A stretch of 64,000 nucleotides of DNA from Micromonospora luteifusca (GTDB lineage Bacteria; Actinomycetota; Actinomycetes; Mycobacteriales; Micromonosporaceae). Under the pieces are notes generated by a model. It did not search any database. It saw only the letters and a list, made by a program, of their open reading frames with translations, and had not been told where the DNA came from. Position 1 is the first letter of the stretch; the number at the start of each line of letters is the position of its first letter. A program made the position numbers and the translations under genes. Below are positions 1-64,000 of this stretch, in pieces. The stretch spans positions 992,001 through 1,056,000 of the forward strand of contig NZ_JAFBBP010000001.1 in assembly GCF_016907275.1 (NCBI RefSeq). Reading direction: 5' to 3'.

Positions 1-746
1 AAGAACACGTCCTTCACACCCCGGTTACGCAGGTCGGTCAGCACGCTCATCCAGAACTTCGCGCCCTCACCACCGGTGCCGGCCCACAACCCGAGGATGT
101 CTTTCTCCCCGTCAAGGGTGACCCCGATCGCGGCGTAGAACGGCCGGTTCGCGACCTGCCCATCGCGAACCTTAACCACGATCGCGTCGATGAACACCGC
201 CGCGTAAATCTCGTCCAACGGGCGGTGCGACCAGTCAGTCATCTCCTCGATCACCTTGTCAGTGATCCGCGAAATGGTCTCCTTCGACACCGACGCCCCG
301 TAGATCTCGGCGAAATGCGCCGAGATCTCCCCGGTCGTCAGGCCCTTGGCATACAGCGACAACACGACCTCGTCGACCCCGGACAACCGCCGCTGCCGCT
401 TCTTGACGATCTGGGGCTCGAAGGTGCCGGCCCGGTCCCGGGGAACGTCAATCCGCACCGGCCCCGATGCGTCAGTCAGCACCGTCTTCGAACGGCTGCC
501 GTTACGAATGTTGCCCGCGCCGACGCCGTCAGGTTCGTGTTTGGCATAGCCCAGGTGCTCGGTCATCTCCTCGTTCAACGCGGTTTCCAGGACGGTCTTG
601 GTCAACTGCCGCAGCAGCCCATCCGGGCCGGTCAGCGACAGCCCCTGTTCCTTGGCCGCCCGGACCAACTCGACGGCGGCTTTCGCCTCCGCTGACGGCT
701 CGGGCCGCTTCTTACGTCCGGTCTGATCGTTCTGTGTCGCGGTCAT
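1..746 (-). mobile_element. IS256-family (mutator type) transposase, cut by window edge
   Basis: The frame reads leftward from an ATG at 746 to the window edge without a stop. It gives 248 residues of a family that usually has about 400. The reading resembles Transposase_mut proteins: an N-terminal region with LTKTVLETALNEEMTEHLGY, a segment beginning SLYAKGLTTGEISAHF, then FIDAIVVKVRDG, where the first catalytic Asp of the DDE triad sits. The second and third acidic residues lie beyond the edge. A GGAGG sequence sits 8 nt before the ATG. A GTG directly upstream is a possible alternative start. The enzyme would move its own element by cut-and-paste or copy-out chemistry. Activity cannot be judged because the C-terminus is not visible. 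Confidence 0.9.
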
Positions 747-788
747 CACGGCACCCTCCTCACCAGGCACAACGCCCGGCAGGTCAGG

Positions 789-815
789 CCGGAAACACCG
801 TTAGATCCACAGTCC
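789..815. repeat. Probable right terminal inverted repeat of the IS256 element
   Basis: The sequence GGAAACACCGTTAGATCCAC and its flanks lie 43 nt upstream of the transposase start, where the right end of an IS256 element is expected. A near copy (21 of 27 bases identical, same orientation) lies at 2159-2185. The matching left end is outside the window, so the inverted-repeat relationship is inferred. Confidence 0.5.
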
Positions 816-885
816 CGCCTCGGCTGTAACAGGGGAATGGTGAACCTGGAGCCGATCGCATCGGCTGGATCGGTGACTCGACGGG

Positions 886-1920
886 CTACGTCGGTGACCG
901 TGGAAGCCCTCGCTGTTCGACGGCCAGTGGGTGTGGCTGACCGGTGAGGGCTGCAAGCGCGGCGGCGACGGCGTGCAGGTCGGCTTTGATGTAGGTGGTG
1001 GTGGCGGGTCCGCGGCGGTCGGTGTGGCCGGCGTAGGCGCGGGCCACACCGTAGCCGAAGTGCCGCTCGACCCAGGTCAGGGTGGTGTGGCGCAGCCAGT
1101 GCGTGGTGACGCCCTGGGCGGCGACCCACGGCAACTGCCGGCCGATGCGTTTCCACATGAGGTCGTAGCGCCGATAGGTGGCGGGTTGGCCGTTGCGGTA
1201 GCGCAGCAACGCACCAGTCGGGACCACGGCGCCCCGGGCTCGGGCATGATCACCCAGTCGGCTGGCGAGCATCGGGGTTATGGGCTGTCAGCGTTGCGTG
1301 CCGCCCTTCTCGGACAGGCGGATGAGCGCGTGGTCGGTGTCGAGGTCGGTCAGGCGTAGCGCGAGGGCGCCGCCGCGTCGGCAGGCGGTTTCGGTGTGCA
1401 GGCGCAGGATCAGGGCGTCGAGCACGATGTCGTTGCCGCCGCTGCGGGCGGCGGCGTTGATGTCGGCCAGTTCGCCGGGGGTGAGGGCGCGGCGGGTGTT
1501 GGGCAGCCGGCGAGGTTTGCGGACCCGATGGGCCGGGCTGTCCGCGATGGTCAGGTAGCCGTCGGCGATGGCGCGGTTGTAGAAGGCGCGGGCGGCGGCG
1601 ATGAGGTGCTCGCCGGCGTGCCGGCCGTTTCGGGAGTTGCGGCGAGGGCGGGCGCCTGCGGCGGCCTGTCTCATGAGGGCTTCGATGTCGCTGGCGCGCA
1701 CCGCGTCGATGCGCAAATCGCCGAGGGCTGCGGCCATTCGTCTCCAAGAGCTGCCGTAGGTGCGTCGGGTGCCTGGGCTCGCCGCAGCGACCACAGCAGG
1801 CAGGTACTCGGCGACTGTCGGCACGGCAGGCCGGTTACTGCCGGTGAGGTCGGCGGCAGTAACGCCCAGGTGCGCGAGCAGTGCCCGGGCGGTGGCAACA
1901 CGATCGGGATCCATGGTCAT
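886..1920 (-). pseudogene. Tyrosine site-specific integrase interrupted by one in-frame TGA
   Basis: The frame runs from an ATG at 1920 to a stop at 886 and is open except for a TGA at 1288-1290. Both sides of that stop read as one integrase. The N-terminal part carries a SAM-like DNA-binding region and the first catalytic Arg (HTETACRRGGALALRL), then the catalytic Lys region (SEKGG). After the stop come THWLRH (His-x-x-Arg), YAGHTD (second His) and TTYIKAD (catalytic Tyr). All catalytic residues are therefore encoded. Relatives I recall have Trp after GGTQR, so TGG to TGA is the simplest explanation. The ATG overlaps the stop of the upstream AbrB-like remnant. Such integrases insert elements at tRNA 3' ends, consistent with the tRNA-Leu nearby. 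Confidence 0.8.
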
Positions 1921-2158
1921 GAGGGCTCTCCGAGGATGCGGGCGTGCAGGTCGGCCAGGACCGCCGTGATGGTGTTTGAGGGGTGCACGACAATGCGGCT
2001 GCGGCCAGGAGGACGGGTTCGCCGGTGGCGATGCCGCAAAGGTGTCGGGCGGCGGCCGGTAGGGGCAGTTCCTCGCGGGTGCCCACGGCGTGCGCGCCTT
2101 CGGCGGCCGGGGTGATAGCGACCGTTTCCCAGCCGCTGAAACCTACTAACCAAGATCG
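1917..2158 (-). pseudogene. AbrB/SpoVT-like DNA-binding protein remnant, truncated and frameshifted
   Basis: Reading leftward, one frame gives GWETVAITPAAEGAHAVGTR, then EELPLPAAARHLCGIATGEP and VLLAA. This resembles the AbrB-type swapped-hairpin proteins encoded just upstream of integrases in actinobacterial elements. Near position 1995 the sense moves to another frame, which continues RIVVHPSNTITAVLADLHAR to a stop overlapping the integrase ATG (TCATGACC). The 5' part is missing: the similarity stops at the IS-end-like sequence at 2159. It looks like a translationally coupled regulator that lost its head to an insertion and its frame to a small indel. The family assignment is from memory of the pattern only. 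Confidence 0.55.
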
Positions 2159-2185
2159 CCGGAAACACCCTTAGCGAGACAGCCC
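2159..2185. repeat. Second copy of the IS256 end-like sequence
   Basis: GGAAACACCCTTAGCGAGAC and its flanks match 789-815 at 21 of 27 positions in the same orientation. No IS256 transposase lies beside it. It lies at the point where the AbrB-like remnant is truncated, so it could be a terminal scar of a second, lost IS256-family copy. Confidence 0.4.
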
Positions 2186-2207
2186 CGTTGAAGGGCCAGG
2201 GTTCGGG

Positions 2208-2816
2208 TTATCTCGGTGGTTCGGGTTCGAGGGTCATGCCGGTGCTGGCGAGGAAGCCGGCGAGGAGATCTGTCTGTTGCTGGCAAGCGCGTAGTCGACG
2301 TTTGACCAGTTGCGCGAGGTGGTCGACGCCGCGGGCGGCGGTGTTGGTCAGGCCTCGTTTCATCCAGCGCCAGATGCCTTCGGTGGGGTTGAGGTCCGGG
2401 GCGTAGGCGGGTAGCCGGATCACGGTTAGCCACGGTCGGGCAGCGATCAGGGCGTGCATGCGGTGGCTGACGTGGGTGTTCAGGTTGTCCCAGATCAGCA
2501 GTATCGGTGCGTGTAGGCGTTGGTGGGCCTGGTCGAGGAAGGCGATGTAGTCGTCCTCGCTGAAACTGCCACGTTCGCCTCTGCGACCGCGGTGCAGCCG
2601 GGTTCGCCACATCAGCCGGCCTCGTTGTCCGGGCTTGAGGCAGACCAGGCCGGCGATGGAGACCCGACCGGAGCCCTTGCCGCAGACCTCGACGACGGGC
2701 GTGTGTCCGCGCCGGGCCCAGGTCTTGCTCACGGGTGGCCTCAGGACCTGCCCTGCCTCGTCCTGGAAGCAGATCCAGGCGCCCCGCGTCGCGGCTAACC
2801 TCTTACCGACGGCCAC
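2208..2816 (-). pseudogene. IS630-family transposase, N-terminally truncated
   Basis: The frame encodes 202 residues starting at a GTG (2816) and covers only the DDE catalytic domain. Visible motifs are CFQDEAGQ (first Asp), LIWDNLNTH (second Asp) and APDLNPTEGIW (catalytic Glu). Full-length IS630 transposases are about 340-360 residues, with an N-terminal helix-turn-helix that binds the element ends. Here the frame meets a stop shortly upstream, and serine recombinase sequence begins within about 50 bp. The element was probably cut when the two pieces were joined, so transposition from this copy is unlikely. Confidence 0.8.
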
Positions 2817-2870
2817 CGCCTACGATGCCAACTCGCGATCGCCTCGGGGTCACGTTCGACCGCCCGGCGG

Positions 2871-3917
2871 TTGCTGGACCTGCTGGGTGTGCACTCCCAG
2901 CGGGAGGTGTCCCCGGCCCGGCATCGCACCACTGCGGCCATGCGCGCTCAGGCAGAGTTGCAGGGCCGACACCTTGGCGGCCGGCCACCCTACGGCTACC
3001 GGCTCGCCGACGCAGGCCCTCATCCGAACCGCGCCCACGCCGCCTGGGGACGGCGCCTGCACCGCTTGGAGCCCGACCCTGCCACCGCACCCCACGTACG
3101 GTGGATCTTCGAGCAGCGGCTCGCCGGCCGGAGCGTGGCCAGCATCGCTCGCGCCCTCAACGACAACGGCGTCCTGTGCCCGTCCGGCGCCGACCCAGCG
3201 CGTAACCCCCACCGCAGCGGCCGCCAGTGGATGCTGACCACTGTCGCGGCGATCCTGGCCAACCCCCGTTACACCGGGCGGCAGGTCTGGAACCGTCAAC
3301 GCACCGACCACGACGACATCGAACCGGACGGCACCATCACCAGACACCATGAGATCCAACGGTGGAGCGCCTCCACCGACTGGGTCATCTCCCGCGAGAT
3401 CGCGCATACTCCGATGGTCAGCGAAGAACACTTCGTCGCCGTCCAGGCAATCCATACCGCGCCGACCCCAGCCGACGGCATCCCCCGCTGCTACGTGTTG
3501 GCCGGAGTGATCTGCTGCGGCGTGTGCGGCCGGATCATGGACTCCCGCTGGGTCCACGACCGTGCCGGCTACCGATGCCGACACGGCAACACCAGCACCA
3601 GCCCCTCCTCGTCGAGACGACAGAAGACCCTCTACGTCCGAGAGGACCATCTCCTGGACAGGATTCGACACGACAGCTGCCTGCGTAGGCATCACCCGGC
3701 GATGCGCGACCAGGATCCAGACAGCGTCGCGGGCTACCTGCGGCTCAACAACATGATCATCGTGTGTGACCACGACGCCTGGACCATCGAAACTGACACG
3801 GCGGTCTTCCCGCTCACCGCCCCGACGAGCGTCCTGCCCCGCACAGCGAAAATCCCCGCCCAACGGGACGGGGATCGCTCGAAACGCGAAGAAGAATCAC
3901 GCTTCGTGGGGAAATGA
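2871..3917 (+). pseudogene. Large serine recombinase lacking its catalytic resolvase domain
   Basis: The protein reads as the Recombinase domain (RHLGGRPPYGYRLADAGPHP, then VRWIFEQRLAGRSVASIARA and ILANPRYTGRQVWNRQRT) followed by a zinc-ribbon region (CCGVCGRIMDSRW, then YRCRH). The expected first 150 or so residues, which carry the nucleophilic Ser of the resolvase fold, are absent. The frame is open a little upstream of the TTG at 2871 but reads as junction sequence, not resolvase. The remnant points toward the tRNA and ends 3 bp from it. It is either a dead integrase of an element at this tRNA or a fragment brought in with the IS630 piece. Confidence 0.75.
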
Positions 3918-3919
3918 TG

Positions 3920-4003
3920 TGTCCGAGGGGGGACTTGAACCCCCACGCCCTATACGGGCACTAGCACCTCAAGCTAGCGCGTCTGCCATTCCGCCACCCG
4001 GAC
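3920..4003 (-). tRNA. tRNA-Leu (anticodon GAG)
   Basis: The minus strand folds as a class II tRNA. The 7-bp acceptor stem is GTCCGGG paired with CTCGGAC, the discriminator is A, and the T arm is GGGGGTTCAAGTCCCCC. The anticodon stem CTAGC/GCTAG closes the loop TTGAGGT, so the anticodon is GAG (reads CUC). A long variable arm GTGCCCGTATAGGGCGT is present, as expected for Leu. No CCA is encoded. The 3' end faces the recombinase remnants at 1-3917, the usual layout for an integration site. Confidence 0.95.
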
Positions 4004-4234
4004 CTACACGTTCAGCCTACCTCGCCGACCAGATGATCTTTCCATCCGGTGTCGGCACGGCGGGCCGCACGGGGAGTTACTGTACACGCCACTCGTGGAT
4101 CATGCACATCGCCTTCCGGTGCCCCTCCCCCAGCGCTCCAGCCGCTGCTCAAACCGCCTCGCAGGCGCTCATCGACACCACTGCGGGGCGTGTCCGGCTA
4201 GCGTTCGGTGGCCCTCTGGCGGCAGCATTGCCAC

Positions 4235-7078
4235 GTGTCCCATCCCTCCCCCCTGGCAGCCGCCCAGCATCGGGCCCTCGCCCTGCGCGCCGCAGGCGAC
4301 CTCAGCGCCTCCCGGCAGCTGCTCGCGGAGGCCGTCGGATCCGCTCCCCCGCCGTACGGTGCCGACCACCCCGAGATGCTGCACACCGCACACCTGTTGG
4401 CCCGGCTGCACCGCGAGGCGGACGACCTTCTCGCCGCCCGCCGGGTGCTCGAGGAGGCGTTCGCGGCGGGCGAGCGGCGCTGGGAGCACTCCGACCCGGT
4501 GTTGCTCGCCCTCGCCTTCGAACTCGGCGAGTTGGCGGAGGAGTTGGGCAACCGGCACGAGGCCCGCCGCAACTACACCCGCGTCGCCACGGCCGGGCCC
4601 GCCACGCTCGGGGAGCACCACCCGGCGGTACGCGCGGCCCGCGACTATCTCGGCTCGCCCGCTCCAGCGCCGCACGAGCAGCACGGCCCACCGCCGACGC
4701 CCGGTCCGGACCGGGCCGCCACGGCGACGGAGTCGGCCACCCGGTCGGCCCTGTCCGGCCCGACCCTGTCCATGGCGACCCTGGCCGCGATGCGGCCCTC
4801 CGCTGGTGGCCCGTCGGCCGCCAGCTCACCGTGGGCTCCGCCGCAACCGCCGGCCACACCCCGAGCAACCCCTCCTGGGGTACGCGGACCCGCCGCGCCC
4901 GCCCCCATCACCACAGCGCCGGCTCCAGCTTCCCGGCTGACACCTGCCCAGCCGACACCTTTCTCGAACACTTCGACGCAGCCCAGCCCGGCGACCGCCG
5001 AACCCAGGCCCTCGGTACCGCCGCGTCAACGCGCCAACCACCAACCGCCCGGGACCGACCAGTCGGTGGCCGGCCAGCCACCCCGGCCCAGGGCCGAGAG
5101 CCAGCCACCCCCGCCGAGAGCGGAAAGCCAACCACCGTCGAGGGCCGCAAGCCAGCCCAGGGCCCAGGATCAGCCGCCCCGTTCGTCCGGTCAGCGGCCA
5201 CCGCAGCGACCGCCGTCCGGGCCAGCCGTAGCGCCCCGTCAACGCATGGGCGACCCGGCGAACCACCCGGCGGTCGACGTGCGACACCAGCCGTCCACCC
5301 CACCGGCCCCGGCGCCGAGCGTCACCACGCCAGCGTCGGGGGTGCCGGCACCACGCTGGGACAACCCCACAATCCAGGTACGACAGATCGAACCGCTACT
5401 CGTCGAGGAGGCTGCCCGAGCCGCAGCCAGACCAACGGGGGTGGGTGGACCGGTCGACGCATCCGGCGCCGAGGCGACGTCGCCCGGTGGGCCCTCCCCT
5501 ACCAACCGGCAGCCAGGGCCGGCGCATCCGGTGAGCGGAGCACCAGCCCACCCGGTCAGCGGGCCACCCGTGTCTCCACAGCCGACCTCCGCGCCACCTG
5601 GCCACCCGTACCCCGTCTCCGGACCACCCGGCCAGCCATACCCTGTCTCGGGACCACCCGGCCAGCCATACCCCGCCTCCGGACAACCGGGCCAGCCGTA
5701 CCCGGTCTCGGGACCACCCGGCCAGCCGTACCCCGTCTCGGGACCACCCGGCCAGCCATACCCGGTCTCCGGACCGCCGGGCTACGGGCCACCCGTGTCG
5801 GCGCCACCCGGGCACACCTATCCGGTGTCCGCTCCGCCCGGTTCCGGGCAGTCAGTTTCGGCGCCGCCTTACGGGCAACCCGTGTCCGCGCCTCCGGTGA
5901 GCGCACCGCCTGTGCCGCCGTGGGGGATGACCGCGCCGCCGTGGAGCCGCAGCGCTCCACCACAACCCCTGCCGGCTCCCGGCGCCGTCTCCGCTGAGCG
6001 ATCCCCGGTAGACACGGGAAGCGCCGGCGTGGACGGTGAGCTCGGACTGGGCAGCGCCGACGCCACGGTGGTGCCGACACCGCAGGCCGGGGTAGCGCCG
6101 TCGGACCAGACCGTGGTGTTCGCGTCCGTCCCAGCGGACCGTGGCCCGACCAGGGGTGACACCAGTTCGAGCCAGCCCGTCGCCGCGCAGCCGGTGCCGA
6201 CGGCCACGCAGCCGAGCCCACTCGCCGCGCAGCCGAGCCCGACGGCCGCGCAGCCAAACCCACTCGCGGCACAGCCGAGCCCAAAGGCCGCGCAGCCGAG
6301 CCCGCACGCCGCACAACCGAGCCCGGTCGCGGCCTCGGCCGGGCCGACTCCGGCAGCCTGGTCATCGGAGACCGGAGCCGACCCGGCGGGGCCGTGGCCA
6401 GCCGCCCCGCAACCGACGCCGCAGCACCACCAGGGCCAGTACCCGCCCCAGGGCCAGGGCCAGTACCCCACTCAGGACCAGTACCCAACCCAGGGCCAAG
6501 GCCAGTACCCCACTCAGGACCAGTACCCAACCCCGGCGCTGTACCCGGGTCAGCAGTACCACCCGGTACCGGACCCGTACCGGCCGGCGTACGCCGATGA
6601 GGGCGGGTCGGCGGGCCGCAGCCGTGCGACGCTGATCGGCGCGGTGGTAGCTGCCGGGGTGGCCGTCGTGGCGGTGGCCGGCCTGGGTGCGGTGGTGTTG
6701 ACCCGCGACGATCCGCCGCCCTCCGGGACCGCGCCGGCGGCGGCGGGACCGACTGCGGCCGGGCCCCCGCCCGGCGACGTGAAGCTACGTGATGACTCGA
6801 CCACGATCACGCTGACCTGGACGGACCCGTCCGGCGGCGCGGTGCCGTTCATGGTGGCCGCCGGTCGGGCCGGGCAGCCCCTGGGAGTGATGGCCACGGT
6901 GGACCCGGGTAAGACCAGTTACACGGTCAACGGGTTGAACTCGCGGGTGGATCACTGCTTCACGGTGTTGGCGGTCTACTCCACCGACAGCTTCGCGACC
7001 TCGGGGCAGGTCTGTACGGCTCGGGAGCGCACCACCCCGTCGAGCGGCAAGCCCTCGGCCGGAGCGACGCCACGCTGA
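4235..7078 (+). CDS. TPR, Pro-rich repeat and FnIII single-pass membrane protein
   Basis: About 947 residues. The N-terminal 140 residues look like TPR helices (LALRAAGDLSASRQLLAEAV; LLALAFELGELAEELGNRHE). Then comes a very long Pro/Ser/Gln-rich tract with six perfect-length PVSGPPGQPY-type decapeptides, an AAQPSP-type run and a QGQGQYPTQDQYPT-type run. One membrane segment follows (ATLIGAVVAAGVAVVAVAGL), then a C-terminal domain resembling fibronectin type III (TITLTWTD; KTSYTVNGL; HCFTVLAVYS). The predicted layout is a cytoplasmic TPR region and linker with an external FnIII domain. The GTG at 4235 gives MSHPSPLAAAQ. An upstream in-frame ATG at 4208 is possible but neither has a clear ribosome site. 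It lies upstream of the FnIII/MoxR/DUF58 genes on the same strand. Function unknown. Confidence 0.75.
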   Translation: MSHPSPLAAAQHRALALRAAGDLSASRQLLAEAVGSAPPPYGADHPEMLHTAHLLARLHREADDLLAARRVLEEAFAAGERRWEHSDPVLLALAFELGELAEELGNRHEARRNYTRVATAGPATLGEHHPAVRAARDYLGSPAPAPHEQHGPPPTPGPDRAATATESATRSALSGPTLSMATLAAMRPSAGGPSAASSPWAPPQPPATPRATPPGVRGPAAPAPITTAPAPASRLTPAQPTPFSNTSTQPSPATAEPRPSVPPRQRANHQPPGTDQSVAGQPPRPRAESQPPPPRAESQPPSRAASQPRAQDQPPRSSGQRPPQRPPSGPAVAPRQRMGDPANHPAVDVRHQPSTPPAPAPSVTTPASGVPAPRWDNPTIQVRQIEPLLVEEAARAAARPTGVGGPVDASGAEATSPGGPSPTNRQPGPAHPVSGAPAHPVSGPPVSPQPTSAPPGHPYPVSGPPGQPYPVSGPPGQPYPASGQPGQPYPVSGPPGQPYPVSGPPGQPYPVSGPPGYGPPVSAPPGHTYPVSAPPGSGQSVSAPPYGQPVSAPPVSAPPVPPWGMTAPPWSRSAPPQPLPAPGAVSAERSPVDTGSAGVDGELGLGSADATVVPTPQAGVAPSDQTVVFASVPADRGPTRGDTSSSQPVAAQPVPTATQPSPLAAQPSPTAAQPNPLAAQPSPKAAQPSPHAAQPSPVAASAGPTPAAWSSETGADPAGPWPAAPQPTPQHHQGQYPPQGQGQYPTQDQYPTQGQGQYPTQDQYPTPALYPGQQYHPVPDPYRPAYADEGGSAGRSRATLIGAVVAAGVAVVAVAGLGAVVLTRDDPPPSGTAPAAAGPTAAGPPPGDVKLRDDSTTITLTWTDPSGGAVPFMVAAGRAGQPLGVMATVDPGKTSYTVNGLNSRVDHCFTVLAVYSTDSFATSGQVCTARERTTPSSGKPSAGATPR
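5609..5788 (+). repeat. Six tandem 30-bp units encoding PVSGPPGQPY-type decapeptides
   Basis: The units start at 5609, 5639, 5669, 5699, 5729 and 5759. They differ by a few synonymous or conservative changes, one reading PASGQPGQPY. More diverged copies flank the block on both sides. The repeat lies in frame within the Pro-rich linker of the preceding gene, so copy number can vary without frame loss. Confidence 0.95.
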
Positions 7079-7254
7079 GGTGAGCTGAGCTGAACCGAGC
7101 TGAGCTGGGCGTCCACACCGCACACGCTCGGTATCCACAGGGGTGACGGTGCGGGTTCCCCCGTCACCAGCAGCGCCATATGATGGCACCCGGCTCAGGG
7201 GAGGGGTCGCCGCGAGGCGCGCCACCTGCCACGACTCAGGGGAGGCAGCCGGCT

Positions 7255-9882
7255 GTGGCCAGCATCGACGACGCCGTACGGACCGACGCCCCCCGCCCCC
7301 GGTCCCGGCTTCGGGGCGGGCTGGTGACCGTTGGCACGGTGACCGCGCTGCTGGCCGCCATGGGGTTGACCGTCCTCGGGCTCGGCGCAGCCGACAACGC
7401 GGTGGCGAATTACGACGCGAGTTCCTGGCTCTGGAGCGCGGCGCGCAGCGAGTTGGCCCGGGTCAACGGGGTCACCGCCCGGGTGGACACCCGCACCGAG
7501 ATTCCCAACGCCCGTCAGCACCCGATGCAGATCGCCCAGACCGACCGGCTGCTGATCCTGCGTGACCTGCAGACGGGGCAGATCAGCTCATTGGACCTGG
7601 CGACCCTGCAGCTCAGCGCGACCACCAAGACCACCCCTGGCCTGGGCGTGAGTGTCGCCCTGCACGAGGATTCGGCGTTCGTCGTCGACGCCGTGCAGGG
7701 CATCGTGCGGCAGCTCGACCCGCGGTCGCTGACGCCGGTCGGCGAGCCGGTGCGCTATCCGCCGGGCATCACCGGCGGCACCTTCGACGGTAAGGGTCGG
7801 CTCTGGATCGCGGTGCCCAGCGAGGGCACCGTTTCGGCGATCACCGCCGCCACGTTGCCGTCCGCGCCGGCCTCGGCCGCGCCCGCCGGGGCGGGGCTCA
7901 GCCCGAAGCGTGTCGAGGCGTACGACGTCGCCGAGGCCAGCCACGAGCTGGTGGTCTCCACCCTGGACGACGGTGTTGCGGTGCTCGACCGCACGGCCGG
8001 GAAGCTGGTGCGGGTGCAGCGGGGCGAGGTTCATCCGACGCCGTTGACGCTGTCCGGTCCGGCGGCGCTGCCCGCGCGCACCAGCGGGCAGCGGGTCCCG
8101 GTCACCGTGCCCGCCGAGCGGCGGGTGCTGGTGGTGGGTGACGGTGGTGAGGAGCGGGCGTTCACGGTGCCGGGTGAGGGCGACCGGCTCAGCCCGGCGG
8201 TGGCCTGGGCGGATCGCTTCTACTGCGCCGACGAGGCCACCGGCACGATCTACGCGTTCGATGCGGGCGGTCAGCTGGTCGAGACCATCCGCGGGCGGGC
8301 GAACGGGCCGATGGAGCTGGAAGTACGCGAGAATCACCTGTTCATCAACTCCCCGGACGCGGCGACCGCTCGGGTGGTGGACGACAAGCACCAGGTGCGC
8401 GAGGTCAACAAGTACGCCAACGACGTGCTCGGCGGCGACCCGCCACCGGTTGCCCCGCCGCCGCCCCCGCCGAAGAAGCCCCGGGTGGGCAAGCCGAGCG
8501 CGCCCCGCAGCGTCACCGCCGCGGCCGGCAACGCTCAGGCGCGGGTGAGCTGGCGGCCGGCCGCCGCCAACGGTGCCGAGATCATCAAGTACGTGGTGGA
8601 GGGCGCCGGTCAGCGCCTGGAGGTGGGTGCCAACCAGCGTGCGGTGGAAGTCAAGGGTCTGACCAACGGCGAGACGTACCGGTTCGCGGTGCACGCCGTC
8701 AACGCCAAGGGCGACGGTCCGTCGCGCAACAGCAACCCGGTGACCCCGACCGCGGCGGTGCCCGACCCGCCGGCCAGCGTCACCGCCCAGGAGCGGCCCG
8801 ACGGCACGGTGCTGGTGAAATGGCCGGCGGCGAACGGGCAGGGCAACACCATCGCGAGGTACGCGGTCACGGCCAGTTCCGCGGGGGCGAACGCGCCGGC
8901 CGGTGAGTCGACGAAGACGGAGCTGGTCGTGCCCGCCGGTGAGTTGGAGTTCGGCACCCAGTACGCGTTCACCGTGGTGGCGGTCAACGCCAAGGGCGCC
9001 GGGTCGGCGGCGTCGCCGATCAGCAACACGGTGGTGCCCTTCGCGGCGCCCGGTCGGCCGCTCGACCTGAGTGCCGGCACGGTCGCCAACCAGCCGGGTG
9101 CGGTCACGGTGCAGTGGTCGCCGGCCGAGGCGAACGGCCGCCCGGTGACGAAGTACCTGGTGGACGTTGGTGGGCGCGTCAGCGAGGTGGCCGACACCCG
9201 CACCACCGTCACCGGGTTGGGCAACGGCCAGAACGTCACGGTGAAGGTGAAGGCGGTCAACGAGGCAGGGCCCGGCCCGGAGGCGACCGCCACCGCACGG
9301 ACGGTCGCCGAACCTCGGGTCACGGTGACCGGCTCGTCGGCGACGGCCACCTCGGCGACGGTGACGTTCACCGTGGACGCTGGTGGAGGTCAGGCCACCT
9401 GCTCGGTGAGCACGCCGGGGAAGCCGGCGAAGGCCGGGGCGTGCTCCAGCATCACGGTGCCGGGCCTGACGCCGGGCACGAAGTACACGTTCACGGTGAC
9501 GGCTACCAACGCCGCCGGTAACGGCACAGCGACGAAGGCGCAGGAAACGCCCCCGCTGTACGGGATCGCGACCTGCAACAACGGGCCGGACGGCGACCAG
9601 CGGACCTACTGCAACGAGGAAGTCGACGGCCGCAACGGTAACGAGGTCTTCAAGGTCACCCGGCAGGACAACGACCAGCAGGCTGGCTGGGCGAAGCCCG
9701 GTACCCGGCTGCAGGCGTACTGCAAGAAGGCCGGTGAGGACGTCGACTCCTGGATCTACAACAATCAGAAGCGCAGCACCTGGTGGGTGCAGGTCGACTT
9801 CAAGGGTGGTAAGAACTACATCCCTTGGGCCTGGCTCAACCTGGAGGGCGGCGACAACATCAACGTCCTGCCCACCTGCTGA
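7255..9882 (+). CDS. Membrane-anchored beta-propeller-like protein with FnIII repeats
   Basis: About 875 residues. A signal-anchor (LVTVGTVTALLAAMGLTVLG) is followed by about 350 residues of repeated beta-strand pattern with LDLATLQL, LDPRSLTPVG and VLDRTAGKLV motifs, suggesting a propeller-like sensor or binding fold. A Pro-rich spacer (VAPPPPPPKKPRVGKPSAP) then leads to about four FnIII domains (AQARVSWRPAAANGAEI; GTVLVKWPAANGQGN; GAVTVQWSPAEANGRPV; SATVTFTVDAGG). A Cys-containing C-terminal domain ends in WAWLNLEGGDN. GTG at 7255 was chosen because AGGGGAGG lies 9 nt upstream; ATG at 7180 is also in frame. It is followed after 27 bp by the MoxR gene. It is likely an exported surface protein working with the MoxR-DUF58-TgpA genes. 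Confidence 0.8.
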   Translation: MASIDDAVRTDAPRPRSRLRGGLVTVGTVTALLAAMGLTVLGLGAADNAVANYDASSWLWSAARSELARVNGVTARVDTRTEIPNARQHPMQIAQTDRLLILRDLQTGQISSLDLATLQLSATTKTTPGLGVSVALHEDSAFVVDAVQGIVRQLDPRSLTPVGEPVRYPPGITGGTFDGKGRLWIAVPSEGTVSAITAATLPSAPASAAPAGAGLSPKRVEAYDVAEASHELVVSTLDDGVAVLDRTAGKLVRVQRGEVHPTPLTLSGPAALPARTSGQRVPVTVPAERRVLVVGDGGEERAFTVPGEGDRLSPAVAWADRFYCADEATGTIYAFDAGGQLVETIRGRANGPMELEVRENHLFINSPDAATARVVDDKHQVREVNKYANDVLGGDPPPVAPPPPPPKKPRVGKPSAPRSVTAAAGNAQARVSWRPAAANGAEIIKYVVEGAGQRLEVGANQRAVEVKGLTNGETYRFAVHAVNAKGDGPSRNSNPVTPTAAVPDPPASVTAQERPDGTVLVKWPAANGQGNTIARYAVTASSAGANAPAGESTKTELVVPAGELEFGTQYAFTVVAVNAKGAGSAASPISNTVVPFAAPGRPLDLSAGTVANQPGAVTVQWSPAEANGRPVTKYLVDVGGRVSEVADTRTTVTGLGNGQNVTVKVKAVNEAGPGPEATATARTVAEPRVTVTGSSATATSATVTFTVDAGGGQATCSVSTPGKPAKAGACSSITVPGLTPGTKYTFTVTATNAAGNGTATKAQETPPLYGIATCNNGPDGDQRTYCNEEVDGRNGNEVFKVTRQDNDQQAGWAKPGTRLQAYCKKAGEDVDSWIYNNQKRSTWWVQVDFKGGKNYIPWAWLNLEGGDNINVLPTC

Positions 9883-9909
9883 AACACCAGGCGAGGAGCA
9901 CCACCGACC

Positions 9910-10905
9910 GTGAACACCCACGAGCCGCTCACCCAGCCGGAGGTGCAGGGCTTCGCCGCCCTCGCCGCCCGGCTGGCCGAGAACATCAACGCGGTGGTGC
10001 TCGGCAAGCCGCAGGTGGTTCGGCTGGCGTTGACCGCGCTCTTCGCGCAGGGTCACGTGCTTCTGGAGGACGTGCCCGGAGTCGGTAAGACGACCCTGGC
10101 GCGGGCCATCGCCGCCACGGTGAAGGGCGAGTGGCGGCGCATCCAGTTCACGCCCGACCTGCTCCCCTCGGACGTGTCCGGGGTGACGATCTTCAACCAG
10201 GCGACCAGGGACTTCGAGTTCCACCCGGGGCCGGTCTTCGCCAACATCGTCATCGCCGACGAGATCAACCGGGCGTCGCCGAAAACCCAGTCGGCGTTGC
10301 TGGAGGTCATGGAGGAACGCACCGTCACCGTGGACGGGGTCCGGCATCCGGTGCCGTCGCCGTTCCTGGTGGTGGCCACGCAGAACCCGGTCGAGATGGA
10401 CGGCACCTACCGGCTGCCCGAGGCGCAACTGGACCGTTTCCTGGTCAAGCTGTCCGTCGGTTACCCGGACGAGGCGGTCGAGGTGGAGGTGCTGCGCGGC
10501 GCGACGGTGCGCTCCCCGGAGGCACTCACCCCGGTGACCGACACCGCCACCGTCGGGGAGATGGTCCGGATGGCCCGCCGGGTGCACATCGCCGAGCCGC
10601 TCTACGCGTACGCGGTCCGGCTGGCCGCCGCCACCCGCACCCACCCGCACGTGCGGGTCGGAGTCAGTCCCCGAGGTGTGATCGCGTTGACGCGTGCCGC
10701 GTGCGCGTACGCGCTGATCGACGGGCGGGGCTGGATCATGCCGGAGGATCTGAAGGCGCTCGCTGAGGCGGTGTTCGCGCATCGGCTGCTGCTCACCCCG
10801 GACGCCCAGGTGCGCGGGATGACCGCCGCGGAGGTGCTGCGCCAGGCCATCGCCTCGGTGCCGGTGCCCCTGCCGTCGGGGCAGCCCGCTCCGGTGCAGG
10901 GCTGA
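9910..10905 (+). CDS. MoxR-family AAA+ ATPase
   Basis: 331 residues from a GTG at 9910, behind GGCGAGGAG. Walker A is DVPGVGKTT with Lys60, Walker B is NIVIADEINRA with Asp117-Glu118, and a sensor-1-like ATQNP follows. The length is typical of MoxR proteins. These ATPases remodel or activate partner proteins, often with VWA or DUF58 proteins encoded next door, as here. The gene lies between the FnIII protein and the DUF58 gene with gaps of 27 and 14 bp, so an operon is likely. A cytoplasmic chaperone role for the membrane cluster is an inference from family context. Confidence 0.95.
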   Translation: MNTHEPLTQPEVQGFAALAARLAENINAVVLGKPQVVRLALTALFAQGHVLLEDVPGVGKTTLARAIAATVKGEWRRIQFTPDLLPSDVSGVTIFNQATRDFEFHPGPVFANIVIADEINRASPKTQSALLEVMEERTVTVDGVRHPVPSPFLVVATQNPVEMDGTYRLPEAQLDRFLVKLSVGYPDEAVEVEVLRGATVRSPEALTPVTDTATVGEMVRMARRVHIAEPLYAYAVRLAAATRTHPHVRVGVSPRGVIALTRAACAYALIDGRGWIMPEDLKALAEAVFAHRLLLTPDAQVRGMTAAEVLRQAIASVPVPLPSGQPAPVQG

Positions 10906-10919
10906 CCGGCAGCACCGGC

Positions 10920-12107
10920 ATGGGGATCACCGCCCGCGGGGTCGGGCTGCTCGTCGCCGCCGTCGTGCTGTTGGGGGCGGGTTTCCGGTTCGCGTACCCC
11001 GAGTTGACGCTGCTTGGCGCGGCAGCCGGAGCGGCCGTCGCCTATGCCGCTCTGGTCGCGGCCTGGCGGCCCCGGCTGACGGTGACCCGCCGCGCCGACC
11101 CGGACCGGGTGGCACGCGGCGAGCCGGCGAGCATGACGTTGACCGTGCGCAACACCGGCCGGCTGCGGTCGGCGAACCTGCTGGCCGAGGACCGGTGCGG
11201 GGAGCGCACCGTGCCGGTGCCGGTGTTGCGCCTGCGGCCCGGTCGGGACACTGAGGTCCGCTACGACGTGCCGACCCATCGTCGCGGGGTGGTGCCGGTC
11301 GGGCCGCTGCGGGTGACTCGCCGCGACCCGCTGGGGTTGGTGGCGTTGGCCCGCCCGTACGGTGCGGCGGTGCCGGTCTGGGTGCACCCCCGCATCCATC
11401 CGCTGGCGGCGGTGCCCCGCGGCTCGGGGCGCAGCCTCGACGGTCGGGTGGACGGGGTGCCCCACGGGTCGATCACGTTCGACTCGCTGCGCGAGTACGT
11501 GGTCGGTGACGAGCTGCGTCGGGTGCACTGGCGGACCAGTGCCCGGGTGGGTGAGCTGATGGTGCGCGAAAACGTGGACACCAGCCTGCCGCGTCTGGTC
11601 GTACTGCTGGACAACCGTGCCGCCGGGCACCCGGAGCGGGTGGCGGGGGTGGCCGAGTCGTTCGAGTCGGCCTGCGAGGCGGCGGCGTCGATCGTCACCG
11701 CCGCACACCGCGCGGACCTGCCCGTGTTGTTGCTGTTGGCCGCCGCGCAGCCGGACACCGCAGCCGAGGCGGGCACGCCCGGCGGGGACGCGGACGTCGG
11801 GCCGGTTCTCGGGCCGCTGGACCGGCTCGCTGCCGCCGAACTGTCCGCCGACGACGGCGCGGTACGCGCGGCAACCACCCGGCTGCGCCAGGACCGGCTC
11901 GGTGACACGCTGATCTTCCTGACCGGGCCTGGTGGCCGGGACGAGCTGGGACACGTCGGGGCGCTGCGCGGGGCGTACCCGTCGGTGGTGGTGGGGGTGT
12001 TCGGCGCGGCCGAGCCGACGCCGCCGGGCACGGCCGGTCTGGTGGTGGTCGACGCGGCGGACGGCGCGCAGTTCGCCGCCGAGTGGGACGGGGTACGCCG
12101 GTGGTGA
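10920..12107 (+). CDS. DUF58 membrane-associated protein
   Basis: 395 residues. Two N-terminal hydrophobic segments (GVGLLVAAVVLLGAG; LLGAAAGAAVAYAALVAAW) are followed by a beta-rich region. The hallmark DUF58 motif is REYVVGDELRRVHWRTSARV, and a VWA-like fold follows (RLVVLLDN; DTLIFLTGPGG). DUF58 proteins are constant partners of MoxR ATPases and membrane transglutaminase-like proteins. The stop overlaps the GTG of the next gene (GTGA), implying translational coupling. The exact biochemical role of DUF58 is not established. Confidence 0.92.
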   Translation: MGITARGVGLLVAAVVLLGAGFRFAYPELTLLGAAAGAAVAYAALVAAWRPRLTVTRRADPDRVARGEPASMTLTVRNTGRLRSANLLAEDRCGERTVPVPVLRLRPGRDTEVRYDVPTHRRGVVPVGPLRVTRRDPLGLVALARPYGAAVPVWVHPRIHPLAAVPRGSGRSLDGRVDGVPHGSITFDSLREYVVGDELRRVHWRTSARVGELMVRENVDTSLPRLVVLLDNRAAGHPERVAGVAESFESACEAAASIVTAAHRADLPVLLLLAAAQPDTAAEAGTPGGDADVGPVLGPLDRLAAAELSADDGAVRAATTRLRQDRLGDTLIFLTGPGGRDELGHVGALRGAYPSVVVGVFGAAEPTPPGTAGLVVVDAADGAQFAAEWDGVRRW

Positions 12108-14485
12108 CGGGCGCCGTGCGGGTGCTGCGGGCGGCGATCGTCCCGCTGGCGCTGATCGGGTTGACCGCGCTCGCCGGGGTGGTGCTCGGCCGGGTGTACG
12201 CGGGTGACCTGCTGACCTGGCTGGTCATCGGCGCGGCGGTCGGTTCGGTGCTGGTCAGCGTGGCCGCCCGGCGGCTGCCGTCCTGGCTGGTGGCACCGGT
12301 GTCGGTCGCCGCGATGGCCGGCTGGACACTCTGGTCGCTGCGGCTGGCCGCCGCTCACGCCGAGCTTCCCGGCGGCCTGCTGGAGATCACTGCGGACGCC
12401 GCTCGCAACGGCATTCCTCGGCTGCTCACCGCGATGATCCCGGTGGAGCCCACACCGGACACGGTGCTGGTGCCCGTCGTCGCCGCCTGGCTGACCGGGC
12501 TGGCCGGTGCGGAGGTGGCGCTGCGCGCCGGCCGGGTGCTGCTGGGCTACCTGCCGGCGGCGGGGCTCTACGCCGCCGCCCTCTACGTGGTCGGCCCGAA
12601 TGCCGCCCCGGCGGTCGGGGCGACGCTGGCGTTCGTCACGGTCGCGGCGGTCGGCCTGGCAGCCCCCGCCAGGACGACACCGGCCGGCGGGGATCCGACC
12701 GCCGAGCTGGCTCCCCGGGTACGCGCGGCGGTGCGGCTCCGGCTGGCCACCAGCGCGGCGCTCGGGGTGGCCCTGGTGGTCGGGCTGGTCGCACTGCTCG
12801 GCCCGGTCCTCGCCGACCAGGTCGACGGTCGGCCGGTGGACCCGCGCCGGTACGTGGAACCACCGCAGGTGCAGACGCTCGACGAGAACCCGTTGATCCG
12901 GATCTCGGGCTGGGCGTTGCATCCGGAGCAGAAACTTCTCGATGTGAGCACGGAGCGTGCCGCTGCCCAGGCCGGCGACACCGCACCGAGCGCAGAGCCG
13001 GCCACCGAGGACAGGCCGGCGGCGAACGACACGGGCGGCGCGAGCGTCCGGATCCGGTTGGCGGTGCTCAGCGACTACGACGGGGTGACCTGGCGGGTCG
13101 GCGCGACGTACCGCAACGCCGGGCGGATCCTGCCGGCTGCCACAGCGCCGCGCGACAGCACGGTGCGGACGGTCCGCCAGCAGGTCACCGTGGCGGAGTT
13201 GAGCGGGCGGCTCCTGCCCGCCGTGGCGACACCCCGGGAGGTCAGCGGGGCGCGGGTGGCGTACGACCAGGCGAGCGGGACGTTGATCAGGCCGGAGGGG
13301 TTGACGCCGGGCCTGCGGTACGCGGTGACCTCTGCCGAGGAGCACCCGGACTCGAACCTGTTGGCGACGGCGAACGTACCGGCCGGTGAGGAGGTGGCCC
13401 GGGTACTGCGGGTCGCCGACGGGGTGCCCGACCCGATGCGTCGGCTGGCCGCGCAGCTCGCCGAGGAGAACGGCGCCCCGTACGCCCGGGCTCTGGCGAT
13501 CGAGCAGTTCCTGTCCGAGCACTATCGGGTGGTGGCGGACGCGCCCAGCGGGCACGCGTACCCGAATCTGGGTTTCTTTCTTTACGGACCTCGGAACGGC
13601 GGCGGGCAGGAGGGCACCTCGGAGCAGTTCGCGGCGGCGTTCGCGGTGCTCGGCCGGCTGTCCGGGCTGCCGACCCGGGTGGTGGTGGGTTTCCGTGCTC
13701 GCGGGCAGGGGCCGGTGCTGGCCGGTGACGCGTTCGCCTGGCCGGAGGTGCTCTTCGACGGGTTGGGTTGGGTGTCGTTCGACCCGCTGCCTCGCCCGAA
13801 CGAGGAGCCGAGGCCGGTGGAGGAGGATTTCCGCCCGACGCCGGAGGATCCGCCGCCGTCGGAGGCACCGGAGCCCACCGTGGAGCCGAGCGCGTCGCCG
13901 GAGCCGGTGGCCGCCCCCGCGGGGCCGCCCGGCCGTGACGGTGTGTCCACTCCGGTGCTCGTCGCCGGGGGCAGCGGTGGCCTGTTGCTGCTGGTAGGGG
14001 CGCTGCTGCTCACCCTGTTGGCGATGCGCCGCTCGCTCACCCGCGCCCGGCTCGGTTGGGGTGACCCCGGTCAGCGCATCGCTGGCGCCTGGCGGGAGGT
14101 CACCGACGCGCTGCGGCTGGCCGGCCGACCGGTCGGTGACGACCTGGCGGCAACCGAGGTGGCCGGGCACGCCCGCCAGGCCCTCGCCGAGGCCCGAGCC
14201 CGCCGAGCCGGCAGCGACACCGACAGCAGTGGTGGTGGTGATGCCGCCGCGGGTGCGGACGTCGGCGGCGTCGACGAGTTGGCGGAGCTGCTGAATCGGG
14301 TGGGCTTCGCCCCGGATGCGGCTACGCCGGACCAGGCGACCCGGGCCGCCGAGGCGGCCAGCGTCTACGTGGCCACCCTGCGGGCAGCGCGCCCCTGGTG
14401 GCGCCGCGTGCTCTGGTCAACCAACCCAACCCCCCTACGCCAAGCCCACCACTCCCCCCACCACCCCAAGCGGCCCCAGCGGTGA
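12104..14485 (+). CDS. TgpA-like membrane protein with a degenerate transglutaminase domain
   Basis: About 793 residues. Five or six N-terminal membrane segments, for example IVPLALIGLTALAGVVLG and LATSAALGVALVVGLVALLG, precede a large external region. A transglutaminase-like core reads GTSEQFAAAFAVLGRLSGLP, then GDAFAWPEVLF and WVSFDPLP. A last membrane segment (VAGGSGGLLLLVGALLLTLL) leads to a cytoplasmic DUF4129-like tail. In active members the first motif carries the nucleophilic Cys (GxCEx) and the second a His (DAHAW). Here they are Ser506 and Phe544; Asp560 is kept. The protein is therefore probably not a peptidase or transglutaminase in the classical sense. Start GTG 12104 overlaps the DUF58 stop; GTG 12101 is also possible. 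Confidence 0.85.
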   Translation: MTGAVRVLRAAIVPLALIGLTALAGVVLGRVYAGDLLTWLVIGAAVGSVLVSVAARRLPSWLVAPVSVAAMAGWTLWSLRLAAAHAELPGGLLEITADAARNGIPRLLTAMIPVEPTPDTVLVPVVAAWLTGLAGAEVALRAGRVLLGYLPAAGLYAAALYVVGPNAAPAVGATLAFVTVAAVGLAAPARTTPAGGDPTAELAPRVRAAVRLRLATSAALGVALVVGLVALLGPVLADQVDGRPVDPRRYVEPPQVQTLDENPLIRISGWALHPEQKLLDVSTERAAAQAGDTAPSAEPATEDRPAANDTGGASVRIRLAVLSDYDGVTWRVGATYRNAGRILPAATAPRDSTVRTVRQQVTVAELSGRLLPAVATPREVSGARVAYDQASGTLIRPEGLTPGLRYAVTSAEEHPDSNLLATANVPAGEEVARVLRVADGVPDPMRRLAAQLAEENGAPYARALAIEQFLSEHYRVVADAPSGHAYPNLGFFLYGPRNGGGQEGTSEQFAAAFAVLGRLSGLPTRVVVGFRARGQGPVLAGDAFAWPEVLFDGLGWVSFDPLPRPNEEPRPVEEDFRPTPEDPPPSEAPEPTVEPSASPEPVAAPAGPPGRDGVSTPVLVAGGSGGLLLLVGALLLTLLAMRRSLTRARLGWGDPGQRIAGAWREVTDALRLAGRPVGDDLAATEVAGHARQALAEARARRAGSDTDSSGGGDAAAGADVGGVDELAELLNRVGFAPDAATPDQATRAAEAASVYVATLRAARPWWRRVLWSTNPTPLRQAHHSPHHPKRPQR

Positions 14486-14538
14486 TCAAGAGGTTTGCGT
14501 CAATCCGAGCCCGGATCCTGACGCAACCTCTTGATCAC
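14482..14538. terminator. Long inverted repeat between convergent genes, probable bidirectional terminator
   Basis: Arm 14482-14502 (GTGATCAAGAGG, then TTTGCGTCA) pairs with 14519-14538 over 20 bp with a single bulged T. The 16-nt spacer contains a smaller palindrome. The first arm includes the stop codon of the preceding gene. There is no T-run. It separates the + strand TgpA-like gene from the - strand SDR gene. Confidence 0.75.
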
Positions 14539-14567
14539 CCGCCGAGGGTGCGGGGGTGGGGTGGTTG

Positions 14568-15359
14568 TTAGGGGGTCAGGCGGCGGATGAGTTTGCGCAT
14601 GCCGGCCTGCCAGCCGTCCGGGTCCTCGGCGCGGCGGCGCGCGTAGTCGGCGACCTCCGGGTGCGGCAGGATCAGGAAACGCTCCTCGGCCAGCCCGGCG
14701 ATGGCCGCGTCGGCGACCTGGTCCGGGGTGAGCACCGCACCGGACGCGGCGACCACCCGGGCGCCGAGGTGGCCCTCGGCGATCCCGTCGGCGAGCATCG
14801 GGGTGTCCACGCCCTGGGGGCAGAGCGCGCTGACCCGGATGCCCCGGTCCCGGTAGGTGATGGCCAGCCACTCGGCGAACCCCACCGAGGCGTGCTTCGT
14901 CGCGGTGTACGCGGCGTCACCCACCGCGGTCAGCACACCCGCCGCCGAGCAGGTGTGCAGCAGGTGGCCGCCGCCCCGTGCGAGCATTCCGGGCAGCACC
15001 GCCCGGGCCGAGTAGACGTGGGCGAGCACGTTGACCCGCCACGCTCGGTCCCAGCCGGTGTCGTCGACCTCCACTCCCCCGCCGGTGGTCACGCCCGCGT
15101 TGGCGCAGAACAGGTCGATTCGGCCGTACCGTTCCTCGGTGTCGGCGACCAGCGCGCGGACCTGCTCCTCGTCGGTGACGTCGAGTGCGATGGCGTGCGC
15201 GACCGGGCCGATGCTCTCGGCCACCGCGTCCGCCGCTTCGGCGTTCAGGTCGGCGACCACGATGGCGGCGGCACCCTCGGCGGCGAAGCGACGCGACAGC
15301 GCGGCCCCGATGCCGCCGCCGGCACCGGTGACCACCACGATCCGGTCGGTGAGGTTCAC
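14568..15359 (-). CDS. Short-chain dehydrogenase/reductase
   Basis: 263 residues with the classical SDR layout. The nucleotide-binding motif is VVTGAGGGIGAAL, the acidic adenine-site residue is in VADLN, NAG is in FCANAGV, and the catalytic Ser and YxxxK are in CSAAGVLTAVGDAAYTATKH. The YxxxK reads YTATK. It should reduce or oxidise an alcohol/ketone using NAD(P). The GTG start at 15359 overlaps the stop of the LLM-class oxidoreductase gene (GTGA), so the two are one transcript and may act on related substrates. The substrate cannot be read from sequence. Confidence 0.92.
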   Translation of the reverse strand: MNLTDRIVVVTGAGGGIGAALSRRFAAEGAAAIVVADLNAEAADAVAESIGPVAHAIALDVTDEEQVRALVADTEERYGRIDLFCANAGVTTGGGVEVDDTGWDRAWRVNVLAHVYSARAVLPGMLARGGGHLLHTCSAAGVLTAVGDAAYTATKHASVGFAEWLAITYRDRGIRVSALCPQGVDTPMLADGIAEGHLGARVVAASGAVLTPDQVADAAIAGLAEERFLILPHPEVADYARRRAEDPDGWQAGMRKLIRRLTP

Positions 15360-16340
15360 GCGGACGCTCCTGTGGGGTCGGCGCCCAGTTGGGCGATGAG
15401 GGTGAGCAGCGCGGTCGTGCCGCCGGCGGTCACCTCCGGGGTGGGCAGCAGCGCGAGCACCGGCACATCCACGCCGGCGTCGGCATAGCGGCGCACCTCG
15501 GCGCGGCACCGCTGGGGTGAGCCGTGCAGCACCAGGGCGTCGACCACGTCGTCCGGCACTGCCGCGCTGGCGCCGCGCCGGTCTCCGGCGGCCCAGGCCT
15601 CCCACATCGGCGCCAGGGCTTTGTCGCGGCCGAGCCAGCGGTGGAACTCGGCGTACGCTCCGACGGTGAGGTAGCTGGTGATGAGCCGGCGGCCCAACGC
15701 GCGGGCGTAGGTGGCGTCCTCGGTGGGGCAGACGAAGATTCGGGCGGCGACCTCGAAGCCGGCACGCCGCTCGCCCAGCTCGGCGAGGGCGCGCGGCACG
15801 TCGTCGGCGCTGAGCCAGTTGAGGATGACCCCGTCGGCCTCCGCGCCGGCCAGCCGGAGCATCCGCGGGCGCAGCGCGGCGAGCAGGATCGGTGGCGGCA
15901 CCGCTGGTGGTCGTTCCAGCGTGAACCGGCGCACGGTGAACGTGTCGTAGGCCTCGTCGACGGTCTCCCCATGCAGCGCGGCGCGCAGGAAACGCAGCAT
16001 GTCGCGGGTCCGCCGGAACGGCTCGTGGAACGGCACGGAGTTCCAGTCCTGCACGAGCACCGGTGAGGACGCGCCGATGCCGAGCGAGAACCGGCCCGGC
16101 GCGGCCTCGGCCAACGCCGCCGCGCTCATCGCCAGCAGCCCCGGGCCCCGGGTGAAGACCGGCGTGATCGCGGTGCCCAGCCGCAGCCGGGGCTGCCACG
16201 CCGCGGCGAGCGCCAGCGGGGTGAACGCGTCGGTCCCGGCGACCTCGGACGACCAGACGTCGGTGAACCCGGCCCGGTCGAGGGCCGCGTAGCCGGCGTC
16301 ATGGTCGGTCAATGCGAGGCCACCGAGCGGTACCGTCATG
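15356..16340 (-). CDS. LLM-class F420/FMN-dependent oxidoreductase
   Basis: 327 residues from ATG 16340 (MTVPLGGLALTDHD). Family patterns include GFTDVWSSEVAGTDAF, RLRLGTAITPVFTRGPGLLA, GRFSLGIGASSPV and LLAALRPRMLRLAGAEADGV. These match luciferase-like monooxygenases of the F420-dependent type found in actinobacteria. It is first in a two-gene operon with the SDR gene. It probably carries out a redox step on a small organic substrate in the cytoplasm. F420 rather than FMN is an expectation from the taxon, not visible in the sequence. Confidence 0.88.
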
Positions 16341-16593
16341 CCCCATCGATTCGTCACCGATCGATCGTGCCCGTTGACGGGGCACACGAGCAAGATCCCC
16401 GTACTGGGCAGAATCGCCGGTTTCCGGCCCTGCCCAGCACCGACGGTGCTACGACTTCGAGGATGTCGGCGACCGTGAACGCGCGTGCCGAGATCGCCGG
16501 GCGCACGGTGCCCCACCGGAGGCCGCCGCGCCGCCCTTCTGATCCATCGGAGTACGACGATGTCATGCCGACCCGGCCGGATAGGCTCAGCGG

Positions 16594-17457
16594 GTGACCT
16601 TCTCGCTCGTCGCCCGCTCCGCCGACGGCCGCCTGCATGGCGTCGCCGTCGCCAGCAAGTTCCTCGCCGCCGGTGCGCTGGTGCCGGCCGCCGCCGCCGA
16701 GGTCGGCGCACTGGCCACCCAGGCGCACGTCAACCTCGCCTACCGCCCGCAGGGCCTCACCCTGCTGCGTACCGGGGTGGCCGCCGCCGACGTGGTGGCC
16801 GGGCTGGTCGCCGCCGACCCCGAGCGGGAGCACCGCCAGCTCGGCGTGGTGGGGGTCAGCGGTTCGGGCGCCAGTTGGACCGGGCCGGCCTGCCATCCGT
16901 GGGCGGGCGGGCGGACCGGCGACGGCTGGGCCGCGCAGGGCAACGTGCTCACCGGCCCGGAGGTCGTCGACGCACTGGGTGACGCCTGGCTGGCCGGGTC
17001 GGCGCTGCCGTTCGCCGAGCGGCTCGTCGCCGCGCTGCGGGCCGGCGACGAGGCCGGCGGCGACCGGCGGGGCCGGCAGAGCGCCGGCCTGCTGGTGGTC
17101 CAGCGTGGCGGAGGGTACGCCGGCGGCAGCGATGTGCTGGTGGATCTTCGGGTGGACGACCACCCGGACCCGGTCGCCGAGTTGAGTCGGCTGCTCACCG
17201 TGCACACGATGCTGTTCAGCCGACCTGACCCGGCCACCCTGCTCGACCTGAGCGGCGCGGTCGCCGAGGAGGTGGCCGCCCTGCTCGGCGCGCTGGGCCA
17301 TTCGGTGGCGGACGACGGGACCGAGGCGGCGTTGATCTCCTGGGCCGGGCTGGAGAACCTGGAGGAGCGGCTCGTGCCGGGGCGGATCGACCCGGTGGTG
17401 TTGACGCACCTGCGCGGCGTCGCCCCGCACGTCCCCGCCCCCCGCTCCGCGAGCTGA
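16594..17457 (+). CDS. DUF1028 family protein
   Basis: 287 residues from GTG 16594. It begins FSLVARSADGRLHGVAVASK, contains AHVNLAYRPQGLTLLRTGVA, then AAQGNVLTGPEVVDAL and SAGLLVVQRGGGYAGGSDVL. These are hallmarks of DUF1028, which resembles the Ntn-hydrolase fold and is often found with amidase or catabolic genes. A C-terminal extension (SRPDPATLLDLSG onward) has a peptidoglycan-binding-like helix pattern, as in several members. It is divergent from the LLM gene with 253 bp between them. No catalytic function has been established for the family. Confidence 0.85.
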   Translation: MTFSLVARSADGRLHGVAVASKFLAAGALVPAAAAEVGALATQAHVNLAYRPQGLTLLRTGVAAADVVAGLVAADPEREHRQLGVVGVSGSGASWTGPACHPWAGGRTGDGWAAQGNVLTGPEVVDALGDAWLAGSALPFAERLVAALRAGDEAGGDRRGRQSAGLLVVQRGGGYAGGSDVLVDLRVDDHPDPVAELSRLLTVHTMLFSRPDPATLLDLSGAVAEEVAALLGALGHSVADDGTEAALISWAGLENLEERLVPGRIDPVVLTHLRGVAPHVPAPRSAS

Positions 17458-17489
17458 CCCGCCCAGGCCGGTGCCGGCCGCGACCAGGG

Positions 17490-18188
17490 TCAGCGGCCGA
17501 AGGCAAGCCAGCGGAAGCCGGCGGCGTCGATCGCGGCCTGTTCGGGGGCGGTCAACGCCGCTCGGCCGGTGGTCTTGCGGATCAGGGTCAGCTCGTCCCA
17601 GCGCAGCCCGGCCGGTGTCGGCTCGCCGCCGGTGAGCAGGTCGGCGATCACCGCAGACGCCTGCGGGGTGAGCCATGGCGGCCGGCCCAGCGCGGCGGCC
17701 AGGTCCAGACCGTGCACACCCACCTCGACGACCCGGGTCCGCAGGAACTCGGTGAGGAGCATCGCGTCGCCGTGCCGGGTGCGTACCACCCGATCGGTCG
17801 GCGCGGCGGCGATCGCCGCGTCGGTGGTCCGCCAGGCCCGGTCCAACTCGGTCGCCAGCGCTGCTCGGTCCACCTGTAGCGCGTCCTGCCGGCCACCGGC
17901 GATCCGGTCGGCGTCCACCTGCGCGGTGAACTTCGCCCTGCCGAAGTAGCCCGCGGCGTCCACCTCAGGGCGTGGCGGGGCCGGCGCGGCGAGCATGTCG
18001 GCCAGCCGGCCCACTCCGGTGCGGATGTGGGCGATCAACTCCCGGACAGTCCACGGCGGGCAGTCGGTGGGTCGGTCGAGGTCGGCGTCGACCAACTCGG
18101 CCAGGATCTCGGTGAGCTGCGCGCACTCGGCGGAGAACGCTACGCGGACGGGGTCCCTCAGGCTGCGGGCATCCAGGCTCTCGATCAT
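17490..18188 (-). CDS. Maleylpyruvate isomerase-like (DinB-type) mycothiol-dependent protein
   Basis: 232 residues. The N-terminal four-helix region contains PPWTVRELIAHI, where the first metal-binding His of the family lies, and RVVEVGVHGLDLAAALG carries the later His. This is the N-terminal MDMPI/DinB-like domain common in actinobacteria, where members use mycothiol for isomerisation or conjugation. A short C-terminal domain follows. The gene is convergent with the DUF1028 gene and lies 23 bp downstream of the PAP2 gene on the same strand. The specific reaction is unknown. Confidence 0.85.
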   Translation of the reverse strand: MIESLDARSLRDPVRVAFSAECAQLTEILAELVDADLDRPTDCPPWTVRELIAHIRTGVGRLADMLAAPAPPRPEVDAAGYFGRAKFTAQVDADRIAGGRQDALQVDRAALATELDRAWRTTDAAIAAAPTDRVVRTRHGDAMLLTEFLRTRVVEVGVHGLDLAAALGRPPWLTPQASAVIADLLTGGEPTPAGLRWDELTLIRKTTGRAALTAPEQAAIDAAGFRWLAFGR

Positions 18189-18211
18189 CCGACGACCCTA
18201 CTGCTGCTCGC

Positions 18212-19093
18212 TCAGCCCTTGACCCTGGGCACCAGCCGGTGCACGACGGTGAGCACCAACGCCATCACCACCGCCATCGTGCCGGCGATGCCGGCGGCGC
18301 TGCCCGCGTACCCGATGAACAGTGGTCGGCGGGCGAGGTCGTCCGGCCCGGTGTCGCGCAGGTCGACCAGCCAGGCCAGTGCCAGTCCGCAGGCGACCAG
18401 GGCAAGCACACCGCCGACGCCGAGCACCAGCGCCGCGATGCGGTGCGCGTCGCCGGGGGCGACCTCGGCCTGCTCCCGCTGGGTGATCAGCAGGACCAGC
18501 CCGGCCATCGCCGCCCAGACACCCACCACCAGGTACGCGGCGACCGCGTCGCTGGGCCGGTGCCAGCCGGCGGAGAGGGTGGCGACTCCGGCGACGGCGG
18601 CGTAGCCGGCGGCGAGGAAGGCACCGACCGCCCGCACCTTGGCCGGCAGCACGAGCACCAGCGCGACGGCCACCGACGCGGCCACCGTGGTGTGCCCGCT
18701 GGGCAGGCTGTTGCCCACGGCGACGCGCTCCGGGTCGAGGCCGTAGTCGGGCCGGGTCAGGCCGTGCTTCAGCAACTGGGTCGAGAGGTTCGCTCCGGCG
18801 ATCAGCAGGGTCGCGGTGATGGCCAGGGCGATCCGTCCCCGGATCAGCGCGATGAACCCGATCATCGCGGTGGCGGCCAGCAGGGAGACCACCGACATCG
18901 CGTTGAGGATCCGGTTGACGGGGCCGTCGATGGTGTCCTGCCCGATCCGGTTGCCGGTGAGCGCCACCGTGTCCACCCACTGGCCGATCCCGGTGTGCAC
19001 GGCCACCCGCCACACGGCGACGAAGGCGGCCGCCTGGACGAGGGCCAGTACGACCAACCAGACCGCGGTCCAACCCCGTGCCGTCGCGCGCAT
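18212..19093 (-). CDS. PAP2-family membrane phosphatase
   Basis: About 293 residues with six or more membrane helices. All three PAP2 signatures are present: KHGLTRPDYG (K-x6-RP), LPSGHTTVAA (PSGH) and LSAGWHRPSDAVAAY (SR/W-x-H-RPSD). Such enzymes dephosphorylate lipid phosphates or pyrophosphates, for example undecaprenyl pyrophosphate or phosphatidic acid, at the outer membrane face. ATG 19093 is preferred; a GTG two codons earlier is also in frame. It may be cotranscribed with the downstream mycothiol-type gene. Confidence 0.92.
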   Translation of the reverse strand: MRATARGWTAVWLVVLALVQAAAFVAVWRVAVHTGIGQWVDTVALTGNRIGQDTIDGPVNRILNAMSVVSLLAATAMIGFIALIRGRIALAITATLLIAGANLSTQLLKHGLTRPDYGLDPERVAVGNSLPSGHTTVAASVAVALVLVLPAKVRAVGAFLAAGYAAVAGVATLSAGWHRPSDAVAAYLVVGVWAAMAGLVLLITQREQAEVAPGDAHRIAALVLGVGGVLALVACGLALAWLVDLRDTGPDDLARRPLFIGYAGSAAGIAGTMAVVMALVLTVVHRLVPRVKG

Positions 19094-19181
19094 CCGCACA
19101 CGGTAGCGGCCGCTGGTGGCCGGACGAGCGGTGGCCCGCCGCCCGTCAACGGTTAGGTTGTGCAGAGGCGAGGAGGCGGTG

Positions 19182-19916
19182 GTGGGCGGATTCCCGGAAC
19201 GCGACAGCGGTCACGCCAAACCCGAACCGGACCAGCGGGTGCCCGCCGAGCCGGGGCCTGGAGCGCGGGCGCGGACCGAGTCGCTGGCGGAGCTGCTGGG
19301 CGGGCGGGGCGGTGCCATCGACGCCACCCTGCCGCCGCTGGCGTTCGCGGCCGGTTGGCTGCTGGGCGGCGAGTCGCTCTGGGGCGGGGTCGGCGCGGCG
19401 CTGGCCGTGGGCGCGGCGGTGGCCGGCGTACGGCTGTCCCGCGGTGATCGGCCGCGTTCGGTGCTGATCGGTCTGTTGGCCGTCTGCGTCGCGGCGCTGA
19501 TCGCGGTGCGCACCGGCCGGGCCGAGGACTTCTTTCTCATTCAGGTGCTCTCCAACGCGGCCAGCGCACTCGCCTGGGCGGTCAGCATCATCGTGCGCTG
19601 GCCACTACTCGGTGTGTTGGTCGGCGCGGTGCTGGGGCAGCGCACCCGGTGGCGGCGTGACCGGGCGTTGAGGCGCGCGTACGGCCGGGCCAGTTGGGTG
19701 TGGACGGCGACGTACGTGCTGCGGCTCGCGGTGTTCGTGCCGTTGTACCTCAGTGGGCAGGTGCTCGCACTGGTGGTGGCCCGGGTGGCCCTGACCTGGC
19801 CGCTGGTCGCCGCGGCGCTGGCACTGAGCTGGGTGGTGCTGCGGCGGTCGTTGCCGGACGGGCACCCGGGTCTGCGTCATCCGGTCACTGAGGACCCGGC
19901 CGCGGCGCCTCGCTGA
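19182..19916 (+). CDS. DUF3159 polytopic membrane protein
   Basis: About 244 residues. A charged N-terminus containing SLAELLGGRGGAIDATLPPL is followed by about six hydrophobic helices, for example PRSVLIGLLAVCVAALIAVR, WAVSIIVRWPLLGVLVGAVL and VALTWPLVAAALALSWVVL. The opening motif LLGGRGGAIDATLPPLAFAA is characteristic of actinobacterial DUF3159 proteins. Start GTG 19182 follows AGGAGG by 5 nt; GTG 19179 is adjacent. It is divergent from the PAP2 gene. Function unknown; an integral membrane role is clear. Confidence 0.85.
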   Translation: MGGFPERDSGHAKPEPDQRVPAEPGPGARARTESLAELLGGRGGAIDATLPPLAFAAGWLLGGESLWGGVGAALAVGAAVAGVRLSRGDRPRSVLIGLLAVCVAALIAVRTGRAEDFFLIQVLSNAASALAWAVSIIVRWPLLGVLVGAVLGQRTRWRRDRALRRAYGRASWVWTATYVLRLAVFVPLYLSGQVLALVVARVALTWPLVAAALALSWVVLRRSLPDGHPGLRHPVTEDPAAAPR

Positions 19917-19951
19917 CCCGGGCGAATCCGGGTGGTGGCGGGCAAAAAAGT

Positions 19952-19983
19952 GGAGAGGCCGCCACGGGGGGAGCGGCCTCTCC
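19952..19983 (-). terminator. Rho-independent terminator for the GH48 gene
   Basis: GGAGAGGCCGC pairs perfectly with GCGGCCTCTCC (11 bp). On the minus strand the hairpin is followed by a run of six T (complement of 19944-19949). It lies about 250 bp past the GH48 stop. Between them (19984-20231) I see no gene. Confidence 0.85.
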
Positions 19984-20231
19984 GGTGACGTACGTTACTC
20001 CGTCGCGGACTTCAGCGTGATCCCGTGACGGCCCGAATTTCTGGGCTTTTTCGCGGTTGGCTCCAGTCCGGGCGGTGGGGTGGGCCAGCCGATCCGCTGC
20101 GTCGGCCAGATGGCCGGCCCACCCCGGCCTGACCGTGGGTGTCAGGCCGTCCGCCGACCAGGGTCCGTCGTTCCCCGGACCCGGGCCGGACCCCGGGGTG
20201 GGCGGTCCACGCCGCCCGCCCCGGGTCGCTG

Positions 20232-23138
20232 TCAGCCGTTCGGGAACAGGCTGCCGTAGTCGGCGTACGCCATGGCGACGTCCGCCTGTGCCCAGAATCG
20301 GTGGTAGTTGAAGCTGGGCTCCGCACCACCGTTCAGGTACGCCTGCACCTTGGGCCAGTCCGGGTCGTTCTTGTAGAAGGACCGGATGTCGAGGAAGCTC
20401 TTGCCGGCGGCGATGGCGTCGCCGTTCGGCATCTTCCCGGTCCAGCCCGACGGGACGTAGAGGCCCTGCCCGGTGGACGCGTTGTAGACGTCGTCGAAGC
20501 GCCGGTAGTCGCCGCGCTTTTCGGTGGTGGAGACACCCTTGGCGTCGCTGGCGGCGGTGAGCGCGTCGAGCAGCCCCTTGGCGGTGTTCTTGGCCGCCAG
20601 GTTGCCCGACTTGGCCGCGTACGCGATCAGGGTCCGGGCGTAGGCGGCGGTGACGCCGACGTCCTGGCCCTTGGTGGTGACCTCGACGTGCAGGTTGGTG
20701 TTGGGCTGCGGGCTGGAGGGGTTCCAGGTGGTCGGCTGACCGGTCCACGCCATGTCCGACGGGATCGACCAGTTGGTGCCGAGGGTGGTGTTGGCGATCG
20801 CCCAGGGCACCCACTTGTCCAGCAGCGCCTTCGCTTTCGCGTTGCCGGTCTGCAGGTACAGCTCGGCGATCCGCTGCATCGACCAGGCCTGCATGCCGAA
20901 CCATTGGTTCGACGGCGGGTCGTTGTAGACCGGGTCGACGTCGTAGAACATGCCGTAGAAGGTGCTGGTGCCGGCCGGTGGCTGGGCGTAGCTGCCGTCC
21001 CAGCTGTTGGTGGCGCCACCGGCGATGCCGCCCTCGGAGGACTGCAGCCAGGTGTAGAACTCCAGCTGCCGTTCGAAGCTCTTGGTCCAGTCGGCGACCG
21101 CGGTCGACGACTGCGGCTTGAGCTCCGGGGTGTTGGTCAGCGCCCAGGCCGCGAACGGGTTCTGGTAGCCGAAGTGGTTGTGGCTGGAGCCGATCCGCCA
21201 GGACCAGTTCTGGCTGGCGTCGTAGGCGCCACCCCAGGCGTAGTACCAGGACAGGAGGTAGTGCGCCGAGTCCTTGCCGCTGCCGGCGGGGCAGGTGCTG
21301 GCCCCGACGCAGTTGCCGATCTTCTTGAAGTACTTGTCGAACATCGCGTACCGCAGGTAGTCACCCATCTTGGCGGCCTTGGCCACGGTGGCGGCGACGT
21401 CGGCCTGCTTGTTCTGCGCCTTGGCCCAGGTCAGCGCCCAGTACGCGGCCTGCACGGCGCGGGCGTCGGCGTCCGGGGCGTTGGTGTACTTCCACTGCTT
21501 GGCGGGGGCGCCGGTGTCCTTGACGAACAGGTCGAGGTAGCCGTACTGACCGCCGTGCTTGAAGGTGTCGCAGGACGGCTGCGGGACGGTCTCCCACACC
21601 GACTCCTGGGTGCCCCGCTGGAAGGTGTTGATGTAGGCCGGCTTGGTGGTGCCGTCACCGCAGCGGCCGAAGCCGTAGGTGTTGTCGACGTCCATCAGCC
21701 AGTGCATGCCGTAGATGTCGCCGGTGCCGTAGGTGGACTGCAACTCCGCGCGGAGCGGGTCCTGCCCGACCGAGATGTTCGGGTTCAGCGCCGAGGGGTA
21801 CTGGCTGGGCAGGTTGTACTCCGCGGCGTACTGCGGGGTGCCGGCGGAGCCCGCGGTGGGCTGGTCGGCGTGCGTCGGGATGATGTACTTCTCCATCACC
21901 GTCCAGGCATTGTTGAACGGCGCCCAGTTCTGGGTGACCCGTCCGTAGTTCGCCTCCAGCCAGAGCCAGAAGCTGAACGCCTCCGAGGTGGTCTCGTGCC
22001 CGTGGTCGGGCGCCTCGACGATCAGCGTCTCCACCGAGTGGTACGGCACGCCCTCGGGGCTGAAGTAGCCCGAGTTCTTGATCTTGCCGTACTGCTCGAG
22101 GAACTTCGCCAGGTAGGCGTTGTCGCCGCCGGGGGTGTCGTTGTCGATCTCGGTGGCGGTGACCGCCAGCGAGGCGAGACCGGTGGCGGAGGCGGTGATG
22201 GTGGCGGCGCCGCCGGCGGTGTCGGTGTCCTCCGCCGCGGCGAGGGTGACGGTGATCCCGGTGTTCCAGTTGCTCGGCGTCAGCGTGGCGGTGGCCGGCG
22301 AGACCGTGACGTCGGTGTCGCCGGTGCGGGCGAGGGTGACCGGCACGTTGGCCGTCGGCGCGGCGCTGAGCTTCAGGTTGAAGGTGGCGGTGCCACCCTC
22401 GGTGACGCTCACCGCGGACGGCGTGGCGACCAGCGTCGGGCCGCTTGCGGCGGTGACCGTGAACGCCTTCTCGTCGACCCCGATGCCGTTGGCGTTGTCG
22501 TACGCCTTGGCCTGCACGGTGTAGCTGCCGGCCGGCAGGTCCTCCTGCGTGTAGGCGTACGGAGCGGAGGTGTCGGTGTTGATCAGCAGGCCGTTGCGGT
22601 AGAACTCGACCTTGCTGATCGTCCCGTCCGGATCGCTGGCGGTGGCGGTCAGCGGCACGTCGGCCGGCGCGGTGAACGGCCCGGTCGGCAGGCCGAGGGA
22701 GACCGTCGGCGGCTGGTTGGCCGGGGTGCCGTTGCAGGGGGTGCCGTTGAGGGTGAACGAGGTCGGCTTCGGGTTGCTGCCCGAGTGGGCGCCGTTGAAG
22801 CCGATGGTGGTGGAGGCCCCGGTGCCAAGGTTGCCGTTGTACGACTCGTTGGTCGCGGTGACCTCGCTGCCGGACTGGCTGAACTTGGCCGACCAGCCCT
22901 GGGTGACCCGCTGGCTGCTGTTCGGGAAGGTCCACTTGAGCGTCCAGCTGCTGACCGCGTCACCCAGGTTCTTGATGGTGACGTTCGCGGTGAAGCCGGT
23001 GTTCCAGTCGTTGGTCGCGTAGACCACGTCGCAGGCGGGTGCGGCCTGTGCGGCGCCGGCGGGCAGGGTCACCCCGCCGATGGCGAGCACGGCGGCAGCG
23101 ATCATCGCCACTCGACGGCGTCGTGCCAGTTGTCTCAT
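20232..23138 (-). CDS. Secreted GH48 cellobiohydrolase with CBM2 and Ig-like modules
   Basis: 968 residues from ATG 23138, preceded by GAGGAG 11 nt upstream. Order: signal peptide (about 1-32), a CBM2 cellulose-binding domain (about 33-134, beginning ACDVVYATNDWNTGF and closing with GTPC), an Ig-like Big domain (about 139-226, PPTVSLGLP onward), a Calx-beta-like module (about 233-330, VSVTEGGTATFNLKL) and the GH48 domain (about 341 to the end). The catalytic acid Glu is near residue 384 in HGHETTSEAFSFW. GH48 enzymes cut cellobiose from cellulose chain reducing ends and are the key processive exocellulase of actinobacteria. It is divergent from the beta-glucosidase gene across a shared region with CebR-like operators, so cellobiose induction is likely. 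Confidence 0.97.
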   Translation of the reverse strand: MRQLARRRRVAMIAAAVLAIGGVTLPAGAAQAAPACDVVYATNDWNTGFTANVTIKNLGDAVSSWTLKWTFPNSSQRVTQGWSAKFSQSGSEVTATNESYNGNLGTGASTTIGFNGAHSGSNPKPTSFTLNGTPCNGTPANQPPTVSLGLPTGPFTAPADVPLTATASDPDGTISKVEFYRNGLLINTDTSAPYAYTQEDLPAGSYTVQAKAYDNANGIGVDEKAFTVTAASGPTLVATPSAVSVTEGGTATFNLKLSAAPTANVPVTLARTGDTDVTVSPATATLTPSNWNTGITVTLAAAEDTDTAGGAATITASATGLASLAVTATEIDNDTPGGDNAYLAKFLEQYGKIKNSGYFSPEGVPYHSVETLIVEAPDHGHETTSEAFSFWLWLEANYGRVTQNWAPFNNAWTVMEKYIIPTHADQPTAGSAGTPQYAAEYNLPSQYPSALNPNISVGQDPLRAELQSTYGTGDIYGMHWLMDVDNTYGFGRCGDGTTKPAYINTFQRGTQESVWETVPQPSCDTFKHGGQYGYLDLFVKDTGAPAKQWKYTNAPDADARAVQAAYWALTWAKAQNKQADVAATVAKAAKMGDYLRYAMFDKYFKKIGNCVGASTCPAGSGKDSAHYLLSWYYAWGGAYDASQNWSWRIGSSHNHFGYQNPFAAWALTNTPELKPQSSTAVADWTKSFERQLEFYTWLQSSEGGIAGGATNSWDGSYAQPPAGTSTFYGMFYDVDPVYNDPPSNQWFGMQAWSMQRIAELYLQTGNAKAKALLDKWVPWAIANTTLGTNWSIPSDMAWTGQPTTWNPSSPQPNTNLHVEVTTKGQDVGVTAAYARTLIAYAAKSGNLAAKNTAKGLLDALTAASDAKGVSTTEKRGDYRRFDDVYNASTGQGLYVPSGWTGKMPNGDAIAAGKSFLDIRSFYKNDPDWPKVQAYLNGGAEPSFNYHRFWAQADVAMAYADYGSLFPNG

Positions 23139-23401
23139 GTGCGCGGTGTCTCCTCGGACCAGGCCGGGACGGTCCCCGGCGAGGCGCCTGCCCGCGAGGG
23201 TGGTGGTCCGCGGGAGATTCGAGGCGCCGGGAAGGTGGTCTCCCCCGGGCCCGGCCGGGGTAGGGCGGTGCGGCCCGCACGGGAGGGGGTCCCGCCGGCT
23301 GCGATGGGGTGACCGTGACCGGAAGTGGTGCTGCCGGCTGCCCTCGGTGGACCCGCGCTCACGCGATGTGGCTCCTGTCGCGTTGAATCGACAGTCTGCC
23401 A

Positions 23402-23415
23402 TGGAAGCGCTCCCA
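23402..23415. promoter_or_regulatory. CebR-like operator upstream of the GH48 gene
   Basis: TGGAAGCGCTCCCA differs from the CebR consensus TGGGAGCGCTCCCA (known from Streptomyces) at one base. It lies 264 bp upstream of the GH48 start, where repression of cellulase transcription is expected. Confidence 0.85.
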
Positions 23416-23513
23416 CAACAAGCGCACAGGGCGCCGGATCGACTCCTTGTTTCGATCTCGTTTTGGGTCTTTCACAAAGGCGTGACGGGCGTTACAGTCG
23501 CAACATCGGTCGA

Positions 23514-23527
23514 TGGGAGCGCTTCCA
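23514..23527. promoter_or_regulatory. Second CebR-like operator in the divergent region
   Basis: TGGGAGCGCTTCCA has one mismatch to the CebR palindrome. It lies 112 bp from the first site and is the exact reverse complement of it. Two sites suggest cooperative or looping repression on the GH48 side. Confidence 0.85.
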
Positions 23528-23737
23528 TCGACAATGTTCCAACAAGAAGATCACTGGGACCGTCCCTGACGGACCCGGTGAACCAGCCCGAGGGCCGACG
23601 ACGGGCCAGCCCGGACGCCGTCGTCAGCCATCGTCCCGCCCCACGGAGGGAGGTGGAACCAGAGCCACTCGCGTGGCCCGGCTCCCGCGCGACACGCACG
23701 GCAGGACCCAAATTCCGCCCGTGTGTGTGCAGTTACG

Positions 23738-23770
23738 GTGGGGACGGGGGTTGCCCTCCCCCGTCCCCAC
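23738..23770. other. Strong hairpin (13-bp perfect stem, 7-nt loop)
   Basis: GTGGGGACGGGGG pairs exactly with CCCCCGTCCCCAC around the loop TTGCCCT. It lies 210 bp before the GH1 start and about 600 bp upstream of GH48. There is no T-run on either side. It could end a short unannotated transcript or insulate the two divergent promoters. Confidence 0.6.
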
Positions 23771-23929
23771 ACTAAACCCCCGTACACGATGGGAAAAGAG
23801 GCCGACGGGACAGGCGCGCCGCGCCGCCCGGCGGCCTCGTTCGCTGTCCGGGGCCCCCAACAGCCTCGACCCGCCATCGCCGGCCGCCATGACGGCCAGG
23901 TGACCGGGCCGGCCACTCCTGGCCTATCC

Positions 23930-23943
23930 TGGGAGCGCTCCCG
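23930..23943. promoter_or_regulatory. CebR-like operator abutting the GH1 promoter
   Basis: TGGGAGCGCTCCCG matches the CebR consensus at 13 of 14 bases. A -10-like TATCCT (23925-23930) overlaps its first base and a TGACCG lies 18 nt further upstream. Bound repressor would block the beta-glucosidase promoter, as for Streptomyces bglC. Confidence 0.88.
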
Positions 23944-23980
23944 AATCTCGGCGGTGGCCCCGTATCCACGAGGAGAATCC

Positions 23981-25324
23981 ATGTCGATACCTACTGGGCC
24001 CGCCGGCCCGCTGCGCTTCCCCGACAACTTCGGCTGGGGCGCGGCCACCTCCGCGTACCAGATCGAGGGCGCCGCCAAGGAGGACGGGCGCGGCGAGTCC
24101 GTCTGGGACACCTTCAGCCGCGTCCCAGGGCGCATCCGCAACGGCGACACGGGCGACGTGGCCGCCGACCACTACCACCGGTACGCCGAGGACCTCGACC
24201 TCATGCGCGACCTCGGGTTGCGCAGCTACCGCTTCTCCATCTCCTGGCCACGCATCCAGCCCGACGGCACCGGCGCGCCCAACCAACGCGGGCTCGACTT
24301 CTACCGCCGACTCCTCGACGGCCTGCACGAACGCGGGATCGCCCCGATGGCCACCCTGTTCCACTGGGACCTCCCCCAGGCGCTGCAGGACGCCGACGGC
24401 TGGGAATCACGCGACACCGCCTACCGCTTCGCCGACTACGCCGACCTGGTCTTCCACGCCCTCGGTGACCGGGTGCCGGCCTGGCTCACCATCAACGAGC
24501 CCAAGACCGTCGTGCAGAACGGCTACCTCACCGGCCACCACGCCCCCGGCCGGCAGGACCCGGACGCCGCCTACCTGGTCGCCCACCACCTGCAGCTCGC
24601 GCACGGGCTCGCCGTCGGCGCGCTGCGCGCCAGCGGCAATGACAGCCGGATCGGCCCCGCACTCAACCTGCACCCCTGCTACCCCGCCGACGACTCCCCG
24701 CAGGCCGCCGCGGCCGCCCGCCTCTACGACAGCTACGAGAACCGCCTCTACCTGGACTCCCTGCTCAGGGGCAGCTACCCGCAGGATCTGCTGGCCGACC
24801 TGGGCCCGCAGAGCCGGATGGTCCAGGGCGTCCGAGACGGCGACCTGGCGATCATCTCCGCGCCGATCGACCTGCTGGCCGTGCAGTACTACACGCCGAT
24901 CTACGTCACCGCCGACGGCGGCACCGAGCGGCGCTGGACGACCACCGAGGCCGAATGGCAGCAGATCTACCCCCAGGGGATGTACGACCTCCTGACCCGG
25001 GTCACCCGCGACTACGGCCCGATCCCACTCACCATCACCGAGAACGGCCTGCCCACGCCGGACACCCTGGCCGCGGACGACACCGTCCACGACGCGGGTC
25101 GGATCAGTTTCCTGCGCGACCACCTCACCGCCGTGCACCAGGCCATCGCCGCCGGGGTGCCGTTGGAGAGCTTCCACGTCTGGTCCCTGCTGGACAACTT
25201 CGAGTGGGACGCGGGCTACGACCAGCGCTGGGGACTGGTCTACGTGGACTACCCGACCCAGCGGCGGGTGCTCAAGAGCAGCGCCACCTGGTACCGCTCC
25301 GTCATCACCGACGGCGGCTTCTGA
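23981..25324 (+). CDS. bglC: GH1 beta-glucosidase (BglC-like)
   Basis: 447 residues from ATG 23981, preceded by GAGGAGA. It has the GH1 N-terminus (FPDNFGWGAATSAYQIEGAA). The acid/base Glu173 is in LTINEPK and the nucleophile Glu354 in TITENG. The substrate-site HWDLP motif and the C-terminal FEWDAGYDQRWGLVYVDY are also present. The enzyme hydrolyses cellobiose and short cello-oligosaccharides to glucose. No signal peptide is visible, so it acts inside the cell on imported sugars. The adjacent CebR-like operator and divergent cellulase fit the Streptomyces bglC model, but the gene is not next to cebEFG here. Confidence 0.95.
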   Translation: MSIPTGPAGPLRFPDNFGWGAATSAYQIEGAAKEDGRGESVWDTFSRVPGRIRNGDTGDVAADHYHRYAEDLDLMRDLGLRSYRFSISWPRIQPDGTGAPNQRGLDFYRRLLDGLHERGIAPMATLFHWDLPQALQDADGWESRDTAYRFADYADLVFHALGDRVPAWLTINEPKTVVQNGYLTGHHAPGRQDPDAAYLVAHHLQLAHGLAVGALRASGNDSRIGPALNLHPCYPADDSPQAAAAARLYDSYENRLYLDSLLRGSYPQDLLADLGPQSRMVQGVRDGDLAIISAPIDLLAVQYYTPIYVTADGGTERRWTTTEAEWQQIYPQGMYDLLTRVTRDYGPIPLTITENGLPTPDTLAADDTVHDAGRISFLRDHLTAVHQAIAAGVPLESFHVWSLLDNFEWDAGYDQRWGLVYVDYPTQRRVLKSSATWYRSVITDGGF

Positions 25325-25349
25325 ACGGGCCGCCACCCGGACGGCCGGG

Positions 25350-25389
25350 CCCGGACGGCTCGGCTCTGGTGAGCCGGCGACCGTCCGGG
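25350..25389. terminator. Hairpin between convergent GH1 and roadblock genes
   Basis: CCCGGACGG pairs with CCGTCCGGG, with an inner CGGCT/AGCCG stem. It lies 25 bp past the GH1 stop and 11 bp from the roadblock stop, so it can serve both strands. No T-run. Confidence 0.65.
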
Positions 25390-25399
25390 ACTCGGCCAG

Positions 25400-25822
25400 T
25401 CAGCGAGGCAGCGCCTGCTGCAACTCCGCCCGCAACGCCGGGGTGAGCATCTCCCCCGCCTGCTTGGCCAACCGGGCCATCTCGTAGCCCACCACACCGA
25501 TGTCCGCGTCACCGGCGGCCAGCGTGGCCAGGATCGAACCGTCGCGAATCTGCATCACCAGGAAGTAGCCGCGACCCATCTCGACCACCGTCTGCTTGAC
25601 CACATCGCCGTCGAACATCGAGGCCGCGCCCGCGGTGATGCTCATCAGCCCGGAGGTCACCGCGGCGAGCTTGTCCGCGTTGTCACGCGGCAGGTGGTCG
25701 GAGATCGCCACCAGCAGCCCGTCGGAGGAGACCACCACTGCGTGCGCCACGCCCGGCACCCGCTCCGCGAACGCGCTCACCAGCCAGCTCAGGTCACGCG
25801 CCTCCTGGCTCAACGTCGTCAC
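25400..25822 (-). CDS. Roadblock/LC7-domain protein (CvnB-like)
   Basis: 140 residues filling one roadblock/LC7 domain: [60 protein letters not shown] and [20 protein letters not shown]. In Streptomyces conservons this protein is CvnB, a partner of the sensor CvnA and the small GTPase CvnD. Its ATG overlaps the kinase stop (ATGA), implying coupling. The usual next genes (DUF742 CvnC and GTPase CvnD) are absent; the locus ends against a convergent gene. A role in regulating a GTPase encoded elsewhere is an inference. Confidence 0.93.
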
Positions 25823-28356
25823 TGTCGTCGTCCCCCTTCATCGTGCCCCCCGGACGGTGGCACGGGTATCTCGGTGGTGTCCTCGGCCTCGGCTCGCCGC
25901 ACCCCGCTGTAGAGCCGGGAAAGCATGCCGCCGACCGCCTCCGGGTCCGGATCGGTGCGGTTCGGCACCGACATCGGTTGTGCCGAACGGGTGACCGCGC
26001 TCAACTGCGCCATCGGCACCCGCATCGGCAACCCTCGCTCATTGGTGCCACCGGTCACCGGGACTGCCGGCGGCGCCGACGGCGCGGGCACCGCCGGCGC
26101 GGACGGTCCCTGCCGCGACCACCAGCCTCCGCCGTCGCCACGGGCCGCCGCCGGGGTCAACACGTCCTCGGCGCGCACCGGCACCGGACGCGCCTGCCGC
26201 GGTACGGCGACGCCCGGGGGGCGGCCGGCCACCGGCATGTCCCGTGCGCCGATGCCCGGCCCCGGGGCAGGAGCTTCCCGGGTGATGCCGGGGCTCCGGA
26301 CCACTCCCCGGGCGGCGCTCGCCGCCAGCATCCGGGGCGACGCGGGCGGATCCAGCTCCACCGGGCCCGCCGGCGCCAGCAACTCAGCGGGCAACGCGAG
26401 CCGGGCGACCAGGCCGTCCTCGCCCCCGTCGAGCCACACGCGCAGCCCCAGCCGGGCAGCCAGGTGGCTGACCACGAACAGACCCATCCGCTCCACCGCC
26501 GCGACGTCCGCAGCCGGAGGGCTGGCCAGCACGGCGTTCGCCTCGACCAGCGCGGCCGGGCTCATGCCCAGACCACGGTCGGTGATCTCGATCAGCGGGG
26601 TCCCGGCCCCGACTTTGGCCGTCACCACCACGAGGGTGTCCGGGCGGGAGAAAGCCGTGGCGTTCTCCAGCAGCTCCGCCAACAGGTGCACCAGCTCGCC
26701 GACCGCGTGCCCGACCACGTACATGTCGGCCACCGACTCGAAGCGGACCCGCTGGTACTGCTCGATCTCCGCAGCGGCGGCCAGCAGCACCGCACCGAGG
26801 CCGACCGGCCGGTTCCACCGGCGGGTGGAGTCGGTGCCGGCGAGCACCAGCAGACTCTCGTCGTTACGGCGCATACGGGCAGCGAGGTGGTCGAGCTTGA
26901 ACAGGTTCTCCAACTGGTCCGGGTCGCTCTCCTCACGCTCCAGGTCGTCCAGCAGCTCAAGTTGGCGCTCCACCAGCACCTGGCTACGGCGGGCCAGGTT
27001 GACGAACATCGCGTTGACGTTGCGTCGCATGAGCGCCTGCTCGACGGCGACCGTGACCGCGCTGCGGTGCACCGCCACGAACGCCTCGGCCAGCTCACCG
27101 ATCTCGTCGAGCGAGCGGACCACCGCCGGCGCGACCTCGATGCCGGGCACCCCGCCGGTGACCGTCTTCAAGCGGTCCAGTGCGTCGGGCAGCTCGACCT
27201 GCGCGATCCGGAGCGCCTGGCTACGCAGCAGCCGCATCGACCGGGCGACCGACCGCCCGACGAGCAACGAGATCAGCAGCGCGACCAGCAGCACCGTGAC
27301 GACCCCACCGACGACCAGCAGGGTGGCCCGCAGCTGACCGTTGCTGGCGTCGTCGGCCTGCCGCACGGCGTCGTCCAGCACGCCGGCCTCAAGCTGGCGC
27401 AACAACTCCTGTCGCTGCTGGCTCGCCGACCACCACTGCTCCGACGGCAGCACCGCCGGCGACGCGTCTCCGGCCGACAGGCTGCGTTCCTCCAGCTGCA
27501 CGGCGGTCAGGAACGTCGGGGTCACCGTGGTCTCGTCGTACCGACGGATCTGGTCGGTGGTCGCCGCCACCCGGAACGCGCCGAGCGCGGTCAGCTGCTG
27601 GGCGCGCAGATCGGCGAGGAGCACCCGGTCCTCGGTGCCGTACCCACCGGCGCGGGCGGCGGCGTAGAGCTGGGCCCGCACCCGGGAGGAGAGCTCCTTG
27701 ACCCGGGCCAGCTGCACATAGCGCAGCACCGCGTCGTTCAACGCGGGTTGGTCCTGACCAGGCGTCGGCTCGGCGAGCAGGTCGATCATCGCGCCGACGG
27801 CCCGGTGGTAGTTGCTGAGGATGGTTTCGCTGCTGAGCACCGCCGGCGGGATCGCCGGCCGGATGTCGACCACCTGGTCGTACGCCTCCAACGCCTCGGA
27901 GAAGGCGACCCGCCAGGACGCGTCGGCGTCCGCGAGAGGCTCGGCGGCCCGACGCAGGTCCACAATGGCCCGGTCGGTGGCCGTCTGCAACGGCTTCAGG
28001 TCGGTCGCCGCCACTTCCCGGTCGCCGCCCCTGCGCAGCGCGCCCAACTCCCCCGCCGAGCGGTCGCGTTCCTGCTGGAGTTGCTGCACCACCGCGGTGA
28101 TCTGCCGACCGATGCCGACCTGACGGGAGAAGTCGTTCAACGCCGTCGTTCGCCCCACCAGCGCGCTCGTCTGCACAGCCGCGAGCACCAGGAACGCCAT
28201 CGACGGCACCATCAGCACGGTGGCGAGTTTCGTGCTCATCCGCCAGTCCCGCAGCCGGAACGGTGACCGGCGTCGATGCGGGACGACTCGGACGTCGAAT
28301 CGGCGCCGACGGTGGTTCGACACCGCGCCGTTCGCCGGGTCGGGACCTGCCGCCAC
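25819..28356 (-). CDS. NIT-domain sensor histidine kinase-like protein (CvnA-like)
   Basis: 845 residues. Membrane segment 1 ([19 protein letters not shown]) is followed by a roughly 280-residue external nitrate/nitrite-sensing-like helical domain. Membrane segment 2 ([20 protein letters not shown]), a HAMP-like linker, a helical region ([20 protein letters not shown]) and an ATPase domain with [12 protein letters not shown] (N box) and DRGLGMS (G box) come next. A long Pro-rich tail completes it. The phospho-acceptor His is not in a standard H box, as is usual for CvnA proteins. It is coupled to the roadblock gene. It likely senses an extracellular signal and acts through the roadblock partner. 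Confidence 0.92.
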
Positions 28357-28455
28357 CCTGCCTCCTCCGTCCTACCGCGTCCACCGCGGTCCGGGGAGCG
28401 CAGTCCATCCAACCAGGCCCGGGGGCGCTGTCAACGGCCCGGGCATCGCCGAGGT

Positions 28456-29868
28456 TCAGGAAGGATACTGCGGGTGGGAACGTCCTGCCGTGGTCGGCAG
28501 AACCAGCTCGTCCGTCCGGCCGATGTCGGCGAGGTCGGCCGCGTCACCGAACCGACCCAACGCCACCAGTGCCGCGCCGGTGGCGCCGATCTCCGGGTTG
28601 CGTTGGTGCGACACCGGTCGCGGTGCGAGCGCGGCGGCGAAGGCCTGCCGCCACCACGTGGAGGCTGCCACCGCGCCCCCGCCCAGCACCACACCGACCG
28701 GCTTGTCGATCGTGGACTCCAGCACCGCGAGATCCCCGGCGACCAGCTCACACAGCCCCTGCATCAGCCCGGCCAGAATGTCCACTGAGGTGGTGCTGAA
28801 GCTCAGGCCGCCGAGTCGGCCGGTGCCCGCCGGTGCCAGACCCGGCGGCCGGTCGCCACCGAAGCGGGGGTCGGCCGGTCGGCCACCGCCCGCCGGCACC
28901 AGCGCCAGCGCCGCGTCCAGCTCCGCCCCCTGGGGCAACCGCAACTCCCGGTCCGCCCAGGCGAACAGGTTGCCCCCACTGGCGTACGCCGCACCGGTCA
29001 CCACGTGGTCGTGGTCGACCCGGTAACGCCACAGTCGCTCGGGCAGCCGAGGCATCGGTTCGCCGGCCGGGATGCGCTGCATCAGCCGGACGGCCGCGGA
29101 GGTGCCCACGGTGACCGCCGCGCGGCTCGGGTCGACGCAACCGGAGCCGACGTTCGACGCACCACCGTCGCCGACGGGCGGTGACCACCGGGCCTGCGCC
29201 AGCTGCGGCCAGCGGCGGGCCTTCTCGGCCCGGAGCCGGCCGTGCCAGTCCAACTCGCCGAGGGGCGGCAGGTCCTGGGGTCGCGCCCTGGCCAACGTCA
29301 GAGCCTCGTCATCCCAGCGCAGAGTGCTCAGATCGAGCAGACCGGTCCCGGAAGCCTGGGAAACCGACATGGGTGCCGCGTCGAGCAGCTCACCCAGCAC
29401 GTACTCGGGCAGGCCGACGAACCGGGCGATCGGGGTGCCGGACTGCTCACGCAACCAGGGCAACCGCATCGACCAGTACGAGCGGTGCCACCAGCAGCCG
29501 GTGCGCTGGTGGAAGCCGTCCGGGTCGGCCGGCCCCGCCGTGCCGCCGACCGGCACGGGCCGGGTGTCCAGCCAGGTGATCACCGGGCCGAGGGGGGTGC
29601 CGCCGTGGTCGAGGGGGAGCACCGAGTGCCACTGGGCGGAGACCGCCACCAGGTTGACGTCGTGCAGGTGCCCCGCGTCGGCAAGCTCGTCCAGGCAATC
29701 GACCAGGGAGGCGAGATAGTCGGGCCCGGACAGCGTGCCGGTGCCGTCGTCGCCGATGGCAAGGTCGATCTTGCGCCGGGCCAGGGCGCCGGGCAGCGGC
29801 CGGGTGTCCGCGTCCAGCACCAGCCCGCGTACGGAGGAGGTGCCCAGATCGAGCGCGAGAATGTTCAT
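28456..29868 (-). CDS. FGGY-family carbohydrate kinase
   Basis: 470 residues from ATG 29868. N-terminal ATPase signature ILALDLGTSSVRGLVLD, substrate-side SAQWHSVLPLD, and the C-terminal FGGY-like region with GDGGASNVGSGC, AAVTVGTSAAVR and GVVLGGGAVAASTWW (adenosine motif). It phosphorylates a sugar or polyol using ATP. The pattern is closest to gluconokinase-type members, but specificity cannot be fixed. It stands alone between the conservon remnant and the trp leader region, with no transporter adjacent. Confidence 0.9.
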   Translation of the reverse strand: MNILALDLGTSSVRGLVLDADTRPLPGALARRKIDLAIGDDGTGTLSGPDYLASLVDCLDELADAGHLHDVNLVAVSAQWHSVLPLDHGGTPLGPVITWLDTRPVPVGGTAGPADPDGFHQRTGCWWHRSYWSMRLPWLREQSGTPIARFVGLPEYVLGELLDAAPMSVSQASGTGLLDLSTLRWDDEALTLARARPQDLPPLGELDWHGRLRAEKARRWPQLAQARWSPPVGDGGASNVGSGCVDPSRAAVTVGTSAAVRLMQRIPAGEPMPRLPERLWRYRVDHDHVVTGAAYASGGNLFAWADRELRLPQGAELDAALALVPAGGGRPADPRFGGDRPPGLAPAGTGRLGGLSFSTTSVDILAGLMQGLCELVAGDLAVLESTIDKPVGVVLGGGAVAASTWWRQAFAAALAPRPVSHQRNPEIGATGAALVALGRFGDAADLADIGRTDELVLPTTAGRSHPQYPS

Positions 29869-29922
29869 CGCCGGTCAAGTTACCCGGTGTCAGGCGCGCG
29901 CCGGGGGCGTAGGGTGGATCGT

Positions 29923-29982
29923 ATGCTCGCGCATCTGACCTGCTGGTGGCCCGCCAACCTGGCGGCCCACTTCCGCGCGTAG
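29923..29982 (+). CDS. trpL: trp leader peptide (attenuation peptide) with tandem Trp codons
   Basis: A 19-codon frame, MLAHLTCWWPANLAAHFRA, lies 94 bp upstream of the anthranilate synthase start. Two adjacent TGG codons sit in the middle. The pattern (MxAH near the start, a Trp run, then PAxxAAH) closely resembles the actinobacterial trpE leaders I know (MFAHSTRNWWWTAHPAAH type). Stalling at the Trp codons when charged tRNA-Trp is scarce would change the downstream RNA fold and raise synthase expression. The AGGGTGG upstream is only a moderate ribosome site. Confidence 0.88.
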   Translation: MLAHLTCWWPANLAAHFRA

Positions 29983-30033
29983 CTCCATCCACGCGGCCGC
30001 CATCGAGGCGGTCGCCCGGATCTCCCGTCCGGA

Positions 30034-30062
30034 GAGCCCGCCCCGACGGCGGCGCCCGGCTC
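30034..30062 (+). promoter_or_regulatory. Attenuator-type hairpin between leader peptide and anthranilate synthase
   Basis: GAGCC (30034-30038) pairs with GGCTC (30058-30062), with CGCC/GGCG pairing inside. A competing hairpin over the leader Trp codons uses GGCC-GCC/GGC-GGCC (about 29947-29967). No T-run follows, so the control could be on translation; a GGAG at 30066 lies right after the stem. Confidence 0.5.
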
Positions 30063-30075
30063 GACGGAGACTCCG

Positions 30076-31998
30076 ATGACCCACCTGACCGACCTGCTCG
30101 CCGCCGTCGCCGACGGTGTCGATCCCGGCCCCTTCGCGCTGCTGCGCCGCGACGGCGCGGACGAACTGGAGCTGTTCACCGGCCCGGTCGACACCGTCGA
30201 GCGGCTCGCGGACATCCCGTTGACGCCGGGCACCCCCGGGGCGCGGACGTTGGCCCTGGTGCCGTACCGGCAGATCACCGAACGCGGGTTCGCCTGCGTC
30301 GACGACGGCGCCCCGCTGGAGTGCCTCCAGATCCGCGAGCACCGACGGATCGCGCTGGCTGACGCTCTGGCCATGCTGCCCGACGAACCGGTCCGCACCA
30401 TCGATGCCGCCTTCGACGTCAGCGACGAGGAGTACGCGCGGACGGTGCAGCGGGTGCTCGCCGAGGAGATCGGCCACGGTGAGGGCGCGAACTTCGTCAT
30501 CCACCGCGCCCTGCACGCCACCGTGCAGGGTCCACCGCTGGTTGCCGCGCTGGCCGCGCTGCGCCGGCTGCTGGTCAACGAGCGTGGCGCGTACTGGACG
30601 TTCGTGGTGCACACCGGCGCACGGACGCTGGTCGGCGCCAGCCCGGAGCGGCACGTCAGCGTCGACGACGGGCTGGTGATGATGAATCCGATCAGCGGCA
30701 CGTTCCGGAGCGCCGGTGGCACCGCGGACCGGGCGGCCCTGCTGCGCTTCCTCGCCGACGAGAAGGAGGTCGAGGAGCTGTACATGGTGCTCGACGAGGA
30801 GTTGAAGATGATGGCCACCGTCGCCGAACACGGCGGCCAGGTGATCGGTCCGTACCTGAAGGAGATGTCGCACCTGGCGCACACCGAGTACCTGCTCGCC
30901 GGGCGGGGCACCCGTGACGTGCGGGAGGTGCTGCGCGAGACGATGTTCGCCCCCACCGTCACGGGCAGCCCCATGGAGAACGCCTGCCGGGTGATCGCCC
31001 GGCACGAGCGCCGGGGCCGGGGCTACTACGCGGGCGTGCTGGCCCTGCTCGGCCACGACGAGACCGGCCGGCAGACACTCGACGCGCCGATCCTGATCCG
31101 CACCGCCGAGATCTCGCCCACCGGCCGGCTGCGGGTGCCGGTGGGAGCCACCCTCGTCCGACACTCGACGGCGGCCGGCGAGGTGGCCGAGACGCACGCC
31201 AAGGCGGCCGGTGTGCTGGCCGCGCTCGGCCTCGGGCCGGCGGCGCCCGGCGGCGGCGGCGGGCCGGTCGCGCGACTGGCCGACGACCCGGCGGTACGCG
31301 AGGCGCTGGCCGCCCGTAACGCACCGCTGGCCCGGTTCTGGCTGGATCAGCGGGCACCGGACGCGCCGGGGTTGCCCGGGTTGGTCGGCCGGCGGGCCCT
31401 GATCGTGGACAACGAGGACACGTTCACCGGGATGCTGGCGCACCAGCTCGGCGCTCTGGGGCTCACGGTCACGCTGCGACCGTGGCACGTCGGCGGCCCG
31501 GTCGACTCGTACGACCTGGTGGTGGCGGGTCCCGGGCCGGGCGACCCGGGCAGCCTGGACGAGCCGAAGATGGTGGCGCTGCGCAGGCTGCTGGCCGGGC
31601 TGTTGGCGACCGGCCGACCCACCCTCGCGGTCTGCCTCGGCCATCAGGCGCTCGCCGGGCTGCTGGGGCTGACACTGCACCGCCGGGAGGCGACCTATCA
31701 GGGGTTGCAGCGGGAGGTGCCGCTGTTCGGCCGGACCCGGCGGGTCGGGTTCTACTCGACGTTCACCGCCCGCGCAGAGGCGGACCGGCTGGCCACCGCG
31801 TACGGGCCGGTGGAGCTGGCTCGGGACGCCGGCGACGGCGCCGTGCACGCGCTGCGTGGGCGCGGCTTCGCCGGGGTGCAGTTCCACCCGGAGTCGGTGC
31901 TCAGCCCGGACGGGCTCGCGGTGCTGAGCGAGCTGTTGAGTGACCTGCTGCCGGCACCGCGCACCGACGAGTTGTCCGCCGCCAGCGGACGTGCATAG
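30076..31998 (+). CDS. trpEG: Fused anthranilate synthase (TrpE-TrpG / PhzE-like)
   Basis: 640 residues. Residues 1 to about 395 form the chorismate-binding synthase (component I) domain: YARTVQRVLAEEIGHGEGAN, NPISGTFRSAGG, EEELYMVLDEELKM-like region, and TVTGSPMENACRVI. Residues from about 430 form a class I glutamine amidotransferase: RALIVDNEDTFTGMLAHQLG, the nucleophile Cys in LAVCLGHQALAG, and His-Glu in QFHPES. The enzyme makes anthranilate from chorismate and glutamine. PhzE-type fusions can also make 2-amino-2-desoxyisochorismate, but the Trp-codon leader argues for tryptophan synthesis. No other trp genes are adjacent. Confidence 0.93.
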   Translation: MTHLTDLLAAVADGVDPGPFALLRRDGADELELFTGPVDTVERLADIPLTPGTPGARTLALVPYRQITERGFACVDDGAPLECLQIREHRRIALADALAMLPDEPVRTIDAAFDVSDEEYARTVQRVLAEEIGHGEGANFVIHRALHATVQGPPLVAALAALRRLLVNERGAYWTFVVHTGARTLVGASPERHVSVDDGLVMMNPISGTFRSAGGTADRAALLRFLADEKEVEELYMVLDEELKMMATVAEHGGQVIGPYLKEMSHLAHTEYLLAGRGTRDVREVLRETMFAPTVTGSPMENACRVIARHERRGRGYYAGVLALLGHDETGRQTLDAPILIRTAEISPTGRLRVPVGATLVRHSTAAGEVAETHAKAAGVLAALGLGPAAPGGGGGPVARLADDPAVREALAARNAPLARFWLDQRAPDAPGLPGLVGRRALIVDNEDTFTGMLAHQLGALGLTVTLRPWHVGGPVDSYDLVVAGPGPGDPGSLDEPKMVALRRLLAGLLATGRPTLAVCLGHQALAGLLGLTLHRREATYQGLQREVPLFGRTRRVGFYSTFTARAEADRLATAYGPVELARDAGDGAVHALRGRGFAGVQFHPESVLSPDGLAVLSELLSDLLPAPRTDELSAASGRA

Positions 31999-32028
31999 TC
32001 GCCCCGCCTCGGGGTAGGGCTGGATCGA

Positions 32029-32071
32029 CAGGTGGCGTGGGCGGGCCGAGAGCCCCCGCCCGCGCCACCTG
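32029..32071. terminator. 17-bp hairpin between convergent genes
   Basis: CAGGTGGCGTGGGCGGG pairs with CCCGCCCGCGCCACCTG with one G-T wobble. It lies 31 bp after the anthranilate synthase stop and 34 bp from the WrbA-like stop, so it likely stops transcription from both sides. Confidence 0.8.
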
Positions 32072-32104
32072 TCGCAGTCGACGTCACCGGGCTCGCCGCC
32101 GCCG

Positions 32105-32722
32105 TCACCCAGCCATGCCGGCCTTCAGCGCCGCCCCGATCTGCACCGCCCGCCGCGCGGTGAGCGCGCAGGCCCCGAGTGCCACGGAGTCCGGGGGGAT
32201 CTCCCCGTTGTTGCTCGTGTGCGAGGCGCCGTACGGGTTTCCGGCGATGAACTGGCTGGTATCGGTGTATCCGGGCGTGACCACGATGCCGCCCCAGTGG
32301 TAGAAGACGTTGAAGAGCGAGGTCAGCGTGGTTTCCTGCCCCCCGTGCAAGGTCCCGGACGAGGTGAAGCCCGCGTAGACCTTGTTGGCCAGCGCGCCCT
32401 GCGCCCAGAGCGGGCCGGACGTGTCGATGAACTGCTTGAGCTGAGCGGCGATGATGCCGTACCGGGTCGGCGCGCCGAGGATCACGACGTCGGCCCAGGA
32501 CAGGTCGTCGAGCATCGCTTCGGGCACATCCTGGGTTTCCAGGTGGTGCGCCTGCCAGCCGGAGTTGGAGCGGATCGCCTCGTCCGGCGCCAACTCGCGC
32601 ACCTTGCGCAGGCGGACGTCGGCCCCGGCATCCCCGGCGGCCTCGCACACGGCCTGCGCCATCTGGTACGTGGTGCCGGTGGCGCTGTAATAGATCACCG
32701 CTACCTTGATCTGGGCAGCCAT
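32105..32722 (-). CDS. WrbA-like NAD(P)H:quinone oxidoreductase (flavodoxin fold)
   Basis: 205 residues from ATG 32722, behind AAGGGGA. FMN-binding pattern IYYSATGTTYQMAQAV, WADVVILGAPTRYG, the flavodoxin loop FTSSGTLHGGQETTLTSLF and GASHTSNNGE are typical of WrbA/NQO-type proteins. It would reduce quinones by two electrons, protecting against redox cycling, in the cytoplasm. Single gene, convergent with anthranilate synthase. Confidence 0.92.
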   Translation of the reverse strand: MAAQIKVAVIYYSATGTTYQMAQAVCEAAGDAGADVRLRKVRELAPDEAIRSNSGWQAHHLETQDVPEAMLDDLSWADVVILGAPTRYGIIAAQLKQFIDTSGPLWAQGALANKVYAGFTSSGTLHGGQETTLTSLFNVFYHWGGIVVTPGYTDTSQFIAGNPYGASHTSNNGEIPPDSVALGACALTARRAVQIGAALKAGMAG

Positions 32723-33030
32723 CAGATGTTCCCCTTCTCGTCTCGGGTCAGCTCCCGCGACTACCCGGTGAGCACGACCTCTAACGGCAGCGCCCGCGCG
32801 CTTCCCCGTGCCGGTCGCCGGACGTGAATTTTCCGCAAAATTCCCGACTGTTTCGCCCCCTCGACCCGCGCGGACGGCGATCCTGATGCCACCGGTGCCG
32901 ACGGGAACCAGCCGTCGCCCCGCATCGTGCACCTGAACGGGGGATCACGCTCCGCCAGCAACGGCGCTGGCGCAGCGTGATCAGGGGCCGCCCAGCGTGA
33001 CCAGCTGCCGCCGGCCGCTGCCGCTGCCGC
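32723..33030. other. Intergenic region, no gene seen
   Basis: 308 bp between the WrbA-like start and the DUF3037 stop. It must hold the WrbA promoter. I see no convincing coding frame, RNA or terminator; a short repeat of CAGCGTGA-type words lies near 32975-33000. Confidence 0.6.
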
Positions 33031-33399
33031 TCAGCGGACCAGGGCTGCCATCAGCCGGTCCAACTCGGCCGCCGGATCGAGGGTGAGCCCGGTGTGCACC
33101 GGGCCGGTCTGGATCATCGTGCTGCGCGGTGCGGCCAGCCAGTGGAACCGCTCACCGAGCCGCATCCGGGTCGCCGGCCCGTCGCCGGAGCAGGTCCGGT
33201 CCCAGGAGCCGAGCACCGCCGCCACCTCCGGCAGGTCCACGTCGGGTGCCAGCGCGCGGACCCGGTCGGCGTCCAGGTGTGTACGCGCGGCCAGGAAGTC
33301 ACGCTGCTGGCAGTAGAGCAGCACCCCGACGTTGATCTGCTCGCCGCGCTCGATGCGGGGCACCAACCGGATCAGCGCGTACTCGAACGGATGCCTCAT
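33031..33399 (-). CDS. DUF3037 protein paired with a HipA-like kinase
   Basis: 122 residues from ATG 33399. It opens FEYALIRLVPRIERGEQINV and continues VGVLLYCQQRDFLAARTHLD, the DUF3037 signature, ending in a helical region (LDPAAELDRLMAAL). Its ATG overlaps the stop of the upstream kinase (ATGA). This two-gene pairing recurs in bacteria and hints at a functional couple. The role of DUF3037 is unknown; a regulator or substrate of the kinase is plausible. Confidence 0.88.
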   Translation of the reverse strand: MRHPFEYALIRLVPRIERGEQINVGVLLYCQQRDFLAARTHLDADRVRALAPDVDLPEVAAVLGSWDRTCSGDGPATRMRLGERFHWLAAPRSTMIQTGPVHTGLTLDPAAELDRLMAALVR

Positions 33400-34163
33400 G
33401 CCGCGCTCCCCTGCGGCAGCCAGTCCGCCGTGCGGGTCATCCGGGCCGACAGGTGCTCCAGGTACGCGGCCCGGGCGGCATCCGCCGAGTCGAAGTCGGC
33501 GGCGGTCAGCCAGTCCGCGGGCACCAGCGCCAGCACCTCGGTGAGCAGCTCCGGGGTGACCCTGGGCGCCAACTCGGCGTCGGCTTCGGCCAGTCGGGAC
33601 GCGTACGGGGCCAGCACGTGGTCGTCGGCGCGGTACGCCCGGTGCACGGCGCCGCCCGCGCGCGGCCAGTTGTGGTGGAAGTACAGCGAGGCGCCGTGGT
33701 CGATCAGCCACAGCTCCCGGTGCCAGACCAGCAGGTTGGGGTTGCGCCAGCTCCGGTCGACGTTCTCCACGTACGCGTCGAACCAGAGCACCCGGGAGGC
33801 CAGTGCCGGGTCGACGGGGTGCGCCAGCGGATCGAAACCCAGCGCCCCGGGCAGGAAGTCCATCCCCAGGTTGGCGCCCCCGCTGTTGCGCAGCAGCTCC
33901 TGCACCTCCTGGTCGGGCTCGGCTCGCCCGATCACCGGGTCGATGTCGAGCACGACCAGCGGGGGCACCCGCAGCTCCAGCCGGCGGGCCAGCTCACCGC
34001 AGATCACCTCGGCGATCAGCGCCTTGGGCCCTTGGCCGGCGCCCCGGAACTTCGCCACGTACGTGCCCAGGTCGTCGGCCTCCACCACGCCAGGCAGCGA
34101 CCCACCCTCGCGTAGCGGGGTGACGTAGCGGATCGCGGTGACCTGGCGGAGCACGCCGCCCAC
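33396..34163 (-). CDS. HipA-family kinase-like protein
   Basis: 255 residues, shorter than classical HipA (about 440). It contains YVAKFRGAGQGPKALIAEVI (nucleotide-side Lys), GANLGMDFLPG, the catalytic-loop region DAYVENVDRSWRNPNLLVW and LWLIDHGASLYF (metal-binding Asp). The N-terminal HipA subdomain is missing, as in the stand-alone HipA-like kinases. No HipB antitoxin is next to it; DUF3037 is. GTG 34163 is the longest start and GTG 34154 an alternative. Kinase activity is likely from the motifs; toxicity is not implied. Confidence 0.82.
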   Translation of the reverse strand: MGGVLRQVTAIRYVTPLREGGSLPGVVEADDLGTYVAKFRGAGQGPKALIAEVICGELARRLELRVPPLVVLDIDPVIGRAEPDQEVQELLRNSGGANLGMDFLPGALGFDPLAHPVDPALASRVLWFDAYVENVDRSWRNPNLLVWHRELWLIDHGASLYFHHNWPRAGGAVHRAYRADDHVLAPYASRLAEADAELAPRVTPELLTEVLALVPADWLTAADFDSADAARAAYLEHLSARMTRTADWLPQGSAA

Positions 34164-34223
34164 CCTACTGTGATCGGCCGTGACGGGCAGCCGCCCCGGC
34201 CGACCATGCCGGTCCCGCGGGCG

Positions 34224-34616
34224 TCAGTCGAGCTTGTCGCGCAGTTTGTCGACCTGGGTCTGGAGGCGGTCCACCGCGTTCTCGTTGTTGATGAAGGTGG
34301 TGATGCCCGCAGCCAGCCCCAAGCCGATCAGTACGGCCAGGATGCTGAGCACCAGGCCGCCGATCGACACGCCACGGCCGGTGACCCCCGGTCGGCGGGC
34401 CATCTTGAGGCCGACGATGCCGAGGACGATCCCGATGATGCCGAGCACCAGCCCCAGCCAGGCGAGGATCGCCGTCAACGCACTGAACAGACCGGCCACC
34501 CCGAACACCAGGGCAAAGGTCGCGGCGGCGCTCGTCTTCGCCTGGCTGTTCCCCCGGTGGGTCCGGGATCCGGCCGGTGCGCCGGCACCCCGGGCCGGCT
34601 CGCTTGCGGCAGTCAT
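34224..34616 (-). CDS. Small membrane protein (DUF4190-like)
   Basis: 130 residues from ATG 34616, behind GGAAGGGAG. A polar N-terminus leads into two hydrophobic helical hairpins (FALVFGVAGLFSALTAILAW and LGLVLGIIGIVLGIVGL; then GGLVLSILAVLIGLGLAAGI). A short coiled-coil-like tail follows (NAVDRLQTQVDKLRDKLD). The Gly/Ile-rich helices and the KMARRPGVTGRG linker are like DUF4190 proteins. Function unknown. Confidence 0.8.
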   Translation of the reverse strand: MTAASEPARGAGAPAGSRTHRGNSQAKTSAAATFALVFGVAGLFSALTAILAWLGLVLGIIGIVLGIVGLKMARRPGVTGRGVSIGGLVLSILAVLIGLGLAAGITTFINNENAVDRLQTQVDKLRDKLD

Positions 34617-34748
34617 GAGGCTCCCTTCCGTACGCGCGGCGCGCGCACTTCCGGATGGCCGCCTTCCCACTACGTGGGCGGTTATGCCGCACCCGGTGCC
34701 CAATCGCGTGCCCTACCCTGGCGCAACCACCTCCGGGGAAGGAATCCG

Positions 34749-35870
34749 ATGACCAGGGAACTCACGGCATCCGAGGCGCTCGACCTGCGGATGACGAGCC
34801 TGCTGTTGCGGGCCCACCCGAGCGCCCGACCCGGTGGCGTCGCCGACGTGGTCGAGTGGTTCGGCGCGATGCAGGCGCAGGATCTGGCGAGTGGCCTGTG
34901 GTCGTTGGGCGCTCGGCTGCCGGGGCGGACCGTCGCCGACGTGCAGGCGGCGCTGGAGCGGCGCGAGGCGCTGCGCACGTGGCCGATGCGGGGCACCGTG
35001 CACCTCGTCCCACCCGCCGACGCCCGCTGGATGCTGGAGCTGACCGGCGTCCGCTCGCTGGCGGGCGCGGCGACCCGCCGGGCGCAGCTCGGGCTCACCG
35101 ACGCGGACGCGGACCGGGCGGTGGACGTGCTCGGCGCCGCGTTGGCCGGCGGGGGCCGGCTCACTCGGGGCGAGTGCCTGGCGGTCTTTCGCGCGGCGGG
35201 TGTGGCGACCGACGGTCAGCGCGGCTACCACCTGCTCTGGTACGCGAGTGTGCGCGGGGTGACCTGCGTGGCACCCAACGTCGGCACCGAGCAGACCTTC
35301 GCTCTGCTCGACGAGTGGGCGCCCGAGCAACGCCACCTGGATCGGGACGAGGCGCTGGCCCTGCTCGCCCACCGCTACGCCCGCGGGCACGGGCCGGTCA
35401 CTGCCCGCGAGTTCGCCGGCTGGAGCGGCCTCACCCTGACCGACGCGCGGCGCGGGCTCGCCGCCGCCGCCGACGTGCTGCGCACCGTACGGGTGGAGGA
35501 CGAGCCGATGCACGTCGACGCGGCGCTGGCCGACATCGCGTTGGCGGACGCGCGGACGTCGCTGGACGACGTGCTCGCGCTGCCCGGGTTCGATGAGTAC
35601 CTGCTCGGCTACCGGGACCGCACGCTGATGCTCGACCCGGCGCACCAGGCGGCCGTGGTGCCGGGCAACAACGGCATCTTCCAGGCCACGGTGGTGCGCG
35701 CCGGCCGGGTCGTGGGGGTGTGGAAGCGCAAGATCGGCCGGTCCGGGGTCACTGTGACGATCCAGCCGCTGACGACGCTGGACGCTGCCACGCGCGCCCG
35801 GGTGGAGCAGGCGCTGGGGCGGTACGCCGACTTCCTCGGGCTGCCGGCCCGCTACGACTGGTTGGCCTGA
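34749..35870 (+). CDS. Winged-helix DNA-binding domain protein (HTH_42 / YcaQ-AlkX group)
   Basis: 373 residues from ATG 34749 (GGGGAAGG upstream). Family landmarks are MQAQDLASGLWSLGARLPGR, LRTWPMRGTVHLVPPADARW, REFAGWSGLTLTDARRGL and LPGFDEYLLGYRDRTLML near the C-terminus. This group includes interstrand-crosslink DNA glycosylases (YcaQ, AlkX), but many actinobacterial members are uncharacterised. The QxQ-type catalytic motif of AlkZ/YcaQ appears here as MQAQD. Single gene, divergent from the DUF4190-like gene. Confidence 0.85.
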   Translation: MTRELTASEALDLRMTSLLLRAHPSARPGGVADVVEWFGAMQAQDLASGLWSLGARLPGRTVADVQAALERREALRTWPMRGTVHLVPPADARWMLELTGVRSLAGAATRRAQLGLTDADADRAVDVLGAALAGGGRLTRGECLAVFRAAGVATDGQRGYHLLWYASVRGVTCVAPNVGTEQTFALLDEWAPEQRHLDRDEALALLAHRYARGHGPVTAREFAGWSGLTLTDARRGLAAAADVLRTVRVEDEPMHVDAALADIALADARTSLDDVLALPGFDEYLLGYRDRTLMLDPAHQAAVVPGNNGIFQATVVRAGRVVGVWKRKIGRSGVTVTIQPLTTLDAATRARVEQALGRYADFLGLPARYDWLA

Positions 35871-35903
35871 CCGCTGCCCGACCTGCCGCCAATGCCGCAG
35901 GGT

Positions 35904-35944
35904 CACGACGAGGGCCGGCGGGCGAACCCACCGGCCCCGTCGTG
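35904..35944. terminator. Hairpin between the winged-helix gene and the sugC-like gene
   Basis: CACGACG-GGGCCGG pairs with CCGGCCCCGTCGTG around a short GC-rich loop. It lies 33 bp past one stop and 9 bp from the other, so it fits a bidirectional terminator. Confidence 0.7.
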
Positions 35945-35953
35945 GCGGCGCCG

Positions 35954-37162
<1,209 letters not shown>

Positions 37163-37172
37163 GACTACTCAC

Positions 37173-38009
37173 CTATCCCTTGACTGCGCCGGAGGTCAGG
37201 CCGGACACGATGCGGCGCTGGAAGAAGAGGACGAACAGGATGATCGGAACGGTGATCACCACGGCGGCGGCGCAGATCGCCCCGGTGGGGTCCTCGAACT
37301 GCGACGCGCCGGTGAAGAACGACAACGCGGCCGGCACGGTGCGTGACCGCTCGGTGGAGGTCAGCGAGATGGCGAACAGGAAGTCGTTCCAACAGAAGAT
37401 GAAGACCAGGATCGCCGTGGTGAACAACCCGGGCGCGGCCAGCGGAGCGATCACCCGCCGGAACGCCTGCGCCTGGGTGGCGCCGTCCATCTTCGCCGCT
37501 TTTTCCAGATCCCACGGGATCTGTTTGAAGAACGCCGACAGCGTGTAGATCGCCAGCGGCAGCGCGAAGGTGATGTACGGCAGGATCAGCCCGGGCCAGG
37601 TGTCGAAGATCTTGAGCTGACGCTCGATCTCGAACAGCGGCGACACCAGCGACACCTGCGGGAACATCGCGATGAGCAGCGAGACGCCGACCAGCAGCCG
37701 CTTGCCGGGGAAGTCCAGCCGGCTGATCGCGTACGCGGCCATCGCGCCGAGCACCACCGCGATCAGCGTGGCGATCAACGCGATGCCGATCGAGTTGACC
37801 AGCGCCCGGACGAACTGGTCGGTTTCGAAGATCGTCCGGTAGTTGTCCAGCGTCCACTCCCGGGGGATGAACTTCCCGTCGGTGAGGGTGGCCGGCGTCT
37901 TGAACGACAGCGAGGCGATCCACAGCACCGGGACCATCGCGAAGACGACCACGAGGACGTCCAGCAGACCCCAGCGCACCTTCGCCCGCGCAGTGGTTTC
38001 GACAGCCAT
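37173..38009 (-). CDS. sugB: Sugar ABC importer permease (MalG/SugB type)
   Basis: 278 residues with six membrane helices. The EAA loop reads [20 protein letters not shown], with the conserved Gly, and contacts the ATPase. The C-terminal [12 protein letters not shown] matches MalG-type ends. ATG 38009 starts 1 bp past the stop of the partner permease. It forms the membrane channel with SugA and imports a disaccharide, trehalose if the LpqY assignment is right. Confidence 0.92.
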
Positions 38010-38010
38010 G

Positions 38011-39006
38011 TCAGCGCCTCTCGGAGTCGTCGCTGCCGGGGGCAGCGGTGCCGAACAGCTTCACGAAGACGAAGGCGATGATCGCCACGGTGATGAAGAT
38101 CAGCACCGACATCGTCGAGCCGATACCGAGGTTGAGACCCCGGAGCAGGTTGTTGTAGGCGAGCATCGACACCGACGACGTCTCGTTGCCTCCGGCGGTG
38201 AGCACGAAGATGTTGTCGAAGACCCGGAACGCGTCCAGCGTGCGGAACAGCAGCGCGACCAGGATCGCCGGCTTCATCACCGGCAGCATCACCTTCGTGA
38301 ACTTCTGCCAGGCGGTCGCGCCGTCGGTGGAGGCCGCCTTGAGCAGGTCCTCCGGCACCAGCGCCAGCCCGGCCATCAGCAGCAGCGCCATGAACGGGGT
38401 GGTCTTCCAGATCTCCGCGAGCATGATGATCGCCAGGGCGCTGGCCCGTTCTGTGAGCGGCGCACCGTCACTGAACAGGTCGGCCAGGTAGCCGGTGCCG
38501 GGCGTCCAGGCGTACCGCCAGGAGAACGCGGCGACCACGGTGACGATCCCGTACGGGATCAGCGCCGAGGTCCGGACCAGGCCGCGACCGACCAGGGTGC
38601 GGTGCATGATGATCGCCAGGCCCATGCCGAGCACCAGCTCGACGGCCACGGTGACCACCGTGATCAGCGTTGTCACCCCGAACGCGGTCCACCAGAACTC
38701 GTTGCTGAGCACGGTGACGTAGTTCTCCAGGCCGATGAACTCGCGCTGGTCCGGGAAGCGCAGGTCGTAGCGCTGCAACGACAGCCAGAACGAATAGATG
38801 ATCGGGTACGCGGTCACTGCGACCATGACCAGCGCCGCGGGCGCGCAGAGCAGCAGGCCGAGCTTGCGTTCGGCCTTCTTGTTCTCGCTCAACGGCGACT
38901 TGCGACGGCTGCCGCGTTGGGTGGGCACGGTGGCACGCTGGCCGGTGGATCCGCTGGTCTCGTCGGCGGCGACATCGGCGCCGGTCGGCGTGGCGTTGAT
39001 GCTCAC
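38011..39006 (-). CDS. sugA: Sugar ABC importer permease (MalF/SugA type)
   Basis: 331 residues. A polar N-terminal tail of about 45 residues precedes six membrane helices ([20 protein letters not shown] at the first). The EAA loop reads [20 protein letters not shown]. The C-terminus includes [23 protein letters not shown] 39006 overlaps the binding-protein stop (ATGA). With SugB it builds the translocation path. Confidence 0.92.
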
Positions 39007-40289
39007 GGCAGGACCCCCTTCGACTGGAGGGCGTCGGCGATGGCGTCGCGCAGCTCGTCCGCGGTCTGCTGCGGGCGGATGCCCGACGGCGGGGACAGGA
39101 TCGCCGACATCACTGTGGAGATGCTCTGGTAGGCCGGGGTCAGCGGACGGGTCGCCGGGTCCTTCAGCTCCTCCAGGATGGTGTCCTTCATGGGGTACGC
39201 CTCGGTCATCTCCGGCTCGTCGTAGACCTCCTCGATGGTGGGTGGCACACCGTCGTTGATGGCGGAGAACTTCTGGTGCTCGGCGCTACGGATGCACCGG
39301 GCGGCCTCGAACGACAGCTCCGGGTGCTTCGAGTAGGAGCTGACCGCCAGGTTGACCCCGCCGATGGTGACCTTGCTGGGGGTGCCCTCGTCGACGCCGG
39401 GGATCCGGGCCCAGCCGACCTGCTTGGCCAGCTCCGGGTCCGCCTCCTGCAGGGCCGGGTAGACGAACGGCCAGTTCACCTGGAACGCGCCCGAGCCGGA
39501 CTGGAACTCCAGCCGCACCGGGTCCTCGGTGGCGTTGCTGAACGACGGCGAGGTCACGCCCGACGTGGCGAAGCGGCGGAGCTGCTCCAGCGCCCGAACC
39601 GTGCCCTCGTCCATCTCGGCCTTCGTGCCGTCGTCGTTGAGGATCTTCCCACCGGCGCTCTCGGCCAGGGTGTTGTAGAGGACGACCAGACCCTCGTACT
39701 GGGCGCCCATGGTGAGCACCTGGTACGGCTTGCCCTGGTCCTTCAGCTGCTGGGCCGCGCTGATCATCTGGTCCCAGGTCGTCGGCGGCTGGGGCACCAG
39801 GTCCTTGCGGTACCAGAGCAGTTGGACGTTGGTGTTCTTCGGCGCCGCGTACAGCTTGTCTTCGTAGCGGGCGGTCTCCAGCGGCCCGGCGAGGGTGCCC
39901 TGCTCGACCTCGGCCTTGTCCTGGCCGGTCCACTCGCGGATCCAGTCGGCGCTGGCGAACTCCTGGGTCCAGGTCACGTCCAGGCCGAGCAGGTCCATCC
40001 CGCTGTCCTCGGCGGCCAGCCGGCGCACCATCTGCACCCGCTGGTCGTCGGCCTGCCGGGGCAGCACCCGGTAGGCGATCTCGTACCGCCCCTGGGCCTG
40101 GGCGTTGCAGTCGTCGACGACCTTCTGCAGGTTCTGCTCGGGCGGGTAATACAGGTTGAGTGTCGGTGGGCCACCAGTGTCGTCCGCGCCGCACGCGGCC
40201 AGCGGCGCGAGCAGCGCCATCGCGGCGGCCGCCGCTCCGAGCCGAACAATCGGCCGACGCCGGTGTCGAGCCGTTTCGGGGTCCGTCAT
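39003..40289 (-). CDS. lpqY: Sugar ABC substrate-binding lipoprotein (LpqY-like)
   Basis: 428 residues from ATG 40289. The signal peptide ends in a lipobox (LLAPLAAC), so it is a membrane-anchored lipoprotein. The mature part has DQRVQMVRRLAAEDSGMDLL, GLDVTWTQEFASADWIREW, YAAPKNTNVQLLWYRKDL and QVNWPFVYPAL, close to mycobacterial LpqY, the trehalose receptor of LpqY-SugABC. The order lpqY-sugA-sugB-sugC is conserved. Trehalose import is a reasonable inference; maltose-type substrates remain possible. Confidence 0.85.
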   Translation of the reverse strand: MTDPETARHRRRPIVRLGAAAAAMALLAPLAACGADDTGGPPTLNLYYPPEQNLQKVVDDCNAQAQGRYEIAYRVLPRQADDQRVQMVRRLAAEDSGMDLLGLDVTWTQEFASADWIREWTGQDKAEVEQGTLAGPLETARYEDKLYAAPKNTNVQLLWYRKDLVPQPPTTWDQMISAAQQLKDQGKPYQVLTMGAQYEGLVVLYNTLAESAGGKILNDDGTKAEMDEGTVRALEQLRRFATSGVTSPSFSNATEDPVRLEFQSGSGAFQVNWPFVYPALQEADPELAKQVGWARIPGVDEGTPSKVTIGGVNLAVSSYSKHPELSFEAARCIRSAEHQKFSAINDGVPPTIEEVYDEPEMTEAYPMKDTILEELKDPATRPLTPAYQSISTVMSAILSPPSGIRPQQTADELRDAIADALQSKGVLP

Positions 40290-40498
40290 CGCCCTCCCCC
40301 TCTCTTCGGCGAAGACCGGGGAGGGGCATCCGCGCCCCGGCGCACGGCGAGCCGTCTCCAAGCCGGGAAGCTGCGGAAACACTCCGGCTCGGATGCTCTG
40401 TGCGGCTACACTGCCCCACCCGTGAAGCCGCGAAACCTGGCTGTCACAGCGAGTGTCCGTGCAGTGGCGCGGCAGTATGACAGGTGTAAGCTGCGCGT

Positions 40499-40822
40499 AT
40501 GACAGAGCCTCAGCGCCGCTTCACGATCTCCGTTCCCCCGGACGTGGGTCAGATCCTGGAGAGCCAGGGCAACCGCATGGCCAGTGCCTACGTCACGGAG
40601 TCGGTGCGTCGACGCAGGCGGGTGGAGGAGCACAAGGAATTGCTGCTCGCCGCCGGCATTCACGTCACCGAGCAGGGTGTCGCTGAGGCTCGGGCACGCC
40701 GCCTGGGCGTGGAAGCCGAGTGGCCCCCGGAGCGGTTCGAGGCCGAGCGCGCAAAGATCCGCGCCGTCATGGAGGCCGAGATGAACGGCGACGATGCTGC
40801 TCCCCGCGCCGACGCCGCATGA
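40499..40822 (+). CDS. Ribbon-helix-helix-like antitoxin candidate
   Basis: 107 residues from ATG 40499. The start PQRRFTISVPPDVGQILESQ fits a short beta strand followed by a helix, as in RHH repressors, then MASAYVTESVRRRRRVEEH. A long charged helical tail follows (RFEAERAKIRAVMEAEMNGD), suited to binding a toxin. The stop overlaps the ATG of the PIN-like gene (ATGA). The layout is that of a type II toxin-antitoxin pair with the antitoxin first. Confidence 0.72.
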   Translation: MTEPQRRFTISVPPDVGQILESQGNRMASAYVTESVRRRRRVEEHKELLLAAGIHVTEQGVAEARARRLGVEAEWPPERFEAERAKIRAVMEAEMNGDDAAPRADAA

Positions 40823-41217
40823 CCTCGGAGACGACACCACCGGTCCGGCTGGTCCTGGACCGGTCGGCCCTGCTGGGATACGCCGTCCTCCGGACGGTGC
40901 ACGTGGGCGAACCCGTCCACGAGGTCATCGAGGACGGGGTGCGGTTCGGGGTGCCGGTGGTGGCAGCCGCCGAAGCTCTGAACATGGCAACCGGCAAGGA
41001 CCTGGCCCTGCTGCACAAGCTGCTGGCCCTGCCCGCCTGCGCACTGCTACCGGAGCGGGCGCAGGACCTGCCGGAGCTGACCTTCTGGCAGCGCAGGACC
41101 CGCCGCTTCGACCTGGCGGCAGCCGCCGTGGCGGGCCTGACCCACGACGCCGCGGTTCTCACCGGCGAGGGACCCGGGTACTCCGACGGGGTGCCGCTGA
41201 TCCACTTCCCGGGATGA
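40819..41217 (+). CDS. PIN-like domain protein, toxin candidate
   Basis: 132 residues from ATG 40819. Possible PIN acidic residues are Asp in RLVLDRSALLGYA, Glu in VVAAAEALNM and Asp in RFDLAAAAVAGLTHDAAVLT. It ends GVPLIHFPG. PIN toxins are RNases that cleave tRNA or rRNA. The third acidic pair is less clear than in VapC, so activity is uncertain. Coupled to the RHH-like gene; convergent, 18 bp away, with the next gene. Confidence 0.65.
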   Translation: MTSETTPPVRLVLDRSALLGYAVLRTVHVGEPVHEVIEDGVRFGVPVVAAAEALNMATGKDLALLHKLLALPACALLPERAQDLPELTFWQRRTRRFDLAAAAVAGLTHDAAVLTGEGPGYSDGVPLIHFPG

Positions 41218-41235
41218 ACCACGGCGAGCCGAGCG

Positions 41236-41490
41236 TCAGCTCCGGGCCCTCGCCCAGGAGAGGAAGCGCTCGGTCATCCGGGCCGGCGGATGATCCGGGT
41301 GGAGTTGGGTGAGCTGGTTCGTCGCCTCGTGCATCAGGGTGCCGAGGTAGATGAGCAGTGCGGTCCGGCTGGCCCGGTACTCCGTCAACAGGGCGAGCTT
41401 GGCCGGCTGGCAGGGCCACTCCCTGCCACAGTTCCGGCACCGCCACAGCGGGCGCATGGCGACGTGCGGGACGGGCGGCCGGACCACCAT
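41236..41490 (-). CDS. Small Cys-containing protein next to an Xre/DUF397 pair
   Basis: About 84 residues from ATG 41490. LWRCRNCGREWPC has a C-x2-C plus a nearby Cys, suggesting a small metal site. A helical region follows (PAKLALLTEYRASRTALLIY, then GTLMHEATNQLTQLHPD). Similar short proteins occur beside Xre/DUF397 genes in Micromonosporaceae, sometimes labelled flavin reductase without good reason. The frame is open further upstream (to 41694) but that part is low-complexity. Function unknown. Confidence 0.6.
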   Translation of the reverse strand: MVVRPPVPHVAMRPLWRCRNCGREWPCQPAKLALLTEYRASRTALLIYLGTLMHEATNQLTQLHPDHPPARMTERFLSWARARS

Positions 41491-41769
41491 CACCGCCACC
41501 GCACCGCGGGCTGCTGGTCTATCGGGCTGAACACATCGACCTCCTCGGGGACGGGGAAGGGGCCGCTCCCGCACGGGGGAAACGGGAGCGACCCCGGGTG
41601 CAGGGCCCACCGCCGCCATTCCGGCCACCAGCGGACCCGCCACTGGTGACAGTGTGGTGATGACGCGACTACCGTCGATACGTGCTCGCGTCATCCGTGC
41701 AGCTCAGCCGTCCAGGTGAGCACCCATGAGGGACAGGCCGAGCCACACTGAGCGAAGGTTGGGGAATTG

Positions 41770-42570
41770 ATGGGGACCGTCACCGACTACGTGCTGGAGG
41801 AGCTACGCCTGTTCCGGGCGGCGACAGGGCTCAGTCAGGACGACTTCGGCAAGGGCATCGGGTATTCGGGCTCGCACGTCAGCTCGGTGGAGACCGGCGG
41901 ACGACCACCCACAAAGGAGTACATGCGGGCTGTCGACGCCCACCACGAGACCAGCGGACGATTCCTGCGCATGCTGGAGAGGTTGGCCCAGCTCGACGCA
42001 GAGCCGGCCTGGCTCCGCGAGTGGATCGAGTTCGAGCGGGAGGCGACCACGCTGCGCTGGTTCGAGCTGGCGTACGTGCCGGGTCTGCTCCAGACCGAGC
42101 GGTACGCCCGCGCGACGCTGGCCGGTGGCCGGTTCGACGCGGAGGACGTGGACCGGATTGTCGCCTCCCGGCTGGAGCGGCAGGCGATCCTCCAGCGTCC
42201 TCGCCCGCCTCAGCTCATCGCCGTCCTGGACGAGGCCGTGCTGCGTCGGCCGGTGCTCGACCAGCCGGGGCTGATGGTCGAGCAGTGTGAGCACCTGGTC
42301 AAACTGGCGGCGGCGGAGCATATCCAGGTGCACATCGTGCCGGCGGATGCTGGTATGTACCTGGGGATGGGCGGCCAGTTCATCCTCGCCGAGATGCCGG
42401 ACGGCGAGCGCGTGACCTATGCCGACAACCAGCTCACCGCGCAGATCGTCGATGCGCCGGCCGACGTCGCTAAGCTGGCGAAGACATGGGAGATCGTGCG
42501 GAACGAAGCGCTTCCGCGCCGGCAGTCAATCGACCTGATCAAGGAAGTGGCGAAGTCATGGACATGCTGA
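41770..42570 (+). CDS. Xre-family regulator with DUF5753
   Basis: 266 residues from ATG 41770. N-terminal helix-turn-helix: LFRAATGLSQDDFGKGIGYS, then GSHVSSVETGGRPPTKEYMR. The DUF5753 ligand-type domain has WFELAYVPGLLQTERYARA, LDEAVLRRPVLDQPGLMVEQ and IHIVPADAGMY-like sequence. These regulators are abundant in Streptomyces and Micromonospora and are coupled to DUF397 proteins, as here (13-nt overlap). They often control development or secondary metabolism. The target is not visible. Confidence 0.93.
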   Translation: MGTVTDYVLEELRLFRAATGLSQDDFGKGIGYSGSHVSSVETGGRPPTKEYMRAVDAHHETSGRFLRMLERLAQLDAEPAWLREWIEFEREATTLRWFELAYVPGLLQTERYARATLAGGRFDAEDVDRIVASRLERQAILQRPRPPQLIAVLDEAVLRRPVLDQPGLMVEQCEHLVKLAAAEHIQVHIVPADAGMYLGMGGQFILAEMPDGERVTYADNQLTAQIVDAPADVAKLAKTWEIVRNEALPRRQSIDLIKEVAKSWTC

Positions 42571-42752
42571 CCCCGCAGTGGCGGAAGTCGACCAGGTCCG
42601 GCGGCAACGGCGGTGCCTGTGTCGAGGTCGCCGACAACCTGCCGCACGTGGTCCTGGTGCGCGACACCAAGGACCGCGACGGCGGCACCCTGCACGTCGA
42701 CCCGGCGGCCTGGAAGGCGTTCGTCGGTTACGCCAGGCAGCACGGATCGTGA
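42558..42752 (+). CDS. DUF397 protein
   Basis: 64 residues from ATG 42558. WRKSTRSGGNGGACVEVADN and VLVRDTKDRDGGTLHVDPAA, then WKAFV, are the DUF397 signature. It overlaps the end of the Xre gene by 13 nt, the standard arrangement. DUF397 proteins act with or against their Xre partner, in a way recalling toxin-antitoxin or anti-regulator pairs. Confidence 0.95.
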   Translation: MDMLTPQWRKSTRSGGNGGACVEVADNLPHVVLVRDTKDRDGGTLHVDPAAWKAFVGYARQHGS

Positions 42753-43450
42753 TCGCACGCTTCAAGGATCTCTGTCTGGATGCCGCGGACCCGCTCGCCC
42801 TGGGCGCCTTCTGGGCCCGGGTGCTCAACGCAGACGTGGCCGACGCCGGCGACGGCGACACCCGGGTCGACCCCCGCTCGGCACGCTCGAACGCCGAGTC
42901 GATCTGGGTCAACCGGGTGCCCGAGCCTCGGGTCGGCAAGACCCGCGTACACCTGGATCTGCGGTTGGCCGACGCGGAGCCGGCGGCGTTGCTCGCGGAT
43001 GGCGCCCGAGTGGTCCGCGAACCGGACAGCCACGCGCACTGGTGGGTGCTCGACGACCCGGAGGGCAACGAATTCTGCGCGTTCCCCGCCAAGGAAGGCA
43101 CCCGGCCCGGCCCGTTCGAGCTGGTCGTCGACTCGACCGACCCGGCCGCCCAGGCGACCTGGTGGGCTGGTGTGCTCGGCGGTGCCGTCGAGTACGGGTC
43201 GACCGACTCGTCGGTGGTCGACGCCTCCGGCTTCCCCTGGGACTACTGGGTCTTCACCGGGGTGCCCGAGCCCAAGACGGTCAAGAACCGGCTGCACTGG
43301 GACGTCGATCTGGTCGACCCGGAGCCCACCGCGCTGATCGGCGCCGGTGCGACGCTGTTGCGGGAGCCCAGCGCGCGCAGCAACTGGTGGGTGCTGGCCG
43401 ACCCGGAGGGCAACGAGTTCTGTGCCTTCGCACCGCGGTCTATTGGGTGA
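42749..43450 (+). CDS. Two-module VOC (glyoxalase-like) protein
   Basis: 233 residues from GTG 42749, which overlaps the DUF397 stop (GTGA). Two homologous halves each end in the same motif: HWWVLDDPEGNEFCAFP and NWWVLADPEGNEFCAFAP. Each half has the VOC beta-alpha-beta-beta-beta pattern (DPLALGAFWARVL; DPAAQATWWAGVL). The last Glu of each EGNEFC motif fits the VOC metal-ligand position. Possible roles are antibiotic sequestration, dioxygenase or lyase; specificity cannot be read. Confidence 0.88.
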   Translation: MIARFKDLCLDAADPLALGAFWARVLNADVADAGDGDTRVDPRSARSNAESIWVNRVPEPRVGKTRVHLDLRLADAEPAALLADGARVVREPDSHAHWWVLDDPEGNEFCAFPAKEGTRPGPFELVVDSTDPAAQATWWAGVLGGAVEYGSTDSSVVDASGFPWDYWVFTGVPEPKTVKNRLHWDVDLVDPEPTALIGAGATLLREPSARSNWWVLADPEGNEFCAFAPRSIG

Positions 43451-43635
43451 ACGACCGACTACCGAGCGCGGGCGGTGTCCGCTAGCGTTTTCCCAACGCC
43501 GCAGCCAGTGCGTTCGCCGCCGCCGTCGACACGCCTCCGGCCCATCCCAGCCTGCCCGATCGGTTGGTAATCGCGGGAACGCCCCACCGCCGCTCCCCCG
43601 GTTCGGCAGGATCGTCCCAACGAGGAGGTGCCGTC

Positions 43636-44067
43636 GTGCAGGACACCCGCGCTCTCGCCCTGACGTTCGAGGTGAGCGGCCTGCCACCGGTCAAGACCGA
43701 AGCGTTGTCCATCTTCGCCGCCGGGCATCGGCAGGCGACGAGGGTCCGCGACCTGCTCCAAGCCGCCCTCACGGCGGCCCAGCGCACCGGTTGGACGCCG
43801 TTGCCCGGGCCGATCGAGGTGGACCTGGTCCTGCGCTGCCCGCCCGGGCACCGGACGAACGACGCCAGCACCCTGCTCGGCGGCGTCTGCGCGGTGCTGC
43901 AGGACAAGAAGCGGGTGTCGACCATCGGCCTCGCCCACCTCGGCGTGCTGGTGGACGTCGCCCTCTACGACGACGACCGGCAGATCCGCCGATTGTCGTA
44001 CCAGGAGGAACCGGCGGAAACCTTCTCGTATCGGGTGCGGGTCGCGGCCGTACCGACCGGGGTTTGA
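43636..44067 (+). CDS. RusA-like Holliday-junction resolvase fold protein (tentative)
   Basis: 143 residues from GTG 43636, behind GAGGAGG. ALALTFEVSGLPPVKTEALS opens it, then PIEVDLVLRCPPGHRTNDAS, LLGGVCAVLQDKKR and DVALYDDDRQIRRLSYQEE. The N-D-x-x-x-L-L with a later Y-D-D-D-R-Q-I resembles RusA (D-x-D-N-L and D-D-x-Q-I). The first acidic pair is reduced to one Asp, so activity is doubtful. RusA genes are usually phage-derived; no phage genes surround this one. Confidence 0.5.
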   Translation: MQDTRALALTFEVSGLPPVKTEALSIFAAGHRQATRVRDLLQAALTAAQRTGWTPLPGPIEVDLVLRCPPGHRTNDASTLLGGVCAVLQDKKRVSTIGLAHLGVLVDVALYDDDRQIRRLSYQEEPAETFSYRVRVAAVPTGV

Positions 44068-44114
44068 CCGACGTTCGCGGTGGGGTACCGCGGACGCCGA
44101 CGAAGGGAGCACCG

Positions 44115-44390
44115 ATGTCGGAGCCACATGTCACGCTCGACCCGCGCGGGCTCGACCCTGTGCAGCAGAAGCTGCGGGGCCCGCTGGAGGAGCAGCTGAC
44201 CTCGGCGCTTCAGGCAGCCACCGACCGGGTCCGTACCGGCTACGCCGGCGAGCCGGTCGAGCAGGTCTGCCAGCGGCTGTTGGAGGAGACCCGCTCCGGG
44301 TTGCATCCCGACATCGCGGCCGGGTTCAACCCGGACATGGACGAGTTCTGCAGGGTGGCGGTGGCGATCGTCCGGGGCGAGGTTTCCTGA
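44115..44390 (+). CDS. Small helical protein of unknown function
   Basis: 91 residues from ATG 44115 behind AAGGGAG. Predicted helices: DPVQQKLRGPLEEQLTSALQ, VEQVCQRLLEETRSGL and MDEFCRVAVAIVRGEVS. No membrane segment or known motif. It lies 47 bp after the RusA-like gene and before a strong terminator, so the two may share a transcript. Confidence 0.75.
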   Translation: MSEPHVTLDPRGLDPVQQKLRGPLEEQLTSALQAATDRVRTGYAGEPVEQVCQRLLEETRSGLHPDIAAGFNPDMDEFCRVAVAIVRGEVS

Positions 44391-44417
44391 CCGGCACGGC
44401 CACCCGGTTGATGTGGT

Positions 44418-44453
44418 GGTCAGAGCCGGGCCCGCAACGACCCGGCTCTGACC
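44418..44453 (+). terminator. 13-bp perfect hairpin
   Basis: GGTCAGAGCCGGG pairs exactly with CCCGGCTCTGACC around a 10-nt loop, 27 bp after the preceding stop. The rest of the 44391-44749 gap contains no gene that I can support. Confidence 0.85.
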
Positions 44454-44668
44454 CCGACCGTCCGACCGTTCTGCACTCAGCTCCACGGTGCGCATCCGCC
44501 GGACGCTCGGCACGCGCCCGGCGAGTCCCCCCCGGCCGAGAGCGCCGGCCCAGGTTAGGCGGGTCGTGCGGTGCCGGACAAGCGCAGCGGGGCCAATAGC
44601 GGCATGACTGATCTCAGAATGGAAAAACGGCATGTCGCCGTAACGCGGCTCTGCTCGCCAGCGCTATT

Positions 44669-44746
44669 CGGGTCGCCGCCCGCAGTGGGCTGTTCGGGTC
44701 GCCGCCCGGAGCGGGCTGTTCGGGTCGCCCCCCGGAGTGGTCGGGG
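44669..44746. repeat. Three tandem 26-bp repeats
   Basis: Units at 44669, 44695 and 44721 begin CGGGTCGCC. The first two differ at two of 26 bases, and the third diverges at its end. They abut the stop of the HAD gene (44750) on its downstream side. Too few and without spacers for a CRISPR array. Confidence 0.85.
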
Positions 44747-44749
44747 CGG

Positions 44750-45460
44750 TCAGAAGTGCCGCAGCAGGTCGCGGAACGCGGCCAGCCGCAGGACACCGGC
44801 GTCGGTCGGGTCCAGCTCGTCGTCTTCCAACACCCAGGTGTTCTCGTTCGGAATGAACACCGCGTTCAGCCCGGCAGCCCGCGCCGGCAGGATATCCGAC
44901 TTCGGGGAGTTGCCGATCATCCAGGCACCGGACGGGTCGAAGCCGTGTTCCCGCACCAGCCACCGGTACGTCTCGACGGTCTTCTCGGCGACGATGTGCG
45001 CGGCCCGGAAGTGGTGCAGCAGCCCGCAGGCGTCCAGCTTGCGTTGCTGCTCCGCCCGGTCCCCCTTGGTCAGCAGCAGCAGTTCGTACCGGCCGGCCAG
45101 CTCGTCGAGCGCGTCGGCCACGCCGGGCATCAGCTCGACCCGGTGCTCGACGAGGGCCATCGACAGCCGGTCGATCTCCTTGCGCTCGGCGTCGGTGGTG
45201 GGCCGCTCACGCAGCCGCTCCAGGCACTCGGCCAGACTGCGCAGGAAGACCTTGCTGCCGTACCCGTGTGCCACCGCATTGGCCCGCTCGATGTCGTCGA
45301 GGATCATCCGGATCTCGGCCCGATCCAGGGTGGGGTGGTCGAGCCACTCGAGGAAGTCGTCGATCACCCGCTCGAAGACGACGTTGTTCTCCCACAACGT
45401 GTCGTCCGCGTCGAAGATCAGCACCTGTGCCTGCCGCCGGGCCGTCTCGCTGACCGTCAT
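44750..45460 (-). CDS. HAD-superfamily hydrolase
   Basis: 236 residues. Motif I is FDADDTLWENN (nucleophile Asp), motif II ELLLLTKGD (Thr), motif III the Lys in AEKTVETY, and motif IV MIGNSPKSDILPARAAG (Asp). The cap is helical, as in subfamily I. It is probably a cytoplasmic phosphatase of a small metabolite. Single gene flanked by tandem repeats downstream and a TetR gene upstream. Confidence 0.92.
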   Translation of the reverse strand: MTVSETARRQAQVLIFDADDTLWENNVVFERVIDDFLEWLDHPTLDRAEIRMILDDIERANAVAHGYGSKVFLRSLAECLERLRERPTTDAERKEIDRLSMALVEHRVELMPGVADALDELAGRYELLLLTKGDRAEQQRKLDACGLLHHFRAAHIVAEKTVETYRWLVREHGFDPSGAWMIGNSPKSDILPARAAGLNAVFIPNENTWVLEDDELDPTDAGVLRLAAFRDLLRHF

Positions 45461-45544
45461 GCCATCTCCTTCTCGTGCCCACTCTGGGAAAGGCCGAGGA
45501 AACAGGATAGGCGCGAGATGGGCCAGCCATTTCTCGGCGCGATG

Positions 45545-46129
45545 TCACGGCCAGCGCAGCAACCGTTGTGCGATCAACGCCTCCCGCTCCTCCTGCCCCT
45601 CGGGTCGGAGTCGGCCGCCCCGGGTGAGCATCACGACGCCGTGCAGCAGGCTCCAGCCCACCTCGGTGAGGGTGTCCGGGTCCCGGCCCTCGGCCAGCGG
45701 GGTCAGGGCCGCACGCAGCTCGGCGAAGACCGCCCGGGGCGCGGCCGGCACCCCATCGACGCCGAGGGCCAGGTCGGGGGTCAGCGCGAGCATCGCGTCA
45801 TAGACCTCCGGATTCGTGTACGCGAAGTCGAGGTACGCGCTCGCGACCGCCGGCCAGGCACCCTCGGGGTTGCCGGCGGCCTCCGCGTGCGCCTCGGCGA
45901 GGTCGGCGGCCAGGTCGGCGAAGGCGCACACGGCGACGGCGGCGATAAGCGCCTCCAGATCGGCGAAGTGCCGATAGATGTCGCCCATGTCGATCTGGGT
46001 TCGTTCGGCGAGCCGTCGGGTGGTCACACCCGCCCAGCCCTCCGCCTCGGCCAGCTCTCGCGCGACCGCCACGATGAGGTCACGCCGGTCCTGTTCGGTG
46101 GCCTTCTCGGAAGGTCCGGGCACGTCCAC
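45545..46129 (-). CDS. TetR-family transcriptional regulator
   Basis: About 194 residues. DLIVAVARELAEAEGWAGVT, TRRLAERTQIDMGDIYRHF is the TetR helix-turn-helix, followed by a C-terminal ligand domain (TetR_C-like) with LTPDLALGVDGVPAAPRAVF. GTG 46129 starts the protein just before the charged linker; longer starts have no family sequence. Divergent from the LtrA gene 173 bp away, the usual arrangement for a local repressor, so LtrA is its likely target. Confidence 0.88.
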   Translation of the reverse strand: MDVPGPSEKATEQDRRDLIVAVARELAEAEGWAGVTTRRLAERTQIDMGDIYRHFADLEALIAAVAVCAFADLAADLAEAHAEAAGNPEGAWPAVASAYLDFAYTNPEVYDAMLALTPDLALGVDGVPAAPRAVFAELRAALTPLAEGRDPDTLTEVGWSLLHGVVMLTRGGRLRPEGQEEREALIAQRLLRWP

Positions 46130-46301
46130 GAGCGTAGAGGCGTACACCTGCCGTAGCGGTCGGGTGACGGATTGGTGACTGTTGTGGTGGGCCGGCCCCT
46201 TCGCTCCACGTGCCACAGCCGCCCCCTGGCTCGTTAGGCGAGGAGATCACCGCGACGGGAGGGCACGTGGTCGTTCGGCGACACCGGCGCGTGGCGAGCC
46301 G

Positions 46302-47501
46302 ATGAGGAACACCCCCGACAGACTGTTGCGCAGCGAAGCCACCCGCCAGCGGGCCACCTTTCTGGAGCTCTTCCTCGACCTGGTCTTCGTCTTCGCCCTC
46401 ACCCGGATCTCGGCGCGGCTGATCGAAGACTTCACCGACGGCCAGCGCGGCGTGTACGCGGGCCTCGGCCAGGCTCTGCTGCTGTTCCTGGCGCTGTGGG
46501 CGGTCTGGTCGGTGACGGTCTGGTCGACGAGTTGGCTGGACCCGGACGCCCCGATCGTCCAGACCGTCATCATCATGACGTTGGTCGGTGCCATGACGAT
46601 GGCCGTCGCCGTGCCACACGGCTTCGGCGCACGCGCCTCCCTCTTCGCCATCACCCTGGTGACCCTCCAGATCGGCCGAGTGATGTTCTTCTACGTCGCC
46701 GGGCACGGCCGGCCGGACCCCCAACAGTCGATCCGGATCCTGTTCTGGTTCGGCCTGAGCGCACCGCTCTGGATCGTCGGCGGGCTGGTCAACGACGGCA
46801 CGGTTCGCGGGGCACTCTGGACCCTCGCCGTGCTGACCGACTACACCGGGCTGTTCCTTGGCTGGCCGACCCCCCGACTCGGCGCGCGACGGCTCGGCGT
46901 CCAGATGATCGCGGCCGAGCACCTGGCCGAGCGCTACCAACAGTTCCTCCTCATCGCTCTCGGCGAGGCGATCTTCGTTATCGGCCTCGCCTTCAGCGGC
47001 AGCGAGTTCCACACCGACCAGACTGGTGGGTTCGTCCTGGCGCTGGCGAGCACAGTCCTGCTCTGGCGGATCTACTTCCACGTGGCGGGAGGAATGCTGG
47101 GCACCGCCGTCGACCGTTCCCGCAACCCGGCCCGACTCGCTACCGACATGGCGTTCGCCCACATGGTCATGATCGCGGGGATCGTGCTCACCGGCGTCGG
47201 CTTCGAGCTGTTCATCGCCGAGCCGCTCGGGCACCTCCCGGCGACCTGGCTCATCCCCATCTTCGGCGGCCCGGTGCTCTTCCTCGCCGGACGATCGGCA
47301 CTCGAATACCAGGTCTTCGGTCGGGTGTCCCGGTCCCGGCTGGCCGGCCTGCTGGCCTTCGGCCTGCTGATCCCGGCAGCACTGCACCTCCAGCCGCTCA
47401 CCGCCGGCGCGGTCGCCGCCGTGGTGCTGCTCGGCGTCGCCGGGGCGGACGCGCGACGATCCCGCCACCGGTCGCCGGAGACGCCCACGCCCCCGTACTA
47501 G
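46302..47501 (+). CDS. Low-temperature-requirement A (LtrA) family membrane protein
   Basis: 399 residues from ATG 46302. LELFLDLVFVFALTRISARL opens the LtrA domain; later AEHLAERYQQFLLIALGEAI carries the conserved GE motif. About ten membrane helices. LtrA was named from Listeria, where mutants grow poorly in the cold; the biochemical role is unknown. Probably controlled by the divergent TetR gene. Confidence 0.92.
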   Translation: MRNTPDRLLRSEATRQRATFLELFLDLVFVFALTRISARLIEDFTDGQRGVYAGLGQALLLFLALWAVWSVTVWSTSWLDPDAPIVQTVIIMTLVGAMTMAVAVPHGFGARASLFAITLVTLQIGRVMFFYVAGHGRPDPQQSIRILFWFGLSAPLWIVGGLVNDGTVRGALWTLAVLTDYTGLFLGWPTPRLGARRLGVQMIAAEHLAERYQQFLLIALGEAIFVIGLAFSGSEFHTDQTGGFVLALASTVLLWRIYFHVAGGMLGTAVDRSRNPARLATDMAFAHMVMIAGIVLTGVGFELFIAEPLGHLPATWLIPIFGGPVLFLAGRSALEYQVFGRVSRSRLAGLLAFGLLIPAALHLQPLTAGAVAAVVLLGVAGADARRSRHRSPETPTPPY

Positions 47502-47529
47502 GGTCTGTGTCGAAGCCCATGGCTGAGGG

Positions 47530-48648
47530 TCAGCCGCAGAGGGCCTTGTTCAGGAACGCGTCGACGGCGTCGTCCGGGTCACCGTCGAAGTCGGGCGTGA
47601 GCACGATCGTGACCTGGTGGCGCCGGTCTTCGGTCAGGTAGGACCAGGACTGGTACGCCAGGGCATCGCCGTCGTTGCCGTACACACGAACCCCGCACGA
47701 GGTGTCCCGCCACCAGGCCAGCCCGAGTCCGTACCTTCCGCCCTCGACACCCGGCGTCATCATTTCCTTGAGTAGGTGATCCGGCAGGAGGCGCCCACCG
47801 AGCAGTGCGGCGAAGAACCGGTTGAGGTCACTCGTCGTGGAGATCATCTCGCCGCCTGCGCCCAGCACCGACGGGTTCATCTCCGTGTAGTCGAGAAGGC
47901 TCCGCTCGCTGTCCTGCCCTGTCGGCACGTAGCCGTGCGGATGCGGGCCGGCAATTCGCGAAGATGTTCCCGGTACCGAGGTGTCGCGCAGCCGCAACGG
48001 TGTGATGACTCGGCGCTTGATCTCCTCCCCGTACGACTGGCCGGTGACCTCCTCGACGATCTGGCCGAGCAGAAGGTAGGCGGTGTTCGAGTACGCGAAA
48101 GCCGAACCCGGAGGTTCGAAGACCGGCGGGTTGGCCACCGCCCGCTGAACGAGCTCGGCCGGGCTCCAGGTCCGCCACCGGTTGTTCAGGAACTCCGGCC
48201 CCGGCGGCATCGGCAGGGTACGCACATAGTCGTACAGGCCGCTGGTGTGGTTGAGCAGTTGGCGCAGGGTGATGCGGTGACCGTCCGGAACGGCTCCGGG
48301 AAGCCATCGGTCGACCGTGTCGTCCAGCCGCAGCCGCCCCTCGTCGACAAGTTGCAGGACGACGGTGGCGACGAACGTCTTCGTGATGCTGCCTATCCGG
48401 AACCGGCCCCCCACCGGGGCCGGCCGTGGCTTGCCCAACTCAGCGACACCGCTGGCGCCTCGCCACACGCCATGCTCGTCACGCACCTCCGCCAACGCAC
48501 CCACCGCGCCGGCGGCCACGACGTCGTCCAGCCGCTTCTGCAGCCCGCCGCGGTCCGCGTCCTTCGATGCGGCGCTGGCTACGGCCGGCACCCCGATCAC
48601 CGCCAAAGCCGTGGTCACAGTGACCAACGCCCGATGTACTCGCTTCAT
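47530..48648 (-). CDS. Secreted serine hydrolase / DD-peptidase-like (class C beta-lactamase fold)
   Basis: 372 residues from ATG 48648 with a signal peptide (ALVTVTTALAVIGVPAVASA). The S-x-x-K nucleophile is in RIGSITKTFVATV and Y-x-N in FAYSNTAYLLLG. The third motif is less clear, perhaps YGNDGDALAYQS. This matches D-alanyl-D-alanine carboxypeptidase / esterase family members of actinobacteria. It probably acts on cell-wall peptides or esters outside the cell. Confidence 0.92.
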   Translation of the reverse strand: MKRVHRALVTVTTALAVIGVPAVASAASKDADRGGLQKRLDDVVAAGAVGALAEVRDEHGVWRGASGVAELGKPRPAPVGGRFRIGSITKTFVATVVLQLVDEGRLRLDDTVDRWLPGAVPDGHRITLRQLLNHTSGLYDYVRTLPMPPGPEFLNNRWRTWSPAELVQRAVANPPVFEPPGSAFAYSNTAYLLLGQIVEEVTGQSYGEEIKRRVITPLRLRDTSVPGTSSRIAGPHPHGYVPTGQDSERSLLDYTEMNPSVLGAGGEMISTTSDLNRFFAALLGGRLLPDHLLKEMMTPGVEGGRYGLGLAWWRDTSCGVRVYGNDGDALAYQSWSYLTEDRRHQVTIVLTPDFDGDPDDAVDAFLNKALCG

Positions 48649-48837
48649 CCCGACCCCCTGGGAACAGTTCGTCGAGATCGATCCTGAACCAGTAGGCGCG
48701 ACGGACATATCCGGGAACCCCCGGAACTACCCCCGACAGCAGATCCGGGCGAACCCCTCGTCGCGCGTCTCCTCGACGAAGCACGAACGTCGATTCCGTC
48801 TATGATCCAGCGGCGACGCGACCGACGGGGGCACGCA

Positions 48838-49494
48838 GTGATCAAGGCGATCTTCTTCGATGTCGGTGGGACGATTCTCGACGAGTCCCGCGAGTTCGCG
48901 ACCTGGGCGGACTGGCTCGGCGTTCCGCGGCACACGTTCTCGGCGGTCTTCGGTGCGGTGATCGCCCGGGGTCTGGACTATCAGGAGACGTTCCGCGTCT
49001 TCCGGCCCGATTTCGATCTCGCGGCCGAGTTGGAGCGCCGAGCGGCTGCCGGCAAGCCCGAGTCGTTCGGCGAAGACGACCTCTACCCCGACGCGCGAGC
49101 CTGCCTGACCTCCCTGCGGGATCAGGGTCTGTTCGTGGGCCTGGCTGGCAACCAGCCGGCTCATGCTGAAGCGCTTCTCCGCGCCCTCGACCTCCCCGTG
49201 GACGCGGTCGGCACCTCGCACGGTTGGGGCGTGGCGAAGCCGGCATCAGCCTTCTTCGAGCGGGTCGTCCGCGAGGGCGGTGGCGATCCGTCCTCGATCC
49301 TCTACGTCGGCGATCGGCCCGACAACGACGTACGCCCGGCCCTGCGGGTCGGTATGAAGACGTGTCTGATCCGGCGCGGTCCGTGGGGGCACATCCTCGA
49401 CCTCCCGGCCGTGGCCGAGCAGTGCCTGTTCCGCATCGACTCGCTGGACGAACTCCCGAGCCTGGTCGCGAAGCACAACGCGGCAAGCGGCTAG
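48838..49494 (+). CDS. HAD-superfamily hydrolase
   Basis: 218 residues from GTG 48838. Motif I is FFDVGGTILDES, where the second Asp of DxD is replaced by Gly, as in some HAD phosphatases and dehalogenase-like members. Motif II is VGLAGNQ, the Lys is in WGVAKPASAFF, and motif IV is LYVGDRPDNDVRPALRVG. Small helical cap. Divergent from the serine hydrolase gene. Substrate unknown. Confidence 0.88.
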   Translation: MIKAIFFDVGGTILDESREFATWADWLGVPRHTFSAVFGAVIARGLDYQETFRVFRPDFDLAAELERRAAAGKPESFGEDDLYPDARACLTSLRDQGLFVGLAGNQPAHAEALLRALDLPVDAVGTSHGWGVAKPASAFFERVVREGGGDPSSILYVGDRPDNDVRPALRVGMKTCLIRRGPWGHILDLPAVAEQCLFRIDSLDELPSLVAKHNAASG

Positions 49495-49519
49495 GTGCCC
49501 TGACGGCCGTGCCGGTCAC

Positions 49520-49595
49520 ATGATCGCGCTCGATCCAGGATCGAGTGGCCTCCCGGCGCCAGGGACACCACTACAACGTGGATCGAGCGCATCAT
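49520..49595. terminator. Inverted repeat between convergent genes
   Basis: ATGATCGCGCTCGATCCA (49520-49537) is matched by TGGATCGAGCGCATCAT (49579-49595) with one bulged base. The 41-nt loop is longer than usual. It lies between the HAD and GH63 stops. Confidence 0.5.
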
Positions 49596-49609
49596 GCAAA
49601 GGCCGGGCG

Positions 49610-52318
49610 TCAGCGGCGCAGGGTGAGGATCAGGTCGGCCACCAGGGCGGTCCAGCCGGTCTGGTGCCAGGCACCCAGGCCGGCCCCGTTGTCGCCGTGG
49701 AAGTACTCGGGGAACGCGATCAGGTCCCGCCAGTCCGGATGGGTCTGGAACATCTGAGCGGCACCGTAGATCGGCCGTCGGCCCCAGTCGTCCTGAGTGA
49801 AGAGTGAGATCAGCCGAGCGGAGAGGTCGTCGGCGATCTCGTCGAGGGTGTGCTTCACCCCGGAGCGGGTCGGATATTCCACCTGAAGGTCGTCGCCAAA
49901 GAACGCCGCGTAGTCCCGCAGCGCACTGATCAGCAGGAAGTTCGTCGGCATCCAGATCGGACCCCGCCAGTTCGAGTTGCCGCCGAACAGGCCGCTGGTC
50001 GACTCGGCCGGCTCGTAGCCGACGGAGAACTCCTGCCCGCCGAGGGTGACGGAGAACGGCTTGTCGAGGTGGGCGCGGGACAGTGTCCGCAGGCCGAAGT
50101 CGGAGAGGAACTCGTCGGAGTCCAACATCCGGGCGAGCAGTCGGACCACCTGGTCCGGGCCGACCATGGACAGCAGCCGCTGCTGCCGGCCGTCCGGGCC
50201 CAGCCGGCGGGTGCCGATCACCTGGGCGTACTCCGGGCGGTTGGTGAGGAACCAGCGCAACCGCGCGCCCAACTCCGGTAGGCGGTGCAGGGTCTTCGCG
50301 GTGAGCCGGGTCGTCGCGGCCAACGGCAGCAGACCGACGACGGAACGGACCTTCAGCGGCACCTTCGTGCCGTCGGCGAGGCGCAGCACGTCGTAGAAGA
50401 AGGCATCCTCGTCGTCCCACAACCCCTGCTCGTACGCGGCGGCGGCGATGTAGGCGAAGTGCTCGAAGAACTTCGTGGCGGTGTCCACCCAGGTCCGGTC
50501 GTGCTCGGCCAGCACGATCGCCATGTCCAGCATGTTCAGCGCGTACATGGCCATCCAGCCGGTGCCGTCGGACTGCTCCAGCACACCGGCCACCGGCAGC
50601 GCCGCCGAGCGGTCGAACGGCCCGACGTTGTCCAGCCCGAGGAAACCGCCCTCGAAGACGTTGTTGCCGCCGGTGTCCTTACGGTTGACCCACCAGGTGA
50701 AGTTGAGCAGCAACTTGTGCATCACCCGGGCCAGGAACTCGTAGTCCCGGCCGCCGTCGATCTCGAACACCTTCAGCGCCGCCCATGCGTGCACCGGCGG
50801 GTTCACGTCGCCGAACGCCCACTCGTACGCCGGGATCTGCCCGTTGGGGTGCAGGTACCACTCGCGCAGCAGGAGCAGTAGCTGCTCCTTGGCGAAGCCG
50901 GGGTCGACCCGGGCGATGCTGACGCAGTGGAAGGCCAGGTCCCAGGCCGCGTACCAGGGGTACTCCCAGGGGTCGGGCATGGAGATGACGTCGAAGCTGG
51001 TCATGTGCCACCAGGCGCTGTTGCGCCCGTGCCGGCGCCCGGCCGGCGGTGGTGTCGAGCCCGGGTCGCCTTCGAGCCAGCGCTTGACGTCGAAGTGGTA
51101 GAACTGCTTGCCCCACATCAACCCGGCGATGGCCTGCCGGGCCACCAGCGCCTCGTCCTGGGAGGCGGCCGGCGGGATCACCCCGGCGAAGAACCGGTTC
51201 GCCTCGGCCCGCCGCGCCCAGACCACCGCCTCGAAGCCGTCGCTGAGGTCCGCCGGGGGCGGCGGCGCGGCGGCCGGCGGTGCCGCGGTACGGGTCAGCC
51301 GCAGCCGGATCTGGCGCTGCCCACCGGCCGGCACGTCGAGCACGTAGTGCAGGGCGCCCTTGGTGCCCTCCCGCGCCGGGTTGACCGTGGCCGCGCCGTT
51401 GACCACGTGGTCGTTGATGCCGTCCTTCGGGTACGGCGAGCGGCCGGGCAGGCCCCAGAGCCGCTCGGCGTTGGTGTCGTTGTCACAGAGCAGCGGCACC
51501 GGCCCGCCGTCGCCCTCCAGCAGCAGTTGGCCGAGCACCCGGTGCTCGCCGACGAGCCGGGTGCCCTGGCCGGTCAGCCGGGGGATCCGGTCGCCGCCGG
51601 GCAGGCCCCAGGCCCAGGTGTTGCGGAACCACAGGGTGGGCAGCACGTGCAGGGTCTCCGCCCGGTCGGCCCGGTTGGTGACGGTCACCACGATGCAGAG
51701 ATCGGTGGGGGACGCCTTGGCGTAGTCGACGGTCACCGCCCAGTACCGGTCGTCGTCGAAGATCCCGGTGTCCACCAGCTCGTACTCGGTGTCGTCGCGG
51801 CCGCGCAGCGCGTTCACCGCGACGAGTTCGTCGTACGGGAAGGCTGCCTGCGGGTAGTGGTAGCGCCAGCGCATCCAGGAGTGGGTGGGCGTGGAGTCCT
51901 CGTACCACCAGTACTCCTTGACGTCCTCCCCGTGGTTGCCGCTGTCTCCCCCGAGCCCGAACATCCGCTCCTTGAGGATCGGGTCCCTGCCGTTCCACAG
52001 CGCAAGAGCGAAGGCGAACGTCTGTCGTTCGTCGCAGACGCCGGCCATCCCGTCTTCATTCCACCGGTAGGCTCTGGACCGCGCGTGGTCATGCGGAAAG
52101 TAGTCCCAGGCCGTACCGTGCTCGCTGTAGTCCTCCCGTACCGTCCCCCACGCCCGTTCGGACAGATAGGGACCCCATGCGCGCCAGTCCTGCTCCCCCG
52201 AGTCGGCCTGGGCGAGCCGGAGCCGCTCAGCGTCGGGTGGCGAGGCGTCGGAGGACGATCGGTCAGTGATCACGTGCACATCTTCGACGCCGCCGCGGTA
52301 CTTGACCACAGCGGCCAT
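49610..52318 (-). CDS. GH63-type alpha-glucosidase
   Basis: 902 residues from ATG 52318. It has the large (alpha/alpha)6 architecture: SERAWGTVREDYSEHGTAWD, TPTHSWMRWRYHYPQAAFPY, then HMTSFDVISMPDPWEYPWYA and AAWDLAFHCVSIARVDPGFA (general acid region) and FGGNSNWRGPIWMPTNFLL near the C-terminus. Bacterial GH63 enzymes cleave alpha-glucosides, in some cases glucosylglycerate or mannosylglycerate. No signal peptide, so cytoplasmic. Divergent, 42 bp apart, from a debranching-type enzyme, implying shared glucan metabolism. Confidence 0.9.
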   Translation of the reverse strand: MAAVVKYRGGVEDVHVITDRSSSDASPPDAERLRLAQADSGEQDWRAWGPYLSERAWGTVREDYSEHGTAWDYFPHDHARSRAYRWNEDGMAGVCDERQTFAFALALWNGRDPILKERMFGLGGDSGNHGEDVKEYWWYEDSTPTHSWMRWRYHYPQAAFPYDELVAVNALRGRDDTEYELVDTGIFDDDRYWAVTVDYAKASPTDLCIVVTVTNRADRAETLHVLPTLWFRNTWAWGLPGGDRIPRLTGQGTRLVGEHRVLGQLLLEGDGGPVPLLCDNDTNAERLWGLPGRSPYPKDGINDHVVNGAATVNPAREGTKGALHYVLDVPAGGQRQIRLRLTRTAAPPAAAPPPPADLSDGFEAVVWARRAEANRFFAGVIPPAASQDEALVARQAIAGLMWGKQFYHFDVKRWLEGDPGSTPPPAGRRHGRNSAWWHMTSFDVISMPDPWEYPWYAAWDLAFHCVSIARVDPGFAKEQLLLLLREWYLHPNGQIPAYEWAFGDVNPPVHAWAALKVFEIDGGRDYEFLARVMHKLLLNFTWWVNRKDTGGNNVFEGGFLGLDNVGPFDRSAALPVAGVLEQSDGTGWMAMYALNMLDMAIVLAEHDRTWVDTATKFFEHFAYIAAAAYEQGLWDDEDAFFYDVLRLADGTKVPLKVRSVVGLLPLAATTRLTAKTLHRLPELGARLRWFLTNRPEYAQVIGTRRLGPDGRQQRLLSMVGPDQVVRLLARMLDSDEFLSDFGLRTLSRAHLDKPFSVTLGGQEFSVGYEPAESTSGLFGGNSNWRGPIWMPTNFLLISALRDYAAFFGDDLQVEYPTRSGVKHTLDEIADDLSARLISLFTQDDWGRRPIYGAAQMFQTHPDWRDLIAFPEYFHGDNGAGLGAWHQTGWTALVADLILTLRR

Positions 52319-52360
52319 TCTCGTCGTGGCGTGTTACACCCCGCCGCCGGTGGAGGAAAG

Positions 52361-54304
52361 TTGATTGACATTCACTTCGGCCCGCAGGTCTGCGGCGATC
52401 TGACCAGCGCGGCCAGCCGGGAGTGGTTGGTCCCCGACGGTCTCGGCGGATATGCGATGGGCACCGCCGCCGGGCTGCGGACGCGTCGCTACCACGGTCT
52501 GCTGGTGGTCCCCGGTGAAACCCCGGCGTCCCGTCAAGTGGGACTGGTCAGTCTGGACCCGGCGGTCACCCTGCCGTCCGGCGCGCGGGTGCGGCTCGGC
52601 GCGCACGAGTGGTCCTCGGGCGACGTGGACCCGCGCGGCTTCGAGCTGTTGGAACGCTTCGACCTGGTCGACGGGCTGCCCCGGTGGCGGTGGCGGATCG
52701 GCGCGGTGGTGATCGAGCGGGAGTTGGCCATGCTGCCCGGCCGCTCCTGCGTGGCAGTGGTGCACCGGCTGGTCGCCGGCGGGCCCGTCCGACTGGAGTT
52801 GTCGGCCGCCTGCACCTGGCGCGACGCGCACGGCGAACGGCGGGCCGACGGCCCGACCCCGCAGGTCGAGTCGGTGGCCGACGGTGCGGTGGTCGAGGGC
52901 GCGTACCGGCTGGCCGGCCCGGGCTGGACGCCCGAGGGGCAGTGGTGGCTGGGCGTGCACCACCGGGAGGAGGCCAACCGGGGTCTGCAGCCGGACGAGG
53001 ACCTCTGGTACGCGGGACGCTTCGCCGGCGAGCTGGAACGCCCCGGCGACACGGTGTCGGTGCGGGCCTGGGCCGGTCAGCTCGACCTGGAACCCGGGCC
53101 GGCGGAGGGCATCGTGGCGACGGCCCGGCGACGCAACCGGCAGGTGGTGGCGACGGCGAAGCCCGCCGACGACGTGGAGGCCACCCTGGCGCTGGCCGCC
53201 GACGCGTTCGTGGTGCGCACCAACGACACGGCGGCGGACGTGGTCGCCGGCTACCCGTGGTTCGGGGCCTGGTCCCGGGACACGATGATCTCCTACGAGG
53301 GGTTGTTCCTCTGCACCGGTCGCGCCGACCTGGGAAGGGCGCTGCTGCGGTCGTACGCGGCGACGCTGTCCGAGGGGATGCTGGCCAACACGGCCGACAC
53401 CGGTCGGGTGGAGTACAACACCGTCGACGGCACGCTGTGGTTCCTGCACGCGGTGAGCCGGCACGTCACCGTCACCGGTGACACCGACCTCGGCGACGAG
53501 TTGCTGCCCGCGCTGCGTGCCGTGATCGACGCCCATGTGGCCGGCACGCGGTACGGGATCGCCGTCGACCCGGCCGACGGGCTGCTCACCCAGGGCGCCC
53601 CGGGCACCGCGCTGACCTGGATGGACGCCCGGGTGTACGGCGTGCCGGTCACCCCTCGTACCGGCAAGCCGGTCGAGGTCAACGCGTTGTGGATCAACGG
53701 GTTGGCCGGGCTCGCCGAGTTGGCCGAGCTGGCCGGGCAGGACGCGGACGAGCTGTGGCGACGGCACCGGCAGGCAACCGCCTCGTTCCGGGAGCGCTTC
53801 CCGGCCCCGACCGGCTGGCTGCACGACGTGCTGGACGCGCCTGCGCCGGCGTACCCGCTGGGTGGGGCCGCCCTGCACGACGACGACGCGCTGCGCCCCA
53901 ACCAACTGCTGGCCTGGTCGCTGCCGTTCGCACCCCTGGAGCCGGACGAGACGACGCTTCGCCGCATCGCGGGTGGGCTGCTCACCCCGCTCGGGCCGCG
54001 CAGCCTCGCCCCGGACGCGCCGGAGTTCGTGGGCCGGCACCGGGGTGGCCCGGCCGACCGGGACGGGGGCTACCACCAGGGCACGGTCTGGCCGTGGCTG
54101 CTCGGCCCGTACGTCGATGCCGCCCACAGGGGAAAGATGTCAGTCGATGACGTGTTCGTCGGCATTGAGGCCCATCTGACCGAATATGGGCTAGGATCGG
54201 TAAGCGAGACGGCCGACGGTGTCGCGCCGCACGCCGCCACCGGCTGCCCATTCCAGGCGTGGTCGGTAGCGGAGCTGCTGCGGGTACGCCGAAAGGGCCA
54301 GTAG
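52361..54304 (+). CDS. Glycogen-debranching-type amylo-alpha-1,6-glucosidase
   Basis: 647 residues. Start TTG 52361 follows GGAGG by 4 nt; no better start is near. The N-terminal domain (REWLVPDGLGGYAMGTAAGL, RTRRYHGLLV) is typical of archaeal/bacterial GDE N-domains. The C-terminal GDE domain has GYPWFGAWSRDTMISYEGLF, with the catalytic acid region, TWMDARVYGVPVTPRTGKPV, EVNALWING and GGYHQGTVWPWLLGPY. It removes alpha-1,6-linked glucose stubs. First of a + strand run with the GT4 gene. Confidence 0.92.
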   Translation: MIDIHFGPQVCGDLTSAASREWLVPDGLGGYAMGTAAGLRTRRYHGLLVVPGETPASRQVGLVSLDPAVTLPSGARVRLGAHEWSSGDVDPRGFELLERFDLVDGLPRWRWRIGAVVIERELAMLPGRSCVAVVHRLVAGGPVRLELSAACTWRDAHGERRADGPTPQVESVADGAVVEGAYRLAGPGWTPEGQWWLGVHHREEANRGLQPDEDLWYAGRFAGELERPGDTVSVRAWAGQLDLEPGPAEGIVATARRRNRQVVATAKPADDVEATLALAADAFVVRTNDTAADVVAGYPWFGAWSRDTMISYEGLFLCTGRADLGRALLRSYAATLSEGMLANTADTGRVEYNTVDGTLWFLHAVSRHVTVTGDTDLGDELLPALRAVIDAHVAGTRYGIAVDPADGLLTQGAPGTALTWMDARVYGVPVTPRTGKPVEVNALWINGLAGLAELAELAGQDADELWRRHRQATASFRERFPAPTGWLHDVLDAPAPAYPLGGAALHDDDALRPNQLLAWSLPFAPLEPDETTLRRIAGGLLTPLGPRSLAPDAPEFVGRHRGGPADRDGGYHQGTVWPWLLGPYVDAAHRGKMSVDDVFVGIEAHLTEYGLGSVSETADGVAPHAATGCPFQAWSVAELLRVRRKGQ

Positions 54305-54442
54305 CGCTTTACACGACCGCAACGGTGGTGTCGCCGCTGGTTATCTCGATCCCGGCAGGATTGGCCCCGATCCAGACGCGACGGCGACATCGACTTCCGG
54401 TGTCGGTCGGCGCGCGCCCGGGGACAACTCAAAGGGGGCCGC

Positions 54443-55777
54443 ATGTCACCCGATGCCCACGTGATCGACATCCACCCCGCCCGACAACTGCGGGTGCTGA
54501 TGCTCTCCTGGGAGTACCCGCCGGTGCTCGTCGGCGGTCTCGGCCGACACGTGCACGCCCTCTCCGTCGCCCTCGCCGCCGCCGGCCACGAAGTCACCGT
54601 CGTCACCCGCCACAGCGACGGCGCACCCCACGAGGAATACGCCGACGGCGTCCGCATCCTGCGCGCCCCCGAAGACCCCGTCACCTTCCCCCTCGCCACC
54701 AACTCCCTGCTCGCCTGGACCATGGCCTTCAACCACACCCTCACCCGCACCGCGCTGCGCGCCACCCAGGCCGACACCTACGACGTCATCCACGCCCACG
54801 ACTGGCTCGTCGCCCACACCGCCATCACCCTGGCCGAGCACCTGGACCTGCCCCTGGTCACCACCATGCACGCCACCGAGGCGGGGCGGCACCAGGGCTG
54901 GCTGCCCGAGGAGATGAACCGCACCATCCACGGCGTCGAGCACTGGCTCAGCGGCTCCTCCGTTCGGGTGATCACCTGCTCCGGCTACATGCGCGACCAG
55001 GTGACCGCCCTGTTCGACGTACCGGCCGCCCAGGTCGACGTGGTGCCCAACGGGGTCGACGGCCGGGCCTGGCGGGCCCGGCCGCGGGCGGTCGCGTCGG
55101 CCCGAGCACGGTTCGCCGGGGACGGCCCGTTGGTCGGGTACGCCGGGCGGCTGGTCTACGAGAAGGGCGTCCAGCACCTGGTGCACGCGGTTCCCCGGCT
55201 GCGCGACCGGCACCCCGGGCTCCGCGTGGTGATCGCCGGCGACGGCCCGTACCGCCCCGAGTTGGAGGCCCAGGCCCGACGGCTGGCACTCGGCTCGACC
55301 GTTCGGTTCACCGGCTTCCTCGACTCCACCCAACTGCCGGCGATGCTCGGCGCCACCGACGCGACAGTGGTGCCCAGCCTCTACGAGCCGTTCGGCATGG
55401 TGGCGCTGGAGGCGGCGGCCGCCGGAGCGCCACTGGCGGTGGCCCGCACCGGCGGCCTCGCCGAGATCGTCGAGCCCGGCGTGACCGGGGTGACGTTCCC
55501 GCACAGCGACCCGGACGCCCTCGCCGGCGCGGTCGGTCAACTGCTCGGCGACGAGGTCTTCGCCCGACGGGTGGCCCGCCGGGCCCGCACCATGGTCGGC
55601 GAGCAGTACGGGTGGGCCACCATCGCGGCCCGCACCGCCGCCAGTTACACCGCCGCCCGTCGGGAGCACGGCCCGCTGCAGGCCCGGCGCGCCGCCGCCC
55701 AACTGGCCGGTGGACGCACCCAGATCGCCATCCCGGAGGGGAATCTGCTGGCCGCCGCCGACCACGCCGCCTGCTGA
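54443..55777 (+). CDS. GT4 glycosyltransferase, glycogen/alpha-glucan synthase-like
   Basis: 444 residues from ATG 54443, behind AAAGGGGG. N-domain LRVLMLSWEYPPVLVGGLGR, HVHALSVALAAAGHEVTVVT; C-domain GYAGRLVYEKGVQHLV, E-x7-E in PSLYEPFGMVALEAAAAG. This matches the GT4 family that includes GlgM and related alpha-glucan synthases. The neighbour debranching enzyme and GH63 support glucan metabolism. Donor could be ADP-glucose or GDP/UDP-sugar; not determined from sequence. Confidence 0.88.
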   Translation: MSPDAHVIDIHPARQLRVLMLSWEYPPVLVGGLGRHVHALSVALAAAGHEVTVVTRHSDGAPHEEYADGVRILRAPEDPVTFPLATNSLLAWTMAFNHTLTRTALRATQADTYDVIHAHDWLVAHTAITLAEHLDLPLVTTMHATEAGRHQGWLPEEMNRTIHGVEHWLSGSSVRVITCSGYMRDQVTALFDVPAAQVDVVPNGVDGRAWRARPRAVASARARFAGDGPLVGYAGRLVYEKGVQHLVHAVPRLRDRHPGLRVVIAGDGPYRPELEAQARRLALGSTVRFTGFLDSTQLPAMLGATDATVVPSLYEPFGMVALEAAAAGAPLAVARTGGLAEIVEPGVTGVTFPHSDPDALAGAVGQLLGDEVFARRVARRARTMVGEQYGWATIAARTAASYTAARREHGPLQARRAAAQLAGGRTQIAIPEGNLLAAADHAAC

Positions 55778-55859
55778 CCGAGTCGGACGACCGATAGGTG
55801 ACTTCCGATCCGCTGGTTAGGGTGTAGCCCGGACAGCGGCTGAGGAGGAGCGTGCCTAG

Positions 55860-57593
55860 GTGCTGATCGCCGGTCGGTACCGGCTGCTCGACCTGGTGGG
55901 TCGCGGGGGCATGGGTCGGGTGTGGCGGGCCCGCGACGAGATGCTGCACCGCGAGGTCGCGGTGAAGGAGATCGTCCCGCCGAGTTGGCTGGCCGATCCG
56001 GAACGGGCCGAGCTGCGCGCACGCACCCTGCGGGAGGCGCGCGCCGCGGCCCGGCTCAACCATCCCGCCGTGGTGCGGCTCTACGACGTCATTCCGGTCG
56101 ACGGCAGCCCGTGGATCGTGATGGAGTACGTGCCGTCCCGCACCCTGCAGGACCTAGTGGACGCCGAAGGGCCGCTGCAACCGGCCCACGCGGCCCGGAT
56201 CGGCCTGGCCGTGCTCGACGCGCTACAGGCCGCGCACACCGCCGGGGTGCTGCACCGCGACATCAAACCGCAGAACGTGCTCGTGGCGCACGACGGGCGG
56301 GTGATGCTCACCGACTTCGGGCTCGCCACCTTCGACGGCGGCGACGGCGCGACAACCCGGCCCGGCATGGTCCTCGGCTCCCCGCAGTACGTCGCCCCCG
56401 AGCGGGCCGCCGAGGGGGTCTCCACGGTGACCGCCGACCTGTGGTCGCTCGGGGCAACCCTGCACGCCGCCGTGGAGGGCCGTTCCCCGTACGCCCGCAG
56501 CACCGCGATGGCCACCCTGAGCGCACTGGCCGCCGGGCCACCGGATCCGGCCCCGCACGCTGGGTCGCTCGCGCCGGTGCTCGCCGGGCTGCTGCGCCGC
56601 GACCCGCGCGACCGCCTCGATCACGATACGGCCCGCCGGTTGCTCACGACGGCCGCGACCGGCCGCACCGATCCGCCATCGACGACCGACCACCTCGACC
56701 CGCCGCCGGCGACCGGCCAGCTTGACCCGGCGGCGGCCGACGGGCCCACTGTGGCCGACGACCTCGCCAATCAGGACATCACCATCCCGCTGCCCGAGCC
56801 CGGACAGGCCGCCGACCCGGCCGGACCGGCTCCGGCGCTCCCCCGGCCGGGCGCGCCGCGCTCGGCCCGGCGGGTGGCGCTGGTCGCCGTGGCGCTACTG
56901 GTGGCCGCCGCGGCCGGGGTGGGCACCGCGCTGGCCGTCACCGCCGACAGGCCCACCGGCACCGCCGACAATCCCACCGGCACCGCCACCCGGCCCACCG
57001 CGCCGCCGCCGTACGGCGGTGGTCAGGATGGCCCCTTCGGTCCCGGCCCCGACCGCCACCGTCCGCCACGGGGCGGGCCCGGAATGCCCCCGCCACCGTT
57101 TCCCTGCGTCCGCCCGGACGTCGTCGGTGCGCCGGTGTCGGCTGGCACGCCGCCTCCCAACGAGGAACTCCGCCTACCGTCCGGCTGGGTCTGGCATGCC
57201 GACACCGCCGGCTTCCGGGTCACCGTGCCGGCGACCTGGCGATACTCCCGCGACGGCCGGGCGGCCTGCTTCCAGGACCCGGCGACCGGTCGAGCCTTCA
57301 GCGTCGCCGAGGGCGGCGCGGCCGATCCCCTGGTCCGGCTGCGGACCGCCCGTGACGCGGCAGCCGGGGCCGGGGCTTTGCCTGGGTACGACGAGATCCT
57401 CCTCTCCGCGAGCAACCGCGGGGCGGAATGGGAGTGCCGCTGGAGGGCACCGGACGGACCCTGGCTGCACGCCCGGCAACTCGTCGTCGGGACCGACCGT
57501 TGGACGCTGGGCTGGATCACCGACGACGCGGACTGGGCCTCGGCCGACGCCGACTGGGCCAAAGTGCGAGAGAGTTTCCGAGCACCCCACTGA
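55860..57593 (+). CDS. Receptor-type Ser/Thr protein kinase, paralog 1
   Basis: 577 residues from GTG 55860, with AGGAGG upstream. The kinase domain has RGGMGRVWRARDE (Gly loop), EVAVKEIVPPSW (Lys), LHRDIKPQNVL (catalytic loop) and LTDFGLATF (DFG). One membrane helix (VALVAVALLVAAAAGVGTAL) separates it from a Pro-rich linker and an external domain of about 150 residues (WVWHADTAGFRVTVPATWRY). It likely senses something outside and phosphorylates cytoplasmic proteins. Confidence 0.93.
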   Translation: MLIAGRYRLLDLVGRGGMGRVWRARDEMLHREVAVKEIVPPSWLADPERAELRARTLREARAAARLNHPAVVRLYDVIPVDGSPWIVMEYVPSRTLQDLVDAEGPLQPAHAARIGLAVLDALQAAHTAGVLHRDIKPQNVLVAHDGRVMLTDFGLATFDGGDGATTRPGMVLGSPQYVAPERAAEGVSTVTADLWSLGATLHAAVEGRSPYARSTAMATLSALAAGPPDPAPHAGSLAPVLAGLLRRDPRDRLDHDTARRLLTTAATGRTDPPSTTDHLDPPPATGQLDPAAADGPTVADDLANQDITIPLPEPGQAADPAGPAPALPRPGAPRSARRVALVAVALLVAAAAGVGTALAVTADRPTGTADNPTGTATRPTAPPPYGGGQDGPFGPGPDRHRPPRGGPGMPPPPFPCVRPDVVGAPVSAGTPPPNEELRLPSGWVWHADTAGFRVTVPATWRYSRDGRAACFQDPATGRAFSVAEGGAADPLVRLRTARDAAAGAGALPGYDEILLSASNRGAEWECRWRAPDGPWLHARQLVVGTDRWTLGWITDDADWASADADWAKVRESFRAPH

Positions 57594-57712
57594 CCTGCAC
57601 CGTATGGCCATGATCCAAGCCACCGTCCGGCGTGGATCGAGGCCGCTCAGTGGATGAGAATGCCGGACTCCGTGGCTATCGTGTAACTCGGGGTGACCGA
57701 GGGGGAGCGACC

Positions 57713-59458
57713 GTGCATCAGTTGCTGATCGCGGGTCGGTACCGGCTGCTCGACCTGGTCGGCACCGGCGGGATGGGCCGGGTGTGGCTTGCCCGTGACG
57801 AGATGCTGCACCGCGACGTCGCGGTGAAGGAGGTCGTGCCGCCGTCCTGGCTGGCCGAGGCCGAGCGCGAGGAGTTGCGGCTGCGGACGCTGCGCGAGGC
57901 ACGCACCGCTGCCCGCCTCAACCACCCCAACGTGGTCCGCATCTACGACGTCGTGCACGACCGGGAAAACCCCTGGATCGTGATGGAGTACGTGCCGTCC
58001 CGGTCGGTGCAACAGATCATCAGCGCCGAGGGACCACTGAGCCCGCAACGCACTGCCCGAATCGGGCTGGCGGTGCTCGCCGCTCTGCGGGCCGCGCACA
58101 GGGCCGGGGTGTTGCACCGCGATGTGAAACCGCACAACGTGCTGGTGGCCGACGACGGGCGGGTGGTGCTCACCGACTTCGGGCTGGCCACCTTCGACGG
58201 CGGCGAAGGTGCGATGACCGGGCCGGGCATGGTCCTCGGCTCCCCGCAGTTCGTCGCGCCCGAACGGGCCCGCGAAGGGGTGTCCGATCCGCGTACCGAC
58301 TTGTGGTCACTTGGCGCGACGCTCTTCGCGGCGGTCGAGGGCCAGTCACCGTACGCCCGATCGAGCGCGATGGCGACGCTCAGCGCACTGGCAACCGAAC
58401 CACCGGACCCAATGCTCCGCGCCGGTCCGTTGCGTCCCGCGCTCACCGGCCTGCTAGAGCGCGAGCCCTGGCGGCGGTTGACCGCCATCGAGGTGGAACC
58501 GCTGCTGCGACGTGCCGCGGCGGACCACGACCAGACCATCGGTCCAGCCCCGTCCTCGGCAGTGGCCGCAGTCCGCAACGCGAGCCGTGCCGTCATGCCC
58601 GACCCGGTCGACCCGGCGTACCCAGTCGACCCGGCGCACCCGATCGACCCGGCAGGTCCGGCGCACCCGATCGACCCGGCAGGTCCGGCGCACCCGATCG
58701 ACCCGGCGGGCCCGGTCGACCCGGCGCATCCGGTGGGTCCGGCGACGCCGGCCCTACGGCCGGCGAGCCGCTTGCGCAGACGGCGGCAGCGCCTCGTCGC
58801 CCTGGTCGCGACGGCCACCGCCCTGCTCGCCGCCATGGGCGTCACCTGGGCACTGGTCGACCGGAACAATGAGCGGACACCACCGTCCGGTGCCGGCGGC
58901 GGCGGCGCGCCGACCTCCAGGCCGGCCGCGTTCGCCTGCGCGAAGCCACCACCACCGCCACCGACGTCCACTCCGGTGGCGTCGGTGCCGCGACCGGCCG
59001 ACGCGCGATACCGGCTGCGTGACGGCTGGACCTGGCACGACGACCCGGCCGGGTTTCGGATCGCCGCACCAGTGGGTTGGACGCGCTGGACCGAAGGAGC
59101 GGTGACCTGCTTCCGGGAGCCCGACGGTGCCCGGGTGCTCAGTGTCGAGGCAGGGCCGGCCCGGCCCGACCCGGTGGCGTACTGGCAGGCCGAGGAGGTG
59201 CGACTCACCATCGGCGACCCGCTACTGACGAACTATCGCAAGGTGGACATCTCCGCGATGGACATCTTCGAGGGCGGCGCGGTCTGGGAGTGCGGTTGGG
59301 AGAACGCCGCCGGCGAACAGGTACACAGTTTTCGGCTGCTCGCCAACACCTCGGCCCGGCGTTCCTACATCGTCTCGTGGTTGACAAAAGAGTTCGACTG
59401 GCAGGTCAACGCCGCATACTTGCCGATGATCCGGCAGAGCTTCACCCCTGCCATGTGA
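57713..59458 (+). CDS. Receptor-type Ser/Thr protein kinase, paralog 2
   Basis: 581 residues from GTG 57713 (GAGGGGGAG upstream). Kinase motifs TGGMGRVWLARDE, DVAVKEVVPPSW, LHRDVKPHNVL and LTDFGLATF are nearly the same as in paralog 1. The helix is LVALVATATALLAAMGVTWAL. The external domain (GWTWHDDPAGFRIAAPVGWT, then CFREPDGARVLSVEAG) is homologous to that of paralog 1 but clearly diverged. The linker contains a 27-bp tandem repeat (listed). Tandem duplication is the simplest origin. Confidence 0.93.
   Translation: MHQLLIAGRYRLLDLVGTGGMGRVWLARDEMLHRDVAVKEVVPPSWLAEAEREELRLRTLREARTAARLNHPNVVRIYDVVHDRENPWIVMEYVPSRSVQQIISAEGPLSPQRTARIGLAVLAALRAAHRAGVLHRDVKPHNVLVADDGRVVLTDFGLATFDGGEGAMTGPGMVLGSPQFVAPERAREGVSDPRTDLWSLGATLFAAVEGQSPYARSSAMATLSALATEPPDPMLRAGPLRPALTGLLEREPWRRLTAIEVEPLLRRAAADHDQTIGPAPSSAVAAVRNASRAVMPDPVDPAYPVDPAHPIDPAGPAHPIDPAGPAHPIDPAGPVDPAHPVGPATPALRPASRLRRRRQRLVALVATATALLAAMGVTWALVDRNNERTPPSGAGGGGAPTSRPAAFACAKPPPPPPTSTPVASVPRPADARYRLRDGWTWHDDPAGFRIAAPVGWTRWTEGAVTCFREPDGARVLSVEAGPARPDPVAYWQAEEVRLTIGDPLLTNYRKVDISAMDIFEGGAVWECGWENAAGEQVHSFRLLANTSARRSYIVSWLTKEFDWQVNAAYLPMIRQSFTPAM
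58634..58714 (+). repeat. Three tandem 27-bp units encoding AHPIDPAGP
   Basis: Units at 58634, 58661 and 58688; the first two are identical and the third differs at two bases. Shorter PVDPA-type copies flank them. They lie in the juxtamembrane linker of the second kinase on the cytoplasmic side. Confidence 0.9.
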
Positions 59459-59560
59459 CGGTGTCCGATGTGGACCGACCGGGTGATGCCCCTGCGGCGC
59501 AGACGCTGACTACAGTGGCGTAGTTTTGGCGCTCAAGATCCCTGGGGAGGGTGAGCCGAG

Positions 59561-60370
59561 ATGATGGGACCGCAACACGCGCTGTCTGGCGCGGCGGTGT
59601 GGCTGGCTGGCTCCTGGGCACTGGAGCAGTTCGCCGACTACCACCAGTCGCCGCTCGCGTTGGCGGTGGGCACTGCGGTGTGCGCCGGTGGCGCGCTCTT
59701 TCCCGACCTCGACATGTCGGGCAAGGTGACCAAGAACCAGGGTGGGGCCACCGTGGCCCGCACCTTCGGGGTCTTCTCGCTCTTTGCCGCCGAGGTGATG
59801 GAGAAGGTCTCCCTCGGGGTCTACTACGCCACGAAGCTCAGCAAGGACCCGCGCCGCAACAACGGGCACCGGACGCTGACCCACACGCTGCCGTTCACCC
59901 TGCTGGTCGGCTGGGGCACCACCGCGCTCTGCGCCGCGTACGGCAAGTGGGCGGTCATCACCATCCTGTTCTTCATGTTCGGCCTGGCGTTGCGCGGGCT
60001 GTTCGACGAGTGGGCCGAGCGGGCCGGGTGGGTGATCATTACTCTCGCGTCGGCTGGGGCGGCCTGGTTCACCTTCGCCAACCTGCCGGGCGGACGCGGC
60101 TATCCGCTGATCGGCACCGCGCTGGGCGTGGGCTGCTTCGTGCACATCCTGGGCGACATGATCACCCGAGCTGGCGTGCCGATCCTCTGGCCGATCCCGA
60201 TCAAACGGCGCATGTGGATGATGATCGGTCTGCCGAACAGCATCGCCCTGCGCGTCGGCAGCAAGGCCGAAGTGGTCGGGATGCGCATCGCACTGACCGT
60301 CGTCTCGGCGCTCGCCACCGTCGGCCTGATCGCGCCCTCGGTGCTGAGCCGATTCGACATCGATATATGA
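59561..60370 (+). CDS. Membrane-bound metal-dependent hydrolase-like protein (YdjM/DUF457 type)
   Basis: 269 residues; ATG codons at 59561 and 59564 behind GGGGAGGG. GPQHALSGAAVW has the first His, GGALFPDLDMSG the acidic pair, NNGHRTLTHTL two His, and FVHILGDMITRAGVPILWPI a His and Asp. These match the YdjM/DUF457 membrane hydrolase family, and several helices span the membrane. It overlaps the amidohydrolase gene by 4 nt. Substrate unknown. Confidence 0.88.
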   Translation: MMGPQHALSGAAVWLAGSWALEQFADYHQSPLALAVGTAVCAGGALFPDLDMSGKVTKNQGGATVARTFGVFSLFAAEVMEKVSLGVYYATKLSKDPRRNNGHRTLTHTLPFTLLVGWGTTALCAAYGKWAVITILFFMFGLALRGLFDEWAERAGWVIITLASAGAAWFTFANLPGGRGYPLIGTALGVGCFVHILGDMITRAGVPILWPIPIKRRMWMMIGLPNSIALRVGSKAEVVGMRIALTVVSALATVGLIAPSVLSRFDIDI

Positions 60371-61275
60371 CCGATCCGGGGCCGGTGATCCCGCCGGCCG
60401 CGGACGAACGGGTGCCGGAGTTCTACCGCACCCTGGGGCTACCCGGCCTCGCCGACGTACACGTGCACTTCCTACCGCCGCGACTGCTGCGTCGGGTGTG
60501 GGCCTACTTCGACGCCGCCGGGCCGCTGGTCGGCACCGAATGGCCGATCCTCTACCGGTGGAGCGACGCCGACCGGGTCGCACACCTGCGCCGGCTCGGG
60601 GTGCGGGCGTTCAGCGCATTGGCGTACGCGCACCGGCCAGGCATGGCGGCGGAACTCAACCGCTGGACACTGGAATTCGCCCACGACACCCCCGGTTGCC
60701 TGGCCTCGGCCACGTTCTTCCCCGAGCCGGGCGCCCCCGGGTACGTCGAGGCGGCGCTCGCGGGTGGCGCCAAACTGTTCAAGGTGCACGTGCAGGTCGG
60801 AGGCTTCGCCCCGACCGACCCGACGTTGGACCAGGTCTGGGGAATGCTGGCCGATGCGGGCGTGCCGGTGGTGGTGCACGCCGGACACGCACCGGTGGGT
60901 ACCGCGCACACCGGACCCGGTCCGTTCGCCGCCCTGCTCGCCCGCCACCCCCGACTGCCCGCGGTGGTGGCGCACCTCGGCGCCCCGGACTACCGCGCCT
61001 TCCTGGACCTGGCAGAGGCGTACGAGCACGTCCGCCTGGACACCACGATGGCATTCACGCCGTTCTTCGACCAGTTCGTTCCCTTCCCCACCGACGAGTT
61101 GCCCCGGCTGCGCGAGTTGGGACTGGCCGGCAAGGTGTTGCTGGGCAGCGACTTCCCGAACATCCCGTACCCGTACGCCGACCAACTGACCGGGTTGGCC
61201 CGACTGGACCTGGGCGACGACTGGCTGCGCGCGGTCTGCTGGGACAGCGCCGCCGCCCTGTTCGACCTGCCCTGA
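60367..61275 (+). CDS. Amidohydrolase-2 family metal-dependent hydrolase
   Basis: 302 residues from ATG 60367. ADVHVHFLPPRL carries the H-x-H metal pair, LFKVHVQVGGF is the strand near the active site, VVVHAGHAPVG adds a His, VAHLGAPDY another, and LLGSDFPNIPYPY the metal-binding Asp. This fits TIM-barrel amidohydrolases (decarboxylase/hydrolase group). Translationally coupled to the membrane hydrolase, suggesting a joint but unknown pathway. Confidence 0.92.
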   Translation: MTDPGPVIPPAADERVPEFYRTLGLPGLADVHVHFLPPRLLRRVWAYFDAAGPLVGTEWPILYRWSDADRVAHLRRLGVRAFSALAYAHRPGMAAELNRWTLEFAHDTPGCLASATFFPEPGAPGYVEAALAGGAKLFKVHVQVGGFAPTDPTLDQVWGMLADAGVPVVVHAGHAPVGTAHTGPGPFAALLARHPRLPAVVAHLGAPDYRAFLDLAEAYEHVRLDTTMAFTPFFDQFVPFPTDELPRLRELGLAGKVLLGSDFPNIPYPYADQLTGLARLDLGDDWLRAVCWDSAAALFDLP

Positions 61276-61392
61276 CCCCCTCCGGCAGACGGCACCACCC
61301 CGCCCCGAGGCCCGCCTCCGCCCCGGTCGGGCGGCCGGGGCGGGGGGGACGAGGGCCGCGCGGCGGGCCGGGCATCTTTTCGACATCACCTA

Positions 61393-61452
61393 TTGACGTC
61401 GCCGTAACAGGTGGCCTAGCGTCTGTCGAACCGCTTCGTCGAAGCGTTTCGA
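61393..61452 (+). promoter_or_regulatory. Promoter with two LacI-type operator palindromes before the lacI-like gene
   Basis: TTGACG (61393-61398) and TAGCGT (61417-61422) make a -35/-10 pair with an 18-bp spacer. Right after the -10 lie TCGAACCGCTTCGT (61426-61439) and TCGAAGCGTTTCGA (61439-61452). The second is a near-perfect CG-centred palindrome of LacI type and the two together form a larger inverted repeat. Autorepression is the likely use. Confidence 0.75.
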
Positions 61453-61497
61453 CGATCATGCGGGAGCGATCCCATGCCAGGCCAGAGGAGGTGCGCG

Positions 61498-62556
61498 GTG
61501 GCCACCATGCACGACGTCGCCCGCCTCGCCCGGGTCTCGGTCAGCACCGTTTCGTACGTGCTCACCGGCACCCGGCCAATCTCGCAGGCCACCCGGGACA
61601 AGGTGCTCGCCGCGATGGCGGAGCTCGACTACCAGCCCAACGCGATGGCCCGGGGGCTGGCCAGCCGGCGCAGTCGGATCCTCGGCCTGCTGATGCCGAT
61701 GGACGAGCGCGGCCTCGGCGCCACCGAAACCGCCTTCGTGACCGGTGCCGCCGCGGCGGCCAGCGCCGCTGGTTATCACCTGGTGCTCTCGCCGGTCGGC
61801 GGCGGCGACCTCGACGACCTGCGTCGGCTGGCCAGCCAGCGGATGCTCGACGGCGTCGTGCTGATGGAGGTTCAGCTGGCCGACGAACGGGTCACCGTTC
61901 TCCAGGAGGCTGGCGTGCCGCTGGTGTTGATCGGCCGCACCGGCGACACCAGCACGCTCTCGTACGTCGACATCGACTTCGACCAGACCGTCCGGGACGC
62001 TGTCGCGCACCTCGTCGGTCTCGGGCACCGGAGGATCGTCTACGTCAACCACTCGGCTGCCACCTTGGCCAGCGGTTACGGGCCCGCGCTGCGTACCCGT
62101 GATGCCTTTGTCGCGGCGATGACCGGGCACGGTCTCGACCCGGTGATGATCCCGGCCGAGGACAGCGCCGCCGGCGGGCGGGCGGCCCTGGCCGCCGCGT
62201 TCGCGCAGGCCCCGGAGCTGACCGCCGTGCTGGCCATGAACGAGACCGCGATCTTCGGCATCCTCGGCGAACTGAGCGGCCGTGGGTTGTCGGTGCCCGA
62301 CGACGTCTCTGTCGTCTCGATGGTCACCTCGACGCAGGTGGCGGAGCTGGCGACCCCGGCGCTGACCGCGATGACGTCACCCGGTTCGGCCCTCGGTCGG
62401 ATCGCGATCGAGGCGCTGCTGCGCCACCTGGATGGCCCGGGCGACCACCGTCACCAGCAACTGCTGCCGTGCGCGTTGGAGATCCGGGGATCGACCGCCG
62501 CACCACGGCGGCCGGCATTGGTCACCTCTCGCCCATCGTCGATCGACGGGGGCTGA
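61498..62556 (+). CDS. LacI-family transcriptional repressor
   Basis: 352 residues from GTG 61498, 5 nt behind GAGGAGG; ATG 61507 is another start. The HTH reads TMHDVARLARVSVSTVSYVL, with the hinge helix region NAMARGLASRRS. The sugar-binding periplasmic-type domain has LGLLMPMDERG, GVPLVLIGRTG, HRRIVYVNHS and VSVVSMVTSTQVAELATPAL. It probably binds the palindromes just upstream and controls itself and the sugar importer starting at 62642. The ligand is unknown. Confidence 0.93.
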   Translation: MATMHDVARLARVSVSTVSYVLTGTRPISQATRDKVLAAMAELDYQPNAMARGLASRRSRILGLLMPMDERGLGATETAFVTGAAAAASAAGYHLVLSPVGGGDLDDLRRLASQRMLDGVVLMEVQLADERVTVLQEAGVPLVLIGRTGDTSTLSYVDIDFDQTVRDAVAHLVGLGHRRIVYVNHSAATLASGYGPALRTRDAFVAAMTGHGLDPVMIPAEDSAAGGRAALAAAFAQAPELTAVLAMNETAIFGILGELSGRGLSVPDDVSVVSMVTSTQVAELATPALTAMTSPGSALGRIAIEALLRHLDGPGDHRHQQLLPCALEIRGSTAAPRRPALVTSRPSSIDGG

Positions 62557-62641
62557 CCAGCGACAACGGCCCGCCGCCGCGCGGCAACGCGACGACGGGC
62601 CCAGTGCAGTACCGGCTAGATACTCAACGAGGAGGATAGCA

Positions 62642-63946
62642 ATGCAGCGATTCCGCCGGCTCGTCGCCGCGCTCGCCCTGGCGGCGACCGCGACGACCAC
62701 CGTGGCCGCCTGCGGTGGTGGTGACAACGGGGACGACAGCGGGGCCAAGACCCTGAAGCTCTGGCACTACGAGAGTGAAACCAGCGCCATGGGGGTCGGC
62801 TGGAACCGGGCGATCGAGATCTTCAAGACCGAGCACCCGGGCGTCGAGGTGCGCTTCGAGCGCAAGGCGTTCGAGCAGATCCAGCAGAACGCCGGCATGA
62901 TCATCAACTCGTCCGAAGGCCCGGACATCATGGAGTACAACAAGGGCAACGCGACCGCCGGTCTGCTCTCCTCCCAGGGCCTGCTCTCCGACCTGAGCGC
63001 CGAGGCCGACAAGCGCGGCTGGGCCGGCAAGCTCAGCCCCAGCCTGCAGACCACCGCCCGTTACAGCGACAAGGGCGTGATGGGCTCGGGCAAGTGGTTC
63101 GGTGTGCCGAACTACGGCGAGTACGTGACGGTCTATTACAACAAGGACCTCTTCGAGCGCAACGGCGTCAAGGTTCCGACCACGATGGCCGACATGACCG
63201 CCGCGATGGACACCTTCGTCGGCAAGGGCATCACCCCGCTGGGCATGGCCGGCGCCGAGTACCCGGCCGGCCAGCTCTTCTACCAGCTGGCCCTGTCCAA
63301 GGCGGACCGGCAGTTCGTCGACAACTACCAGCTCTACAAGAACCCGGTGGACTTCAAGGCCGACCCGCTGAAGTACGGCGCGGCGACCTTCGCCGACTGG
63401 GTGAAGAAGGGCTACGTCGCCAAGGACTCGGCCAGCCTCAAGGCCGAGGACATGGGTACCGCGTTCATCGGCGGCAAGGTTCCGATGATCGTCTCGGGTA
63501 GCTGGTGGTACGGCCGGTTCAAGACCGAGATGAAGGCCAACTGGGACACCTTCCTCTTCCCCGGCAACACCCTGCAGGCCGGCTCCTCCGGCAACCTCTG
63601 GGTGGTTCCGGAGAACAGCAAGGCCAAGAGCCTGGCGTACGACTTCATCGACATCACCCTGCGTCCGGAGATCCAGGACCTGATCGGCAACAACGGTGGT
63701 GTTCCGGTCGCCGCTGACGCGTCGAAGATCAGCGACCCGAAGGACCGCAAGCTGATCGAGGACTTCAACACGGTCAGCAAGTCCGACGGGCTCGCCTTCT
63801 ACCCGGACTGGCCGGTCCCCGGCTACTACGACGTGCTGGTGGGTGGATTCCAGGGCCTGATCAACGGCTCCAAGTCGCCCGACCAGGTCCTCGACTCGAT
63901 CGCCAAGCCGTACGCGGATGGCGTCAAGGAGATCACCGGCAAGTGA
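62642..63946 (+). CDS. Extracellular sugar-binding lipoprotein of an ABC importer
   Basis: 434 residues from ATG 62642, behind GAGGAGG. The signal peptide ends in a lipobox (TVAAC), giving a lipid-anchored protein. Family features: LKLWHYESETSAMGVGWNRA, IEIFKTEHPGVEVRFERK, NAGMIINSSEGPDIMEYNKG, PNYGEYVTVYYNKDLFERNG and VPMIVSGSWWYGRF. It binds a carbohydrate and hands it to permeases presumably encoded past the window. Preceded by the LacI gene 85 bp away, with no operator in the gap, so cotranscription is likely. Confidence 0.93.
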   Translation: MQRFRRLVAALALAATATTTVAACGGGDNGDDSGAKTLKLWHYESETSAMGVGWNRAIEIFKTEHPGVEVRFERKAFEQIQQNAGMIINSSEGPDIMEYNKGNATAGLLSSQGLLSDLSAEADKRGWAGKLSPSLQTTARYSDKGVMGSGKWFGVPNYGEYVTVYYNKDLFERNGVKVPTTMADMTAAMDTFVGKGITPLGMAGAEYPAGQLFYQLALSKADRQFVDNYQLYKNPVDFKADPLKYGAATFADWVKKGYVAKDSASLKAEDMGTAFIGGKVPMIVSGSWWYGRFKTEMKANWDTFLFPGNTLQAGSSGNLWVVPENSKAKSLAYDFIDITLRPEIQDLIGNNGGVPVAADASKISDPKDRKLIEDFNTVSKSDGLAFYPDWPVPGYYDVLVGGFQGLINGSKSPDQVLDSIAKPYADGVKEITGK

Positions 63947-64000
63947 CACGGCGAGCGGCGGGCGCGGCCGGCACGACCGGCGCGTCCGCCCGCCCCGCCG
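63943..64000 (+). CDS. Start of a downstream gene, probably an ABC permease (partial)
   Basis: A GTG at 63943 overlaps the stop of the binding-protein gene (GTGA) and the frame stays open to the window end (VTRRAAGAAGTTGASARPA). An Ala/Arg/Gly-rich cytoplasmic tail is common before the first helix of MalF-type permeases. Only position and overlap support this. Confidence 0.35.
   Translation, partial: MTRRAAGAAGTTGASARPA

Follow-up and report, generated by a model that had tools for sequence, protein, structure and literature searches.

The gene cluster considered here is of a type already published in Bifidobacterium, where it is the PFNA operon (pkb2-fn3-aaa-atp-duf58-tgm); the accessible portions of two papers call this cluster species-specific and its tgm product a transglutaminase or a presumed cysteine protease (PMC8430577, PMC6803598), and the FN3 product is reported, again in accessible portions, to bind cytokines and to act in adhesion (PMC8430577, PMC12607495). 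TgpA of Pseudomonas aeruginosa (PDB ID: 6G49/6G4H) possesses the catalytic triad and has measured transglutaminase activity (excerpts of PMC3507681); the TgpA-like protein described below, hereafter pseudo-TgpA, differs from it in having neither the Cys nor the His. MoxR ATPases work with vWA-type partners, remodelling complexes, and the MoxR-vWA-beta-propeller ternary systems (both as given in the available part of PMC7159879) resemble the present locus in combining MoxR, a vWA-type partner and propellers. In those systems, however, which come mostly from other phyla and whose P-loop is often GXXXTAKS, the vWA protein itself carries the propeller as a fusion and the third component also has one (same part of PMC7159879), whereas here the propeller belongs to a separate membrane-anchored protein, Pfam finds no propeller match in the 395 aa DUF58 protein, and the P-loop is PGVGKT. 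The Pfam bpMoxR model matches the window MoxR at 37.1 bits (cut-off 27). The nearest functional parallel to pseudo-TgpA is eukaryotic: EPB42, a human transglutaminase-like protein named as inactive (excerpt of PMC10318531). The parallel is one of analogy only, and the structural Z may mean only a common fold.

The reading that we favour, at a probability of roughly 0.6, is that the locus encodes a MoxR-DUF58 membrane machine in which a pseudo-transglutaminase would serve as a non-catalytic docking part, handling the propeller-FnIII protein.

A PFNA-type cluster in Micromonospora

The window, i.e. the whole stretch of 64,000 nucleotides analysed, belongs to the genome of Micromonospora luteifusca (7.16 Mb, one contig), and the named database matches of its TgpA-like protein are Micromonospora (best 120 of 1074 matches). 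Five plus-strand genes between 4208 (or 4235) and 14485 encode protein 1, protein 2, MoxR, DUF58 and pseudo-TgpA (Table 1), and the short gaps and one overlap between them appear compatible with a single operon. The order fn3-MoxR-DUF58-tgm on one strand is also that of the Bifidobacterium loci, as are the combination of propeller and FnIII in the fn3 product and the Cys-less tgm; the difference lies in the first gene, which encodes a TPR-linker-TM-FnIII protein in Micromonospora and the Ser/Thr kinase Pkb2 in PFNA. The window cluster is a wider variant of the PFNA type and not the Bifidobacterium operon itself. An initial annotation of this DNA was right that two FnIII membrane proteins are present, and its central observation on the active site was confirmed (below), but it missed the membrane-anchored beta-propeller in the second protein, the PFNA type of the cluster and the role of the first gene as occupant of a kinase slot.

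Table 1. Features of the cluster, with coordinates in the window.
Feature	Coordinates	Strand	Basis
Protein 1: cytoplasmic TPR head, Pro-rich linker, one TM helix, one FnIII	4235..7078	+	Pfam, TM reading
Linker repeats of protein 1, six copies of G[QH]PYP[VA]SG[PQ]P, ten residues each	5600..5779	+	sequence reading
Protein 2: N-terminal TM anchor, beta-propeller, four FnIII, C-terminal Cys-containing domain	7180..9882	+	homolog of Bifidobacterium fn3 product
Protein 2 beta-propeller, about residues 76-412	7405..8415	+	conserved partner feature at Cys-less TgpA loci
Protein 2, four FnIII domains	8497..9549	+	PF00041 E 1.3e-37, 4 stretches
MoxR AAA+ ATPase, P-loop and Walker B intact	9910..10905	+	AAA_3 E 3.2e-63
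DUF58 membrane protein: two N-terminal TM segments, vWA-like domain without DxSxS	10920..12107	+	DUF58 E 1.4e-7
Pseudo-TgpA: polytopic TM N-terminus, transglutaminase-like domain, TM, C-terminal tail	12083..14485	+	Pfam, TM reading, model
Pseudo-TgpA transglutaminase-like core	13442..13786	+	
His491, better conserved in Cys-less proteins	13553..13555	+	counts by clade
Ser513 in place of catalytic Cys	13619..13621	+	direct reading, alignment
Glu514-Gln515, better conserved where the Cys is lacking than where it is kept	13622..13627	+	counts by clade
Phe551 in place of catalytic His	13733..13735	+	direct reading, alignment
Asp567 in place of catalytic acid, retained in window protein	13781..13783	+	direct reading

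A scan of named genomes with a peptide pattern gave 75 loci (74 from Bifidobacterium or Bifidobacteriaceae and one from Actinotalea). A propeller HMM seeded on window protein 2 matches 72 of them, which hold propeller, MoxR, DUF58 and tgm together; the three lacking the propeller are cut by contig ends. The dead site in these loci has the sequence GDSEQYA, in most cases with D-x-T/E/Q/A-AWVE and FYPTP after it, and in none of the 75 scan rows with a legible first motif is a triad place taken by Cys, His or Asp (the acid place of one row was unread). Because the peptide pattern of the scan includes the Ser, its Ser count is biased; a motif-free protein search for Bifidobacterium tgm returned 119 Ser, 1 Ala and 0 Cys (best 120 of 172), with no His in the His place of the 118 readable proteins among these best 120. 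Large protein clusters, P0261 (13261 members) among them, show the same dead-site motif, and none of the matches listed is B. longum by name. Since no Bifidobacterium protein compared has the catalytic Cys, PFNA host-signalling models need another role for tgm. In the accessible portions of open-licence PFNA papers in PMC no mention of the Cys loss or of the propeller was found, and either may be in print elsewhere; what appears to be new is that the PFNA "transglutaminase" has no catalytic Cys, together with a propeller that defines the conserved partner better.

Loss of the catalytic residues across a clade

Pseudo-TgpA has the transglutaminase-like fold and belongs to the sequence family, and its transglutaminase-like domain is placed outside the cytoplasm by topology. 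Alignment with active TgpA puts Ser513 in the position of the catalytic Cys and Phe551 in that of the His, and the codons, read directly, are TCG at 13619 and TTC at 13733. Both replacements had been noted in the initial annotation as Ser506 and Phe544, along with a retained Asp560; these are residues 513, 551 and 567 in the present numbering, and the Asp is indeed kept. Displaced catalysis was considered and ruled out: the whole window protein, core included, contains 0 Cys residues, and most Cys-less homologs are likewise free of Cys near the motif (within about 80 residues on either side, none in 62 of 73, one in 4 and two in 7). For pseudo-TgpA the sequence excludes transglutaminase-type catalysis only. 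The TM and linker parts of the structural model are of low confidence (mean pLDDT 66.5), as is the H491 loop (62-67); VIA-align rows that pair model residues 40-120 with ion-channel helices were taken as chance helix matches.

The homolog set comprised 119 regions, namely 118 from actinobacterial genomes (one being the window's own genome) and the window, chosen as matches of a profile made from Cys-less proteins together with lower-scoring and paralogous matches; a duplicate region (L178) and one of 100 bases (L186) were left out before counting. The Cys site was readable in 120 homologs, with Cys in 47 and another residue in 73, a ratio that is no frequency because the regions were picked from profile matches. 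Eight residue types occupy the site in the 73 Cys-less proteins (S 31, D 25, A 5, E 5, G 2, T 2, P 2, V 1), which retain the His in only 17 cases; Cys and His are both present in 47/47 Cys-bearing homologs. The Cys-less TgpA domains usually lack the His too. Within Micromonospora a pseudo-TgpA match is present in 60 of 61 genomes, and among 121 proteins (best 120 of 1074 matches, with the window's counted twice) all 121 have Ser at the Cys site, and at the His site 99 have Tyr, 21 have Phe and one has His. That a sequencing error, frameshift or misalignment produced the observation is scarcely conceivable, given an open reading frame and the same Ser throughout these independent genomes; artefact and decay were likewise ruled out by a dN/dS of 0.21 within Micromonospora and a residue that is the same genus-wide.

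Whether the loss is clade-wide, a check proposed in the initial annotation, was decided by a tree of 118 of the 120 homologs (L190 and L182 left out) in which the Cys and His were masked in every row and the Asp column was left in. The masked tree parts Cys from Cys-less homologs on one branch (support 100/97), one change suffices in 200/200 bootstrap trees, and a quick tree retaining L190 and L182 also gives one change (support 90). The whole clade is without the catalytic Cys, and most of its members without the His. The masked trees are unrooted, and the general role of Cys across the superfamily suggests it as the ancestral state.

Conservation shifts with the loss. Positions 513 and 551 are invariant in the Cys clade (47/47 each, entropy 0), and the corresponding entropies in the Cys-less clade are 2.10 bits for the Cys column and 3.42 bits for the His column. 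Other residues of the site move in the opposite direction: E514 and Q515 are each present in 72/73 Cys-less proteins vs 28/47 and 30/47 in the Cys clade, and H491 in 66/73 vs 10/47. From this one could suppose that a rebuilt active site, using for example His491, Glu514 and Ser or Asp at 513, still makes the domain an enzyme, since conservation of H491 and E514 exceeds that in the Cys clade and S or D stands at the Cys site in 56/73; however, the nucleophile site is also filled by A, G, P and V, no active-site column compared varies more than that of the His, and a consistent replacement triad is absent, so that a rebuilt enzyme is very improbable.

A rather unlikely account, although a more substantial one, treats the dead domain as a passive relic retained for folding or export, with function residing in the membrane helices and in the C-terminal tail together with MoxR and DUF58. 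It draws on the tail residues R665, G668 and W670, which are among the invariant residues in a set of 8 Cys-less sequences, and on a mean core entropy of 2.30 bits vs 1.95 bits in the Cys clade, i.e. a Cys-less core that is less conserved overall. Against it, G511, E514, Q515, W553 and E555 of the active-site loops are kept in 72 or 73 of 73 Cys-less proteins, E514, Q515 and H491 are more constrained than in active relatives, and the Micromonospora dN/dS indicates purifying selection. A pocket retained for binding would give this pattern, which is no proof of one, and the conservation of E514 and Q515 could be structural, both occurring in most active relatives. The scaffold or binding role suggested in the initial annotation would fit the fold, the purifying selection and the conserved E514, Q515 and H491.

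The propeller-FnIII partner

An FnIII domain upstream on the same strand was detected by HMM in 55/73 Cys-less regions and in 0/47 Cys regions, and FnIII in any orientation gave no HMM match in the 47 Cys regions. The 18 exceptions have either a propeller without detected FnIII or a propeller gene that is divergent or downstream, and because they read that way the partner was redefined as the propeller, which occurs in 66/73 Cys-less regions vs 0/47 Cys regions under a criterion adopted after the data were seen and with a propeller HMM iterated on the same regions. The seven Cys-less regions without a propeller comprise three contig-end cuts, one with a run of N and three that are unexplained. 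Next to the Cys-less clade, and not next to the Cys clade, lies a beta-propeller protein that is anchored in the membrane and carries from 0 to 6 FnIII domains by HMM. The loss does track with an FnIII-bearing partner, the other check proposed in the initial annotation, but the conserved feature of that partner is the propeller. The canonical actinobacterial MoxR-DUF58-TgpA loci share the three genes, found together in 42/47 Cys regions, and differ in keeping both catalytic residues throughout while having neither propeller nor FnIII.

On the tree Cys and Cys-less homologs part in a single event, and the association may for this reason reflect shared ancestry; an independent-pairs test of Cys loss vs partner finds 1 pair only, and the 120 loci are not 120 independent tests, the association being one evolutionary split. 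The propeller-FnIII protein could accordingly be a co-inherited neighbour with a job of its own, such as adhesion, sharing regulation with the module but not a machine. A single clade origin explains the linkage on this account, and the adhesion and cytokine binding reported for Bifidobacterium FN3 (in the portions of PMC8430577 and PMC12607495 cited above) agree with a separate job. We consider it unlikely, however: the linkage is present in 18/18 family codes holding Cys-less loci, and it outlasts rearrangement, with the propeller gene divergent from the module at four loci (L145, L162, L164 and L148) and downstream of it at four others (L158, L147, L159 and L160). Furthermore, in 10 genomes with both kinds of TgpA the propeller stands at the Cys-less locus in 9 and at the Cys locus in 0.

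A candidate membrane machine and its first component

The motor appears intact throughout, as PGxGKT and DE[IV]NR are found in 110/110 MoxR proteins assigned to loci (42 Cys, 68 Cys-less); the favoured P-loop is PGVGKT at Cys loci (39/42) and PGTGKT at Cys-less loci (47/68), the window having the former. DxSxS is absent from all 86 DUF58 proteins with an aligned site. The vWA site has D-x-R at Cys loci (D 35/35, R 32/35) and is relaxed at Cys-less loci (D 40/51, R 19/51), counts that come from 86 aligned sites of 117 matches in a shaky alignment and carry little weight. DUF58-TgpA fusion proteins of 1214-1221 aa (P0277, P0284 and P0286, from precomputed domains) suggest a physical link between the two.

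In the docking reading favoured here, the TgpA partner of a MoxR-DUF58 machine would have turned pseudoenzyme, with fold and purifying selection kept. Its dead groove, bearing E514-Q515 and H491, might bind without modifying and serve as an extracytoplasmic docking point at which the propeller-FnIII protein, or a ligand of it, would make contact. The membrane part of TgpA would couple to DUF58 and to MoxR inside, ATP hydrolysis by MoxR would remodel, release or switch the complex, and protein 1 (TPR-TM-FnIII), or the kinase in relatives, would act as a regulatory sensor that reports or sets the state. That MoxR acts on a surface assembly, as the initial annotation had proposed, is suggested by synteny. 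PADLOC matches that might point to anti-phage defence are weak only (best E 3.1e-5), and this role was set aside.

A broader extension is offered tentatively, as possible and not as probable: an ancient surface machine spread across actinobacteria, in which the transglutaminase became a non-catalytic receptor upon pairing with the propeller-FnIII protein. The PFNA "transglutaminase" would therefore be a docking subunit and no enzyme, the AAA+ motor would act across the membrane on the FN3 adhesin or cytokine-binding protein, and an interchangeable head (kinase, degraded kinase or TPR) would sit on a shared FnIII stalk. For annotation, the family named "transglutaminase domain-containing protein" splits into enzymatic and non-enzymatic clades, the propeller-FnIII neighbour being the marker. 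Because one genome carries live-looking and dead TgpA modules, catalytic and non-catalytic roles are separable genetically in a soil actinomycete, which gives a bounded test of MoxR-DUF58 module function.

Protein 1, whose start may be 4208 instead of 4235, has a TPR_12 match at residues 17-87 (E 1e-7), the repeats at residues 465-524, the TM helix at residues 805-834 and an fn3 match at residues 854-925 that lies under the Pfam cut-off of 25 (E 0.0017, 18.9 bits). As the first gene of the cluster it stands in the place of Pkb2, and in several Cys-less regions a kinase motif is found upstream of fn3. Its FnIII tail also ends kinases that adjoin tgpA in downstream or convergent position (L112, L144, L107 and L152, by Pfam) and a kinase beside tgpA identified by motif (L156). 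The tail occurs as well on proteins whose kinase-like part is without HRD, with a clear Pfam kinase match in L163, weak matches in L168 and L171 and a motif reading alone in L161, and in L105 and L106 it is present without a kinase motif. Because the tail is common to kinases of related loci, the TPR protein of Micromonospora looks like a membrane sensor of this sort that bears a different head; the first-gene slot looks interchangeable, the shared tail being that of the kinases adjoining tgpA. The protein 1 tail is matched in 39/41 genomes of the genus. A second copy of it in the window genome belongs not to a cluster kinase but to another TPR-type protein, which lies next to a sensor histidine kinase (identified by eye).

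Cys-less TgpA proteins at other loci

Four genomic regions holding homologs (L147, L158, L159 and L160) form a sub-clade of TgpA in which the catalytic Cys is gone (site motif GY[SAV]EQ) and the His and the acid are mostly retained; in all four the propeller gene lies 3' (downstream) of TgpA. This sub-clade looks like an intermediate stage. The TgpA proteins of two further regions, L179 and L180, also lack the Cys (motif GSPEQFA/GAPEQFA), carry W at the His site and do not belong to the window's class. The profile seeded on the protein 2 propeller found no match in the frames upstream of TgpA in these two regions, that is, the FnIII-matching frame of L179 and the 1215-aa frame of L180.

Fused and split homologs of tgm

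Among the best 120 of 172 homologs of tgm, the Cys-less TgpA homolog of the Bifidobacterium PFNA operon, three proteins (P0277, P0284 and P0286; 1214-1221 aa) have precomputed DUF58 and Transglut_core domains, and by this predicted composition are natural fusions of the partners DUF58 and TgpA. In one B. saguini assembly (L262) the tgm gene is divided between two overlapping reading frames, which were kept separate without joining; the split is either a true break or an assembly error.

Features outside the five-gene cluster

Feature	Location	Strand	Remarks
Serine recombinase gene	window 2871-3917	+	upstream of cluster; PF07508, E 2.3e-19; zinc ribbon
Short-chain dehydrogenase and luciferase-like monooxygenase genes	window 14568-16711	-	downstream of cluster, convergent
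Second TPR-like, Pro-rich, TM, FnIII protein	L296 1597-3312	-	in the window's genome, near 5.006 Mb on C1
tgm gene (B. saguini)	L262 9785-12300		overlapping frames 9785-10711 and 10678-12300
Coordinates of features flanking the cluster or lying at other loci.

The recombinase gene is possibly the leftover of an integrated element, and the dehydrogenase and monooxygenase genes look unrelated to the cluster. The L296 protein has the same tail as protein 1, and its gene adjoins a putative sensor histidine kinase gene, assigned by eye. At least two matches to this tail per genome, fragments among them, occur in 35 of the 41 Micromonospora genomes.
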